Positions 1-45,252 of a DNA stretch of 45,252 bases are shown piece after piece. Under the pieces are notes generated by a model. That model was not told the origin of the DNA, did not search any database, and saw only the letters and a program-made list of their open reading frames with translations. The position numbers and the translations under genes are program-made. Origin of the DNA: Candidatus Gottesmanbacteria bacterium (GTDB lineage Bacteria > Patescibacteriota > Microgenomatia > 2-02-FULL-39-11). How positions within the stretch are numbered: position 1 is the stretch's first letter; every line of letters starts with the position of its first letter. The DNA is taken from positions 1 through 45,252 of the forward strand of contig JACPZE010000023.1 in the NCBI GenBank assembly GCA_016195685.1, written 5' to 3'.

Positions 1-571
1 AGTTATTCATGATTGACTGATTATTAAGTAATATAGATAAAGTATCCTTAGTGATTGTTACTTTTAACGTATTCCATGCATTTGTACTTACTGGGGTATC
101 AAAAGTTTTTAATACTGTCCGTGTGTTATTAACAAACTTGGCAATTGTCACTGAATTTTCACTCCCGCTTGCTCGAACGACATAATAATCTCCTGTCGTG
201 GTCAGACCAAAGACAAGCCCTGCATACTTATCCTCTTGTCCACCAACTAACTGGAAATCAACGCTTATTTCTCCAGTTTCTAGATCGCAGAGAGGATAAT
301 ACGCAAGAGGAAATACCCCAGAGACATTTACAGTATTATTTTTAGGCCCCATTTCCCAACTATTATTCAAATCTTTGAATGTTCCATCACTTGTTGTGAA
401 ATCACTTAGCTTACTGATTGTTATAGCGCTACATTTTGTTGCTGTGGGAAACATTGAATTACTTGTTGAAACGTGCTCCTTATAACTTTTGGAGACATAA
501 AGAGCACCTCCCACTACTTTATTATTAATGATAAAATTCACCTGTAATGCAGTCAAAAAATAAATCTTCAC
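1..571 (-). CDS. Partial concanavalin/LamG-like (DUF1080-type) domain protein
   Basis: An open minus-strand frame runs off the left edge, so the C-terminus is missing. The readable part has the pattern of a jelly-roll laminin G/DUF1080 (family 16 glycoside-hydrolase-like) domain: SWEMGP, then YAGLVFGLTTTGDYYVVRAS, NSVTIAKFVNNTRTVLKTF and NAWNTLKVTI, followed by the start of a LLNNQ strand. Such domains usually bind or act on sugars outside the cytoplasm; no catalytic residue can be named here. The start is unclear. The frame opens after a stop at 572-574, with GTG codons at 571, 541 and about 511 and the first in-frame ATG only near 440. No signal peptide is visible. If it starts at 571 or 541 it overlaps or abuts the divergent chrA start at 547. 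It may be a 5'-damaged gene. The domain call is by pattern only. Confidence 0.55.
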   Translation of the reverse strand, partial: MKIYFLTALQVNFIINNKVVGGALYVSKSYKEHVSTSNSMFPTATKCSAITISKLSDFTTSDGTFKDLNNSWEMGPKNNTVNVSGVFPLAYYPLCDLETGEISVDFQLVGGQEDKYAGLVFGLTTTGDYYVVRASGSENSVTIAKFVNNTRTVLKTFDTPVSTNAWNTLKVTITKDTLSILLNNQSIMNN

Positions 572-1695
572 TCAAAGGTTTAATTGTCTATTTTCTCAAA
601 CTCGGAACAATTGGTTTTGGCGGACCAATTGCACTAGTCGGATATATGCAACGGGATTTACAGGAAAAAAAAGGCTGGATTACCAAAGAAGAATATCTTA
701 GAGGATTGGCGCTTTCACAACTTGCTCCAGGACCGCTTGCTGCTCAACTTGCTATGTATATTGGGTATATCCGCTATGGCATTGTAGGAATTACACTTGT
801 TGCTCTTTCTTTTATCGGTCCGTCATTTTTGATGATACTTGTTATTAGCATGCTCTACATAAAGTTTGGCGGTCTACCCGTCATGCAAGCACTGTTTTAT
901 GGCATAGCAGCAGCAGTCATTGGCATTATTATAGCTTCTGCATATAAGCTCACAAAAACAACGATTAAGGATAAAAAGTTTCTCTGGGTTATTTTTGGCA
1001 TTTTAGTACTAACGACAGCAATTACCAGGCAAGAGAACATTTATCTTATTGTTCTTGCTGGGTTTGTCTCACTATTTATATATTCACGACCACAATTTTC
1101 TTCATCAACAAAATTATTTACCCTTTCTCCTATACTTCCCTTTATTTCGTATTTCACGCTTTTTAACATGCAACTTTTAACAAAGATTTTCTTCTTTTTT
1201 GCCTTAGCAGGAGCGTTTGTTTTCGGTAGTGGGTTAGCTATCATCCCGTTTCTTCATGGAGGAGTAGTTTTACAAAACCATTGGTTAACGGAAACCCAAT
1301 TTATTGACGCAGTAGCTGTTGCTTTGATTACTCCTGGTCCTGTTGTGATAACAGTTGCATTTATTGGCTTTCTTGTTTCTGGATTTTGGGGAGCAGTTGC
1401 AGCAGGACTTGGAGTGTTTTTGCCAGTTTACCTATTTGTTGTTTTTCTTGCTCCTGTTTTTGAGAAGTATGCTAAAAATCCCAAACTGAAGACATTTATT
1501 CAGGGAGTTACCGCAGCAACCACTGGAGCTATTGCAGGAGCAATAATTGTTCTTGGGCAGCAATCAATTAAAGATATTCCAACTTTCCTTCTGGCTCTCG
1601 GAGCACTAATTGGTGTGAAGAAATTCAAAATACCTGAACCTGTGATTATTGGATTTGCGGGATTACTTGGATTACTGTTATTTAGAGCTCGTTAG
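547..1695 (+). CDS. chrA: ChrA-family chromate/oxyanion transporter
   Basis: A 382-residue integral membrane protein of the CHR superfamily, the two-domain (long) form. The N-terminal half carries GFGGP at residues 23-27 and SQLAPGPLAAQLA around 57-69. The C-terminal half repeats this with FGSGLAIIPFL near 225 and ITPGPVV near 260. Around ten hydrophobic segments are visible. Known members export chromate, and some may move sulfate or other anions; the substrate here is not shown by sequence. It is the first gene of a plus-strand trio: the ABC permease follows after 18 bp. ATG 547 is the only good start, since an in-frame TAA lies at 532-534. No Shine-Dalgarno sequence precedes it, and a TAAAAT 9 nt upstream would fit a leaderless message. 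This block is oriented against the rest of the window. Confidence 0.9.
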   Translation: MQSKNKSSLKGLIVYFLKLGTIGFGGPIALVGYMQRDLQEKKGWITKEEYLRGLALSQLAPGPLAAQLAMYIGYIRYGIVGITLVALSFIGPSFLMILVISMLYIKFGGLPVMQALFYGIAAAVIGIIIASAYKLTKTTIKDKKFLWVIFGILVLTTAITRQENIYLIVLAGFVSLFIYSRPQFSSSTKLFTLSPILPFISYFTLFNMQLLTKIFFFFALAGAFVFGSGLAIIPFLHGGVVLQNHWLTETQFIDAVAVALITPGPVVITVAFIGFLVSGFWGAVAAGLGVFLPVYLFVVFLAPVFEKYAKNPKLKTFIQGVTAATTGAIAGAIIVLGQQSIKDIPTFLLALGALIGVKKFKIPEPVIIGFAGLLGLLLFRAR

Positions 1696-1713
1696 TTGTG
1701 CTAGTATTGAAAT

Positions 1714-2505
1714 ATGAGTAAGTTCTTTAGCTCAAAAAGTTTAATTTTCCTTCTTTATTTTCTTGCAGGATGTACTCTCTTTTTCTTAGTCGGCACAATT
1801 TTATTTCAATACTATATAGCACTTGGATCATTAGACAAAGTTCTTGCTGCTTTTACGAATGACCGTATCCTCTCAGCATTATGGTTAAGCATTACATCGT
1901 CTATTCTCACCACAATTTTTGCAATTATTTTTGGGATTCCACTAGCCTATGTATTTGCTATGAAACAATTTAGAGGCAAAGTGCCATTAGAAACAATTGC
2001 CGTTGATGTGCCTCAAACTTTCCCACCAGTTGCGGAGGGTATGATATTTCTTCTCATGCTTGGACCTGCATCTCCATTTCATCTCAATCTTACTTTTACC
2101 TTTGCAGCACTTGTCATTGCTAAATTCTTTATTGCGGGTCCGTTTGTTGTGTCAACCGTTACCAGAAGATTTCGAGAGATTCAAAAATCAGGCATCAATT
2201 TAACAGCTCGTTCTTTAGGTGCAAACCCGTTTCAAGTCTTTACTACTGTTTTTATTCCTATGTCACTAACAGACATTGCTGCTGGTTCTATTCTGTGCTG
2301 GTCACGGGCAATGGGAGAGTTAGGAGGAAGCCTTATTTTCGCTGGAGTTATTCCATTCAAAACAGAAGTATTGCCAACATATATCGCACTTGATGCAAAA
2401 ACTTTGACAACCGGGGCACTTGCAGCAACAATACTGGGTACAACCGCATCAATGCTTGCTCTTGTTACGTTTAAGAAACTGACTTTGAAGGGAGAAAATA
2501 GATGA
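1714..2505 (+). CDS. ABC transporter permease, molybdate/tungstate (ModB/WtpB/TupB) type
   Basis: A 263-residue inner-membrane permease of the binding-protein-dependent transport family. It has an N-terminal membrane segment at about residues 9-31, further hydrophobic spans, and the EAA-like cytoplasmic loop that contacts the ATPase, ARSLGANPFQVFTTVFIP, near 163-181. The loop is followed by CWSRAMGELGGSLIFAG, resembling the conserved stretch of ModB, WtpB and CysT permeases for tetrahedral oxyanions. Molybdate, tungstate and sulfate cannot be told apart from this alone. It overlaps the ATPase gene by 4 bp (ATGA), so the two are translationally coupled. No periplasmic binding-protein gene is next to it in the window, which is unusual for this importer class. 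The neighbouring ChrA, also an oxyanion carrier, supports the oxyanion reading. Confidence 0.82.
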   Translation: MSKFFSSKSLIFLLYFLAGCTLFFLVGTILFQYYIALGSLDKVLAAFTNDRILSALWLSITSSILTTIFAIIFGIPLAYVFAMKQFRGKVPLETIAVDVPQTFPPVAEGMIFLLMLGPASPFHLNLTFTFAALVIAKFFIAGPFVVSTVTRRFREIQKSGINLTARSLGANPFQVFTTVFIPMSLTDIAAGSILCWSRAMGELGGSLIFAGVIPFKTEVLPTYIALDAKTLTTGALAATILGTTASMLALVTFKKLTLKGENR

Positions 2506-3224
2506 AGGGACTTACGATACAAAATTTGACCACTGGTTATAACGGAAAAGCTATCATTGAGGATTTAACGCTTGCGGTAAAAGAAAAAGAAACATTAGTG
2601 CTCATGGGTATATCAGGAAGTGGAAAAACAACTCTCCTTCTTACAATTTTAGGTATTCTTACTCCTACAAAAGGAAAAATCCTACTGCATGAAAAGGATA
2701 TAACTATGCTTCCTATAGAGGAGCGAAACATAGGATATTTACCTCAGGATTATGGATTGTTCCCTCATTTGAATGTCTCAGAAAATATAGCATATGGACT
2801 TCATGTTCGAGGAACATCGGAACAAGAACAACATACAAAATTAAAAGAAATGCTTACGTTTGTAGAATTGGAAGGATATGAAAATCGCAAAATTCAAGAA
2901 CTTTCAGGAGGACAACGTCAACGTGTTGGATTGGCCAGAGCACTTGCGATAAACCCTAGCCTTCTTTTATTGGATGAACCTCTTTCAAATATAGACCAGG
3001 TGACAAAGTTGGAAGTTGCTACACACATGAAGAACCTTTTTGCAAAGTTGGATGTTCCAATAATTCTGGTTACTCATAATCACGAGGATGCCATATTTTT
3101 ATCTGAATACCTTGCGATAATGATTGATGGGAAAGTTGAACAAATAGGAACTGTCAAAGAAATTTTGAAAGAACCAAAAACTCCATTTATAAAAAGACTA
3201 CTAATGCCATTCAACTCTAGTTAA
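2502..3224 (+). CDS. ABC transporter ATP-binding protein, oxyanion (ModC/WtpC) type
   Basis: A 240-residue ATPase with the full ABC motif set: Walker A GISGSGKTT at residues 36-44, a Q-loop in GYLPQDYGLFPHL, signature LSGGQRQR near 135, Walker B LLLLDEP near 157, and the switch histidine in VTHNHEDA near 190. It should drive the permease encoded just upstream, with which it overlaps by 4 bp. The length matches the core domain only. The extra C-terminal regulatory (TOBE/MOP) domain of ModC and CysA is absent, as in TupC-like proteins. It ends the plus-strand block and converges on ftsZ; the 67-bp gap between the two stops shows no clear terminator hairpin. Confidence 0.88.
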   Translation: MKGLTIQNLTTGYNGKAIIEDLTLAVKEKETLVLMGISGSGKTTLLLTILGILTPTKGKILLHEKDITMLPIEERNIGYLPQDYGLFPHLNVSENIAYGLHVRGTSEQEQHTKLKEMLTFVELEGYENRKIQELSGGQRQRVGLARALAINPSLLLLDEPLSNIDQVTKLEVATHMKNLFAKLDVPIILVTHNHEDAIFLSEYLAIMIDGKVEQIGTVKEILKEPKTPFIKRLLMPFNSS

Positions 3225-3291
3225 AAATTATTTCATGTCGCACATTCATTGTAATACGAGATAGAAACGAACTTAAAAAGCTATTGTCTGA

Positions 3292-4401
3292 CTAGTGCTT
3301 CCCCTGTCTCAAGAAGGCGGGAATGTCCCATTCGTCTTCCTGTTTTGGCGTTTCATCATCATTATCCGAATCAGTTGATGGAATAAATGTCTCATCCTGC
3401 ATCGCTTGAGGATCAGGTTTGCTAGATAATTCTTTCAGTCTCCTTTTGGTTTCATCAAATCCGGTAGCAATCACCGTGATTTTTACCTGGTCTACCATTT
3501 GTTCATCTATCGTCGCACCAAAAATTATATTTGAATCAGGATCTACAGCCGCTGCTATCAGTTTTGAAGCTTCGTCGACTTCGGTCATCGTTAGATCCGC
3601 TCCCCCGGTTATATTAAACAATACTCCTTTGGCTCCATCGATTGAAAGTTCCAGAAGAGGTGATGCAATCGCCATACGTGCTGCAGCTGTCGCTCTGTTT
3701 TCTCCCACTCCCGTACCTATACCCATGAGAGCCGATCCTGCGTTACTCATGATGGTACGCACATCAGCAAAATCTACATTTATAAGTCCTGGAAGAGTGA
3801 TAAGATCAGAAATACCCGTTACTCCTTGTCCCAAAACAGAATCAACAATTCTAAAAGCTTCAAGCAAGGTCATTTTCTTATCTACCACATCCAGAATTCT
3901 TTGATTGGGTATAACAATGAGAGTATCAACTTTTTCTTTAAGGTTTAGTACACCTTCCTCTGCAGCAAGCATTCTTCGGGTACCTTCAAAGGCAAAAGGC
4001 TTTGTTACCACAGCTACAGTCAAAGCACCAAGTTCTTTCGCTACTTCGGCAATCAGAGGAGTTGCACCTGTACCGGTTCCTCCACCTTCTCCACATGTCA
4101 AAAATACCATATCAGTTTCAACCAAAGCTTCTTTGATCTTTTCTCTAGATTCTTCCGCTGCTTGCTTACCTATTTCAGGATTTCCTCCAGCTCCCAAACC
4201 TTTTGTCAAATCATCACCTATCTGAATCTTCATATTAGCCGTACAGGTCAATAGAGCTTGAGCATCAGTATTAACTCCGATAAAATCTACTCCCGCTACC
4301 GCAGATGTGGACATCATCGAATTGATTGCATTACAACCGCCTCCTCCTATTCCAACCACTTTAATTTTAGCAAACCTGGCAACATCTGGTTTTATAAGCA
4401 T
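3292..4401 (-). CDS. ftsZ: Cell division protein FtsZ
   Basis: The tubulin-like GTPase that forms the division ring, 369 residues. The N-terminal GTP-binding fold starts at [14 protein letters not shown] (15-28). The tubulin signature GGGTGTG is at 106-112, and the T7 loop NVDFADVR, which completes the neighbour's GTPase site, is near 207. After a short acidic linker the C-terminal peptide [12 protein letters not shown] matches the conserved tail that binds FtsA and other tethers. It is the last gene of the dcw cluster. Its ATG is preceded by GGAAAGGG and follows ftsA by 33 bp. That gap begins with a TATAAT (4429-4434), which could be the -10 of an internal ftsZ promoter, but the -35 match is poor (3 of 6). 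Confidence 0.98.
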
Positions 4402-4434
4402 TGTAGAAACCCTTTCCGGGCAGAAAAGATTATA

Positions 4435-5748
4435 TTACGGTAAAAATGATTTTACTAAATCGACGAGTTTTCCTCCAACACCTTTTATGGGAAATTTTCC
4501 TGCAAATTTAGTCAGTTTATCAAAAGAAAACTTCTCATGCACGGCAGTCCCTGACTTGGAAGCATATAGAACCAAACCTACTGCAGTTGCGAAACTAGCC
4601 GATTGAATTTCATCAATAAGTCCTGAGATGTTCGTAGGCGTTCCGACTCGAGTTTGCATGGCCAAATTTCTTTTGGAGGTTTCAACGATACCCATTGTTT
4701 CTGCCCCACCTCCGGTGATGACAATTCCGGCAGGAGTAAGACCACCGAAACCGCTCCTTTTAATTTCAAGTCCAATCATTGTAAATATTTCATTTAATCT
4801 TGGCCTGATGATACCTTCAATTAAAGTTTTCCTTGAAACTTTGGTTAAACCCTCTGGCAGATGAAGACTCGTTAGATCTATATCGTCCTTGGAGTCGGAT
4901 TTATCTTTGGTTTTTTTATCCAAATTTATCAATTTTTCAGATGGGGTTGTAATGTCAGGTTCTTTTTTGTTTAAAAGAAGCTTTATTTTCTCAGCACTTT
5001 CCAATGAAATACGCAAACCTATTGCTAAGTCGTTGGTAATATTACGTGCACCAACCGGAAGAACTGAAGAATGTGATAAAGCACCCTCAATAAACATGCA
5101 TACATCTGTTGTCCCACCGCCTATATCTACCAAAATTACCCCTAATTCTTTTTCTGTTTCTGTTAATACGCAAGTTGATGAAGCTAAACCGCCAAAGACA
5201 AAACCATCCACATCTATACCCACCAAAGATGCACATTTTTCCAGATTTCGAAGAGCAGTTCCACCTGTTGTGATAATATGAGTATTGACCTCCAATCTTA
5301 CACCAGTCATACCTACTGGATCCTTGATGCCCTCTTGCGAATCGACTATAAATTCTCGGGGAAGAACATGGAGAACTTCTCGGGTTGATGGTAAATTTAG
5401 AGCCTTTGCAGCTTCAATCGCACGATTAATATCATCATTATTTATCTCCTTATGCGGCTCTGCCACGGCTACCACTCCGTGAGAATTTTGAGACATGATA
5501 TGCGATCCGCCGACAGAGATAAAAGCTGAAGAAATAGAATATCCAGCCATTCTTTCAGCAGCTTCCAAACTCTCCACTATGCTACCCGTTGATTCTTCAA
5601 TATCTACAATTTGTCCTTTTCTTATACCACGACTAGCTACGGTTGCTACACCCAATACATTCACTATTCCATCCTCTGCAACTCCTGCAATAATGACGGT
5701 AATTTTAGTAGTCCCAATATCAATTCCAGCAACAATTTTTTTATTCAT
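4435..5748 (-). CDS. ftsA: Cell division protein FtsA
   Basis: An actin-like ATPase that tethers FtsZ filaments to the membrane, 437 residues. The phosphate-1 loop DIGTTKITVIIAG is at 10-22 and the phosphate-2 loop DIGGGTTD near 207. The adenosine motif GIVITGGGAETMG lies in the C-terminal third. The last residues, GGKLVDLVKSFLP, look like the amphipathic membrane-targeting helix that FtsA uses. A charged lysine/aspartate-rich insert around residues 275-295 (DKKTKDKSDSKDDID) is unlike the compact E. coli form. It starts 3 bp after the ftsQ stop and precedes ftsZ, the usual ftsQ-ftsA-ftsZ order. Confidence 0.97.
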   Translation of the reverse strand: MNKKIVAGIDIGTTKITVIIAGVAEDGIVNVLGVATVASRGIRKGQIVDIEESTGSIVESLEAAERMAGYSISSAFISVGGSHIMSQNSHGVVAVAEPHKEINNDDINRAIEAAKALNLPSTREVLHVLPREFIVDSQEGIKDPVGMTGVRLEVNTHIITTGGTALRNLEKCASLVGIDVDGFVFGGLASSTCVLTETEKELGVILVDIGGGTTDVCMFIEGALSHSSVLPVGARNITNDLAIGLRISLESAEKIKLLLNKKEPDITTPSEKLINLDKKTKDKSDSKDDIDLTSLHLPEGLTKVSRKTLIEGIIRPRLNEIFTMIGLEIKRSGFGGLTPAGIVITGGGAETMGIVETSKRNLAMQTRVGTPTNISGLIDEIQSASFATAVGLVLYASKSGTAVHEKFSFDKLTKFAGKFPIKGVGGKLVDLVKSFLP

Positions 5749-5751
5749 CTC

Positions 5752-6450
5752 TTAAAAAGATGAGGAAATTTTTTCCCCATTTGACAAAGTAACCACAGGT
5801 TTATCAAATCTAAAATCCAGCTTAGTTATATTTTTCCCCACTATTGTAAACCTAAGAATTATAACTTGTAAAGAGGAAGCTTTTATCATTGGATCTGCAT
5901 CGTAAGGAATTAATATTATCATACCGTTTGATGTTATAGCAGAAAATACATTTGAAGTATCATCTGCTGATATCTGTTCAATTATTATACTCTGTTTTCT
6001 TGCTTCATTTATAAATGATAAAGCTTTGATGACTCGCCAATCAGCTTTTTTATTTGGACCAATAGAGATATTCGATACAATAATTTTGGGAAAACTAGGA
6101 TAATTATTGTTACTAGTCAAAATTATTCCGTCATTATCAATATACATATTATCTATACCGGTAATAATCTTAGCAACGGGTAATCGATCTTCAATTTGCA
6201 TAATCATAGTTTGAGGAAATTTTTTTCTAATTTTAATTGACTTAATTACCGGATTACTTTTCATTAAGTAACTACTGACTTCTTTTTCATTAATGAATAA
6301 TAAATTGTCCCGATTTAGGATATTTAACCCATTCAATTTAGATTCCGTGGTGAGTAACGTCAATGTCCTTAGTTGAAATTCTTGGTATAGTAACAAAAAC
6401 AATAAACTTAAGACAATAAAAACAAAAGAGACAATAAAAAATCTAAGCAC
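5752..6450 (-). CDS. ftsQ: Cell division protein FtsQ/DivIB
   Basis: A 232-residue bitopic membrane protein with a short cytoplasmic start, one membrane helix (about residues 4-22) and an outer POTRA domain beginning near residue 40 (GLNILNRDNLLFINEKEVSS, then NPVIKSIKIRKKFPQTMIMQ). The pattern of a short motif, a strand and KxxPxT is typical of FtsQ/DivIB, the scaffold that links FtsL and FtsB to the septal synthase. The start is GTG at 6450, inside the last 8 bp of murG, and there is no earlier start in this frame that would avoid a larger overlap. Sequence conservation is low, as is normal for this family; position between murG and ftsA supports the call. Confidence 0.88.
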   Translation of the reverse strand: MLRFFIVSFVFIVLSLLFLLLYQEFQLRTLTLLTTESKLNGLNILNRDNLLFINEKEVSSYLMKSNPVIKSIKIRKKFPQTMIMQIEDRLPVAKIITGIDNMYIDNDGIILTSNNNYPSFPKIIVSNISIGPNKKADWRVIKALSFINEARKQSIIIEQISADDTSNVFSAITSNGMIILIPYDADPMIKASSLQVIILRFTIVGKNITKLDFRFDKPVVTLSNGEKISSSF

Positions 6451-7561
6451 AATATGAATTTATCAAATTTACAATTTTTCCTGCAATAGCGTTTTGTACA
6501 ATTCTTTGGTTTTTAATAAACTTTTGTCTGTTTATATCAGTATTATTTTGTAAATTATCAATTGCACGCAACAACACCTCCGGAGTAAGATCTTCCTGAT
6601 TTATGACTTCTCCCAACCCGGCTGATTGAATATTTAAAGCATTCTTTTTTTGCTCATCTTGCCCAGACCAAGGCAGTGGTATAATTATCGCCGTTATTCC
6701 AAATGCCAATATTTCATTGACTGTATTTGCGCCACCTCTCCCTATGATAAGTTTTGCATTTCTATAAATTGTCCCTATTGAATAAGGATCAATTTGTTCA
6801 ATCACTTTATAGTTATCAATATAATAAGCAGGAAGATTATTCTTAAGATTTGATAAATATTTATAATCCTTTTCGTTATCAGCATTACCACACTGATGCA
6901 AAATACGATATCTTCTAGATAACATCTGGATAATTTCCCCAACGGTTTCGTTTATGACCCGGGAACCCATATTTCCCCCAGTTATATAGATCAGCGGTAA
7001 ACTGTTGTTGCCAAAACCTAGTATATTATTATCTTCATCTTTGAAAATTGACTGCCGAATCGGATTTCCTGTATATAAAACATTGACCCTTTTCGGAATA
7101 CCCTGAGTATCTTTAAAACTCGTACAAAGAATCCGCGACAATCTGCTAATTATGTTATTTGCAAGACCTAATATGCTTGTTTGTTCATGAGTAATTATTG
7201 GAATCCTCAATAACCAGGATGCAAAACATATTGGTAATGATACATATCCGCCAAAAGATAATACAACCCTTGGTTTTATGATTACCAAATAATAATAACT
7301 TTGTATAATTCCTACGGGGATTTTCAGGATAGATAATAGAGAGTACCGGGTTATGGATCTTTGCAATCTTCCAGTAACTATAGATTTAAAAGCTATATTC
7401 AATCTTTTTATAACATTATATTCAAGCGAGTAAGCTTTATCTCCTTCAAGAGCAGATTTGCGACCAAGATAATATATCTTATATCGTTTGTCTTTTTGTA
7501 TCTTTTCTATTATGGCTAAGGCTGGAGAAAGATGACCGCCACAAATTAAGATGTTTATCAT
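6443..7561 (-). CDS. murG: UDP-GlcNAc:lipid I N-acetylglucosaminyltransferase MurG
   Basis: A GT28 enzyme that adds GlcNAc to lipid I on the cytoplasmic membrane face to make lipid II; 372 residues. The C-terminal domain has ITGGNMGSRVINETV, the pyrophosphate/UDP region IIGRGGANTVNEILAFG and PLPWSGQDEQKKNA, all in the right order. The N-terminal glycine-rich loop, usually GGGTGGHxxPA, is reduced to CGGHLSPA at residues 7-14, three residues shorter than normal but keeping the histidine and proline. It sits between ftsW and ftsQ and overlaps ftsQ by 8 bp. Confidence 0.95.
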   Translation of the reverse strand: MINILICGGHLSPALAIIEKIQKDKRYKIYYLGRKSALEGDKAYSLEYNVIKRLNIAFKSIVTGRLQRSITRYSLLSILKIPVGIIQSYYYLVIIKPRVVLSFGGYVSLPICFASWLLRIPIITHEQTSILGLANNIISRLSRILCTSFKDTQGIPKRVNVLYTGNPIRQSIFKDEDNNILGFGNNSLPLIYITGGNMGSRVINETVGEIIQMLSRRYRILHQCGNADNEKDYKYLSNLKNNLPAYYIDNYKVIEQIDPYSIGTIYRNAKLIIGRGGANTVNEILAFGITAIIIPLPWSGQDEQKKNALNIQSAGLGEVINQEDLTPEVLLRAIDNLQNNTDINRQKFIKNQRIVQNAIAGKIVNLINSYCA

Positions 7562-7568
7562 AAATGTA

Positions 7569-8684
7569 TTAACTTTTTTGATTCTGATTTAGGCTAATAT
7601 TAAGAATAATTCCTACAACGGTTAATGAAACTACTAAATTTGAACCACCATATGAGATAAACGGCAAAGGAACTCCTGTTAAGGGAAACAATGCAACAAT
7701 CGCCCCCAAATTGATAAGCATTTGACTAGCAAAAAAAGCAAATATTCCTGATGCCATAAGGAATCCATACCTATCTTGAGCTTTTCGCGCAATTAAAAAA
7801 AGTCTATAGAGGAAAAAAATTATTAAGATAATAAGTACTGCGCTTCCTATAAACCCTAATTCTTCTCCTACTATAGCAAAAATTGAATCTGTACTGGCTT
7901 CGGGAAGATATTGATATTTTTGTCTGGAGGATCCTAAGCCTAATCCCCAAAATCCTCCGGAACCCAACGAGATAAGAATTTGACGTATATGATAGGATGC
8001 CCCCAGGGGATCGCTATTGGGATTTAGAAAAGTAGTAAATCGTCGAAACCTATAAACTGAAGTAATTATCAATCCTAAAACGGAAAATAATATTGCCGGT
8101 ATCAACATAAGAAAGTGCCAGATCTTTGCTCCTGATAAAAAATATAAGATTATGGCTATAAAGGTAAGTATTATTGCGGTACCTAGATCTGGCTGAATGA
8201 CGACAAGTCCGACAACCAAAGATATGAGAAGTAAAAATGGTAATAATCGGCTTGTTTCTTTATTAGAAAACCATGCCGATAAATAAAATATGATGACTAG
8301 TTTAGCCATTTCGGATGGTTGGAATTTTATAAATCCAATATTTAGCCAACGAGAAGCACCTAATGTTTTTATACCTACCCCAGGAATAAAAACCATAAGT
8401 AAAGATATTATCGTCAGAATAAGTAGGGGAAAAGACCAGTTATAAAATCTTTTATAGGAAATAAAGGACGTAACAATTAAACCAATTAAACCGAGTCCAA
8501 ACCATTTTAATTGTTCTTTAATAAAATAATATTTATCACCGAACTGCTTAAAAGCTATAACGTTAGATGATTCAAATATCATTAATATTCCAAATAAACT
8601 AAATAGAATTGCAAAAGTAAGTATCCAATAATCGAATTGTTTTTTTTGCTTGAAAAGCTTAAAAGGGCTAGACTGACGAATCAT
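7569..8684 (-). CDS. ftsW: SEDS-family peptidoglycan polymerase FtsW
   Basis: A 371-residue polytopic protein (about ten membrane spans) of the FtsW/RodA/SpoVE family, which polymerises lipid II with a partner class B PBP. Visible signatures are QPDLGTAIIL, the loop VGEELGFIGS and the C-terminal TGVPLPFISYGGSNL. An N-terminal cytoplasmic tail of about 18 residues is rich in lysine. It lies between mraY (3 bp upstream) and murG, the standard dcw place for ftsW, so it is called FtsW and not RodA. The likely partner is the transpeptidase encoded at 23578-25257. Confidence 0.95.
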   Translation of the reverse strand: MIRQSSPFKLFKQKKQFDYWILTFAILFSLFGILMIFESSNVIAFKQFGDKYYFIKEQLKWFGLGLIGLIVTSFISYKRFYNWSFPLLILTIISLLMVFIPGVGIKTLGASRWLNIGFIKFQPSEMAKLVIIFYLSAWFSNKETSRLLPFLLLISLVVGLVVIQPDLGTAIILTFIAIILYFLSGAKIWHFLMLIPAILFSVLGLIITSVYRFRRFTTFLNPNSDPLGASYHIRQILISLGSGGFWGLGLGSSRQKYQYLPEASTDSIFAIVGEELGFIGSAVLIILIIFFLYRLFLIARKAQDRYGFLMASGIFAFFASQMLINLGAIVALFPLTGVPLPFISYGGSNLVVSLTVVGIILNISLNQNQKS

Positions 8685-8687
8685 AAA

Positions 8688-9725
8688 TTATTTTAGTAGT
8701 GCGAGCAGTATTCCCAAAATAGCAAAGATTATACTAGCCAACCATGAACGGAAAACTATTGTTGATTCATTCCAACCTCTTGTTTGTAACCAGAGATGAA
8801 ATGGTGCTACAGTCATCAACTTCTTACCTCTGTATCTTTTACTTATTAATTGCAGAAGTGATGAAGCAACTTCAGTTACAAAAATCCCGCCTATGATAAT
8901 AAGCGAGAAAACTTTCCCTTGGAGTAATCCTATAATTGCTAGTGTCGCTCCGAAGGAAAGAGAACCTACATCCCCTAAGAATATTCTTGCCGGATATATA
9001 TTAAAATATAAAAAGGCAATAAGTCCTCCCAACCAAATCGCAATAAAAATAGATAATGGCGTATCGAGTATTGCATTTGAAATAACCCAAAATGCTAATA
9101 AAGCCATCATTAATACCCCAGCAGCCAGTCCATCCAAACCATCAGTGATATTATAAGCATTAGCGAAAGAAACGATGACAAAAGTAGCAAACGGAATATA
9201 AAAAACACCTATATCAAAAACTCCCAAAAACGGTATATGTATTATGCTGATTTTTAATTCAGTTAATAGCCAAAAAGAAATGATAACAGATAGAATTATT
9301 TCTAAGATTAATTTATGCCGTAAACGAAGTCCGAAAAATTGCTCATCTTTACCAAAAAATACTTTTTTGAGATCATCATAAAGTCCAACCAAGGCAAACG
9401 AAAAAAAAGTAAATAGCAGTATTTTTACTTCTGAAAAAAGATTATTATATACAGTTTTTATGGGAATCCAAAAATAATAAAGTATGGGAAAAGTTAGAAA
9501 AAATATAATTATTGTTGTAGTTACTAGAAGAACTCCTCCTCCTACAGGAGTACCCACCTTTTCTCTATGCAAATTATCAAAAATGGGCGTCGGATTATTA
9601 AATGCATCCTTTGTCTTTTGCAATTTTCTCTGCAATTTTAATCTGTAAAGAAGGTTTATGAAAGGTATCAGAGTTAAAGAATTTATAATAAACGATACAA
9701 GAAGTAAGCTTATAAAAAAACTCAT
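8688..9725 (-). CDS. mraY: Phospho-N-acetylmuramoyl-pentapeptide transferase MraY
   Basis: The enzyme that transfers phospho-MurNAc-pentapeptide to undecaprenyl phosphate (lipid I synthesis), 345 residues with about ten membrane spans. Conserved motifs are GLYDDLKKV (the aspartate pair), NAYNITDGLDGLAAG, FLGDVGSLSFG and, in the last loop, VAPFHLWLQTRGWNE. That last motif has a single histidine where E. coli MraY has HHH. The N-terminal hydrophilic loop (LQKTKDAFNNPTPIFDNLHR) is longer than in the enterobacterial enzyme. It lies 18 bp downstream of dgkA and just upstream of ftsW. Confidence 0.96.
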   Translation of the reverse strand: MSFFISLLLVSFIINSLTLIPFINLLYRLKLQRKLQKTKDAFNNPTPIFDNLHREKVGTPVGGGVLLVTTTIIIFFLTFPILYYFWIPIKTVYNNLFSEVKILLFTFFSFALVGLYDDLKKVFFGKDEQFFGLRLRHKLILEIILSVIISFWLLTELKISIIHIPFLGVFDIGVFYIPFATFVIVSFANAYNITDGLDGLAAGVLMMALLAFWVISNAILDTPLSIFIAIWLGGLIAFLYFNIYPARIFLGDVGSLSFGATLAIIGLLQGKVFSLIIIGGIFVTEVASSLLQLISKRYRGKKLMTVAPFHLWLQTRGWNESTIVFRSWLASIIFAILGILLALLK

Positions 9726-9743
9726 AGACGGAACTAGTTTAGC

Positions 9744-10109
9744 TTATAAAGTAAATAATCTTGGTAAAAATATTAAGCAAGCTACGATTATAGCGCCTAT
9801 TGCCGTAAACAACATCATTCCCGCAGATACATCTTTCGCTATCTTTGCGTTTTGCCTGTATTCTGTCGTGATTAAATCAGTCATAGATTCAATCGAAGTA
9901 TTAACCATTTCCACACCTAAGCCAATGATAATTGTTAAGACTATAATTACCATTTCGATATAAGTTATTCGTAAAATAACTCCGAGTAAAATCGCCAGAG
10001 AGGCAAGAAATAAGTGAATCCGAAAGTTCGGTTGAGTAGTAAAAGCCCAGATAAGCCCGCTAAAAGCATTTTTGAAAGATATATGGTGTTTCCGCAAAGA
10101 ATCCATCAT
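9744..10109 (-). CDS. dgkA: DgkA-family undecaprenol/diacylglycerol kinase
   Basis: A small 121-residue membrane kinase. It has FKNAFSGLIWAF near the N-terminus, three hydrophobic segments, and the catalytic stretch EMVNTSIESMTDLI followed by AKIAKDVSAG, which matches the ExxNTxIE...D...KDxxAG pattern of DgkA. In Gram-positive bacteria the homologue phosphorylates undecaprenol. Placement directly before mraY, which uses undecaprenyl phosphate, suggests lipid-carrier recycling here too (inference). Two ATGs in tandem start the frame; a TATAAT lies 4 bp upstream, so the message may be leaderless. Confidence 0.92.
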   Translation of the reverse strand: MMDSLRKHHISFKNAFSGLIWAFTTQPNFRIHLFLASLAILLGVILRITYIEMVIIVLTIIIGLGVEMVNTSIESMTDLITTEYRQNAKIAKDVSAGMMLFTAIGAIIVACLIFLPRLFTL

Positions 10110-10113
10110 GTAT

Positions 10114-10142
10114 ATTATATATTTTTATTGCTGAAATCTAAA
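10114..10142 (-). promoter_or_regulatory. Candidate internal promoter before dgkA
   Basis: On the minus strand a TTTAGA (10142-10137, 4 of 6 to the -35 consensus) is followed by a 17-bp spacer and a perfect TATAAT (10119-10114). Only 4 bp separate the -10 from the first ATG, so a start 6-8 nt downstream would put the 5' end at the tandem start codons and give a leaderless mRNA. The 53-bp gap here is one of the largest inside the cluster, which supports a regulatory role. It has not been tested. Confidence 0.45.
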
Positions 10143-10162
10143 ATTTTATCTGAATTACTTTT

Positions 10163-11185
10163 TTAATAACCCCTTTTAATCTTTCGTATCCATTCCCATA
10201 CATACGTTGCGTAATATAAATAAGAAACAGGAAGATCTTGTGCATGCAAATATTCTTTTATCTCTCCTCCAAAACCTTGTTTAAATATAGTTAGTCCCCT
10301 CCACGGGTGATGGATTTTATTTACTGGTGCTACGCCCCACATATTGTAATAATCCATTTTTCTATTTTTAGCTTCCTTTATAACTTCCCATTGAAGAAGA
10401 TAATTAACTGGAATTTTTTGCTCAATCGATGCACTATGATGATAAATCGCTTGATTATTGTAAAAAATAATTAAAGCAGATGAAATAAGTTTCTTTTGGT
10501 AATATCCTTTAAACAGCAAAATTTGATCATCCTGCAGGAATTGTTCAAATTCTTCCATAATTCCCTTATGAGCAATAAAATTTTGTCTCATTGCTGTCTG
10601 TCGATAGAGCAAAAGAAATTCTTCTAAGTCATTTTTATTTTTACTTTTCACTATCTCCACTCCCAGTTTTTGAGCTTGCTTTATAAGGTACCGTGTTGTT
10701 TTTCTCATGGAGGCTAAAATTGCTTCTTCACTTTGTCTTAAATTAATTATCCAACAGTATTCACCATCCATCGCGTGAATGGGAGCGTTAATAAAACGGT
10801 AAGTTTTGATGGTATTTTGATTTCCCAGCGTATCGTCAATGAGAGGGCTGATACGTATAAGGATTGCTTTTTCTTCTCTGCTTAAATTATTTAAATATTC
10901 GAGAAAATATTTGAAGTATTTTTTATGCCAAGACTTAAATATTGGTCCATGTCTTACATGGAAAAAATTACCTCTCTTTGCTACAACTTTATTCACTTGT
11001 GCAATCCCGATTAAATGTTCTTTATCATAGATCCCCAATCTCCATAGATTTTGAGTTTGGATTTTTACGCTTTGTGATTTTTTTACGACTTCTCCCCAAT
11101 TCCAGGATTGGAAAAGGCTTTGAGGAGAATTTGTTTTTATAAACGTTTCCCAAATATTTTTATCAGCAATTTCTTTAATTTCCAT
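10163..11185 (-). CDS. FemAB/FemX-like aminoacyltransferase (GNAT fold)
   Basis: A 340-residue protein resembling the FemABX family, which adds amino acids from aminoacyl-tRNA to the peptidoglycan stem peptide. Features seen: an N-terminal TNSPQSLFQSWNWGEVVK, the central MRKTTRYLIKQAQKLGVEIV, a YRQTAMRQNF segment, and the second-GNAT-half motif KQGFGGEIKEY near the C-terminus. The tandem GNAT layout fits the length. It lies in the wall cluster between a DegT-type aminotransferase (1 bp upstream) and dgkA, which supports a role in cross-bridge formation or other envelope acylation. Which amino acid and acceptor it uses cannot be read from sequence. Confidence 0.83.
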   Translation of the reverse strand: MEIKEIADKNIWETFIKTNSPQSLFQSWNWGEVVKKSQSVKIQTQNLWRLGIYDKEHLIGIAQVNKVVAKRGNFFHVRHGPIFKSWHKKYFKYFLEYLNNLSREEKAILIRISPLIDDTLGNQNTIKTYRFINAPIHAMDGEYCWIINLRQSEEAILASMRKTTRYLIKQAQKLGVEIVKSKNKNDLEEFLLLYRQTAMRQNFIAHKGIMEEFEQFLQDDQILLFKGYYQKKLISSALIIFYNNQAIYHHSASIEQKIPVNYLLQWEVIKEAKNRKMDYYNMWGVAPVNKIHHPWRGLTIFKQGFGGEIKEYLHAQDLPVSYLYYATYVWEWIRKIKRGY

Positions 11186-11186
11186 A

Positions 11187-12422
11187 CTAGGTAAGTAATT
11201 TCACAATTTTTTCTAAATCAGAGATTGATAATTTTGGATAAGTCGGCAAGTTAACCGATGATTTTGCAGATAACTCTGCTTTAGGGCACGAATCTAGATA
11301 ATAACCAATTTTTTTATAATCTACATATTTTGGATCAACAATGTTCTTATACCAGTTTCCCAACAAAATACCTTGCTTTTTTGCGGTGAGTAGTATCTCT
11401 TCGGAATTGGGTAACTGAATATTAAATCGTAGATATATTCCACCATCAACTTGCACAGGCAATATAATATTCTTAGTTTCTTTCAATTTATCAAAATAAT
11501 AACTTGCTAGTTTTATTCTAATATTATTGTAATGTTGGAGTTTTGTTAACTGGTTAAGTAGTAAAACCGCCAATGCGTTAGGGTATTTTGCCGGAAAAAC
11601 ATCTGGTTTAAACCCATTCATCTCTTCTTTAAAAATAGGTTTAGTCAAAATACGTAGTTTTATAAGTATGGCAAGAAATAATTTACCGACGATTAAATTA
11701 TACAAGGGTAGAATAATTACGAAGAAGATCGGATGGAGTAACTGTTGTAAAATCCAAAAATATCCCGGGAAATTTAAATTCCCTTGGAGTTTTTTTAACT
11801 GTAAACATTGAGTTTTGAATTTTGAATTTATGCTTGCCATTCCTCCGAAAACAGATGATATAACTTTATCTCGGCCAAAACTAAAAATTACAGCATCTCC
11901 AAATGTACCAACTTTCTTACCATAAACTTCTGCACCCAAAGAATGTGCACAATCTTCTATCAAGATAAGATTATATTTTTGTGCAATTTTTTTAATCAAT
12001 TCTATCTGAGCCGGAATTCCAAATGTATGTTGAACAATGATTACCTTCGTTTTCCTATTTATATGCTTCTCTAACAATCCAGGATCTATATTTAATGTTT
12101 CATCAATATCCACAAAAATTGGTTTAGCACCAGTCCAAATTACTGGATCTGGTACAGCTACGCATGTAAAAGCTTGTACCAATACTTCATCTCCTTTATC
12201 TATTCCAAATGATTTAAGTACTACATATAAAGCTGATCTGCCGCTATTAAATAGAAAAGCTTCATCGAAATTAAAATAATTCTTAAACCATTCCAGAACT
12301 TTTTTAATGGCATCTCCTTCTTGCCACATCCATGGTTGAAAGATAATTTTTATCGCCTGCCAAACATCATCATTTTCTGTATTTGGAGATAGACCGATCG
12401 CAATAGGTGCTTTTAAGATCAT
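11187..12422 (-). CDS. DegT/DnrJ/EryC1-family PLP-dependent aminotransferase
   Basis: A 411-residue fold-type I PLP enzyme. The cofactor region includes SGRSALYVVLKSFGI (around 60-75), AFTCVAVPDPVIWTGAKPIF, the PLP-ring aspartate in IEDCAHSLGAE, and VIFSFGRDKVISSVFGGM, where the lysine of GRDK is the likely Schiff-base residue. Family members make amino-sugars on nucleotide-activated sugars, for surface glycans or wall modification. Its real substrate is unknown. It is placed between murF and a FemAB-like gene with only 1 bp before the latter, so the pair probably acts together. It has no clear Shine-Dalgarno sequence: the region upstream of its ATG is occupied by a long palindrome. A heptamer repeat lies inside it at 11812-11832. 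Confidence 0.83.
   Translation of the reverse strand: MILKAPIAIGLSPNTENDDVWQAIKIIFQPWMWQEGDAIKKVLEWFKNYFNFDEAFLFNSGRSALYVVLKSFGIDKGDEVLVQAFTCVAVPDPVIWTGAKPIFVDIDETLNIDPGLLEKHINRKTKVIIVQHTFGIPAQIELIKKIAQKYNLILIEDCAHSLGAEVYGKKVGTFGDAVIFSFGRDKVISSVFGGMASINSKFKTQCLQLKKLQGNLNFPGYFWILQQLLHPIFFVIILPLYNLIVGKLFLAILIKLRILTKPIFKEEMNGFKPDVFPAKYPNALAVLLLNQLTKLQHYNNIRIKLASYYFDKLKETKNIILPVQVDGGIYLRFNIQLPNSEEILLTAKKQGILLGNWYKNIVDPKYVDYKKIGYYLDSCPKAELSAKSSVNLPTYPKLSISDLEKIVKLLT
11812..11832. repeat. Heptamer tandem repeat inside the DegT-family gene
   Basis: Three adjacent 7-bp units on the plus strand, GTTTTGA, ATTTTGA, ATTTATG, the first two nearly identical and the last degenerate. They encode part of the segment NSKFKTQC of the aminotransferase on the minus strand. 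It is the weakest of four such period-7 tracts in the window. Confidence 0.5.
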
Positions 12423-12430
12423 TTTATATA

Positions 12431-14110
12431 TTAATAGCCTGCCTGCGCAGGCAGGCTATTTGTTAGTTGATGCAATATTCTTCCTGCTTCTTTGCCTTCA
12501 AATATTATCACTCCGTCTTTATCAAAATTTTCTCTTACCAATTTTACTCCTAATGATGTATTTACTATCTGTACTTTCTCTTCTGCGGAAATTTTCTTTG
12601 CACCATCAATGAATGATTCATTGTAATTAAGATTAGTCAAAAGTATCAGATCACAAGTTTTTGCTGTTTTCTCTCCAAGTCTTTCATGAATCTTTTCAGC
12701 TTCCTCTCCTAATTCTATTAGAGGAGTTAAAACTAAGATTTTTTTGCCTTTAAATATCTTCATATAATCTACTGCTGCTAGTACTCCATCAGGATTAGCA
12801 TTAAAAGTATCATCTATTAACGTTGCCCCATTTTCCATACCTTTAAATTGCATTGTTTTTAGAGGCGATACTATATAAGATGTGGCTTTTTGGATTTCCC
12901 CCATTATCATTCCTAAATCTTTAGCAACATATACTGCGGAAAGTAAATTCTCAATTGATTGTACTCCCAATAAACTAGTTCGAAACTTATAACTTTTACT
13001 TTCACTTATCAAGTTAAATGCAATATGATCTCTGAAGATTTCGATATTTTTGACGTTGGAATCTGTATTATATATGACCGTTTTTAATATTCTCCTCCTA
13101 ATCCACTTGGCCATCTCCAAGCAATGAATATTATTGCCGTTGAAAATCGCTACCCCGTCTTTTGGCAAACTTTCAATCAATTCGAACTTCGCTCTTTTTG
13201 TATTTTCGATTGATCCAAATAACTCCAAATGCTGTTCATTAATACCTGTAATAACACCAAATTTAGGCTTAACCATATCACAGATCGTTTTTATTTCTCC
13301 CTTTTTATACGCACCCATCTCGACGATAAATATGTTATGTCCGGACGTAAGTTCTTTTAAAATATATTTTGCTATACCTATATCTGTATTGGTAAACTCA
13401 GGTGTTTTAGCCACTTTAAATTTCTCACTTAAAATCGCAGCAAGAAATTCTTTCGTAGAAGTCTTACCATAACTCCCAGTGATACCTATTGTTATAAGAT
13501 TGTTCATTTTTAAAATTTTTTTCCTAGCTAAAAATATGAAGACCTGTTTAAGTACATAGGCAGGAATATTTAATATGATAACTGAACTTAAAACTATTAA
13601 TGCGAGTAAATTATCAATTAACAAAGATGTAATAATTAAATTTGTATAATCTATTCCTCGCCAAAATTCAGTCAATGAGGATAGCAATAGAATAATTGTT
13701 ACTGAAATTAGAAATATAAATACAGATTTCAGAGTCCACCTTGGTATACGCCAGCCTCTGGTTATTATTTCAAAAATATTTAGTAAACCCTCAAATATAT
13801 AAATTAATATCGGTAAAACAAAAAACGAGAAAATAAGTAATAGACCTCCAATTTTATGGAAAAATATTCCGCTGATCAGGTCGTGACCAAATACTAATGT
13901 ATAGGCGAATAATATTAAAAATATAAAAAAAAGAATGCGTTTAATAGCGGATAAAGGGGAAATAATTAATTTTCTACCTAGCGGAGTTCTTAGGTGAGCG
14001 AGCATTCTATCCAAACGATACTCTTTTAATTGCCACAAAAAAATCTGGTATAAAAGATTACGCAACGTTCTAATAAAATAAAGAGTTAAAACTAGAATAA
14101 AAAATTTCAT
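12431..14110 (-). CDS. murF: MurF-like D-Ala-D-Ala-adding Mur ligase with N-terminal membrane domain
   Basis: A 559-residue Mur ligase that should add D-Ala-D-Ala to the UDP-MurNAc-tripeptide. The ATP loop GITGSYGKTSTKEF is near residue 207, followed by VEMGAYKKGEI, TGINEQHLELFGS and DDTFNANPDGV, and then the C-terminal Mur ligase domain. The first 195 or so residues are not the usual UDP-binding domain but about five hydrophobic spans (for example ILFFIFLILFAYTLVFG, LLLIFSFFVLPILIYIFEG). The enzyme is therefore predicted to be membrane-anchored, and it is about 100 residues longer than E. coli MurF. Its start overlaps the hydrolase stop by 4 bp. Its last residues, SLPAQAGY, are encoded by a perfect palindrome that also supplies part of the stop codon. 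Confidence 0.88.
   Translation of the reverse strand: MKFFILVLTLYFIRTLRNLLYQIFLWQLKEYRLDRMLAHLRTPLGRKLIISPLSAIKRILFFIFLILFAYTLVFGHDLISGIFFHKIGGLLLIFSFFVLPILIYIFEGLLNIFEIITRGWRIPRWTLKSVFIFLISVTIILLLSSLTEFWRGIDYTNLIITSLLIDNLLALIVLSSVIILNIPAYVLKQVFIFLARKKILKMNNLITIGITGSYGKTSTKEFLAAILSEKFKVAKTPEFTNTDIGIAKYILKELTSGHNIFIVEMGAYKKGEIKTICDMVKPKFGVITGINEQHLELFGSIENTKRAKFELIESLPKDGVAIFNGNNIHCLEMAKWIRRRILKTVIYNTDSNVKNIEIFRDHIAFNLISESKSYKFRTSLLGVQSIENLLSAVYVAKDLGMIMGEIQKATSYIVSPLKTMQFKGMENGATLIDDTFNANPDGVLAAVDYMKIFKGKKILVLTPLIELGEEAEKIHERLGEKTAKTCDLILLTNLNYNESFIDGAKKISAEEKVQIVNTSLGVKLVRENFDKDGVIIFEGKEAGRILHQLTNSLPAQAGY
12433..12460. repeat. 28-bp perfect palindrome at the murF 3' end
   Basis: A perfect inverted repeat without spacer, centred between 12446 and 12447, with the GC-rich core CCTGCCTGCGCAGGCAGG and AT-rich outer arms (AATAG and CTATT). 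It overlaps the murF stop and encodes PAQAG in frame. It is not followed by a T-run on the transcribed strand, so it is not a standard intrinsic terminator. The GC-rich core contrasts with the surrounding AT-rich DNA. Confidence 0.85.
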
Positions 14111-14829
14111 ATTTTTCGCAAAAACTTTCCCACCTCATCCGTAAATTCTTTCGAGTGCGTCCATGGTACACCGTGTCGGGCTTCATCAATAACTACTAAT
14201 TTTGAATTTTTGATCAGTTTATTCATTTTCTCGGCTATTTCTACCGGAACCATTTTATCTTCTGCTCCCCATAAAAGAAGTGTTGGGGCACTGATTTGTT
14301 CCATATATGGGACTAGACTTTCATTGACGGTATTTTTGAATGTTTCTAGCATATAATCATTGGTATTGTAATAATCAGTTGCATTAGCTAATTTATATAG
14401 AAATTTCCTGAATAAATCTTTTGCCGATGAAAAAATCGGCAGAGAAAAAATGAATTTTCCTAACTTTGCCAGAATTAGAAAAAAAAGAATTTTAAATGTT
14501 GGGACTGGATTTATACCAGGAACGCCACTGAGGATTAATGCACTTAATAATTCAGAATTTTGGGCTGCCAGTTTTATGCTTATCCTCCCCCCAAAAGAAT
14601 GTCCGATTAATATGACTTTTTTTATTCTTTTTTTTATTAAAAAATCTTTAACATATTTTACATAATCAGAAAGAAATAAAGATTTATTAGGCCTTTCAGT
14701 TATTCCAAATCCGGGAAGATCAATAGAATAAACTTTATATTCCTTCTTTTGCAGCTCTTGTTGAAGGTTTACAAATTTTATTGATGATAAATTCCATCCA
14801 TGAAGTATTAAAATGGGTATATTTTTCAT
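14107..14829 (-). CDS. Alpha/beta-hydrolase fold protein
   Basis: A 240-residue hydrolase. The oxyanion-hole motif LHGWN is near residue 9, the nucleophile elbow GHSFGG near 83 (serine), the acid in LLWGAEDKMVP and the histidine in EARHGVPWTHS, giving a complete Ser-Asp-His set. A hydrophobic cap region (TFKILFFLILAKLGKFIFSL) lies after the nucleophile and could dock on lipid or membrane. The substrate is unknown. It sits between glmS (9 bp upstream) and murF (4-bp overlap downstream), so its expression is coupled to precursor synthesis; a role in the envelope is inferred from place only. Confidence 0.8.
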   Translation of the reverse strand: MKNIPILILHGWNLSSIKFVNLQQELQKKEYKVYSIDLPGFGITERPNKSLFLSDYVKYVKDFLIKKRIKKVILIGHSFGGRISIKLAAQNSELLSALILSGVPGINPVPTFKILFFLILAKLGKFIFSLPIFSSAKDLFRKFLYKLANATDYYNTNDYMLETFKNTVNESLVPYMEQISAPTLLLWGAEDKMVPVEIAEKMNKLIKNSKLVVIDEARHGVPWTHSKEFTDEVGKFLRKI

Positions 14830-14838
14830 AATGGACTT

Positions 14839-16620
14839 TTATTTCACGGTCACGGATTTTGCTAGATTTCGAGGTTTATCAGGATCATTTCCGCGTCTGA
14901 GGGCAAGATAATATGCCAGCAGTTGGACAGGAATTACTTCAATTATTGATGAAGTTATTCCCATATCAGGGACCTCTATCCATTCATCAAATACAAGTTC
15001 TTTGGTTGGGGAAATTCCGATAATCATACCACCACGTGATTTAAGCTCCATCGCATTGGATATAATTGCAGTTTTAGTCTCATCATTCGGAACAAATACA
15101 ATACAGGGAGTTCCTTCACTGATAAGAGAAATTTCGCAATGTTTTGGTTCCCCTCCGGCAAATCCCTCCGCGTGTATATAACTTGCCTCTTTTATTTTAT
15201 GCGCTGCTTCAAGTGCTATTGGATAACTTATTCCTCTACCAATAATATATATATCCTGCATTTGGTAAATTCGATCGGCAATCATTTTAATATTCTCAAT
15301 AAATTTATTATCGGATAATAACAAAGATAAAGCATCACCCGTTGACATTATTTGTTTCTTTCCTTCTTCATATTTTCCAGCCAGTGTATATGCAATTAGA
15401 TAAAATAGTGCTAGTTTTCCCGTAAATGCTTTTGTGGAAAGAACTGATTTTTCAGGCCCGACACGTAGAGGTATCACTAAATCAGATACCCTTGATAAAC
15501 TTGAACCTATGACATTTACCAGTGAAACTATTTTTGATTTGTGTCGACGTGCCGCTCCTACGGCTTCTAAGATATCAGCGGTTTCTCCACTTTGTGATAC
15601 TGCAATTAAAAGGGATTTATCAGTTAAAAAATCTTCGAAATATGAAAATTCTGAACCGACACAAAAATTGATATGCCTCTTTGCAATGATAGAAAAAATA
15701 TAACTTGCGGCTCGGCAGGCATGACCAGCAGTTCCGCAACCGACAAAGTATGAACCGAATGACCTTTTTATTAATCTAGATAGAGTATTTATATCATCAA
15801 CGTTTTGACTAACAGCTTGCTTTATACCATCATCTTGCTCCATGATTTCCTTAAGAAGAAAATGTTGATAAGGTCCTTTTTGAGCTTCTTTAAGTTTCCA
15901 ATCCAGAATTGTTATTTTTGGCTTCACTTGTTTACCGGTTAATAGAGAATAGATCTCAATATCATCTTTGGTAATTTCAGCTAATTGCTCATCTTCCAGG
16001 AAAATAATTTTTTTGGTATAAGGTATTAAAGCTGCAGCGTCTGAAGAGATGTAATTCTCTGATCTACCTAATCCCAATACTATTGGAGAACCATTTTTCG
16101 CTACTACTAATGATTTATCATTAGCGGATAAAGCTATAATGGCATTTCTACCCAGAAGATTTTTAAAGGTTTTAAATACCGCCTCTCGGAATGGAAACTG
16201 TTTTAGATTATCTTCAATCAAATGCACTATGACTTCCGTATCTGTTTCTGAGATGTATTTATGATTAATTTCTCCTAGTTTGGATTTTAGATCCAAATAA
16301 TTTTCAACTATTCCATTATGAATTACAGCAATGTTCTTACTGCAGTCAAAATGAGGATGTGCATTTATATCTGTCGCACTTCCATGGGTTGCCCAGCGAG
16401 TATGACCTAATGCAATATTACTTTGAGGTAGTTCTTTGATCGTTGCATTTCCAATTTTACCGGCTTTCTTTTTAATACTGATTTCCGCTTTATTAAATTT
16501 TTCGTTCACTACGGCAATACCCCAAGAATCATAACCTCTATATTCCAAGGTCTTCAAGCCTTCTAACACAATATTTGCCGCTTCTTTTTTATTTCCAATA
16601 TATCCAAATATTCCACACAT
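14839..16620 (-). CDS. glmS: Glutamine-fructose-6-phosphate aminotransferase GlmS
   Basis: A 593-residue enzyme making glucosamine-6-phosphate from fructose-6-phosphate and glutamine, the first step towards UDP-GlcNAc. The N-terminal nucleophile is Cys2 in MCGIFGYIG, followed by LEYRGYDSWG and LGHTRWATHG of the class II glutaminase domain. Two SIS domains follow, with CGTAGHACRAA, VSQSGETADILEA and the second-domain IIGRGISYPIALEAA. The C-terminus LAKSVTVK is the conserved tail. The length is near the usual 600. It follows the GlmU-like gene by 1 bp. No glmS ribozyme is visible upstream, as there is no room for one. Confidence 0.97.
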   Translation of the reverse strand: MCGIFGYIGNKKEAANIVLEGLKTLEYRGYDSWGIAVVNEKFNKAEISIKKKAGKIGNATIKELPQSNIALGHTRWATHGSATDINAHPHFDCSKNIAVIHNGIVENYLDLKSKLGEINHKYISETDTEVIVHLIEDNLKQFPFREAVFKTFKNLLGRNAIIALSANDKSLVVAKNGSPIVLGLGRSENYISSDAAALIPYTKKIIFLEDEQLAEITKDDIEIYSLLTGKQVKPKITILDWKLKEAQKGPYQHFLLKEIMEQDDGIKQAVSQNVDDINTLSRLIKRSFGSYFVGCGTAGHACRAASYIFSIIAKRHINFCVGSEFSYFEDFLTDKSLLIAVSQSGETADILEAVGAARRHKSKIVSLVNVIGSSLSRVSDLVIPLRVGPEKSVLSTKAFTGKLALFYLIAYTLAGKYEEGKKQIMSTGDALSLLLSDNKFIENIKMIADRIYQMQDIYIIGRGISYPIALEAAHKIKEASYIHAEGFAGGEPKHCEISLISEGTPCIVFVPNDETKTAIISNAMELKSRGGMIIGISPTKELVFDEWIEVPDMGITSSIIEVIPVQLLAYYLALRRGNDPDKPRNLAKSVTVK

Positions 16621-16621
16621 A

Positions 16622-17944
16622 TTATAAATTCAATTTATTCCGTGCATCACTTCGTGAATTTTGAGTAATTTTTATATTATTATTTTTCAGGGTATAGCCA
16701 GATTTAGTCGGATAAGCGAATCTATCATCAGGAAGATCTTTATCTAATATTACACCAGCTCCAACAAATGAACCTTTGCCTATTTTTATACCTGGCATGA
16801 TAGAGGAATTGATTCCGATTCTGACATTTGGTCCAATCATGCTTCCTAGTTTCACTTTTCCGGTATCTACTTTATCTTCTTTGATAAAAGACATTATTGA
16901 GCCTTCACTCAACTTATAATTTGCCAGGACCGTTCCGGCACCCATCGCTACATTTGAAGAAATAATACTATCCCCTAAATAATTAGAATGAAACCAGCAA
17001 TTATCACCTATATAACTTCTGGCAATTTCTGTAGAAAAACCCACAACGCAATTTGCCCCTATCATAGATTCCCTGATCAAACAATTTTGTCCAATAATTG
17101 TTCCAGATCCTATATAAGTAGGACCTGCAATTTTTGAATTTTCCAGAATTCTTACTCCATCTTCTAGGTAAACATCTCCGCTGAGAATCGACGATTTATG
17201 AATTATGGCTTTTTTGATTTTTTGTCCTTTTATCTTATGTAAAAAATATGAATTAATATCCAAAACATGCCACGGGTATTTGAGGTAACCCCAATAGCCT
17301 TTATAAGGTAGAAATTTAAATTCTGCTCCTTCTTTAATAAGAAAATCAATTGTTTTTTCAAAAATATCATCTTTTGTAGACTGCATTTTGGATAATACAT
17401 TTATAAGTAAATTGGCATCTTTAAAATAATTAAATGCAATAGTTACAATATTACTTGGTATTTTTTCTGGGGAAGGCTTTTCAATAATCCCGACGATTTT
17501 ATTGTCAGAAATTTGAAGGTACCCGCCGGGAAAATAAGAACTCTGGGATACACCCGTAAGGATACCATCGGGGTTTTCTTTCAATTCGGAAATTATTGAA
17601 GGTAATAATATATCTTCATAAATATCTGAACTATTTCGGATAATAATCCTTTTATTTTGAATTAGATGTTTTGCGGATAAAATAGCTCCTGCCATACCTT
17701 TTCCATCAGCCTGTAAGACTAGATTTATATCCAAAGGGGTAAAATCATTTTTCAAATTATGAAAAAATGCTTCGTTATTTTTATTAACGATAATAACAAT
17801 ATTCTTAAATCCTAATTTACTGAACTGGGATAGGTGATAATAAACAAAAGGTTTACCTAAAAATTTTATTGAATGCTTATCTCCTAAAGGCCAAAATCTA
17901 TCACTATCGCCGCCTGCCAAAAGAAGTATCGTTAAATCATCCAT
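16622..17944 (-). CDS. GlmU-like sugar-phosphate nucleotidyltransferase with left-handed beta-helix
   Basis: A 440-residue protein with an N-terminal nucleotidyltransferase domain (LLLAGGDSDRFWPLGDKHSI, then VLQADGKGMAGAI and RNSSDIYED) and a C-terminal hexapeptide-repeat helix (SKIAGPTYIGSGTIIGQN, GANCVVGFSTEIARS, GPNVRIGINSSIMPGIKIG). This matches GlmU, which makes UDP-GlcNAc from glucosamine-1-phosphate. The nucleotide-binding signature, usually LAGGxGTRxxP, is altered to LAGGDSDRFWP, keeping the arginine. The place next to glmS and murA supports UDP-GlcNAc supply, but a related glucose-1-phosphate or mannose-1-phosphate transferase is possible, and acetyltransferase activity is unproven. 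It lies 5 bp after murA. Confidence 0.75.
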   Translation of the reverse strand: MDDLTILLLAGGDSDRFWPLGDKHSIKFLGKPFVYYHLSQFSKLGFKNIVIIVNKNNEAFFHNLKNDFTPLDINLVLQADGKGMAGAILSAKHLIQNKRIIIRNSSDIYEDILLPSIISELKENPDGILTGVSQSSYFPGGYLQISDNKIVGIIEKPSPEKIPSNIVTIAFNYFKDANLLINVLSKMQSTKDDIFEKTIDFLIKEGAEFKFLPYKGYWGYLKYPWHVLDINSYFLHKIKGQKIKKAIIHKSSILSGDVYLEDGVRILENSKIAGPTYIGSGTIIGQNCLIRESMIGANCVVGFSTEIARSYIGDNCWFHSNYLGDSIISSNVAMGAGTVLANYKLSEGSIMSFIKEDKVDTGKVKLGSMIGPNVRIGINSSIMPGIKIGKGSFVGAGVILDKDLPDDRFAYPTKSGYTLKNNNIKITQNSRSDARNKLNL

Positions 17945-17949
17945 ATTTA

Positions 17950-19281
17950 TTATAAATCTTTAACTCTTTTTATTTTTCCTCCTAATTTTTGTAAACGGTT
18001 TTCGATATCTTCATAACCTCGCTCAATATGATCAATACCTCGGATTACACTATCTCCCTTTGCAATTAGCGCAGCTAACACCAAAGTAATTCCGGCACGA
18101 AGGTCAGACACTTCCAAAATAGCATTATGGAGTAAAGTTTTACCATGGATTTTTATCGCTTGGCAATTTTCCTTTTTCCTATCTGTCCAGTTAAAATTAT
18201 AAAATGATTTTGGATTGGTTACATGCGGATGATAAAAATCTATTTTTGCTCCCATTTTTCTTAACTCTGTTACATACCCAAACCTATCCTCATAAATAGT
18301 TTCATGAACAGTGGAAGTACCTGTTGCTTGTGTCATTAGTATAGCCCAGGGAGCCTGCCAGTCTGTCATAAATCCAGGATAGGGGTTAGTTATTACATTT
18401 GTAGCGCAAATTGGTTTCGTACCTGTAAAAAATCTTGTTTTTGTATCGGATACCTGCTTCCATAATCCATTTGCATCAGAAAGTTTATTTAAAAAAACCT
18501 TTAGGTATTTCTCCTGTGTTCCTTCTACTATTATATCTCCACCAGAAGCAAGCGCGGCTATCCCAAAAGTAATAACTTCGTTTCTGTCAGGCATGATTGT
18601 AAATTCACATCCGGAAAGTTTGCGGACTCCCTGTATCACTATAGTTCTATTACTTATCCTTTTTATCTTTGCTCCCATAAGATTTAACAATTCTATGAGG
18701 TTATCTATCTCAGGTTCTTCCGCGGCATTTTTCAATAATGTTTCTCCTTCTGCTAATACTGCAGCCAGAATGAGAGTTTCTGTCCCAGTATGGGTATTGC
18801 TTCTGAATTGATAATTGGTTCCGTGTAATTTTTCCGCTTGTGCCCAAAAGTATCCATCTTGATATTTTATTTTTGCACCCATATTTATTAACCCTTCGAT
18901 ATGTCTATCTATCGGACGTTTACCAATACGACAACCGCCTGGATTTGGAACTACAGCCCGGCCAAATCTAACTAACAGCGGTCCCATTACCATACTTGCA
19001 GTACGGTATAATTGGCCTAATTCTAAAGAAATTTTATGACTTTTGAGATTTGAACCATCTATTTTTATAGTATGATCAGAATTGAAATGTATCCTTACCC
19101 CTAAATGTTCTAGCATTTTAGCAGTACCAAAGACAGAAGATATATGAGGAACATTTTTCACTATAATCTCTTCATCAGTTAAAAGTCCGGCCAATAGTAC
19201 CTTCATTGCTACATTTTTTGCCCCACTAACCTTTATTTCACCCTGTAGTTTATTCCCTCCCGAGATAATAAATTTATCCAT
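17950..19281 (-). CDS. murA: UDP-N-acetylglucosamine 1-carboxyvinyltransferase MurA
   Basis: The first committed step of peptidoglycan synthesis: PEP plus UDP-GlcNAc gives enolpyruvyl-UDP-GlcNAc. The protein is 443 residues when started at ATG 19281, which gives MDKFIISGGNKLQGEIKVSG as in the family; the frame is open to a TTG at 19296 that is less likely. GAKN at 20-23 holds the catalytic lysine. The loop PGGCRIGKRPID carries Cys117, equivalent to E. coli Cys115 and the target of fosfomycin; some lineages have Asp here. Later motifs are LAEGETLLKNAAEEPEI, MPDRNEVITFG and the C-terminal DLRAGITLVLAALIAKG. It overlaps murB by 8 bp. Confidence 0.97.
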   Translation of the reverse strand: MDKFIISGGNKLQGEIKVSGAKNVAMKVLLAGLLTDEEIIVKNVPHISSVFGTAKMLEHLGVRIHFNSDHTIKIDGSNLKSHKISLELGQLYRTASMVMGPLLVRFGRAVVPNPGGCRIGKRPIDRHIEGLINMGAKIKYQDGYFWAQAEKLHGTNYQFRSNTHTGTETLILAAVLAEGETLLKNAAEEPEIDNLIELLNLMGAKIKRISNRTIVIQGVRKLSGCEFTIMPDRNEVITFGIAALASGGDIIVEGTQEKYLKVFLNKLSDANGLWKQVSDTKTRFFTGTKPICATNVITNPYPGFMTDWQAPWAILMTQATGTSTVHETIYEDRFGYVTELRKMGAKIDFYHPHVTNPKSFYNFNWTDRKKENCQAIKIHGKTLLHNAILEVSDLRAGITLVLAALIAKGDSVIRGIDHIERGYEDIENRLQKLGGKIKRVKDL

Positions 19282-20278
19282 ATTTAAATTCGCCAACCAA
19301 TATTATTTCTTCCTCAAGATTAATATTAAATTTATTCTTTACTTTTTCTTTTGCTAACTTAATTAATTCTAACACATCGGATGATTTTGCCTCTCCTTTA
19401 TGTACTATAAAATTTGCATGGTTTTTTGAAAACATTGCGCCGCCTATTTTGGTACCTTTTAATCCAACTCTTTCTATTAAATACCCGGCTGAAGTAGTAT
19501 AGTTGGGTGTCGCAAGGTTCATAGCTTGACTTTTGGAAATGTTTCGGAAAGTGCAACCAGATGAAAAAAAACCTGTGGGCTGTGTTTCTTGTCTATATTC
19601 TAACGCTTCTTGTGCTTCTTTCCATAAATCAATATTTACCTTCCTTTCCAATTGGATTACAACTGATAACAATGTTTCATGAGTATTCTGAAGAATACTT
19701 TTATCATATCCAAAACAAAAATATTTTGAGGATACTTTTTCTATCCTACTCGTTGCCTTCAAAATTTTTGCCTCAACAATTGTATCTCCGAAAAATTGTC
19801 CCTTTTTCATATTGTGGGCATTAATATAAGTAGCTCCGCCTACTGTACCAGGCTGACCTAAAAAAAACTGTAATCCAGCAAAACCTTGGTCCAATGTAAA
19901 TCTAACTAATCTATTTACAGATACTCCACTTTCAACTTGTAAATACACTGTCTGTTGAGATATTTCTGCATTTCCCTTTCCGTAAGTTTTACCTTTTATA
20001 CCTAATAAATTAATCTCGCTTGTATCATTTTTTATAACTAATCCGGCAAAGCCAAAATCAGAGATTAGCAAATTTGTTCCTCCTCCGAGTATAAAATACG
20101 GGATTTTAAAAATATTTGCAGTATTTATTGCTGTCATCAACTCATCAATTGTTTTTGCTCTATAGAAAAATTCTGCAGGTCCACCTAGGTGGAAACTTGA
20201 ATATTTCAAAAGCGGCTCCGCTAAAGTTACCCTTGATTGACCTAAAGTAGATATTAGTTTTTGTACTTTTTGATTCAT
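19274..20278 (-). CDS. murB: UDP-N-acetylenolpyruvoylglucosamine reductase MurB
   Basis: The FAD/NADPH reductase that completes UDP-MurNAc, 334 residues. The FAD domain has SSFHLGGPAEFFYRA, YFILGGGTNLLISDFGF and FLGQPGTVGGATYINAHNM. The C-terminal substrate domain has PTGFFSSGCTFRN, SAGYLIERVGLKGTKIGGAM and SKNHANFIV, with a late glutamate in EEEIILVGEF. The serine and cysteine pair (SSGC) lies where the proton donor is expected. It starts in a 4-bp ATGA overlap with the murC stop and ends inside murA. Confidence 0.95.
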   Translation of the reverse strand: MNQKVQKLISTLGQSRVTLAEPLLKYSSFHLGGPAEFFYRAKTIDELMTAINTANIFKIPYFILGGGTNLLISDFGFAGLVIKNDTSEINLLGIKGKTYGKGNAEISQQTVYLQVESGVSVNRLVRFTLDQGFAGLQFFLGQPGTVGGATYINAHNMKKGQFFGDTIVEAKILKATSRIEKVSSKYFCFGYDKSILQNTHETLLSVVIQLERKVNIDLWKEAQEALEYRQETQPTGFFSSGCTFRNISKSQAMNLATPNYTTSAGYLIERVGLKGTKIGGAMFSKNHANFIVHKGEAKSSDVLELIKLAKEKVKNKFNINLEEEIILVGEFKYG

Positions 20279-21687
20279 GTAAGTTTCTTTTGTAATACTT
20301 GTTCTATATCTTTATGCCAAAGATAAATATCACCCGCCCCCATGGTAATAATCAAATCTCCTGTCTTTACGTTTTTATCCAAAAAATCAATAACTTCACT
20401 TTTACTTTGAGAGTAGAAAGAATTCTTTTTGAACTTATTTGCTTCGGCAGCTAACATATTAGAATTTATTGAATTATCAAATTTTTCCCGAGCAGAAGGA
20501 TAAATATCACATATCAGTGCAATATCAGCATCATAAAAACTTTTCCCGAATTCCTTTAACAATGCTTTTGTTCTGGAATAAGTGTGAGGTTGAAATATTA
20601 CTATTACTCTCATTTTGGGAAACCACCCTTTCACAGCAGAGAGGGTTGCTTTTATCTCGCTAGGATGATGAGCATAATCATCATATAGAAAAATATTATC
20701 GATTTGAAATATTTTCTCGAATCTCCTTTTGCACCCGGTAAAGCTTAAAATATTTTTCTTGACTATATCTTGTTTTACCCCAACTTGATCTGCCACAATA
20801 ATTGCCGCAACGGCATTTAGCATATTATGTTTTCCAGGTATGGAAAGCATATATTCGCCCATATCCATATTTTTAAATTTTATCCTCATGAAGCTAAAAC
20901 CTTCATTAAAATGAAAACGGCTTATGCTGTAATCCGCTCTTGGCGAAAAACCATAAGTTAATACCGACAATTTAATCTTGGATAAAATATTACTCACATT
21001 TTTATTATCAAGACAGGTTATAATTACGGCATCCTTACTTAATTTATTGATAAAACTCAGGTATGCATTTTTCACTTCATCGAGATCAGAAAAGGCATCC
21101 GGATGGTCGTATTCTATATTAGTGACCACTAAGATTTTGGGATTTTGCCACATAAATCTGGGTGTTGGATCTGTCTGTGGACAAGTCATATATTCATCCG
21201 CCTCGGCAACAAATATTTCTCCGCGTCCATAATGACCGCCGGCATTTAAACCATTAACTTCTGCAGTCCCAACGGCAAATGAGGGTCTTAATTTTGATTT
21301 CTCAAGTAAATATGCGATCATTGAAGAAGTCGTGGTTTTTCCATGACATCCAGCAATGGAAATACCAAATTTCCCATCCATGACTTTACCCAAAAATTCC
21401 CCATGCATATAAGTTGGAATACCTAATTTAATTGCAGTTTGAGCTTCTATATTAGTCTTACCACCATGTGCCCCAGTGACTACGACCAGATGATAATTTT
21501 TATTTATGTTTTTCTCTGAAAATCCTTTATAAATTTTTATATCAAAAGCTTTTAGTACCTTATCGGTAGGGAATATATCTGGTACATCAGATCCGATCAC
21601 CTCATATCCACTTTCCTTAAGGTATACGGCCAAGGATGTCATTGCTACACCCTTTATGCCGACTAAATACGCTATTTTTTTTCTCAT
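20275..21687 (-). CDS. murC: UDP-N-acetylmuramate-L-alanine ligase MurC
   Basis: A 470-residue Mur ligase adding L-alanine to UDP-MurNAc. The N-terminal dinucleotide-like fold shows LVGIKGVAMTSLAVYLKESG and IGSDVPD. The ATP loop is AGCHGKTTTSSMIAYLL near residue 110, with cysteine where GTHGKT is usual. Then come VAEADEYMTCP, NIEYDHPDAF and the C-terminal DDYAHHPSEIKATL and FQPHTYSRTKAL, which are MurC hallmarks. Unlike the MurE and MurF genes of this cluster, it keeps the full three-domain layout. Murein peptide ligase Mpl is the main alternative, but the dcw position favours MurC. Confidence 0.94.
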   Translation of the reverse strand: MRKKIAYLVGIKGVAMTSLAVYLKESGYEVIGSDVPDIFPTDKVLKAFDIKIYKGFSEKNINKNYHLVVVTGAHGGKTNIEAQTAIKLGIPTYMHGEFLGKVMDGKFGISIAGCHGKTTTSSMIAYLLEKSKLRPSFAVGTAEVNGLNAGGHYGRGEIFVAEADEYMTCPQTDPTPRFMWQNPKILVVTNIEYDHPDAFSDLDEVKNAYLSFINKLSKDAVIITCLDNKNVSNILSKIKLSVLTYGFSPRADYSISRFHFNEGFSFMRIKFKNMDMGEYMLSIPGKHNMLNAVAAIIVADQVGVKQDIVKKNILSFTGCKRRFEKIFQIDNIFLYDDYAHHPSEIKATLSAVKGWFPKMRVIVIFQPHTYSRTKALLKEFGKSFYDADIALICDIYPSAREKFDNSINSNMLAAEANKFKKNSFYSQSKSEVIDFLDKNVKTGDLIITMGAGDIYLWHKDIEQVLQKKLT

Positions 21688-21689
21688 AA

Positions 21690-22334
21690 TTATTTGGAGA
21701 TTATTCCAATTAAATTTATCATCCTGCCAACATTTTGCTTATCCCTTCTGTAGGACCAAAATCTGTTATCACAACTGGTGCAAATTGATGAAATGTCAAT
21801 ATTTTTTGTAAGTAATCCTGAAATCAACATCTGTTGTAAGGCAATTTTTCCTAGATCAAGAAATTGCTTGCTTATAGCTTCCTTATACATTTCAAATTGT
21901 AAGATACGCTTTTTTGGCACACTATAACAACATACTTGAATATGAGGACCAGCTGCTGCGAGGATATTTTTTGGATTTGATCCGGTTTTAATCATTTGTT
22001 TTAGAGAATTTTTTATTATTCCCATGTAAAGCCCCTTCCATCCTGCATGGATCGCCGCTATAGTTTGATTTTTTATGTCGTAAAAAAAAATCGGGAGACA
22101 ATCAGCTGTACGTATTGCTAAAAATAACTTTCTGTTTGTTATCATTCCGTCTTTACCTTTTATATATTTATTCCTGTTACTCTTGATTATTGCGATTTTA
22201 CTTCCGTGAACTTGTTCTACCATGACAGCATTATTTAATTTTATATTTGTACTTAAATCATCAGAAAAACCCGTCCTTTCGCCGAAATAATGCACTAGTC
22301 GCTTATATTTAGTGAGAAGTTTTGACTGTATCAT
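21690..22334 (-). CDS. pgeF: YfiH/PgeF-family multicopper-oxidase-like (laccase-domain) protein
   Basis: A 214-residue protein of the DUF152/YfiH family. Metal-binding motifs are in order: VEQVHGSKIAII, RTADCLPIFFYD, IAAIHAGWKGLYMG and AGPHIQVCCYSV. E. coli PgeF removes wrongly built UDP-MurNAc-L-Ser, and other homologues act as purine nucleoside phosphorylases. Placement between murE and murC in a wall operon favours the precursor-editing role (inference). Its ATG lies 26 bp inside the 3' end of murE, and it ends 2 bp before murC. Confidence 0.92.
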   Translation of the reverse strand: MIQSKLLTKYKRLVHYFGERTGFSDDLSTNIKLNNAVMVEQVHGSKIAIIKSNRNKYIKGKDGMITNRKLFLAIRTADCLPIFFYDIKNQTIAAIHAGWKGLYMGIIKNSLKQMIKTGSNPKNILAAAGPHIQVCCYSVPKKRILQFEMYKEAISKQFLDLGKIALQQMLISGLLTKNIDISSICTSCDNRFWSYRRDKQNVGRMINLIGIISK

Positions 22335-23553
22335 AAAGAGCCTTATTTATAGCCTTTTTTTCATCCCATGGATATTCGATTTTGCCGTAACATATGGATT
22401 TTTCATGACCTTTCCCGCAGATTAAAACTACATCCCCATCTTTTACCAATTTACGAAGGGTAAAATTTATAGCTTCCTGTCTATCAGAAATTCTCCAGAA
22501 GTATTTATCATCGTTATTACAATATACTTTAACATCTTTCCTTTTATCGGCTTCTTTCATCGTTGTTTTCAAACAACCTACTGCAATTTGGTCAATAATG
22601 TCTCGAACGTCTTCTGTCCTCGGATCTTCAGCAGTAAAAATAGCATAATCAGCTAAATTGCCTGCAATTTCACCCATCATTGGCCGTTTTAATCTATCCC
22701 GAAGGCCAGCACATCCGAAAACTACTATTAGTTTCCGTTTTGTTCTTTCACGTGCGGTTTCTAATGCTTTTTCCAAGGCGTTTGGCTTATGTGCAAAGTC
22801 GATAAATATTTTAAATTTTTTATCTGTAATTACTTCCTCCATCCTGCCTGGAATTCCAGTAAAATTAGCAATCGCTTTGGATATTGATAATTTATCGATT
22901 TTTAATACCAAGGCTACAGATGCGGCTGCGACTGCATTGGAAAGGTTAAATTTACCCAAAATTCGCGGATGTAATCTCAGTTTGTCTTGAGTATAGTCGG
23001 CTTTTCCGTGAAGTGCAAAAGTGACTAACTTTCCATTCCCTTTTTCATGAAGATAATCAAAACTTTTGTCTTCTGAGTTTAAGATTCTATATTTTACTCC
23101 TTGAAGAATTTTAGCTTTTGCGCGTCTGTAATGATCAATAGTTTTATGATAATCGATATGCTCGTGAGATATATTATTTATTAAACCGATATCAATTGAC
23201 GATCCAAAAACTCTATATTGATCTAGAGCATGAGAAGTAACTTCAAGAACAAAATATTCACTACCGCCATCGCTAGCCTCTTTCATAAAACGTTGTAATT
23301 GCCAAGAGGAAGGAGTTGTCACATGAAATCCCGTATCATAGTCTTTTTCACCTATAAAAGCAGCGAGGGTGGAAATTAGTGAAACTTTCTTACCTGATGT
23401 CTTTAAAATATGATAGACAAGATGGGATGTAGTCGTTTTACCATCCGTACCTGTTATACCAATTACAGTCATTTTCCGCCCAGGAAAACCATAAAATAAC
23501 GAAGCAATTAGAGCTGATAGTAAATGAATTAAGTTTTTCCCAAAACGCAGCAT
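22309..23553 (-). CDS. murE: MurE-like UDP-MurNAc-tripeptide ligase lacking the usual N-terminal domain
   Basis: A 414-residue Mur ligase that should add the third stem-peptide residue. ATG 23553 is preferred over the TTG at 23565. The ATP loop GITGTDGKTTTSHLVYHIL begins only about 30 residues from the start, whereas E. coli MurE has about 100 residues of substrate-binding domain before it. In its place is a hydrophobic stretch, NLIHLLSALIASLFYGFPGR, which could lie at the membrane. Later motifs are NISHEHIDYHKTIDHYRRAK, FIDFAHKPNALEKAL, VFGCAGLRDRLKRPMMGEIA and AEDPRTEDVRDI. The DPR of this last motif resembles the DNPR of meso-diaminopimelate enzymes more than the lysine type. Confidence 0.9.
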   Translation of the reverse strand: MLRFGKNLIHLLSALIASLFYGFPGRKMTVIGITGTDGKTTTSHLVYHILKTSGKKVSLISTLAAFIGEKDYDTGFHVTTPSSWQLQRFMKEASDGGSEYFVLEVTSHALDQYRVFGSSIDIGLINNISHEHIDYHKTIDHYRRAKAKILQGVKYRILNSEDKSFDYLHEKGNGKLVTFALHGKADYTQDKLRLHPRILGKFNLSNAVAAASVALVLKIDKLSISKAIANFTGIPGRMEEVITDKKFKIFIDFAHKPNALEKALETARERTKRKLIVVFGCAGLRDRLKRPMMGEIAGNLADYAIFTAEDPRTEDVRDIIDQIAVGCLKTTMKEADKRKDVKVYCNNDDKYFWRISDRQEAINFTLRKLVKDGDVVLICGKGHEKSICYGKIEYPWDEKKAINKALYDTVKTSH

Positions 23554-23577
23554 TAGAATAACCAATTATATCAGAAT

Positions 23578-25257
23578 TTAGCCTGAAGGTGAAATTCCCA
23601 TGTAAGAAAATAGTTCTTTGGCAATAGCAAAAAAAATAGGCGCGGCTGTCTCAGATCCCCAAGGTGAAGAAGTTGGTTCACGAAGAGTTACTAACATTAC
23701 AAATGCAGGATTTTCAACAGGAGCAAAACCTACAAAAGAAGTAATCGTTTTTTGACTATCATAATGACCTGCGATGGGAATTTGGGCTGTGCCGGTCTTA
23801 CCAGCAATCCTAAACCCAGTCGGCTTTATAACTTTTGTTTCACCATTATCCACAGCCGAAACCATCATCTCTGTTAAGACGCTTGCCACTTCTGGCTTAA
23901 ATACTTGTTTCATAACTTTCGGTTTTATCAAAATATTCGAACCGTCTGCTAATTTTATTTCTTTCACAATATGTGGCTCCATCATTTTACCTTTATTGGC
24001 AACTGCTGAAACAGCTCGTACCATTTGTATTGGGGTTACCGCAATTCCTTGACCGAATGAAACGGTCGCATAGTCTATTTCATACCATTTATTCCTTTCT
24101 CTTATATCAGGTGAAGTTTCCTCCTGTAAATCAATACCCGTTAAATTCCCAAAACCATAATTTCCGATATATGAAAGCAAAATATTTTGGTCGAGATTCT
24201 TCTCTATGTTGACCATTCCAACATTTGATGAATAATTTAACACTTCAGTTGCGGAAATCCTACCATGGTACTTCTGATTCCAAGTATTAATAGTATACCC
24301 ACCTATCTCTACCGGTCCTGCTTCATCAATAATCGTATCTGACTTTATCTTTCCCTCATTTAAAGCTGCACCCATAATAAGCACTTTGAAAGTAGAACCT
24401 GGCTCATAACTTGAGGATACAATTGGATTTTTGTATAGTTCTTGCTGGTAATTATAAAAACCATCAGGATTATAAGATGGTAAAGACGCCATTGCCAATA
24501 TCCCACCAGTTTTGGGATCCAAAATAGTGACAGTCCCTCCCTTTGCTCCATAGATTTCTATTCCTTTTCTCAGTTGTCTTTCGGCAATAAATTGAATAGT
24601 TTTATCCAAATATAACTTTAAATCTCTACCGTTTTCTGCAGGAATATTTTGTCGTTCAGCAGTAAGAATAGGATTTCCAACAGGATCTAATTCCTGAATT
24701 AGTCTTCCGTCTCTTCCGCGCAGTTGCTGATCATAATAACCCTCAACACCAAAATATCCCTGATCTTCACCGCTTACACCTTTACCTACGAAACCGAGAA
24801 GTTGCGCCGCCATAGATGCCTCGGGATAATATCTTTTTGTTTCATCCATGAATCCAACGCCATCAAGTTTATACGATGCAATTATTTCCTTCTTTTTTTC
24901 TTCCATTTGGTGTATTACCGGCAACCATAATAATGAATCATTATTAAGTTTGCTTGAAATTGTGGAAATCGATATATCAAGTTCTTTTGCTAGTATATTT
25001 AAAACTATATCTTTATCTTTTATACTTTTGGGTTCAAGAAATATTCCATAAGTTTTTTTATTAAGCACCAGCGGACTACCATCTGAAGCTAAAATTTTTC
25101 CTCGAGAGGCAATAATTGGTAAAGAAGCCATTCTTTGCTTTTCCGCAAGACCGGAAAGACCTTCAAACGAAACAACCTGTAAAATAAACAGCTTAACTAC
25201 GATAAAACCAAAAAGCAGAAAAAAAAGTATAAATATGACAGTTACCCTCTTACCCAT
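23578..25257 (-). CDS. ftsI: Class B penicillin-binding protein (FtsI/PBP2-type transpeptidase)
   Basis: A 559-residue septal transpeptidase. One N-terminal membrane helix (about residues 4-25) is followed by the pedestal domain (RGKILASDGSPLVLNKKTYG, GVEGYYDQQLRGRDGR). In the transpeptidase domain the active-site SxxK is in EPGSTFKVL near 285, SxN in NYSSNVGM near 343, and KTG in AGKTGTAQIP near 487. No PASTA repeats follow. The start is ATG 25257, 2 bp after the ftsL-like stop; the earlier TTG at 25263 is less likely. It should pair with the FtsW encoded in the same cluster. Confidence 0.95.
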   Translation of the reverse strand: MGKRVTVIFILFFLLFGFIVVKLFILQVVSFEGLSGLAEKQRMASLPIIASRGKILASDGSPLVLNKKTYGIFLEPKSIKDKDIVLNILAKELDISISTISSKLNNDSLLWLPVIHQMEEKKKEIIASYKLDGVGFMDETKRYYPEASMAAQLLGFVGKGVSGEDQGYFGVEGYYDQQLRGRDGRLIQELDPVGNPILTAERQNIPAENGRDLKLYLDKTIQFIAERQLRKGIEIYGAKGGTVTILDPKTGGILAMASLPSYNPDGFYNYQQELYKNPIVSSSYEPGSTFKVLIMGAALNEGKIKSDTIIDEAGPVEIGGYTINTWNQKYHGRISATEVLNYSSNVGMVNIEKNLDQNILLSYIGNYGFGNLTGIDLQEETSPDIRERNKWYEIDYATVSFGQGIAVTPIQMVRAVSAVANKGKMMEPHIVKEIKLADGSNILIKPKVMKQVFKPEVASVLTEMMVSAVDNGETKVIKPTGFRIAGKTGTAQIPIAGHYDSQKTITSFVGFAPVENPAFVMLVTLREPTSSPWGSETAAPIFFAIAKELFSYMGISPSG

Positions 25258-25259
25258 AA

Positions 25260-25559
25260 TCAAAGGGACAACTTAAGATTTGCGGCCAAAGGTAGAGATC
25301 TCGCGAGGGAAATCACTTGAGAAGACGAAACCAATCCAATTTGTTTAGCCTTTTCTGTAATCGTAGTCATGGCCGATAAAGATGCAATTTGCTCACTAAT
25401 TTGATTATTTTCTCCTTCTATTTTCATAATTTTGTTATTCACTAAAGTCAATTGATCACCCATCGTAGAATGTTTATTCACGATAAATACCTGCAAAACA
25501 ACTAATATTACGATAAAAATCAGGATTAAATAATTTATTTTCGATTTTTTCTCACCCAT
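25260..25559 (-). CDS. FtsL-like small bitopic division protein
   Basis: A 99-residue protein with a short basic cytoplasmic end (MGEKKSKIN), one membrane helix (about residues 9-27) and a following heptad-like region (LTLVNNKIMKIEGENNQISE) that could form a coiled coil. This is the layout of FtsL/FtsB. Sequence identity in this family is too low to judge by eye. The call rests on topology and on its place between rsmH and ftsI, the classic ftsL position. Confidence 0.75.
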   Translation of the reverse strand: MGEKKSKINYLILIFIVILVVLQVFIVNKHSTMGDQLTLVNNKIMKIEGENNQISEQIASLSAMTTITEKAKQIGLVSSSQVISLARSLPLAANLKLSL

Positions 25560-25560
25560 A

Positions 25561-26499
25561 TTAAATAATCCTTTCTACAACTCTAAGTTTTGCTACCTTT
25601 GCTTTTGGATTATCCTGTTGCTCTTTTTTCTCCGCTTTTATCAAATTACTGTTTACACTTTTTAATTTTCCTTCATTTTGCATTTTCCTAAAAATTAATT
25701 TAGTTGTTCTGTCTTCCAGCGAATGATAACTTAAAACTCCAATTCTTCCTCCAATCGCAAGCAAATTAAATGCTTGTAACAAACCCTTTTGCAAATTTTC
25801 TATTTCATTATTTACTTCAATTCTCAGAGCCTGAAAAATTCTCGCCTTAGTGCTCTGGTAAATTTTGAATTTATGAAAATAATTTTTCTGTAAATAAATC
25901 CTATCTAGAACACTTTCAACAAGTTGCAAAAGATCTTTTGTTCGCAATATTTTCCCTTCTAAGGAACGGGTGCGAACAATAGCTTCAGCAACTGCCCTAG
26001 AATGGAGTTCTTCAGCATATTTTGTAAATATTTCATGTAACCTTTCTTTTGAATATTTGTTAATTATATCTCCCGCAGTTAGCTCACTCTTTTTATCCAT
26101 CCTCATATCCAATGGTTCATCTTCTTTATATGTGAATCCACGTCCTGATCCTTCCAACTGATATGAAGACATTCCTAAATCAAAAATTATTCCGGCTACT
26201 TTATCAAAATTAAATTTATCTGCTATTGATTTTAATTCGGCAAAATTTCCCAGCTCCAAATATAAATTTTCATTAATTTTGCACTTTGCACTATGCACTT
26301 TGCACTTTTCTTTAACATACTCAATTGCATCTTCATCCTGATCTATGCCTAAAACTATTCCACCCAGATTCAAAATCTCATCGGCATAACCTCCTCCACC
26401 AAGAGTTGCATCTATGTATTTCTTATTTTTTTCTATTCGTAAAGCTAAAATCACCTGGGGAAGGAGTACCGGTGTATGAAAGTTTGATGGTAAAATCAT
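25561..26499 (-). CDS. rsmH: 16S rRNA (cytosine-1402-N4)-methyltransferase RsmH (MraW)
   Basis: A 312-residue SAM-dependent methyltransferase acting on 16S rRNA. FHTPVLLPQVI begins the protein, then the SAM motif IDATLGGGGYADEIL, VLGIDQDEDAI, GIIFDLGMSSYQLEGSGRGF and LDMRMD, and the C-terminal RIFQALRIEVNNEIENL and LSYHSLEDR. The order is standard. Between motif II (DQDEDAI) and the next strand it has an extra run, KCKVHSAKCKINEN, encoded by a heptamer repeat at 26281-26308. It follows mraZ by 13 bp and precedes the ftsL-like gene by 1 bp. Confidence 0.96.
   Translation of the reverse strand: MILPSNFHTPVLLPQVILALRIEKNKKYIDATLGGGGYADEILNLGGIVLGIDQDEDAIEYVKEKCKVHSAKCKINENLYLELGNFAELKSIADKFNFDKVAGIIFDLGMSSYQLEGSGRGFTYKEDEPLDMRMDKKSELTAGDIINKYSKERLHEIFTKYAEELHSRAVAEAIVRTRSLEGKILRTKDLLQLVESVLDRIYLQKNYFHKFKIYQSTKARIFQALRIEVNNEIENLQKGLLQAFNLLAIGGRIGVLSYHSLEDRTTKLIFRKMQNEGKLKSVNSNLIKAEKKEQQDNPKAKVAKLRVVERII
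26281..26308. repeat. Heptamer tandem repeat inside rsmH
   Basis: Four adjacent 7-bp units on the plus strand: GCACTTT, GCACTAT, GCACTTT, GCACTTT. They lie in the rsmH coding sequence (minus strand) and encode most of KCKVHSAKCK, a stretch that ordinary RsmH proteins lack between SAM motif II and the following strand. The reading frame is kept. Confidence 0.85.
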
Positions 26500-26512
26500 A
26501 GGCAGTGTGATT

Positions 26513-26911
26513 TTACCTATCCCTCATACTACTTCGGTACTCCTCCCACAATTTTTTATTCCAAATTTCAAAATGATCACCCGCACCTATTACCACTAAC
26601 TCACTTGATATGCCGGCGAAATCCATCATGCTTTTAGGTATTATGCATCTTCCTTGTGAATCGAGTTCTATATTTATCGCTTCTGCATACATCTTTCTTC
26701 GTAAATCTCTTCCCTCTTTATCTGAAAAGAGCGGCCGGGATAATTCGGGTTTAGTCACTTCTTCCCACATCTTCTCGGTAAAACCGAAAATACATGTCTC
26801 AAATCCTATTGTTAAAATAAGCCGTGAACCTCCCAACTCTTCCCTAATCTTCTTAGGAAGAGCAATCCTACCCTTGTCCATCAAATTTGGTTCGAAGCTG
26901 CCTAAAAACAT
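26513..26911 (-). CDS. mraZ: Transcriptional regulator MraZ
   Basis: A 132-residue AbrB/MraZ-type DNA-binding protein, first gene of the dcw cluster and usually its own repressor. MFLGSFEPNLMDKGRIALPK starts the first SpoVT/AbrB-like half, and the second half has INIELDSQGRCIIPKSMMDF, giving the typical two copies of the DxxGRxxxP pattern. The ATG at 26911 is chosen because GGAGG lies 8 bp before it; a GTG at 26929 would include that ribosome site. Downstream genes follow with small gaps, so it probably heads a long transcript. Confidence 0.96.
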   Translation of the reverse strand: MFLGSFEPNLMDKGRIALPKKIREELGGSRLILTIGFETCIFGFTEKMWEEVTKPELSRPLFSDKEGRDLRRKMYAEAINIELDSQGRCIIPKSMMDFAGISSELVVIGAGDHFEIWNKKLWEEYRSSMRDR

Positions 26912-26975
26912 AGATTCGCCTCCGCTCACTACAAGAAATTTCTACACTTTTCACCATTTATATACATTTATAACC

Positions 26976-27004
26976 ATAATGCTACGAAAATAGCCTTCTG
27001 TCAA
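26976..27004 (-). promoter_or_regulatory. Candidate sigma-70-type promoter for the mraZ/dcw transcript
   Basis: On the minus strand a perfect TTGACA (27004-26999) is followed by a 17-bp spacer and CATTAT (26981-26976, 4 of 6). The predicted start is near 26969, giving an mRNA leader of about 58 nt with GGAGG before the mraZ ATG. A nearby TATAAA a few bases further on could also serve as the -10 but with longer spacing. Confidence 0.55.
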
Positions 27005-27046
27005 GGGGTGATAGGCGTGAAAATAGCACTAGGGGTAGCGTGAAAA
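27004..27046. promoter_or_regulatory. Two direct repeats upstream of mraZ (possible MraZ operator)
   Basis: On the plus strand AGGGGT-5 nt-GCGTGAAAA (27004-27023) and AGGGGT-1 nt-GCGTGAAAA (27031-27046) form two imperfect direct repeats; the GCGTGAAAA copies are 23 bp apart. A third GTGAAAA occurs on the opposite strand in the mraZ leader (26954-26948). MraZ is known to bind short tandem G-rich or AAAGTG-like repeats upstream of its own gene, so these are candidates for its sites. The first repeat touches the -35 element. The assignment is inference. Confidence 0.4.
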
Positions 27047-27069
27047 GTTAAAATTGGCTAGATATTAGA

Positions 27070-27537
27070 TTAAAGAGGATAGGTTTTTTGGAAAACTGAA
27101 GAATTACCACCTGACGAATTAAATTTTAAAGACAAGTTAATAGAATTTACTCCTACATCGTAAACGCATCTACCTCGACTGCATGTACCCAGATCTATAT
27201 CATTTCTAGAAATACTGCTTTGACCGTTTACGGTAATTTTACCCAAGACTCCTCTGGGTAATCCTGTACCTGTGGTATAAGTAAGTTCGTATTCAATTGT
27301 GTCGGTATCTTGTGGAATACCTGCAATTTTTATATCTACAATCTTATTATCATTTTTGGCAGTGAGATCAACTTTTATACTATCGGCCACTGTTGGCAAA
27401 ACCACTGTAGGAGTAGGAATCTCTTGTGGAGACTCTGTTTTGAATAATGATTTTATTTTTAAAACCCCCATCACTCCTATAATCGCTAATACTATTAATA
27501 TTACTGCTATAATTAGCACTTTTTTGTTTAGTTTCAT
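27070..27537 (-). CDS. Hypothetical membrane-anchored extracytoplasmic protein
   Basis: A 155-residue protein that I do not recognise. It has a basic start (MKLNKKV), one hydrophobic helix (about residues 7-26), a Pro/Thr-rich linker (TESPQEIPTPTVVLPT) and a C-terminal domain with alternating hydrophobic residues that suggests beta strands. Two cysteines (GTCSRGRCVYD) could form a disulfide outside the cell. No lipobox cysteine is present. It starts 10 bp after glyS, so it is probably co-transcribed with it and falls under the same T-box control. It ends 158 bp before mraZ. Confidence 0.7.
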   Translation of the reverse strand: MKLNKKVLIIAVILIVLAIIGVMGVLKIKSLFKTESPQEIPTPTVVLPTVADSIKVDLTAKNDNKIVDIKIAGIPQDTDTIEYELTYTTGTGLPRGVLGKITVNGQSSISRNDIDLGTCSRGRCVYDVGVNSINLSLKFNSSGGNSSVFQKTYPL

Positions 27538-27547
27538 ACTAATACGA

Positions 27548-28921
27548 TTATATTATATTGAGTTTCTGATTAAAATAATTATCTAATTTGTCTATAGCTA
27601 TTCTTTCCTGTATCGCGGTATCTCTATCTCTTACAGTCACTGTATCATCTTTTAACGTATCGTAGTCTATCGTTACACACCAAGGCGTACCTATCTCATC
27701 TTGAGCATAATATCTTTTCCCAATATTTCCCCTGCCATCAAATATGCAAGTAAACTGAGGCTTAATTTTTTTATAAACTGATTGTGCTTTTATCATTATA
27801 TCCTCTTTATTGGCAACAAGAGGAAAAATCGCCACTTTGTATGGGGCTAAATATGGTTTCAGTTTCAGTACCACTCTTTTTTCGTCTTCATAATATGAAG
27901 ACAGCAGTATTGCTAACAAAGTACGATCCACTCCCCATGTAGGCTCAATTACATGAGGAATATACGATTCTCCTGTTTCCTGATCGTGGAAACTCAAGTC
28001 CTGGCCAGAATACTTCTGGTGGCTTGTCAGATCATAATCTGTTCGATATGCCAAACCATAAAGTTCTTTTGTGCCAAAAGGATAATCAAACTCAAAATCA
28101 ATAGTCCTTTTTGAATAATGTGCCCTCTCCCTACCAGGAATTTCATGCTCATGGACTTTTTTGCCATCAATTCCTACCAGATCAAACCATCGCCACATTT
28201 CTTTTCTCCATTCTTCGAAATATTTCTGCCATTCCTCATCTTTCTTTGGAGATGAGATAAAATATTCTATTTCCATCTGCTCTAATTCACGAAGACGAAA
28301 CAGAAAATTACCAGTTGTAATCTCATTTCTGAAAGCCTTTCCAATTTGGGCTATACCAAATGGTAACTTTTTTGGAAAACTAGAAAGAATATTTTTGAAA
28401 TCAATAAACATACCTTGGGCTGTTTCGGGCCTAAGATATGCAACACTAGCAGAATCTTCAACAGGACCCAAATGGGTTTTAAGCATCATATTAAATTGCT
28501 TTACTTCTCCCCAAACATGTTTTCCATCTTTAGCTTTCGGACAAGTTAATTGTTCGATAAATGCAGACTTGGGATTTACATTACCAACACCCTGAACTTT
28601 AGAGTTGTGGAATTCATCAATAATATCTGGACGAAGTCTTGTATTGCAAAGTTTGCATTCTCTCAAAGGATCGGAAAAACCAGCTATATGTCCGGAAGCT
28701 TCCCAAACTTTCGGATTCATAATTATTGCAGCATCTAAACCCAATATATCATCTCGCCCATGAACAAAGGTTTTCCACCACAATTGCTTGAAATTGTTTT
28801 TCAGTTCAATTCCCAAAGGTCCAAAATCCCAAGAATTAGATAATCCTCCATAGATTTCAGATCCGGGATAAACAAAACCCCGTCTTTTGCAAAGTGAAAC
28901 TATTTTTTCCATCAAATCCAT
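27548..28921 (-). CDS. glyS: Glycyl-tRNA synthetase (alpha2 type)
   Basis: A class II aminoacyl-tRNA synthetase, 457 residues from ATG 28921 (a second ATG at 28912 gives MEKIVSLCKRRGF and is nearly as good). The GTG at 28936 lies inside the terminator hairpin and is rejected. Seen in order: YGGLSNSWDFGPLGIELK, the zinc-ligand-like CKLCNTRLRPD, YLRPETAQGMFIDF, KAFRNEI (motif 2), EPTWGVDRTLLAIL (motif 3) and a C-terminal anticodon-binding domain (APYKVAIFPLV). This is the single-chain type of archaea, eukaryotes and many bacteria, not the E. coli alpha2beta2 form. Its expression should be set by uncharged tRNA-Gly through the T-box immediately upstream. Confidence 0.96.
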   Translation of the reverse strand: MDLMEKIVSLCKRRGFVYPGSEIYGGLSNSWDFGPLGIELKNNFKQLWWKTFVHGRDDILGLDAAIIMNPKVWEASGHIAGFSDPLRECKLCNTRLRPDIIDEFHNSKVQGVGNVNPKSAFIEQLTCPKAKDGKHVWGEVKQFNMMLKTHLGPVEDSASVAYLRPETAQGMFIDFKNILSSFPKKLPFGIAQIGKAFRNEITTGNFLFRLRELEQMEIEYFISSPKKDEEWQKYFEEWRKEMWRWFDLVGIDGKKVHEHEIPGRERAHYSKRTIDFEFDYPFGTKELYGLAYRTDYDLTSHQKYSGQDLSFHDQETGESYIPHVIEPTWGVDRTLLAILLSSYYEDEKRVVLKLKPYLAPYKVAIFPLVANKEDIMIKAQSVYKKIKPQFTCIFDGRGNIGKRYYAQDEIGTPWCVTIDYDTLKDDTVTVRDRDTAIQERIAIDKLDNYFNQKLNII

Positions 28922-28957
28922 AAAAATAGGACTCACCCTTTCTTTAGGGACGAGTCC
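28922..28957 (-). terminator. Intrinsic terminator of the glyS T-box leader
   Basis: The minus-strand RNA forms GGACUC (28957-28952) with GAGUCC (28934-28929), extended inside by CCCU pairing with AGGG, around an A-rich loop, and followed by UAUUUUU. The CCCU of its 5' arm is also the 3' partner of the antiterminator, the normal mutually exclusive design. The 3' arm holds AAGGGUGAG, the only plausible Shine-Dalgarno sequence for the ATG at 28921. Confidence 0.85.
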
Positions 28958-29047
28958 TTACCCGCGGTTCCACCCTATTTCCCCATCTTCTAGACGGGAC
29001 TCTTTATTTTCTGGCTCCCCTATGCCATTAGGATCACAGCCTATTAT
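28922..29047 (-). ncRNA. T-box riboswitch (glycine), upstream of glyS
   Basis: The leader between recO and glyS holds the diagnostic T-box sequence AGGGTGGAACCGCGGG (28976-28961). Its TGGA bulge would pair with the tRNA acceptor end, and the A fits a U discriminator as in bacterial tRNA-Gly. Before it a 7-bp hairpin (CCCGTCT/AGATGGG) occupies the Stem III place. At the 5' end GGCU/AGCC (29041-29038 with 29016-29013) and CCUA/UAGG enclose the six-base loop AUGGCA (29028-29023). This loop contains GGC, a glycine codon, followed by a purine, as specifiers are. Canonical Stem I is far longer; here it is one short hairpin. A terminator hairpin follows. Glycine specificity comes from three independent signs: codon, discriminator match and gene. 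Confidence 0.88.
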
Positions 29048-29051
29048 GCTA

Positions 29052-29079
29052 ATTATATATTTGAATTAATCTTTGTCAA
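29052..29079 (-). promoter_or_regulatory. Consensus promoter for the glyS T-box transcript
   Basis: On the minus strand TTGACA (29079-29074), a 16-bp spacer and TATAAT (29057-29052) match the sigma-70 consensus at all twelve positions. The -35 and spacer lie in the last codons of recO, and the -10 overlaps its stop. Start of transcription is expected near 29047-29045, immediately before the specifier hairpin. Confidence 0.75.
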
Positions 29080-29616
29080 TAAACTGTCGCTTTTTAGATT
29101 CTTTTCCATCACTTCTGCAAGATACCCTTGCAGTTCAGACCTTTCTAATAATTTTCCCCTTACCAAGTAGCCTAGATCCCATAAAGTATGAAGAGTAAAT
29201 TCATCAATTATTTCCCTTATATTCTGATTTTCTGCTTTATTTAATTTTCTTAAAGTAATTAATAAAAAGTCGAATATATTTTTATGCTCTTGACGCTCCG
29301 CACACAATCTATCCAATATTTCTGCAATAGAATATGCAAAAGCGACCTTTTCCAAGTCCGTTCTCAAATTCATAAATGACTCTTTGGTATAGGCTTCAGT
29401 TAAGATATCTAGATTTCTTCCATTTGCCGCAAAAAAGGATGTGTGCGTAAATAATTCTAGGTGCGGAGCTTTCTTACTATGGATAGAGCGGATTCCTTTA
29501 GCTATAAGTACAATTTTCCCTAAATTCTTGGTGAATATCGTTAATAGTTTATCTTTTTCACCTATGTTGATACGTTTCAGTACTATTCCCTCGGCCTTAT
29601 AGGATCTGTAGATCAC
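29053..29616 (-). CDS. recO: DNA repair protein RecO (short form)
   Basis: A 187-residue RecO, the mediator that helps load RecA in the RecFOR pathway. The N-terminal OB fold is clear: YKAEGIVLKRINIGEKDKLL, TIFTKNLGKIVLIAKGIRS, then LELFTHTSFF. The helical C-terminal part follows (VAFAYSIAEILDRL, FDFLLITLRKL). Typical RecO is 230-250 residues; the shorter tail here lacks the cysteine cluster found in some members. The start is GTG 29616, overlapping the upstream stop as GTGA. Its 3' end carries the promoter of the glyS transcript. Confidence 0.9.
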   Translation of the reverse strand: MIYRSYKAEGIVLKRINIGEKDKLLTIFTKNLGKIVLIAKGIRSIHSKKAPHLELFTHTSFFAANGRNLDILTEAYTKESFMNLRTDLEKVAFAYSIAEILDRLCAERQEHKNIFDFLLITLRKLNKAENQNIREIIDEFTLHTLWDLGYLVRGKLLERSELQGYLAEVMEKNLKSDSLLTKINSNI

Positions 29617-31547
29617 ATCTTAAAGGTTACTTTTTTATCGGTTAATAGTTTAAATTGGTCCACCTGTTTACTCCCTAAATAAACACTATATTCATCTTCA
29701 TCTGTCCCTGGCTGTTTTTGTACTATTAAGTTATATATACCATTCTCAGCTTTTTTAAAGGGTAGTTTATAGGATATTTTCACCTCAGAAGCTCCTTGGG
29801 GTTTCACTGTAAGAAACCCCTCAAAAACTGTTTTCCCAAGTTCATCATAAGTTACTGTATCTTTCTCAGATCCTTTAAATTCCATAAGAGCTGAACCCTT
29901 CGGCACATATACTCGCAACCAATTTCTCAAAATACCATTCAGACAAAGTTGACCAGCTTCTAAATTGCAATTACTCGGAGGAGCGGGGTTTTTATAGGTA
30001 ATAGTCAAAGTTTTTTTTATACTCCCATCACCGTCTACATTTATTTCCTGTTTAACGTATGGTCTTACGAACAAATTAGACTTAGCGCCGGCAAAGTTGA
30101 CATTACTTATATAAAGATAGTCTCCTTCCGTTGGTGACAGTCTACCTGCAAAATTTAATGCCTCTATTCCTTTCTGCGCGTCTTCATCATGGAAATAAAA
30201 GAGCGCGTGTTTTTGTTTAGCCTCATCTAAAAACATTTGGAATAACTTACCCCAATATTTAGATGGTGAAACACCTAAGGAACGCTGCAGAATCTGATAA
30301 AGTAAAGCACTGATTATATCCTTTCGCTCTTCCCTTACATAGGCTACAGGCTTAGTTGAATAATCTTCAAGTTCATAGATTGCTTTGGGACAATCACAAC
30401 GTTTGTCATTTTCGGCCGAGAAAGTCCTACCGTAGATATTGAAATCTCCCAATACTTTTATGGCACTTACCAAAACATGCGTATCTACGGCAATTATACC
30501 GTCATATTTTGGAAAATCAGGCACTAGCTCTGCAAGTTTACTTTCAAATTCCTTCATAGAAACTATATAATCCGGGGATAAGTTACTATCTCGAAGTTCG
30601 TATGTGTACACATTCTGATGATATTTAAGTATTGGGTCAGGTGCTGGTAATTTTTTCTTTTTTGATTCATCAAGTTTGTAAATATCTTCTGCTTTGATAA
30701 CCTGCATTTTTCCATGATCTACTTTAAATACTCCATAAGCAGTAATGAAACCACCTGTCGCACGTAATTCCGCATCATTTTGGAAAAGAACCAAATACAT
30801 TTTCGGCTCTTTGTTTCCGAGAAGTTGGGGAATTTTGGCAAGAAGAGGTTGAGCCTCTACAAAAAGTTGAGCAGTATCGGTAAAGATATTTTTAGCGCTT
30901 TGTAATCTACTTTTAATTGTCATCGATCCTATTTTTTCCGGATATCGCTGCGGATCAATTTCAGATAGTTCTTTACCGGCGATTTCTATTTTCTGGGAAA
31001 TTTCTGAAAGTTTTGGGGTAACTTTATCCAAAGTCTCAACTGCCATTTTTATTCTATCGTCAGCGCTACCAGCTACAAAAGTAGACTTTCCTTTGAGTCC
31101 TAATAGATCTGCATATGGAATAAGGGTGTCAACGGTTATTTGTGCCGCCTCAACCCCAGCAATACCAGCATTCACCATATGTTGACTGTCTGATTCATAA
31201 TTTCCGACAAAAGGAATATATTTAAGCAACGTTAATCTATTAATATTATTTTTGAGAATATCAAGATTATCTTTGAGTTCTTTGAGTTTATTTAATGAGG
31301 AATCAAGATCTTGATTTTTTAAAAATGTTCCTGCTTCTTTTGCCACTCTCACGGTTTTTTGTGCGGAATTATAAATATCTTTTGCAGGTAAAATTATGAG
31401 TAAAATAAAAACTAATAAGAGCACCAAGACTGCTACAATCACACCTCCAAAGGCTTTCGATATATTTTGAAACTTCTGAGAATGTTGAGGAAGTTTCATT
31501 TCCGGCGAAACTTGTTCCAGTTCTATCTTCTTAAAACCATCTATCAT
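29613..31547 (-). CDS. DUF4012 family membrane-anchored protein
   Basis: A 644-residue protein with a cytoplasmic start of about 30 residues, one membrane helix (about 34-54), a heptad-rich helical region (LNKLKELKDNLDILKNNINR) and a large extracellular part. The conserved core of DUF4012 is seen in LVLFQNDAELRATGGFI and DGIIAVDTHVLVSAIKVLG, with a C-terminal beta-rich region (ITYKNPAPPSNCNL, VKISYKLPF). The function of this family is not known; it is common beside surface-polysaccharide genes. Here it follows the priming sugar transferase by 2 bp, so a part in glycan attachment or display is possible but unproven. Confidence 0.85.
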   Translation of the reverse strand: MIDGFKKIELEQVSPEMKLPQHSQKFQNISKAFGGVIVAVLVLLLVFILLIILPAKDIYNSAQKTVRVAKEAGTFLKNQDLDSSLNKLKELKDNLDILKNNINRLTLLKYIPFVGNYESDSQHMVNAGIAGVEAAQITVDTLIPYADLLGLKGKSTFVAGSADDRIKMAVETLDKVTPKLSEISQKIEIAGKELSEIDPQRYPEKIGSMTIKSRLQSAKNIFTDTAQLFVEAQPLLAKIPQLLGNKEPKMYLVLFQNDAELRATGGFITAYGVFKVDHGKMQVIKAEDIYKLDESKKKKLPAPDPILKYHQNVYTYELRDSNLSPDYIVSMKEFESKLAELVPDFPKYDGIIAVDTHVLVSAIKVLGDFNIYGRTFSAENDKRCDCPKAIYELEDYSTKPVAYVREERKDIISALLYQILQRSLGVSPSKYWGKLFQMFLDEAKQKHALFYFHDEDAQKGIEALNFAGRLSPTEGDYLYISNVNFAGAKSNLFVRPYVKQEINVDGDGSIKKTLTITYKNPAPPSNCNLEAGQLCLNGILRNWLRVYVPKGSALMEFKGSEKDTVTYDELGKTVFEGFLTVKPQGASEVKISYKLPFKKAENGIYNLIVQKQPGTDEDEYSVYLGSKQVDQFKLLTDKKVTFKM

Positions 31548-31549
31548 TT

Positions 31550-32209
31550 TTATACTGCTCCCTTACCACTAATCATAGCCCAAGGAGTTTTTATCAAGAT
31601 TTTTATATCATACCATAAAGATCGGCTGTTTACATATTGTGCATCCATAGCTATGCGTTTATCAAAATTGACTTCCGATCTGCCGGAAACTTGCCAATAA
31701 CCTGTAATACCAGGTTTAATAGATAATACTTTTTTTACTAAATTTCTAGTATTAGGATACTTTCTTTGTTGATTAACAAGTTCATCCGGGTAATAAGCTC
31801 TAGGTCCGATTAAACTCATATCCCCAAATAAAACATTTATAAGTTGGGGTAATTCATCTAAAGAATGTTTCCTCATGAATTTACCTAAAACCGTAACTCT
31901 AGGATCATCTATCAGTTTATAACTATTTTTCTTATATTGTTCATACAAAGACTTGAGTTTTGGATCCTTGCGTAAAAGAGTATGAGCATTCTCTACCATC
32001 GAACGGAATTTATACATTTTGAAAAGTTTACCTTTCTTTCCAACTCTTTCTGGGGTATCAGCAAAAACTGGTCCAGCAGAATCTAATTTAATAGAAACTG
32101 CTATAACTATAAAAATCGGGCAGAAAATCATCAGTAAAATAAAGGATCCAAATATGTCAATTATTCTTTTTAAAAGCAAATCGTAATAGTTTCCGAAAAA
32201 AATATTCAT
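31550..32209 (-). CDS. Polyprenyl-phosphate sugar-1-phosphate transferase (priming transferase)
   Basis: A 219-residue bacterial sugar transferase of the WbaP/PglC catalytic-domain family, which starts a glycan by moving a sugar-1-phosphate onto undecaprenyl phosphate. One N-terminal membrane segment (about residues 14-37) is followed by KMYKFRSMVENA, HSLDELPQLINVLFGDMSLI with the catalytic Asp-Glu pair, GPRAYYPDE and KPGITGYWQVSGR. It has only the catalytic domain, without the extra membrane part of full WbaP. The sugar is not deducible. It begins 11 bp after manC. Confidence 0.94.
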   Translation of the reverse strand: MNIFFGNYYDLLLKRIIDIFGSFILLMIFCPIFIVIAVSIKLDSAGPVFADTPERVGKKGKLFKMYKFRSMVENAHTLLRKDPKLKSLYEQYKKNSYKLIDDPRVTVLGKFMRKHSLDELPQLINVLFGDMSLIGPRAYYPDELVNQQRKYPNTRNLVKKVLSIKPGITGYWQVSGRSEVNFDKRIAMDAQYVNSRSLWYDIKILIKTPWAMISGKGAV

Positions 32210-32220
32210 AGATTAATTTG

Positions 32221-33303
32221 TTAAACAAGATGTTCGTTTTTAGAATCAGCAAGATTTTCAACCAGTTTCTTAATTTTCGGTACTGAATTTTTATGGCAAA
32301 CCAAAACAACATCCTTCGTGTTAATAACTAAATACCCATCAAGATCGATCGTTACAACCATTTGATCAGTATAGTTATATACCAATGTATCTCGACAATC
32401 AGTGACCAAAACTTTACCAGAAGTTACGTTTTGCGAAGGGTCACTTTGTAAAGCTTCTTTCAAAGCTTCCCAAGCTCCTACATCACTCCAACCAAGATTT
32501 TCAGCTATTACGTAGGCATCTTCTTTTTTTATCTTTTCTAAAATAGCATTATCAAATGAAATTTTGGGGATTGATTTATAAAGTTTATCTAAACTCGATT
32601 CATATTTATCAGATCCTACAAGGTTTTGAATTTCCCTTAATATTTTATACATTTCTGGCTGATAAAGTTTAAATAATTGCCAAAGAAACGATGCAGTTGT
32701 GACAAAATAACCTATATTCCAAGCATGATATCCGCTTTTTAAAAATTCAGAAGCCATTATCAAATCTGGACGGTAATTAAAACTTTTAAAATCATAAAAA
32801 TTAAATCCTCTTTGACTTAATTTTTTGTTCCCGTATTCTATCCAACCTAGATTTTGACTGGCAAATCTAGGTTTTTGACTTATAAAAATAAGCTTGTTGG
32901 AATTTTGAGAAATTATTTCTGCACAACTATTCAGTATTTTCTTAAATAAACTATTATTTTTAACTATATGATCGCTCCAAAGTATCACTAACGGTTCAGC
33001 AGGAAATTTTTTAACTATATTTGCAATTGCTAAGCCTACAGCTGGGCCAACATCTCGTCCTTCCGGTTCAGCAATGATATGAGATATATCAATTTTAGGA
33101 AGCTGCTCTTTAACCAAAAATATGTATTTTTGTGATGTTGAAATATATATATCATCCCAGCCAAAGTCTGGTAACAGGCGCTCCACTGCTAACTGTAAAG
33201 TGGATTTGTCTCCAATGACTTTCTCAAATTGTTTTGGAGAGTTTTTCCTTGATAAAGGCCAAAGTCTTGTACCTACTCCACCGGCAAAAATTATCGCTTT
33301 CAT
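32221..33303 (-). CDS. manC: Mannose-1-phosphate guanylyltransferase (monofunctional)
   Basis: A 360-residue enzyme making GDP-mannose from mannose-1-phosphate and GTP. The nucleotide-binding motif FAGGVGTRLWPLSR is at residues 6-19, followed by PKQFEKVIGDKS, ILWSDHIVKN and ENLGWSDVGAWEAL, all typical. It lacks the C-terminal phosphomannose-isomerase cupin of long ManC proteins. ATG 33303 is used, since the TTG at 33309 overlaps the previous stop and gives no family similarity. GDP-mannose is the expected donor for the mannosyltransferase-like GT4 enzymes of this locus. No phosphomannomutase gene is in the window. Confidence 0.93.
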   Translation of the reverse strand: MKAIIFAGGVGTRLWPLSRKNSPKQFEKVIGDKSTLQLAVERLLPDFGWDDIYISTSQKYIFLVKEQLPKIDISHIIAEPEGRDVGPAVGLAIANIVKKFPAEPLVILWSDHIVKNNSLFKKILNSCAEIISQNSNKLIFISQKPRFASQNLGWIEYGNKKLSQRGFNFYDFKSFNYRPDLIMASEFLKSGYHAWNIGYFVTTASFLWQLFKLYQPEMYKILREIQNLVGSDKYESSLDKLYKSIPKISFDNAILEKIKKEDAYVIAENLGWSDVGAWEALKEALQSDPSQNVTSGKVLVTDCRDTLVYNYTDQMVVTIDLDGYLVINTKDVVLVCHKNSVPKIKKLVENLADSKNEHLV

Positions 33304-33305
33304 AA

Positions 33306-34430
33306 TCAATTTAATTTATTTGTTTTCCATATTTTCCAGTAATTTTCAATTGCTATTTTTATATTTTTATGAAATTTTTGTTTCGAAAACCTTGTGGCGT
33401 TTTTTCTACAATCATCCATTTTGTAGTTTTTGTTAATAAATCTATTTAACGCGTGAATAAGAGAGTCTTCGTCAGCAGTATTATATATTTCACCTGTCAC
33501 TCCAGGAATAATGATTTCAGTGATACCACCTTTATTTAATGCGATTACTGGTTTTCCGCAAGCTTGAGCCTCTACAGCAGATATCCCAAAATCTTCCTCA
33601 CCTGAAAATATTAGTCCTCTGCAATTTTGATAATACCAGCATAATTTCTCATCTGTCAAACTTCCATCGATAAATTCGATATTCTTTGAAGATATTTTTT
33701 TTAGTCTTTTCTTGTCAATACCGCTTCCGATAATTTTAAGGTTCCACCCTAATTCCTTGAAGGTTGATATAACATAATCAATTTTCTTATAAGACACTAA
33801 TCTTGATACTACTAGAAAAAATTCACCAATATTACATTTTTGTGGCGTAACAAATTTTTCTGTTTCAACTGGAGGATAAATAAGCGTTGCGCTTCTTTTA
33901 TAATAACATTTTATTCTTTTTGCAACTGTATTTGAAATACTAATATATACATCCGGTCTATATGATGCAATAAAATCCCATTTCCGCAAAACTGGTGTGA
34001 ATATTTTCATAATTGTTTTTACGAAGGGGTTAATTTTTCCAAAACCGGGATTAGCTAAATGATCAAAATAACCGTTCCACAAATACCTCGTAGGAGTAAG
34101 TAAATAGCATATATGTAAAGTGTTCGGATTTGTAATTATACCCTTTGCATCAGAGGAAGTAATAGTCAATACAACATCAAATTTTCTAAAATCAAATGAT
34201 TCAAAAGCATATGGTGTCGTGAGTGGAAATATTTCATGGTTAGTTGAACTAAGCGGTAAATCTTTCAAAAATGATGGAATTACTTTAAATTTATTTGCCC
34301 ATGAACCTGACTTTTTGTTATAAATTGCAGTATATAATGGAGCATCTGGCCAAATTTCATGAAGTGCCAATAATACTCTTTCTGCTCCTCCAAATTTATT
34401 CACCCTATCATAAACAAATGCAATTTTCAT
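33306..34430 (-). CDS. GT4 glycosyltransferase, WbaZ-like (probable mannosyltransferase)
   Basis: A 374-residue GT-B enzyme. The start MKIAFVYDRVNKFGGAERVL is typical of the WbaZ-like branch, many of which use GDP-mannose. The C-terminal GT4 domain has FFLVVSRLVSYKKIDYVI, a loop FIDGSLTDEKLCWYYQNC, and the donor-binding EEDFGISAVEAQACGKPVIA with the E-x7-E pattern. It precedes manC by 2 bp and overlaps the upstream GT by 4 bp, which supports a mannose donor. Acceptor and linkage are unknown. Confidence 0.88.
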   Translation of the reverse strand: MKIAFVYDRVNKFGGAERVLLALHEIWPDAPLYTAIYNKKSGSWANKFKVIPSFLKDLPLSSTNHEIFPLTTPYAFESFDFRKFDVVLTITSSDAKGIITNPNTLHICYLLTPTRYLWNGYFDHLANPGFGKINPFVKTIMKIFTPVLRKWDFIASYRPDVYISISNTVAKRIKCYYKRSATLIYPPVETEKFVTPQKCNIGEFFLVVSRLVSYKKIDYVISTFKELGWNLKIIGSGIDKKRLKKISSKNIEFIDGSLTDEKLCWYYQNCRGLIFSGEEDFGISAVEAQACGKPVIALNKGGITEIIIPGVTGEIYNTADEDSLIHALNRFINKNYKMDDCRKNATRFSKQKFHKNIKIAIENYWKIWKTNKLN

Positions 34431-35554
34431 TCAGAATTAAAATTCTTGTGAATTTTATTATATATTTCAAGAGTCTTTATTGCTGTATTTTTCCAACTGA
34501 ATTGTGTTATTTTCTTCTTAAGTTTTTCCACACGTTTCTCGTAATCTAAAGACGGCATGTTGATCAATTTTAAAATCGCTGATGCCATATTCTTTTCACT
34601 GAAAGGATTAAAATAAATTAACTCAGAATCCCAAATTTCTCTAAATACAGCTATATCTGAAACTACCGGAATTATTCCGCATGCAATAGCTTCAAAATTT
34701 GGTAAACCAAATCCTTCCATTAAAGAAGGGAAAACTAAACCTATTGCATATGAATAAAGATTTACTAATTGCGCATCATTCGCATTCCCATAAAAAATAA
34801 TTTGCTTCTCTATTCCAATTTTCTGCGCATATCTTTTTAATCTAGGGTAAAAATATCTATCATCACCAGCCAAAACAAGTTTGATTTTTTTTTGCTTATT
34901 TATCAATTTCAGAGATTGGAGAAGTCTTTCTAAATTCTTATGTGGATAAGCATTTCCTACATAAAGAATATATGGGAAGTCAAAATAATTTTTTGCGTTA
35001 TGACTATGGATTGTTTTTAGGAAGTTTAAATCCAAAGCATCATAAGTAACGGTAATTTTATCTTTTCCTACTCTATAATGATCAATAATTTCTTGTTTAG
35101 TAGTATTAGATATTGCAGTAATCCAATTTGCTTTCTTTATTCCAAGTGATAAAGAAATTTTATAACCAGATCTTTTCACTTTAAATAATGGGTAAGGAAG
35201 AGTACTTGCCTTCCCAGTATCAAAATGGTCCACAATTAAATCGTGTATGGTTAAAAGATATTTTTTGGAATAAAGTATGGGAACATTGAAATACGGAAAA
35301 TGCGCAACATCCAAATTGTCTCTTAATAATATTCTTGGAAATATAATTTGCTCTTTTATTGTATGCCAATGTAAGTCGGCTAATCTTTTTTCCCAATTTT
35401 TATTTGGAGCGGAAAAATCCTCAAATTCTTTCTTCCGAAGATATACAAAATATTCATTATCATCATCTATAATAGAAAGTTCTTTTATCAGATTTCTGAT
35501 ATAACGGCCTACACCAGTTTGATTATAAAGTCGTCCATCTATACCTATACGCAT
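34427..35554 (-). CDS. GT4 family glycosyltransferase
   Basis: A 375-residue GT-B enzyme beginning MRIGIDGRLYNQTGVGRYIR, a glycine-rich N-terminal loop common in GT4 mannosyl- and glucosyltransferases. The C-terminal domain shows FPYILYVGNAYPHKNLERLL and the donor site FPSLMEGFGLPNFEAIACGI. It has no membrane segment and probably works at the cytoplasmic membrane face on the lipid-linked chain. It lies between a GT2 gene (3 bp upstream) and the WbaZ-like gene (4-bp overlap). The specific sugar is unknown. Confidence 0.9.
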   Translation of the reverse strand: MRIGIDGRLYNQTGVGRYIRNLIKELSIIDDDNEYFVYLRKKEFEDFSAPNKNWEKRLADLHWHTIKEQIIFPRILLRDNLDVAHFPYFNVPILYSKKYLLTIHDLIVDHFDTGKASTLPYPLFKVKRSGYKISLSLGIKKANWITAISNTTKQEIIDHYRVGKDKITVTYDALDLNFLKTIHSHNAKNYFDFPYILYVGNAYPHKNLERLLQSLKLINKQKKIKLVLAGDDRYFYPRLKRYAQKIGIEKQIIFYGNANDAQLVNLYSYAIGLVFPSLMEGFGLPNFEAIACGIIPVVSDIAVFREIWDSELIYFNPFSEKNMASAILKLINMPSLDYEKRVEKLKKKITQFSWKNTAIKTLEIYNKIHKNFNSE

Positions 35555-35557
35555 AAT

Positions 35558-36460
35558 TTAATTGTATTTTCTCAAATTTAGATATTCTTTAAGTTTTATA
35601 GCTGCGAAAACTAAATAAGTAATCCATGAAGAATATTTATGCTTGTAGTGTTTCTCGTAAAAAATGCGCATAACTTCAAACCTAGCTTTTGTAGCTAACT
35701 GTTTTGTATCTTTATTTGCAGTTGATAGATTATATGAATGATTTTTAATACCGCTCGCTATTCCTTTAAAATGAATAATTCTAATATGTGGTAGATATAC
35801 AACTTTATAACCTTTTTCCTTAACACGATAACAAAAATCTATATCTTCACCATACCAAAAATAATCCTCATCAAGCCACCCAATTTTTTCTCCAACAGTT
35901 CTTCTGATCATCATGAATGCTCCTACACAACTATCAATTTCATGAATTACATCCATATTTTTATATCCTAAATGGTAACCATTAAAAAATGTACTTTTGG
36001 GAAAAATATCTGCCAACCCTGAAAAATGGAAAAGCGCGTTTAAAGGCGTGGGGAAACCTCTATGACAAGCATCATCTATTTGTCCATTTGGTAAATCAAC
36101 ACGACAAGTTGAAATAGCAACTTTTTTATTTTTGTCCATGAAGGCAATTATTACATCTAGTATTTCGGGATTAAGAAGTGTATCGGGATTTAGAAGCAGT
36201 ATGTATTCTGCTCTTGATTTTTCAATACCCTTGTTATTAGCCTTTGCAAACCCTTCATTCTTATGATTTTTTATCAGAAGAAGATTAATATCCTGAACTG
36301 TAAGAGCTTGCGCAATGGACATATCTTTGGAATTGTTATCTACAATAATTACCTCGTATTTATTTTTATTTATTCTGGAACCTCGAATCGACAGAAGACA
36401 TTTCTTTAGATACAAACCTGAATTGTAGTTGATAATTATAATTGACAGTTTTTTAGTCAT
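35558..36460 (-). CDS. GT2 family glycosyltransferase (WbbL/rhamnosyltransferase-like)
   Basis: A 300-residue GT-A enzyme. The start LSIIIINYNSGLYLKKCL, the DNNSKD segment, LLLNPDTLL (DxD-like metal/nucleotide site), FMMIRRTVGEKIGWLDEDYF and YGEDIDFCYRVKEKGYKVVY fit the WbbL-like branch, which often moves rhamnose. Donor identity is not proven. It overlaps the upstream GT4 gene by 8 bp. Confidence 0.9.
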   Translation of the reverse strand: MTKKLSIIIINYNSGLYLKKCLLSIRGSRINKNKYEVIIVDNNSKDMSIAQALTVQDINLLLIKNHKNEGFAKANNKGIEKSRAEYILLLNPDTLLNPEILDVIIAFMDKNKKVAISTCRVDLPNGQIDDACHRGFPTPLNALFHFSGLADIFPKSTFFNGYHLGYKNMDVIHEIDSCVGAFMMIRRTVGEKIGWLDEDYFWYGEDIDFCYRVKEKGYKVVYLPHIRIIHFKGIASGIKNHSYNLSTANKDTKQLATKARFEVMRIFYEKHYKHKYSSWITYLVFAAIKLKEYLNLRKYN

Positions 36461-37640
36461 CTTTTTTTCCTACTTCCTCATAAAGAATATCGAGTTTGTC
36501 TGAAATACTTTTCCAGCCATAATGTGAAACTACTAACTGCTTACCATTTTGACCAAGTCTTCCAGCAAGATTTTCATTTGTAAGTATACTTACTGTAGAA
36601 TCAGCAAGACTGTCAGGATCATCGCATACTAAAACATCTCTTCCATTTTTCGCGTTTAGACCTTCGATTCCACGTGAAGTAGTTACAACGGGTAGACCAG
36701 ATGCCATTGCTTCCAAAATTTTGTACCTTGTACCTCCAGGACCATAGATTGGAGCAAGTAAAACATTACTTTCAGCATAAGCGACCTTAATATCTTCTAT
36801 ATCTTCGGATACTTTTATTGAATTACTTTGATAGTTTCTAATTTGAGACGACGGATACCTCCCAACTATCCATAGTATCGCTTCATCAATTCTCTGTTTT
36901 ATTCTCGGAAAAATTTTGTCCACAAGAAGAATAACTGCCTCTTTATTTTGAAGCCATTTGAAATTACCTACAAAAAGAATTATGTTTTTAATCTTTTTAT
37001 TTCTTGTAACTTTGAAAAATTCTTTTGTATCTACTCCGTTTGGAACAATATCAACATCAAGACCCACCACTTCTGTCCTCATGACATCTTTATCTGCAGG
37101 AGACATAGCTACTACTTTATGAGCTTTTTTCCAATAATATTTTTCCCAAAACTTAATTTTTGCAACATCTAGAGATAATAACATCCGTATTAGTAAAAAA
37201 ACTGTTTCTACGAAGTGCTGATATACTAAGAACTCAATTGTCTGTTCGACTAATAAGATTGGCACTGAGGTGTTAGGAATATTCGGCATAACATAAAAGG
37301 TTTCTGCATGAATTAGATTATAACTATCACTCTTTAATTCATTAGATATTGCATTTTGTAGTTTTTTAGAATAATAAATGGAAACTAAAAAGGGGAACGG
37401 GGTAAATCCTGCAAGTAATATATTAAATACCGACCACGCAGGTCTTCTTTTAAATGTTTCTACTCGTTTACAAAATTTCAATAGTTCTTTTTTGTAATGA
37501 TTTTCGCTTTCGTCCCGAATAAAACTAAAAAGAGTAATCTCGTGTTTTTTTGCTAAATTCTTAAGAAGATTATAAGTCCTTATTTGTCCACCAGACCATA
37601 AAGGATAAGGTAGGTATGGAGTAAGCATTAATATTTTCAT
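36453..37640 (-). CDS. GT4 family glycosyltransferase
   Basis: A 395-residue GT-B enzyme. The N-terminal MLTPYLPYPLWSGGQIRTYN resembles the group often found in exopolysaccharide loci. Middle and C-terminal motifs are VVAMSPADKDVMR, IILFVGNFKWLQNKEAVILL and LAPIYGPGGTRYKILEAMAS, followed by GLPVVTTSRGIEGL. A hydrophobic patch near 165-180 may bind the membrane. It follows the large O-antigen ligase fusion by 12 bp. Confidence 0.9.
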   Translation of the reverse strand: MKILMLTPYLPYPLWSGGQIRTYNLLKNLAKKHEITLFSFIRDESENHYKKELLKFCKRVETFKRRPAWSVFNILLAGFTPFPFLVSIYYSKKLQNAISNELKSDSYNLIHAETFYVMPNIPNTSVPILLVEQTIEFLVYQHFVETVFLLIRMLLSLDVAKIKFWEKYYWKKAHKVVAMSPADKDVMRTEVVGLDVDIVPNGVDTKEFFKVTRNKKIKNIILFVGNFKWLQNKEAVILLVDKIFPRIKQRIDEAILWIVGRYPSSQIRNYQSNSIKVSEDIEDIKVAYAESNVLLAPIYGPGGTRYKILEAMASGLPVVTTSRGIEGLNAKNGRDVLVCDDPDSLADSTVSILTNENLAGRLGQNGKQLVVSHYGWKSISDKLDILYEEVGKKDD

Positions 37641-37652
37641 AAAAGGAAAAAT

Positions 37653-40600
37653 CTATTTGGGAAGTTTGTTATCCGAAACGAGCTGAATGATGGCATATTT
37701 ATCTGTTAAATCCACCAGCTTATACTTTCTTTTTTGAAGATCTGGATTTAAAGAATCAGCAATAAGTTTTTTTGTTAAATCATCAAAGGTTACGCTTACA
37801 TAATAATCTGCTCCCATACTGATCATTTTATCTATTGGCTCCTGCATAATAGGCCAACCGGCCCTGTTAGCTTGGTAAAGAAAAGCAGTATCCCCATTAT
37901 ATGGAGCAATTACTAATGTATTATTTTTTGTTTTTGTTTCTACGGCTCTTCCGGCCTCGACAATTTCAGGATGATTTATATTATAATAATCTCTTATATA
38001 ATACCAACCAAACATAAGAGCAAAACCAAGCATAATTAATACAAATATATAAGCAGTTAGTTTTGATGTACTCGATTTAATTATTTCCAGAAACTTAACA
38101 ATTCCACGTGACATAAATATTACAATGATAGGAATAGTGAAAATCTGATAATAATCATGTCTTACATTTCCTGTGGCTACAAAAGTAACATAAGCAAGGA
38201 TCGCAATTCCCCACCAATAGAAAAACCATTTTCTTGAATTGTCCCGGGTAAATATACCAAGGACAAAGAATGGTAAACCCCAATATCCTAAAATCTCTCG
38301 GGCCAGTCTATCGGCAAAAAGCCAGTAGAAAAAAGCGCCTTTAAATCTGATACCGTCTCCATTAAGTAACCAGGTAAAAGCAGGAATCCCTTCAGGATAA
38401 TGACCTATCCACCATCTCCACCATAATAATGGCAACAATGCAATAATTAAGAATATTCCTATGTTAAATAATGACTTTAGTGATATTTTAAACTCTTTAA
38501 ACCACAAATATGCCATTGGTAAAAATAAAAAGGCGGCAACTGGTTTAATAAGTAATGAAACCGTTGTAAAAATAAATGCGCAAATAAAATAGTTGAGTGT
38601 TGTAAATTTCCTTACCTTACTTGCGATAGATTCAATAAATTTATCGAAGAAAAAAAGCATCCCTAAAGAAGTAAACACTAAAAATGGTTCGGGTAATATT
38701 ACTCTGGTAAAAAACACATTATAAGGAAGTACTGTAAATAATAGAGCCGATAAAATAGCTTCTTTTCGACCTATATATTTTCGAGTAATGAGAAAAAGAA
38801 AAATTATCGAACCAAGAGTGGAAAAAATTGAAGTGAGTCGTTGTGAAACTTCTATGGTATAACCTACAAAGATTTTATCGATAATTACAGATGCTACGTT
38901 GTAAACTGGGAATTCTACGAAACGCAGTCCTTTGGGATTATTTTTTCCTGACGCCACATTGGATAAATCATCATATGTAGGGTAAAGCAGATTTATCCCA
39001 TGCTTTACATAATTTCTTGTTACTGCAGAAGTATCTGCTTGTCTCCAGGAATGCCAATCAGCAAGAGGCGTATTGATCTTATATAATCGTAATACAAAAG
39101 CTAGAATAAGAATGAAAAATAGGATGAAAAAATCACTTCTGAAAAATTTAGAAGCTTTTGTTTTTAAATTCGAGCTAAAAGCTACCATATTGTAAATATT
39201 TGATTTACTCGCAATATTTTTCCTGTCCTTCTGGATAATATTTATACCTGCCAAAGTAAATCCGACTATAGACCAATATGAAAATGCTACCTTTGATGAC
39301 TCGAATACATCTATATAAACCGCATTTACCAATAGCCCTAAAGTTAACCCTCCAACACCAATTGCAATACTGTAAAATACTGGATCTTGGATAAGAGTTA
39401 GATTCCTCCAAATAAAATATATAACAAACAGGAGCGTTCCAAAAAAAGTTATAAAACCGAGTAATCCGGTTTCACCCAAAGATCTTAAATAATCATTATC
39501 TGTTGATTCTGCTTCTGTAAAATCGTTTATCTGACTTTTATTCAAGGTAGAATACCCACTACCAAACAATGGATTCCTTTTAAAACCATTTATGGCCATT
39601 GGCCATAGTGCATCAAGTCTAATTGCTGTAGATAAATCATATTGAAAGGCAGTTTTTGAATAAGTTCGGGCAACAGCAGATACGGTTGCACTCCCTGATG
39701 CAATAGGTATATAGAGTGGAATATTCTCATATACATCACTAGGATTTCGGACTGTTGGCGGTTGATCACTTTTTGAAGTAATTTGTGCTAATGCTGAGTT
39801 TGGATTATTTTCCAAAAATATTGCTTTGTCAGTAGGTGGTTTGCCTATTGGCGACATTACTAGAGATTTAATTCCGGCAATCCGCTCATCAATCCGCAAT
39901 AGTTTAGTGAAACGTTCAGATAGATCTCCAAAAGAAAGCATGATGACAATTGATAACATCATTACAATAGTCCAGCGTAAAAAAGACCACCGTATTCCTT
40001 TCTTATAAGCCCAAAAGAAAAACATCAAGGTTACCCCAGCTAAATAGGCCAAAAATGATGTTCTAGAAGCAGTCAATATCAACGTCCAAAATGCTGCTGC
40101 TATACTTAGAAAGATTATAGTTTTCAAAACCCACTTTCTAACACCAAAAAATAAGCTCCACAAAATCACTAGTGCCATCATGACGAAAGCAGCCAGGTCA
40201 TAGTGACCTCCAAAAGTTGAGAGCACTCTTGCATGCTCAGTAAGATATAAAACCCAACCTTTGGAAAATTCTCTATTCATGGTAGAAAATGCAGGCCAAT
40301 ACAGATATTTTTGTCCAAACCCATATATTGCAACAGCAATAACTGTCGCTACAAAAAGACCTATGTATACTTTTAAAGTTTTGATGTTTTTTACTGTGGA
40401 GTAAAATATAAAAAATAGCGAGAAATATTCAATACGACGTAAAAAATGAAGCAATATTTTTTCCACAAAAATCAATTCTATTGGAATAGTTTTAATGATA
40501 AATACGGCAGAAAAAATAGAGAGTAGACCTACTAACAAGTAAATCAATATAGGCTTAAGTAAAGGGTTATCAGTTAACTTAATTTTTCCTCTTAAAATCC

Positions 40601-40778
40601 ATATCACCCACAATAAGAAGCAAAAACTTACCAGAAAATCTTCGAGTCTTACTCGTACGATATACCCTGGCAAAATATCCAAAATTGGTAATTTGGGATA
40701 AAGTGGAATAAAAACAAGCAAAAATCCAGCAAGAATCGAAAGAATATGATCATCAATCCAGCTTAAAAGCTTTTGCAT
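37653..40778 (-). CDS. O-antigen ligase/polymerase (Wzy/WaaL) domain fused to a GT-C (PMT/ArnT-like) transferase
   Basis: A 1041-residue polytopic protein. The first half (to about 520) is like the O-antigen ligase/polymerase family: many spans, a long outer loop and TDNDYLRSLGETGLLGFITF, the Wzy_C-type signature. The second half (about 545 on) is like GT-C enzymes that use polyprenyl-phosphate sugars: FVLRLYKINTPLADWHSWRQ with the acidic residue in the first outer loop, ILPEPFLVF, and FLFLPMAYLWF later. Both halves should act outside the membrane. The start ATG 40778 has GAAGG 8-12 bp upstream; the frame also opens at a TTG (40808) that is less likely. It overlaps the upstream GT2 gene by 26 bp. 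Confidence 0.82.
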   Translation of the reverse strand: MQKLLSWIDDHILSILAGFLLVFIPLYPKLPILDILPGYIVRVRLEDFLVSFCFLLWVIWILRGKIKLTDNPLLKPILIYLLVGLLSIFSAVFIIKTIPIELIFVEKILLHFLRRIEYFSLFFIFYSTVKNIKTLKVYIGLFVATVIAVAIYGFGQKYLYWPAFSTMNREFSKGWVLYLTEHARVLSTFGGHYDLAAFVMMALVILWSLFFGVRKWVLKTIIFLSIAAAFWTLILTASRTSFLAYLAGVTLMFFFWAYKKGIRWSFLRWTIVMMLSIVIMLSFGDLSERFTKLLRIDERIAGIKSLVMSPIGKPPTDKAIFLENNPNSALAQITSKSDQPPTVRNPSDVYENIPLYIPIASGSATVSAVARTYSKTAFQYDLSTAIRLDALWPMAINGFKRNPLFGSGYSTLNKSQINDFTEAESTDNDYLRSLGETGLLGFITFFGTLLFVIYFIWRNLTLIQDPVFYSIAIGVGGLTLGLLVNAVYIDVFESSKVAFSYWSIVGFTLAGINIIQKDRKNIASKSNIYNMVAFSSNLKTKASKFFRSDFFILFFILILAFVLRLYKINTPLADWHSWRQADTSAVTRNYVKHGINLLYPTYDDLSNVASGKNNPKGLRFVEFPVYNVASVIIDKIFVGYTIEVSQRLTSIFSTLGSIIFLFLITRKYIGRKEAILSALLFTVLPYNVFFTRVILPEPFLVFTSLGMLFFFDKFIESIASKVRKFTTLNYFICAFIFTTVSLLIKPVAAFLFLPMAYLWFKEFKISLKSLFNIGIFLIIALLPLLWWRWWIGHYPEGIPAFTWLLNGDGIRFKGAFFYWLFADRLAREILGYWGLPFFVLGIFTRDNSRKWFFYWWGIAILAYVTFVATGNVRHDYYQIFTIPIIVIFMSRGIVKFLEIIKSSTSKLTAYIFVLIMLGFALMFGWYYIRDYYNINHPEIVEAGRAVETKTKNNTLVIAPYNGDTAFLYQANRAGWPIMQEPIDKMISMGADYYVSVTFDDLTKKLIADSLNPDLQKRKYKLVDLTDKYAIIQLVSDNKLPK

Positions 40779-41658
40779 ATAAAGACCTTCGCTCTTTGTA
40801 TCTACCAATTATACCAAAAGTAAGTACCCGTAGCAAAGCTCCAAACTTTAAAAATATCTTGACCAACAATAGCTGCCAATGCGATTTATGTTTTTTGTAA
40901 AAATATAATATTGCTTTAAACTCATCTACTATTCCTGCAACTTCACTTTTAGTTGAAGCTCCTTTATAATGCACGATCTGCGCGCTGGGTGTATAAACAA
41001 TTTTAAAATATGCTTTTTTAATCCTATAACACCATTCCACCTCTTCTCCATACATAAAAATATTATCATCCAAATACCCAACTGTATCTATAACTTCACG
41101 TTTTACGAGAAAGCAGGCTCCACTTACCCAATCAACATTTTCCTCATTTGCATAGAAAGATTTGCTTTCGACATGATACGGTTTTAATATATTGGTTAGA
41201 AACCTAATGTCATCAAGGAACATCATCCAAAAGAAAATTTTAATCACGTCTGGTGAGTAACCTACAGATGGTTGGATAGAACCATCGGGATTTAGAAGTT
41301 TTCCTCCTACTACGCCAACTTTGGGGTCTTTCTTTATTACATCCAACAGTTTGTTTAAAGACTCTTTTTTTATCTCTGTATCAGTATTTAAAAGCAAAAT
41401 GTATTTCCCGGAAGATTTTCTTATACCTTGATTATTGGCACCGGCAAATCCTACGTTTCGACTATTTCGTATAAGTTCTACTTTTGGAAAATTCTTTTCA
41501 ACTACTGAAACACTATCATCAATTGAGTTATTATCAACTACAAATATTTCACTATCTTTTTCAATTTTGCAGAAACTTAAGGATTTATATACATTGTTTA
41601 AGCATTTACGAAGAAAGCTTGAGGTATTAAAACTTACAATAATTATGCTTAATTCCAT
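40753..41658 (-). CDS. GT2 family glycosyltransferase (WbbL/rhamnosyltransferase-like)
   Basis: A 301-residue GT-A enzyme, similar in layout to the one at 35558-36460: LSIIIVSFNTSSFLRKCLN, VDNNSIDDSV, NVGFAGANNQGIRKS, LLLNTDTEIKKESL, GACFLVKREVIDTVGYLDDN and YGEEVEWCYRIKKAYFKIVY. The two look like paralogues used at different positions of one glycan. It begins next to the acyltransferase stop (41659), and its 3' end overlaps the ligase fusion gene by 26 bp. Confidence 0.9.
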   Translation of the reverse strand: MELSIIIVSFNTSSFLRKCLNNVYKSLSFCKIEKDSEIFVVDNNSIDDSVSVVEKNFPKVELIRNSRNVGFAGANNQGIRKSSGKYILLLNTDTEIKKESLNKLLDVIKKDPKVGVVGGKLLNPDGSIQPSVGYSPDVIKIFFWMMFLDDIRFLTNILKPYHVESKSFYANEENVDWVSGACFLVKREVIDTVGYLDDNIFMYGEEVEWCYRIKKAYFKIVYTPSAQIVHYKGASTKSEVAGIVDEFKAILYFYKKHKSHWQLLLVKIFLKFGALLRVLTFGIIGRYKERRSLYAKAFKLD

Positions 41659-42240
41659 CTACTGAAATAATCTTGCTCGACCTAATTTGTAATGAGGATT
41701 TTTATTTTGACGCTCTCCGATTTTTTGTGCTGGAACCCCTCCAACCATGGTAAAATCATTCACATCTTTCGCTACTACAGCGCCAGCGGCTACAACTGCT
41801 CCCTTTCCTATAGTAACTCCTGGTTGAATGATAACCCCAGGACCTATAAAAACATAGTCTTTGATAATCACCGGTTCCTCTATTGCATGAAAATCATCAG
41901 AATGAACGTTATGTTCAGAATTATATATCATTACCCTGGAGGCAATATCGACATGGTTACCGATTTTTAAAAGTGCCCGACCATCCAAAAATGCATGGTC
42001 ACCAATAATCGTACCTTCACCTATTTCTATTCCCTTAGGATTGAAGAAATTGCACCACATATGCACACTTGACCCTCTACCTATCTTTAGTCCTGACAAT
42101 CGGTAGAATAATATCCTAACGTTATGAAATGGAATATGACTTACCCATCTTAACAACATCAGCTCAAAATCTAAAAGTACATTTACAATTCTATTCACTG
42201 ACTTTTTTTTTATTTCGGACATTGACAATTTATTACCCAT
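41659..42240 (-). CDS. Hexapeptide-repeat (left-handed beta-helix) acyltransferase
   Basis: A 193-residue protein of the WcaF/maltose O-acetyltransferase type. It starts with a basic, amphipathic segment, then GLKIGRGSSVHMWCNFF, IGEGTIIGDHAFLDG, the catalytic-type histidine stretch IYNSEHNVHSDDFH, and repeats GPGVIIQPGVTIGKGAVVAA and VAKDVNDFTMVGGVPAQKIG. Such enzymes acetylate sugars of surface glycans with acetyl-CoA. ATGs at 42261, 42240 and 42222 are possible; 42240 overlaps the upstream stop by 8 bp, and none has a strong ribosome site. Confidence 0.88.
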   Translation of the reverse strand: MGNKLSMSEIKKKSVNRIVNVLLDFELMLLRWVSHIPFHNVRILFYRLSGLKIGRGSSVHMWCNFFNPKGIEIGEGTIIGDHAFLDGRALLKIGNHVDIASRVMIYNSEHNVHSDDFHAIEEPVIIKDYVFIGPGVIIQPGVTIGKGAVVAAGAVVAKDVNDFTMVGGVPAQKIGERQNKNPHYKLGRARLFQ

Positions 42241-43438
42241 TTTGTCGCTTACTTCTATCATTTTTTACAGATTGAATTGTGGAAAAAATTATTTCTGCGC
42301 TTTTTTCCCAATCATATCTTTCAATTTGAATAAGACCTTTTTTTATCAAGTCTTGCCTTCTTAGGTTATTATAACACGCTTCTTTTAATCCATTTGCAAT
42401 ACTTCTTACATCGAAAGGATTAACCAAAATTGCTGCACCATTAGCTATTTCAGCTAGACTGATACCGCTACTCACCACCACCGGACATCCACATGCCATC
42501 GCTTCAATAACAGGTATCCCAAATCCTTCATATAAAGAAGGCAATACTAATGTTTTTGCACCTGCCATCAAATATTGCAAATCTTTATCAATTACATATC
42601 CTGTTATGATAATTGAATCTTTTCTACCGAATTTTGATTTTTTGATTTTATCAATTATTTCATCATTCATCCATCCTCCTCTTCCCTCTTTAATCATGCC
42701 ACAAATAACTAATTGCAACCCTGGATAATCATTATTTAATAATCTGAAGGCATCAATTAGTCTTGAGATATTTTTCCTCGGCTGTATTGTGCCGACATAA
42801 AGAATATATTCTCTATCTATCTTAAACTTTTGAATTGTACTTTTTATTTTTGATTTTTGATTTTTGATTTGTGTATTAAATTTATTTTTATCGTATCCTG
42901 GATATGCTACGACAATTTTATCTGGAGAAATTTTATAATAATTACTAATATCATTCTTACTAAACTCAGAAATAGTTATTATTTTTTTTGCTTGCCTAAT
43001 ACTGTATTCAGTCCAGTTTCTAAGCTGATATAAATCTTTTTTCAAAAACATTTTTGGAAATTTGATGAAAGAAAGGTCGAAAATTGTTATTAACGAAGGG
43101 ATTGGACAAAATCTGGGCGCATAATGAGTAAGCGAAAAAAATATATCAGGAGCTTTTCGAGTAATTTTCTCTTTCCAAAGCTGGAAAGGTAACCCTATTT
43201 GCGTCCAGAAATTGACAGGTTTAACAATTTTATATTCGAAGTTACTATCTTCTGATGGTAAATCTTTTAACGGTGAGTTTTTAAGGTAAATTTGAAATTT
43301 GAAATTTGCCCGCCCCGTGCTGATCGAGGCCGGGGAAATTTGGAATTTCTTGAATTGTCTCAACAATTCAAGAGAGTATACACCGCTCCCTGTCCTTATT
43401 TTTTGATTAGCTTCATTACCATCAATACCAACTATCAT
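42233..43438 (-). CDS. GT4 family glycosyltransferase with repeat-derived inserts
   Basis: A 401-residue GT-B enzyme. MIVGIDGNEANQKIRTGSGV begins the N-terminal domain; YILYVGTIQPRKNISRLIDA, SIIITGYVIDKDLQYLMAGA and VLPSLYEGFGIPVIEAMACG make the donor domain. Two unusual stretches occur. Near residues 32-44 QISPASISTGRANF is encoded by a GC-rich block flanked by AAATTTG heptamers. Near 190-200 KNQKSKIK is encoded by TTTGATT heptamers just before the conserved YILYVGT strand. Both are in frame, so the gene looks functional. It lies 3 bp after another GT4 gene. Confidence 0.9.
   Translation of the reverse strand: MIVGIDGNEANQKIRTGSGVYSLELLRQFKKFQISPASISTGRANFKFQIYLKNSPLKDLPSEDSNFEYKIVKPVNFWTQIGLPFQLWKEKITRKAPDIFFSLTHYAPRFCPIPSLITIFDLSFIKFPKMFLKKDLYQLRNWTEYSIRQAKKIITISEFSKNDISNYYKISPDKIVVAYPGYDKNKFNTQIKNQKSKIKSTIQKFKIDREYILYVGTIQPRKNISRLIDAFRLLNNDYPGLQLVICGMIKEGRGGWMNDEIIDKIKKSKFGRKDSIIITGYVIDKDLQYLMAGAKTLVLPSLYEGFGIPVIEAMACGCPVVVSSGISLAEIANGAAILVNPFDVRSIANGLKEACYNNLRRQDLIKKGLIQIERYDWEKSAEIIFSTIQSVKNDRSKRQNG
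42850..42870. repeat. Heptamer tandem repeat inside a GT4 gene
   Basis: Three adjacent 7-bp units TTTGATT on the plus strand within a longer T-rich run. On the coding (minus) strand they give a lysine/serine/glutamine-rich linker between the two GT-B domains. The unit length is the same as in the rsmH tract. Confidence 0.75.
43296..43350. repeat. AAATTTG heptamers flanking a GC-rich inverted-repeat block
   Basis: On the plus strand three tandem AAATTTG units (43296-43316) are followed by a 27-bp GC-rich block (43317-43343) and one more AAATTTG (43344-43350). The block begins CCCGCCCCG and ends CCGGGG, so the arms can pair (CCCCG with CGGGG) around TGCTGATCGAGG. The block reads in frame as PASISTGRA in the glycosyltransferase. 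It stands out against the AT-rich surroundings. Confidence 0.8.
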
Positions 43439-43441
43439 ATA

Positions 43442-44575
43442 TTATTTGTATAAATTTTTATAAATATTTAAGAAAGATTTAGCGGTTTTATCCCAGTTAA
43501 ATCTATATACATTTTCTTTTCCTTTAGTAATGAATTCTTTGCGTAAACTATTATCTACAAAAAGTTGTATCATTTTTGATGAAATATCTTCTATAATTTG
43601 CGGATCAACAATTAATGCAGCATCGGCAACCACTTCAGAAAGGCTTCCTTGATTTGACGTTATCACTGGGCAACCACAAGCCATTGCTTCAAGCACGGGA
43701 AATCCGAATCCTTCATAAAAAGAGGGGTATAGAAACATTGACGCTCCAGTATAAAGGCTTGGTAAATCATCTTTGGAAACATATCCTAAAGATTTAATTT
43801 TATTTCTCGGTTTCCATTTTTCCCCCCAGCCAAATTTTCCAACTAACACAAGCTCTACTGGATTTTTTCTCGATGCAATAAGAGAATGCTTTAAAAAAAG
43901 TTCGAATGCAGAAATAATTCCCTTCAGATTTTTCCTTGGTTCAATTGTTCCAACAGAAAGAATATAATCATCATATAAGCCATATTTTTGTCTTATCTTC
44001 TGTATTTTATCGCTAGGTTCCGGAATAAATTTTTCTGATATACCAGGATATATAACTTCTATTTTATCTTTATTAAAATGTAAAATATCTATCAGCTCCC
44101 TTTTTGTTGAATTAGAATCTGCCACTACCATATCACACTCTTTTTTAACCAATTCAAGTCTTCTCTTCTGTACTTGAACAATGTAAGGATGGGATACATC
44201 CGGGTATTTATAAACTAGAAGATCATGAACTGTCGTAATTTTTTTTGCCTTTGTTGGAGGTTGTATCCAATCAGAAGAATAAAATATGTCTATATCGTCA
44301 ATAAATGTTTCAATATTTATTAAATGCAGTTTATTCCATATAAATTCGCCAATCCGAGGCGGAATATGAAAAAAACGGCCTTCTACATTTTGATATGATG
44401 CTTTAAGTTGATCAATATAATCTTTAAAAAAGTTAAACTTACGTAGTGATATGCCGAATAAAATATACTCATTTTTTGTGTCACTTTTGAGTAGATTTCT
44501 TACCAACTGATCAGTATAGGTAGCTACACCTGTTCCTTTGTAAACTAATTGAGATATATCAATTGCGATTTTCAT
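43442..44575 (-). CDS. GT4 family glycosyltransferase
   Basis: A 377-residue GT-B enzyme, close in layout to its downstream neighbour and probably a paralogue. MKIAIDISQLVYKGTGVATY at the start, TVHDLLVYKYPDVSHPY, VVADSNSTKRELIDIL, YILSVGTIEPRKNLKGIISA, then MFLYPSFYEGFGFPVLEAMA in the donor site and NQGSLSEVVADAALIVDP. No inserts of the kind seen in the neighbour are present. It overlaps the methyltransferase gene by 17 bp. Confidence 0.92.
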   Translation of the reverse strand: MKIAIDISQLVYKGTGVATYTDQLVRNLLKSDTKNEYILFGISLRKFNFFKDYIDQLKASYQNVEGRFFHIPPRIGEFIWNKLHLINIETFIDDIDIFYSSDWIQPPTKAKKITTVHDLLVYKYPDVSHPYIVQVQKRRLELVKKECDMVVADSNSTKRELIDILHFNKDKIEVIYPGISEKFIPEPSDKIQKIRQKYGLYDDYILSVGTIEPRKNLKGIISAFELFLKHSLIASRKNPVELVLVGKFGWGEKWKPRNKIKSLGYVSKDDLPSLYTGASMFLYPSFYEGFGFPVLEAMACGCPVITSNQGSLSEVVADAALIVDPQIIEDISSKMIQLFVDNSLRKEFITKGKENVYRFNWDKTAKSFLNIYKNLYK

Positions 44576-45252
44576 TTTTAATCTTCACAAAAAATAACTG
44601 CCGGTAATACGGCGGTTTATCTATCAATCGAAACAGCGGAATTGCAAATAGTAATATTTTCCTGAAAAAAACATCTACTAATAAATTTTTTGTTATCCAT
44701 CCTCTCATCAAAAATGCACGCAAATTTAGATTTTCATTGCCCTGTTCGTTTATATCCACTTTTTTATGATAATTTTTTGCACTATTTTTTATCATCTTAT
44801 AGATTTCCACTCTCTTAGGCAATCCCTCGGTAATTTGTTCTTTAAAAAAATCATATTCCTGTCCTATTTTTTCTTTAAAATAATTATGAAATATAATATC
44901 TTGCACCTGAGCTTTTTTCCCTGCCGGCACTCCGATTAAAAGCCATTTATCGGCGACCCTCACCATTTCGTTTATGGCTATTGATCTATCTTGACTGGAT
45001 AAATGCTCCAACATATCCATACTGATTACCAAATCAAAAGATGAATCGGCAAAAGGAAGTTTTACAACCGAAGCCTTCATCTTTCTAAGTAGGGGGTGAA
45101 ACGGTGGGCGAAAACGGATATCTGCTCCAGTTACCTTCCTTTTTAGATAAGGTGCTATTCCCAACCCGTCTGAACCTACTTCCAATATTTTATTTACTTT
45201 CGACATTTTTCGTATTTGGTCTACAAATGGAAGATATCTTAGGGCAATAGCC
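44559..45252 (-). CDS. Class I SAM-dependent methyltransferase, partial at right edge
   Basis: The frame stays open to the right edge upstream of the internal ATG at 45206, reading AIALRYLPFVDQIRKMSKVN before the first motif, so the gene begins outside the window. The SAM-binding motif I is KILEVGSDGLGIAPYL; then VTGADIRF, VVKLPFADSSFDLVISMDML (motif II region) and EHLSSQDRSIAINEMVRVA, typical of Methyltransf_11. The C-terminal part (RKILLFAIPLFRLIDKPPYY) has a hydrophobic stretch. Its place at the head of the glycan genes suggests a sugar or lipid-linked glycan as substrate, which is not proven. Confidence 0.88.
   Translation of the reverse strand, partial: AIALRYLPFVDQIRKMSKVNKILEVGSDGLGIAPYLKRKVTGADIRFRPPFHPLLRKMKASVVKLPFADSSFDLVISMDMLEHLSSQDRSIAINEMVRVADKWLLIGVPAGKKAQVQDIIFHNYFKEKIGQEYDFFKEQITEGLPKRVEIYKMIKNSAKNYHKKVDINEQGNENLNLRAFLMRGWITKNLLVDVFFRKILLFAIPLFRLIDKPPYYRQLFFVKIKNENRN

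Follow-up and report, generated by a model that had tools for sequence, protein, structure and literature searches.

The window analysed here, a 45,252-nucleotide stretch of DNA from Candidatus Gottesmanbacteria (contig JACPZE010000023.1), carries recO and dimeric glyS on its minus strand, with a T-box leader lying between them (Table 1). The ATG at 28921 is better placed as the glyS start than the GTG at 28936 of the open reading frame list, because the latter lies inside the terminator. A preliminary description, made from the sequence of the window, had proposed that a probable CPR bacterium carries a glycine T-box whose specifier stem is ultrashort. Its assignment of the host is borne out by a Gottesmanbacteria MAG (L141), which shares 100% identity over 2765 nt with a genome belonging to the window's family (L036). 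The leader reads, in order, AAUA-GGC-UGU-GAU-CCUA-AUGGCA-UAGG-GGA-GCC-linker-Stem III-AGGGUGGAACCGCGGG, and the last of these, the T-box sequence, occupies 28976-28961 of the minus strand.

Table 1 Features of the glyS leader and its flanking genes, with positions in the window
Feature	Position	Strand	Basis or remark
recO, upstream gene; stop at 29053, end overlapping the promoter	29053..29616	(-)	TIGR00613, 99.6 bits
Sigma-70-type promoter TTGACA-16-TATAAT, 12/12, overlapping the recO 3' end	29052..29079	(-)	predicted start ~29045
T-box leader of dimeric glyS	29041-28922	(-)	lying between recO and glyS
Ultrashort Stem I, 29 nt: GGC/GCC, kink-turn signature UGU-GAU/GGA, CCUA/UAGG	29013..29041	(-)	sequence; covariation
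Specifier GGC (glycine) in the 6-nt apical loop AUGGCA, then A29023	29024..29026	(-)	sequence; codon-gene match in relatives
Linker AGAAAAUAAAGAG, standing where Stem II and IIA/B would be; 3' portion compatible with the RRRxG purine string	29000..29012	(-)	sequence, folding
Stem III hairpin UCCCGUCU-AGA-AGAUGGGG, then AA	28981..28999	(-)	-9.8 kcal/mol
Antiterminator: A1 AGGG/CCCU, A2 GCGGG/CUCGU	28946..28976	(-)	sequence, covariation, folding
Antiterminator 7-nt bulge UGGAACC	28972-28966	(-)	sequence
Intrinsic terminator GGACUCGUCCCU-AAAGAA-AGGGUGAGUCC-UAUUUUU	28922..28957	(-)	hairpin -17.5 kcal/mol
glyS, dimeric glycine--tRNA ligase, regulated gene	27548..28921	(-)	NF003211, 589.6 bits vs cut-off 312

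The T-box sequence AGGGUGGNACCGCG lies in an antiterminator with a 7-nt bulge (28976-28946). The segment CUCGUCCCU is common to the antiterminator and the terminator, and the two folds are thus mutually exclusive. Folding gave -17.5 kcal/mol for the terminator hairpin (28957-28929) and -7.3 to -8.7 kcal/mol for the antiterminator. The Stem III-like hairpin (28999-28981) and the competing terminator with its U-tract, both of which had been noticed in the preliminary description, were recovered by this folding. A terminator consensus scan of the window found nothing, because the terminator stem contains a one-base bulge, and the terminator was taken from the folding instead. Stem II is absent from the window leader, in which a 13-nt linker and a single hairpin, Stem III, lead from Stem I to the antiterminator.

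Stem I had been estimated at about 30 nt, and the 29 nt found here (29041-29013), with a promoter directly upstream, agree with that estimate. By sequence, this stem carries the signature of a kink turn, with the 3-nt loop UGU, GA opposite GA, and U opposite G, and the GA/GA signature with a 3-nt loop also occurs in five orthologous leaders. Of the two helices originally described, CCUA/UAGG stands, whereas GGCU/AGCC is better read as GGC/GCC closing the kink turn. The GGC triplet is exposed in the six-base loop and followed by A, as proposed, and no other conserved specifier was found elsewhere in the leader.

The predicted transcription start derived from the 12/12 promoter sits approximately 4 nt before Stem I and not far upstream, which, with the end of recO overlapping the promoter, excludes a long Stem I in the window. 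Promoters scoring at least 10/12 precede 27 of 39 related glycine leaders, compared with 3.6% of shuffles, and the median distance from the -10 element to Stem I is 10 nt (29 leaders with promoters of at least 9/12), so that a longer Stem I would not fit in most leaders. The search of the leader with the Rfam T-box model RF00230, which the preliminary description had suggested, matched 28943-29088 with an E-value of 1.2e-9, a rough figure as for all covariance-model E-values here, and with 48.4 bits; the gathering score is 93, a curated cut-off and not a mechanistic feature. At the gathering threshold, Rfam gave no match in the window, and none of the 20 loci tried, mostly ultrashort relatives, reached that threshold. 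The alignment is stretched, since the long Stem I of the model is laid over the promoter and reaches into recO. Taken at face value, this extended match would favour a canonical long Stem I upstream, with the GGC hairpin being incidental; such a reading is highly improbable, as the upstream part aligned by RF00230 is the promoter itself, the pairs of the short stem covary, and the related promoters also lie close to Stem I.

Covariation was evaluated in five leaders of the family (L035, L036, L041, L043, and L048), which were found via GlyS or RF00230 and without any short-stem model; in the fetched loci, only 5 of the 14 GlyS-bearing family genomes had a T-box core beside glyS. All five family glyS leaders share the short-stem design. 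In a plain sequence alignment, 93% of their cells pair and six pairs are changed on both sides, with a covariation score of 0.372 that was reached in none of 500 shuffles and compares with 0.02-0.16 in slid controls. The basal helix varies among the family leaders (GGC/GCC, GAUAC/GUAUC, UGCAGU/GCUGCA, and UGC/GCA), and in L036 a U-A pair of CCUA/UAGG is replaced by C-G. Among 57 aligned relatives, 92.7% of cells are paired and 244 are double-changed, compared with 75 in shuffles and at most 74 in slid controls (0/500), although these sequences were aligned by fitting to the model, with a few doubtful rows among them, so the five-leader test is the cleaner one. The upper helix is free to vary among these relatives and occurs as CUUGA/UCAAG, CGCU/AGCG, CUCA/UGAG, GGCA/UGCC, CGG/CCG, and GGG/CCC. 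The alignment of related leaders, another check suggested at the outset, thus indicates that the short stem covaries. The genomes are mostly MAGs, and all of the evidence is comparative.

The specifier and the discriminator agree with the same tRNA. The glycine tRNA with an encoded CCA in the host genome is tRNA-Gly(GCC), which has U73, and the UGGA of the antiterminator bulge matches this nucleotide. The loop of Stem I presents GGC followed by a purine, and glyS lies downstream. A parser for a kink turn and hairpin, which is blind to the codon and the gene but requires the GA positions, found such an element in 45 of the 136 stretches of 150 nt lying upstream of T-box cores, compared with 38 of 5000 random 110-nt windows. 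In 44 of the 45 parses the loop codon specifies the amino acid of the downstream gene. The agreement for GGC is partly selected, since the derived models and the pattern favour GGCA loops, while this applies less to the GGA specifiers of two glyS leaders (L210 and L213) and to the non-glycine cases. The latter comprise GAC in the leader of an aspartyl-tRNA synthetase gene of non-discriminating type (L166), ACC and ACG in the thrS leaders L182 and L218, UGG before trpS (L183), and CGC before argH (L200), an Arg case. With a second parser, which favours GA positions without requiring them, Stem I measures 28-39 nt across 44 parsed leaders, and the UGGA bulge is present in 43 of 43 glycine relatives; the other counts for these 43 leaders given below come from this second parser too. 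The glycine T-box with an ultrashort specifier stem is thereby upheld by orthologue conservation, covariation, promoter position, and the discriminator match to tRNA-Gly.

A match below the Rfam gathering score in a small genome could also be expected if a longer T-box had decayed into a non-functional remnant. We consider this scarcely credible, since compensatory changes occur and the UGGA, the kink turn, and the promoter are kept across many genera, which together with the codon-gene agreement points to selection.

The window leader was compared with the two known kinds of T-box. In canonical transcriptional T-boxes, the end of a long Stem I binds the tRNA elbow (PMC7583486). The Bacillus and Geobacillus glyQS/glyQ leaders (RF00230, transcriptional, class I) resemble the window leader in GGC followed by a purine, the lack of Stem II, the kink turn at the base of Stem I, Stem III, an antiterminator with a UGGN bulge, a terminator, and a glycyl-tRNA synthetase gene downstream. 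However, their Stem I is long, displays the specifier in a side bulge, and carries a distal interdigitated double T-loop, which stacks against the tRNA elbow, whereas that of the window leader measures 29 nt, with an apical-loop specifier and no such elbow-binding module. The ultrashort actinobacterial T-boxes need Stem II and the IIA/B pseudoknot (PMC7583486). Actinobacterial ileS leaders (translational, class II) share the short kink-turn Stem I, the apical specifier, and the absence of an elbow-binding module, but differ in having Stem II with an S-turn, the IIA/B pseudoknot, an Ile codon, and a hidden Shine-Dalgarno (SD) sequence. The window leader lacks Stem II with its S-turn and the pseudoknot, reads GGC, and ends in a terminator (a hairpin followed by UAUUUUU) in place of terminator-free SD sequestration. 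Judged on its sequence, it has the core features of the T-box family (T-box sequence, specifier, UGGN, terminator, and kink turn) at a score below gathering, and lacks what defines either known sub-type, the long Stem I or Stem II. A review has proposed that weak codons require Stem II and that GGC can do without it (PMC7583486), and the missing Stem II of the window leader fits this proposal. The absence of Stem II, the retention of the kink turn, and the wide occurrence of the element had been overlooked in the preliminary description.

We therefore propose a working model in which the glyS leader is very probably a minimal T-box, consisting of a kink-turn GGC hairpin, a discriminator, and a terminator, that senses uncharged tRNA-Gly. 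The 29-nt Stem I, bent by the kink turn, would present GGC to the anticodon GCC of tRNA-Gly, and the short linker would run directly into Stem III and the antiterminator discriminator, where the UGGA bulge would pair with the UCCA end of the uncharged tRNA. When glycine is short, uncharged tRNA would bridge both points, and the antiterminator would form and allow glyS to be transcribed. When tRNA-Gly is charged, the bulge would not be productively occupied, and the terminator would form and end transcription in UAUUUUU just before the ATG of glyS. The antiterminator (-7 to -9 kcal/mol alone) would prevail over the terminator (-17.5 kcal/mol) only with the help of the tRNA. Binding of the tRNA, sensing of its aminoacylation, and termination in the cell by the window leader are accordingly predictions of this model. 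The leader lacks both of the elements thought to provide tRNA affinity, the elbow module and Stem II, and the minimum RNA for reading a tRNA becomes directly testable on a transcript of approximately 125 nt.

Control of the window glyS at the level of transcription is strongly indicated. The hairpin at 28957-28929 includes in its 3' arm the SD-like stretch GGGUGA, approximately 10-15 nt before the ATG, and could thus act as a translational switch that hides this stretch, as in actinobacterial ileS. Hairpins that appear to sequester the SD sequence and lack a U-run occur in some relatives (L101, L103, L105, L106, and L116). Such a switch is nevertheless unlikely in the window, where UAUUUUU follows the hairpin and the U-run reaches directly into the ATG, and a hairpin with a U-run is found in 32 of 43 glycine relatives, two of these calls being weak. 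The minimal sensor seems to couple to either output, a terminator or SD sequestration.

The lack of further hairpins is common to the relatives. In 40 of 43 glycine relatives, Stem I and the antiterminator are separated by at most one hairpin, and the distance between these two elements is 19-66 nt, with one exception of 98 nt. We infer that the elbow module and Stem II have no substitute contact in the window leader. A variant that overlaps with the minimal T-box retains the T-box reading and supposes that one of these elements has been replaced, for example by an elaborated Stem III or a kink-turn-binding protein. Eight relatives (L089, L094, L101, L103, L106, L107, L202, and L209) have an elongated Stem III with a recurring apical loop of the UGGAnnnCA type, whose UGGA is also complementary to the UCCA end of tRNA-Gly, and kink turns bind L7Ae-type proteins (PMC7583486). 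Stem III of the window leader, on the other hand, is a plain 8-bp hairpin, and in two glyS leaders (L098 and L099) the antiterminator follows Stem I after only 19-24 nt, with no foldable Stem III. A replacement of this kind is a minority possibility that we regard as rather improbable. Stem III has been reported to be indispensable in T-boxes (PMC7583486).

Searches at the genus and order levels returned nothing beyond the family, and broader searches revealed related leaders. A covariance model built from the five leaders gave matches in 72 of 374 genomes of the window's class. The strong matches are glycine leaders, mostly of glyS and also of glyA (L103 and L106) and purU (L089/L024 and L094); among the weaker matches, many are T-boxes for other amino acids, and these were left out of the glycine set. 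A second model gave matches at E 1e-6 or better in 22 of 380 genomes of the phylum, and the element is therefore present outside the window's class too. A pattern scan located the ultrashort form in Gottesmanbacteria, Roizmanbacteria, Collierbacteria, Woesebacteria, other Microgenomates, Paceibacterota, and Dojkabacteria within the CPR. Outside the CPR, where the range is that of the pattern scan alone, exact matches in named genomes came from two Anaerolineae, five uncultured Clostridia, and one Bacillales MAG. Hits in Firmicutes (Alkalibacillus, Halalkalibacter, Vagococcus, and others) resemble ordinary T-boxes with a long Stem I and were not counted, and four further hits (L132, L137, L142, and L152) look like chance matches in coding DNA. 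In Dojkabacteria, a glyQ/glyS fusion, which encodes a GlyRS of an unrelated type, carries the same leader design. A subset of the gene names is backed by profile matches, and the rest come from reading the translations.

On balance, we lean towards regarding these leaders as a distinct and widespread class of mostly transcriptional minimal T-boxes, which would use two tRNA contacts only, without elbow contact or Stem II. The class would serve Gly and, less often, Asp, Thr, Trp, and Arg. Its members would be spread over the CPR as well as some Chloroflexota, Clostridia, and Bacilli, and would score under the standard model's cut-off. The standard T-box model misses such leaders at its curated cut-off. 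The comparative data also suggest that CPR bacteria regulate aminoacyl-tRNA synthetase and one-carbon genes (glyA and purU) by tRNA charging. In the open-licence literature, we found no paper that pairs T-boxes with CPR, Patescibacteria, Microgenomates, or Chloroflexi, which does not prove the absence of earlier reports of such leaders. TBDB applied its class II model to Actinobacteria and to class I hits having a truncated Stem I (PMC7778990), and some members may already be included in TBDB without comment.

Several arrangements were observed among the relatives. The purU gene, encoding formyltetrahydrofolate deformylase, stands under a glycine T-box in L024/L089 and L094, which likely links glycine supply to tetrahydrofolate recycling for GlyA. 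Tandem ultrashort glycine T-boxes occur in L096, L104, L106, and L108; the first copy in L106 ends in a terminator, and its second copy, located before glyA, has an apparent SD sequestrator. An aspartyl-tRNA synthetase gene (L214) is preceded by a hairpin with an apparent AAC (Asn) specifier and a UGGC bulge, which would be consistent with an AspRS charging tRNA-Asn as well.

The host genome contains further T-boxes. Five more fall below the Rfam cut-off (L004, L002, L006, L003, and L001) and include those of ileS (L004, AUC), an archaeal-type PEP carboxylase (L002, GAC, Asp), ornithine cyclodeaminase (CCC, possibly Pro), argH, and a gene weakly similar to homocitrate/isopropylmalate synthase, the last with a long Stem I. 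An ultrashort-type His T-box with CAC in the loop GUCACGA and a UGGG bulge lies before hisG on contig 18 (L007:1501-1836). The ileS, PEP carboxylase, and hisG leaders resemble the glycine leader in their apical-loop specifiers (AUC, GAC, and CAC) and in a hairpin with a U-run. By eye, these three keep a Stem II/IIA/B-like region, whereas the glycine leader has none, and the ileS and PEP carboxylase leaders contain a CCGUUA or CCGUGA box. The UGGG of the His T-box matches C73 of tRNA-His. Its terminator directly precedes a second tRNA-His(GTG) gene (C73), which is followed by hisG, while in two related genomes (L179 and L185) a T-box and hisG occur without the tRNA. The T-box of L007 may thus control a tRNA gene.
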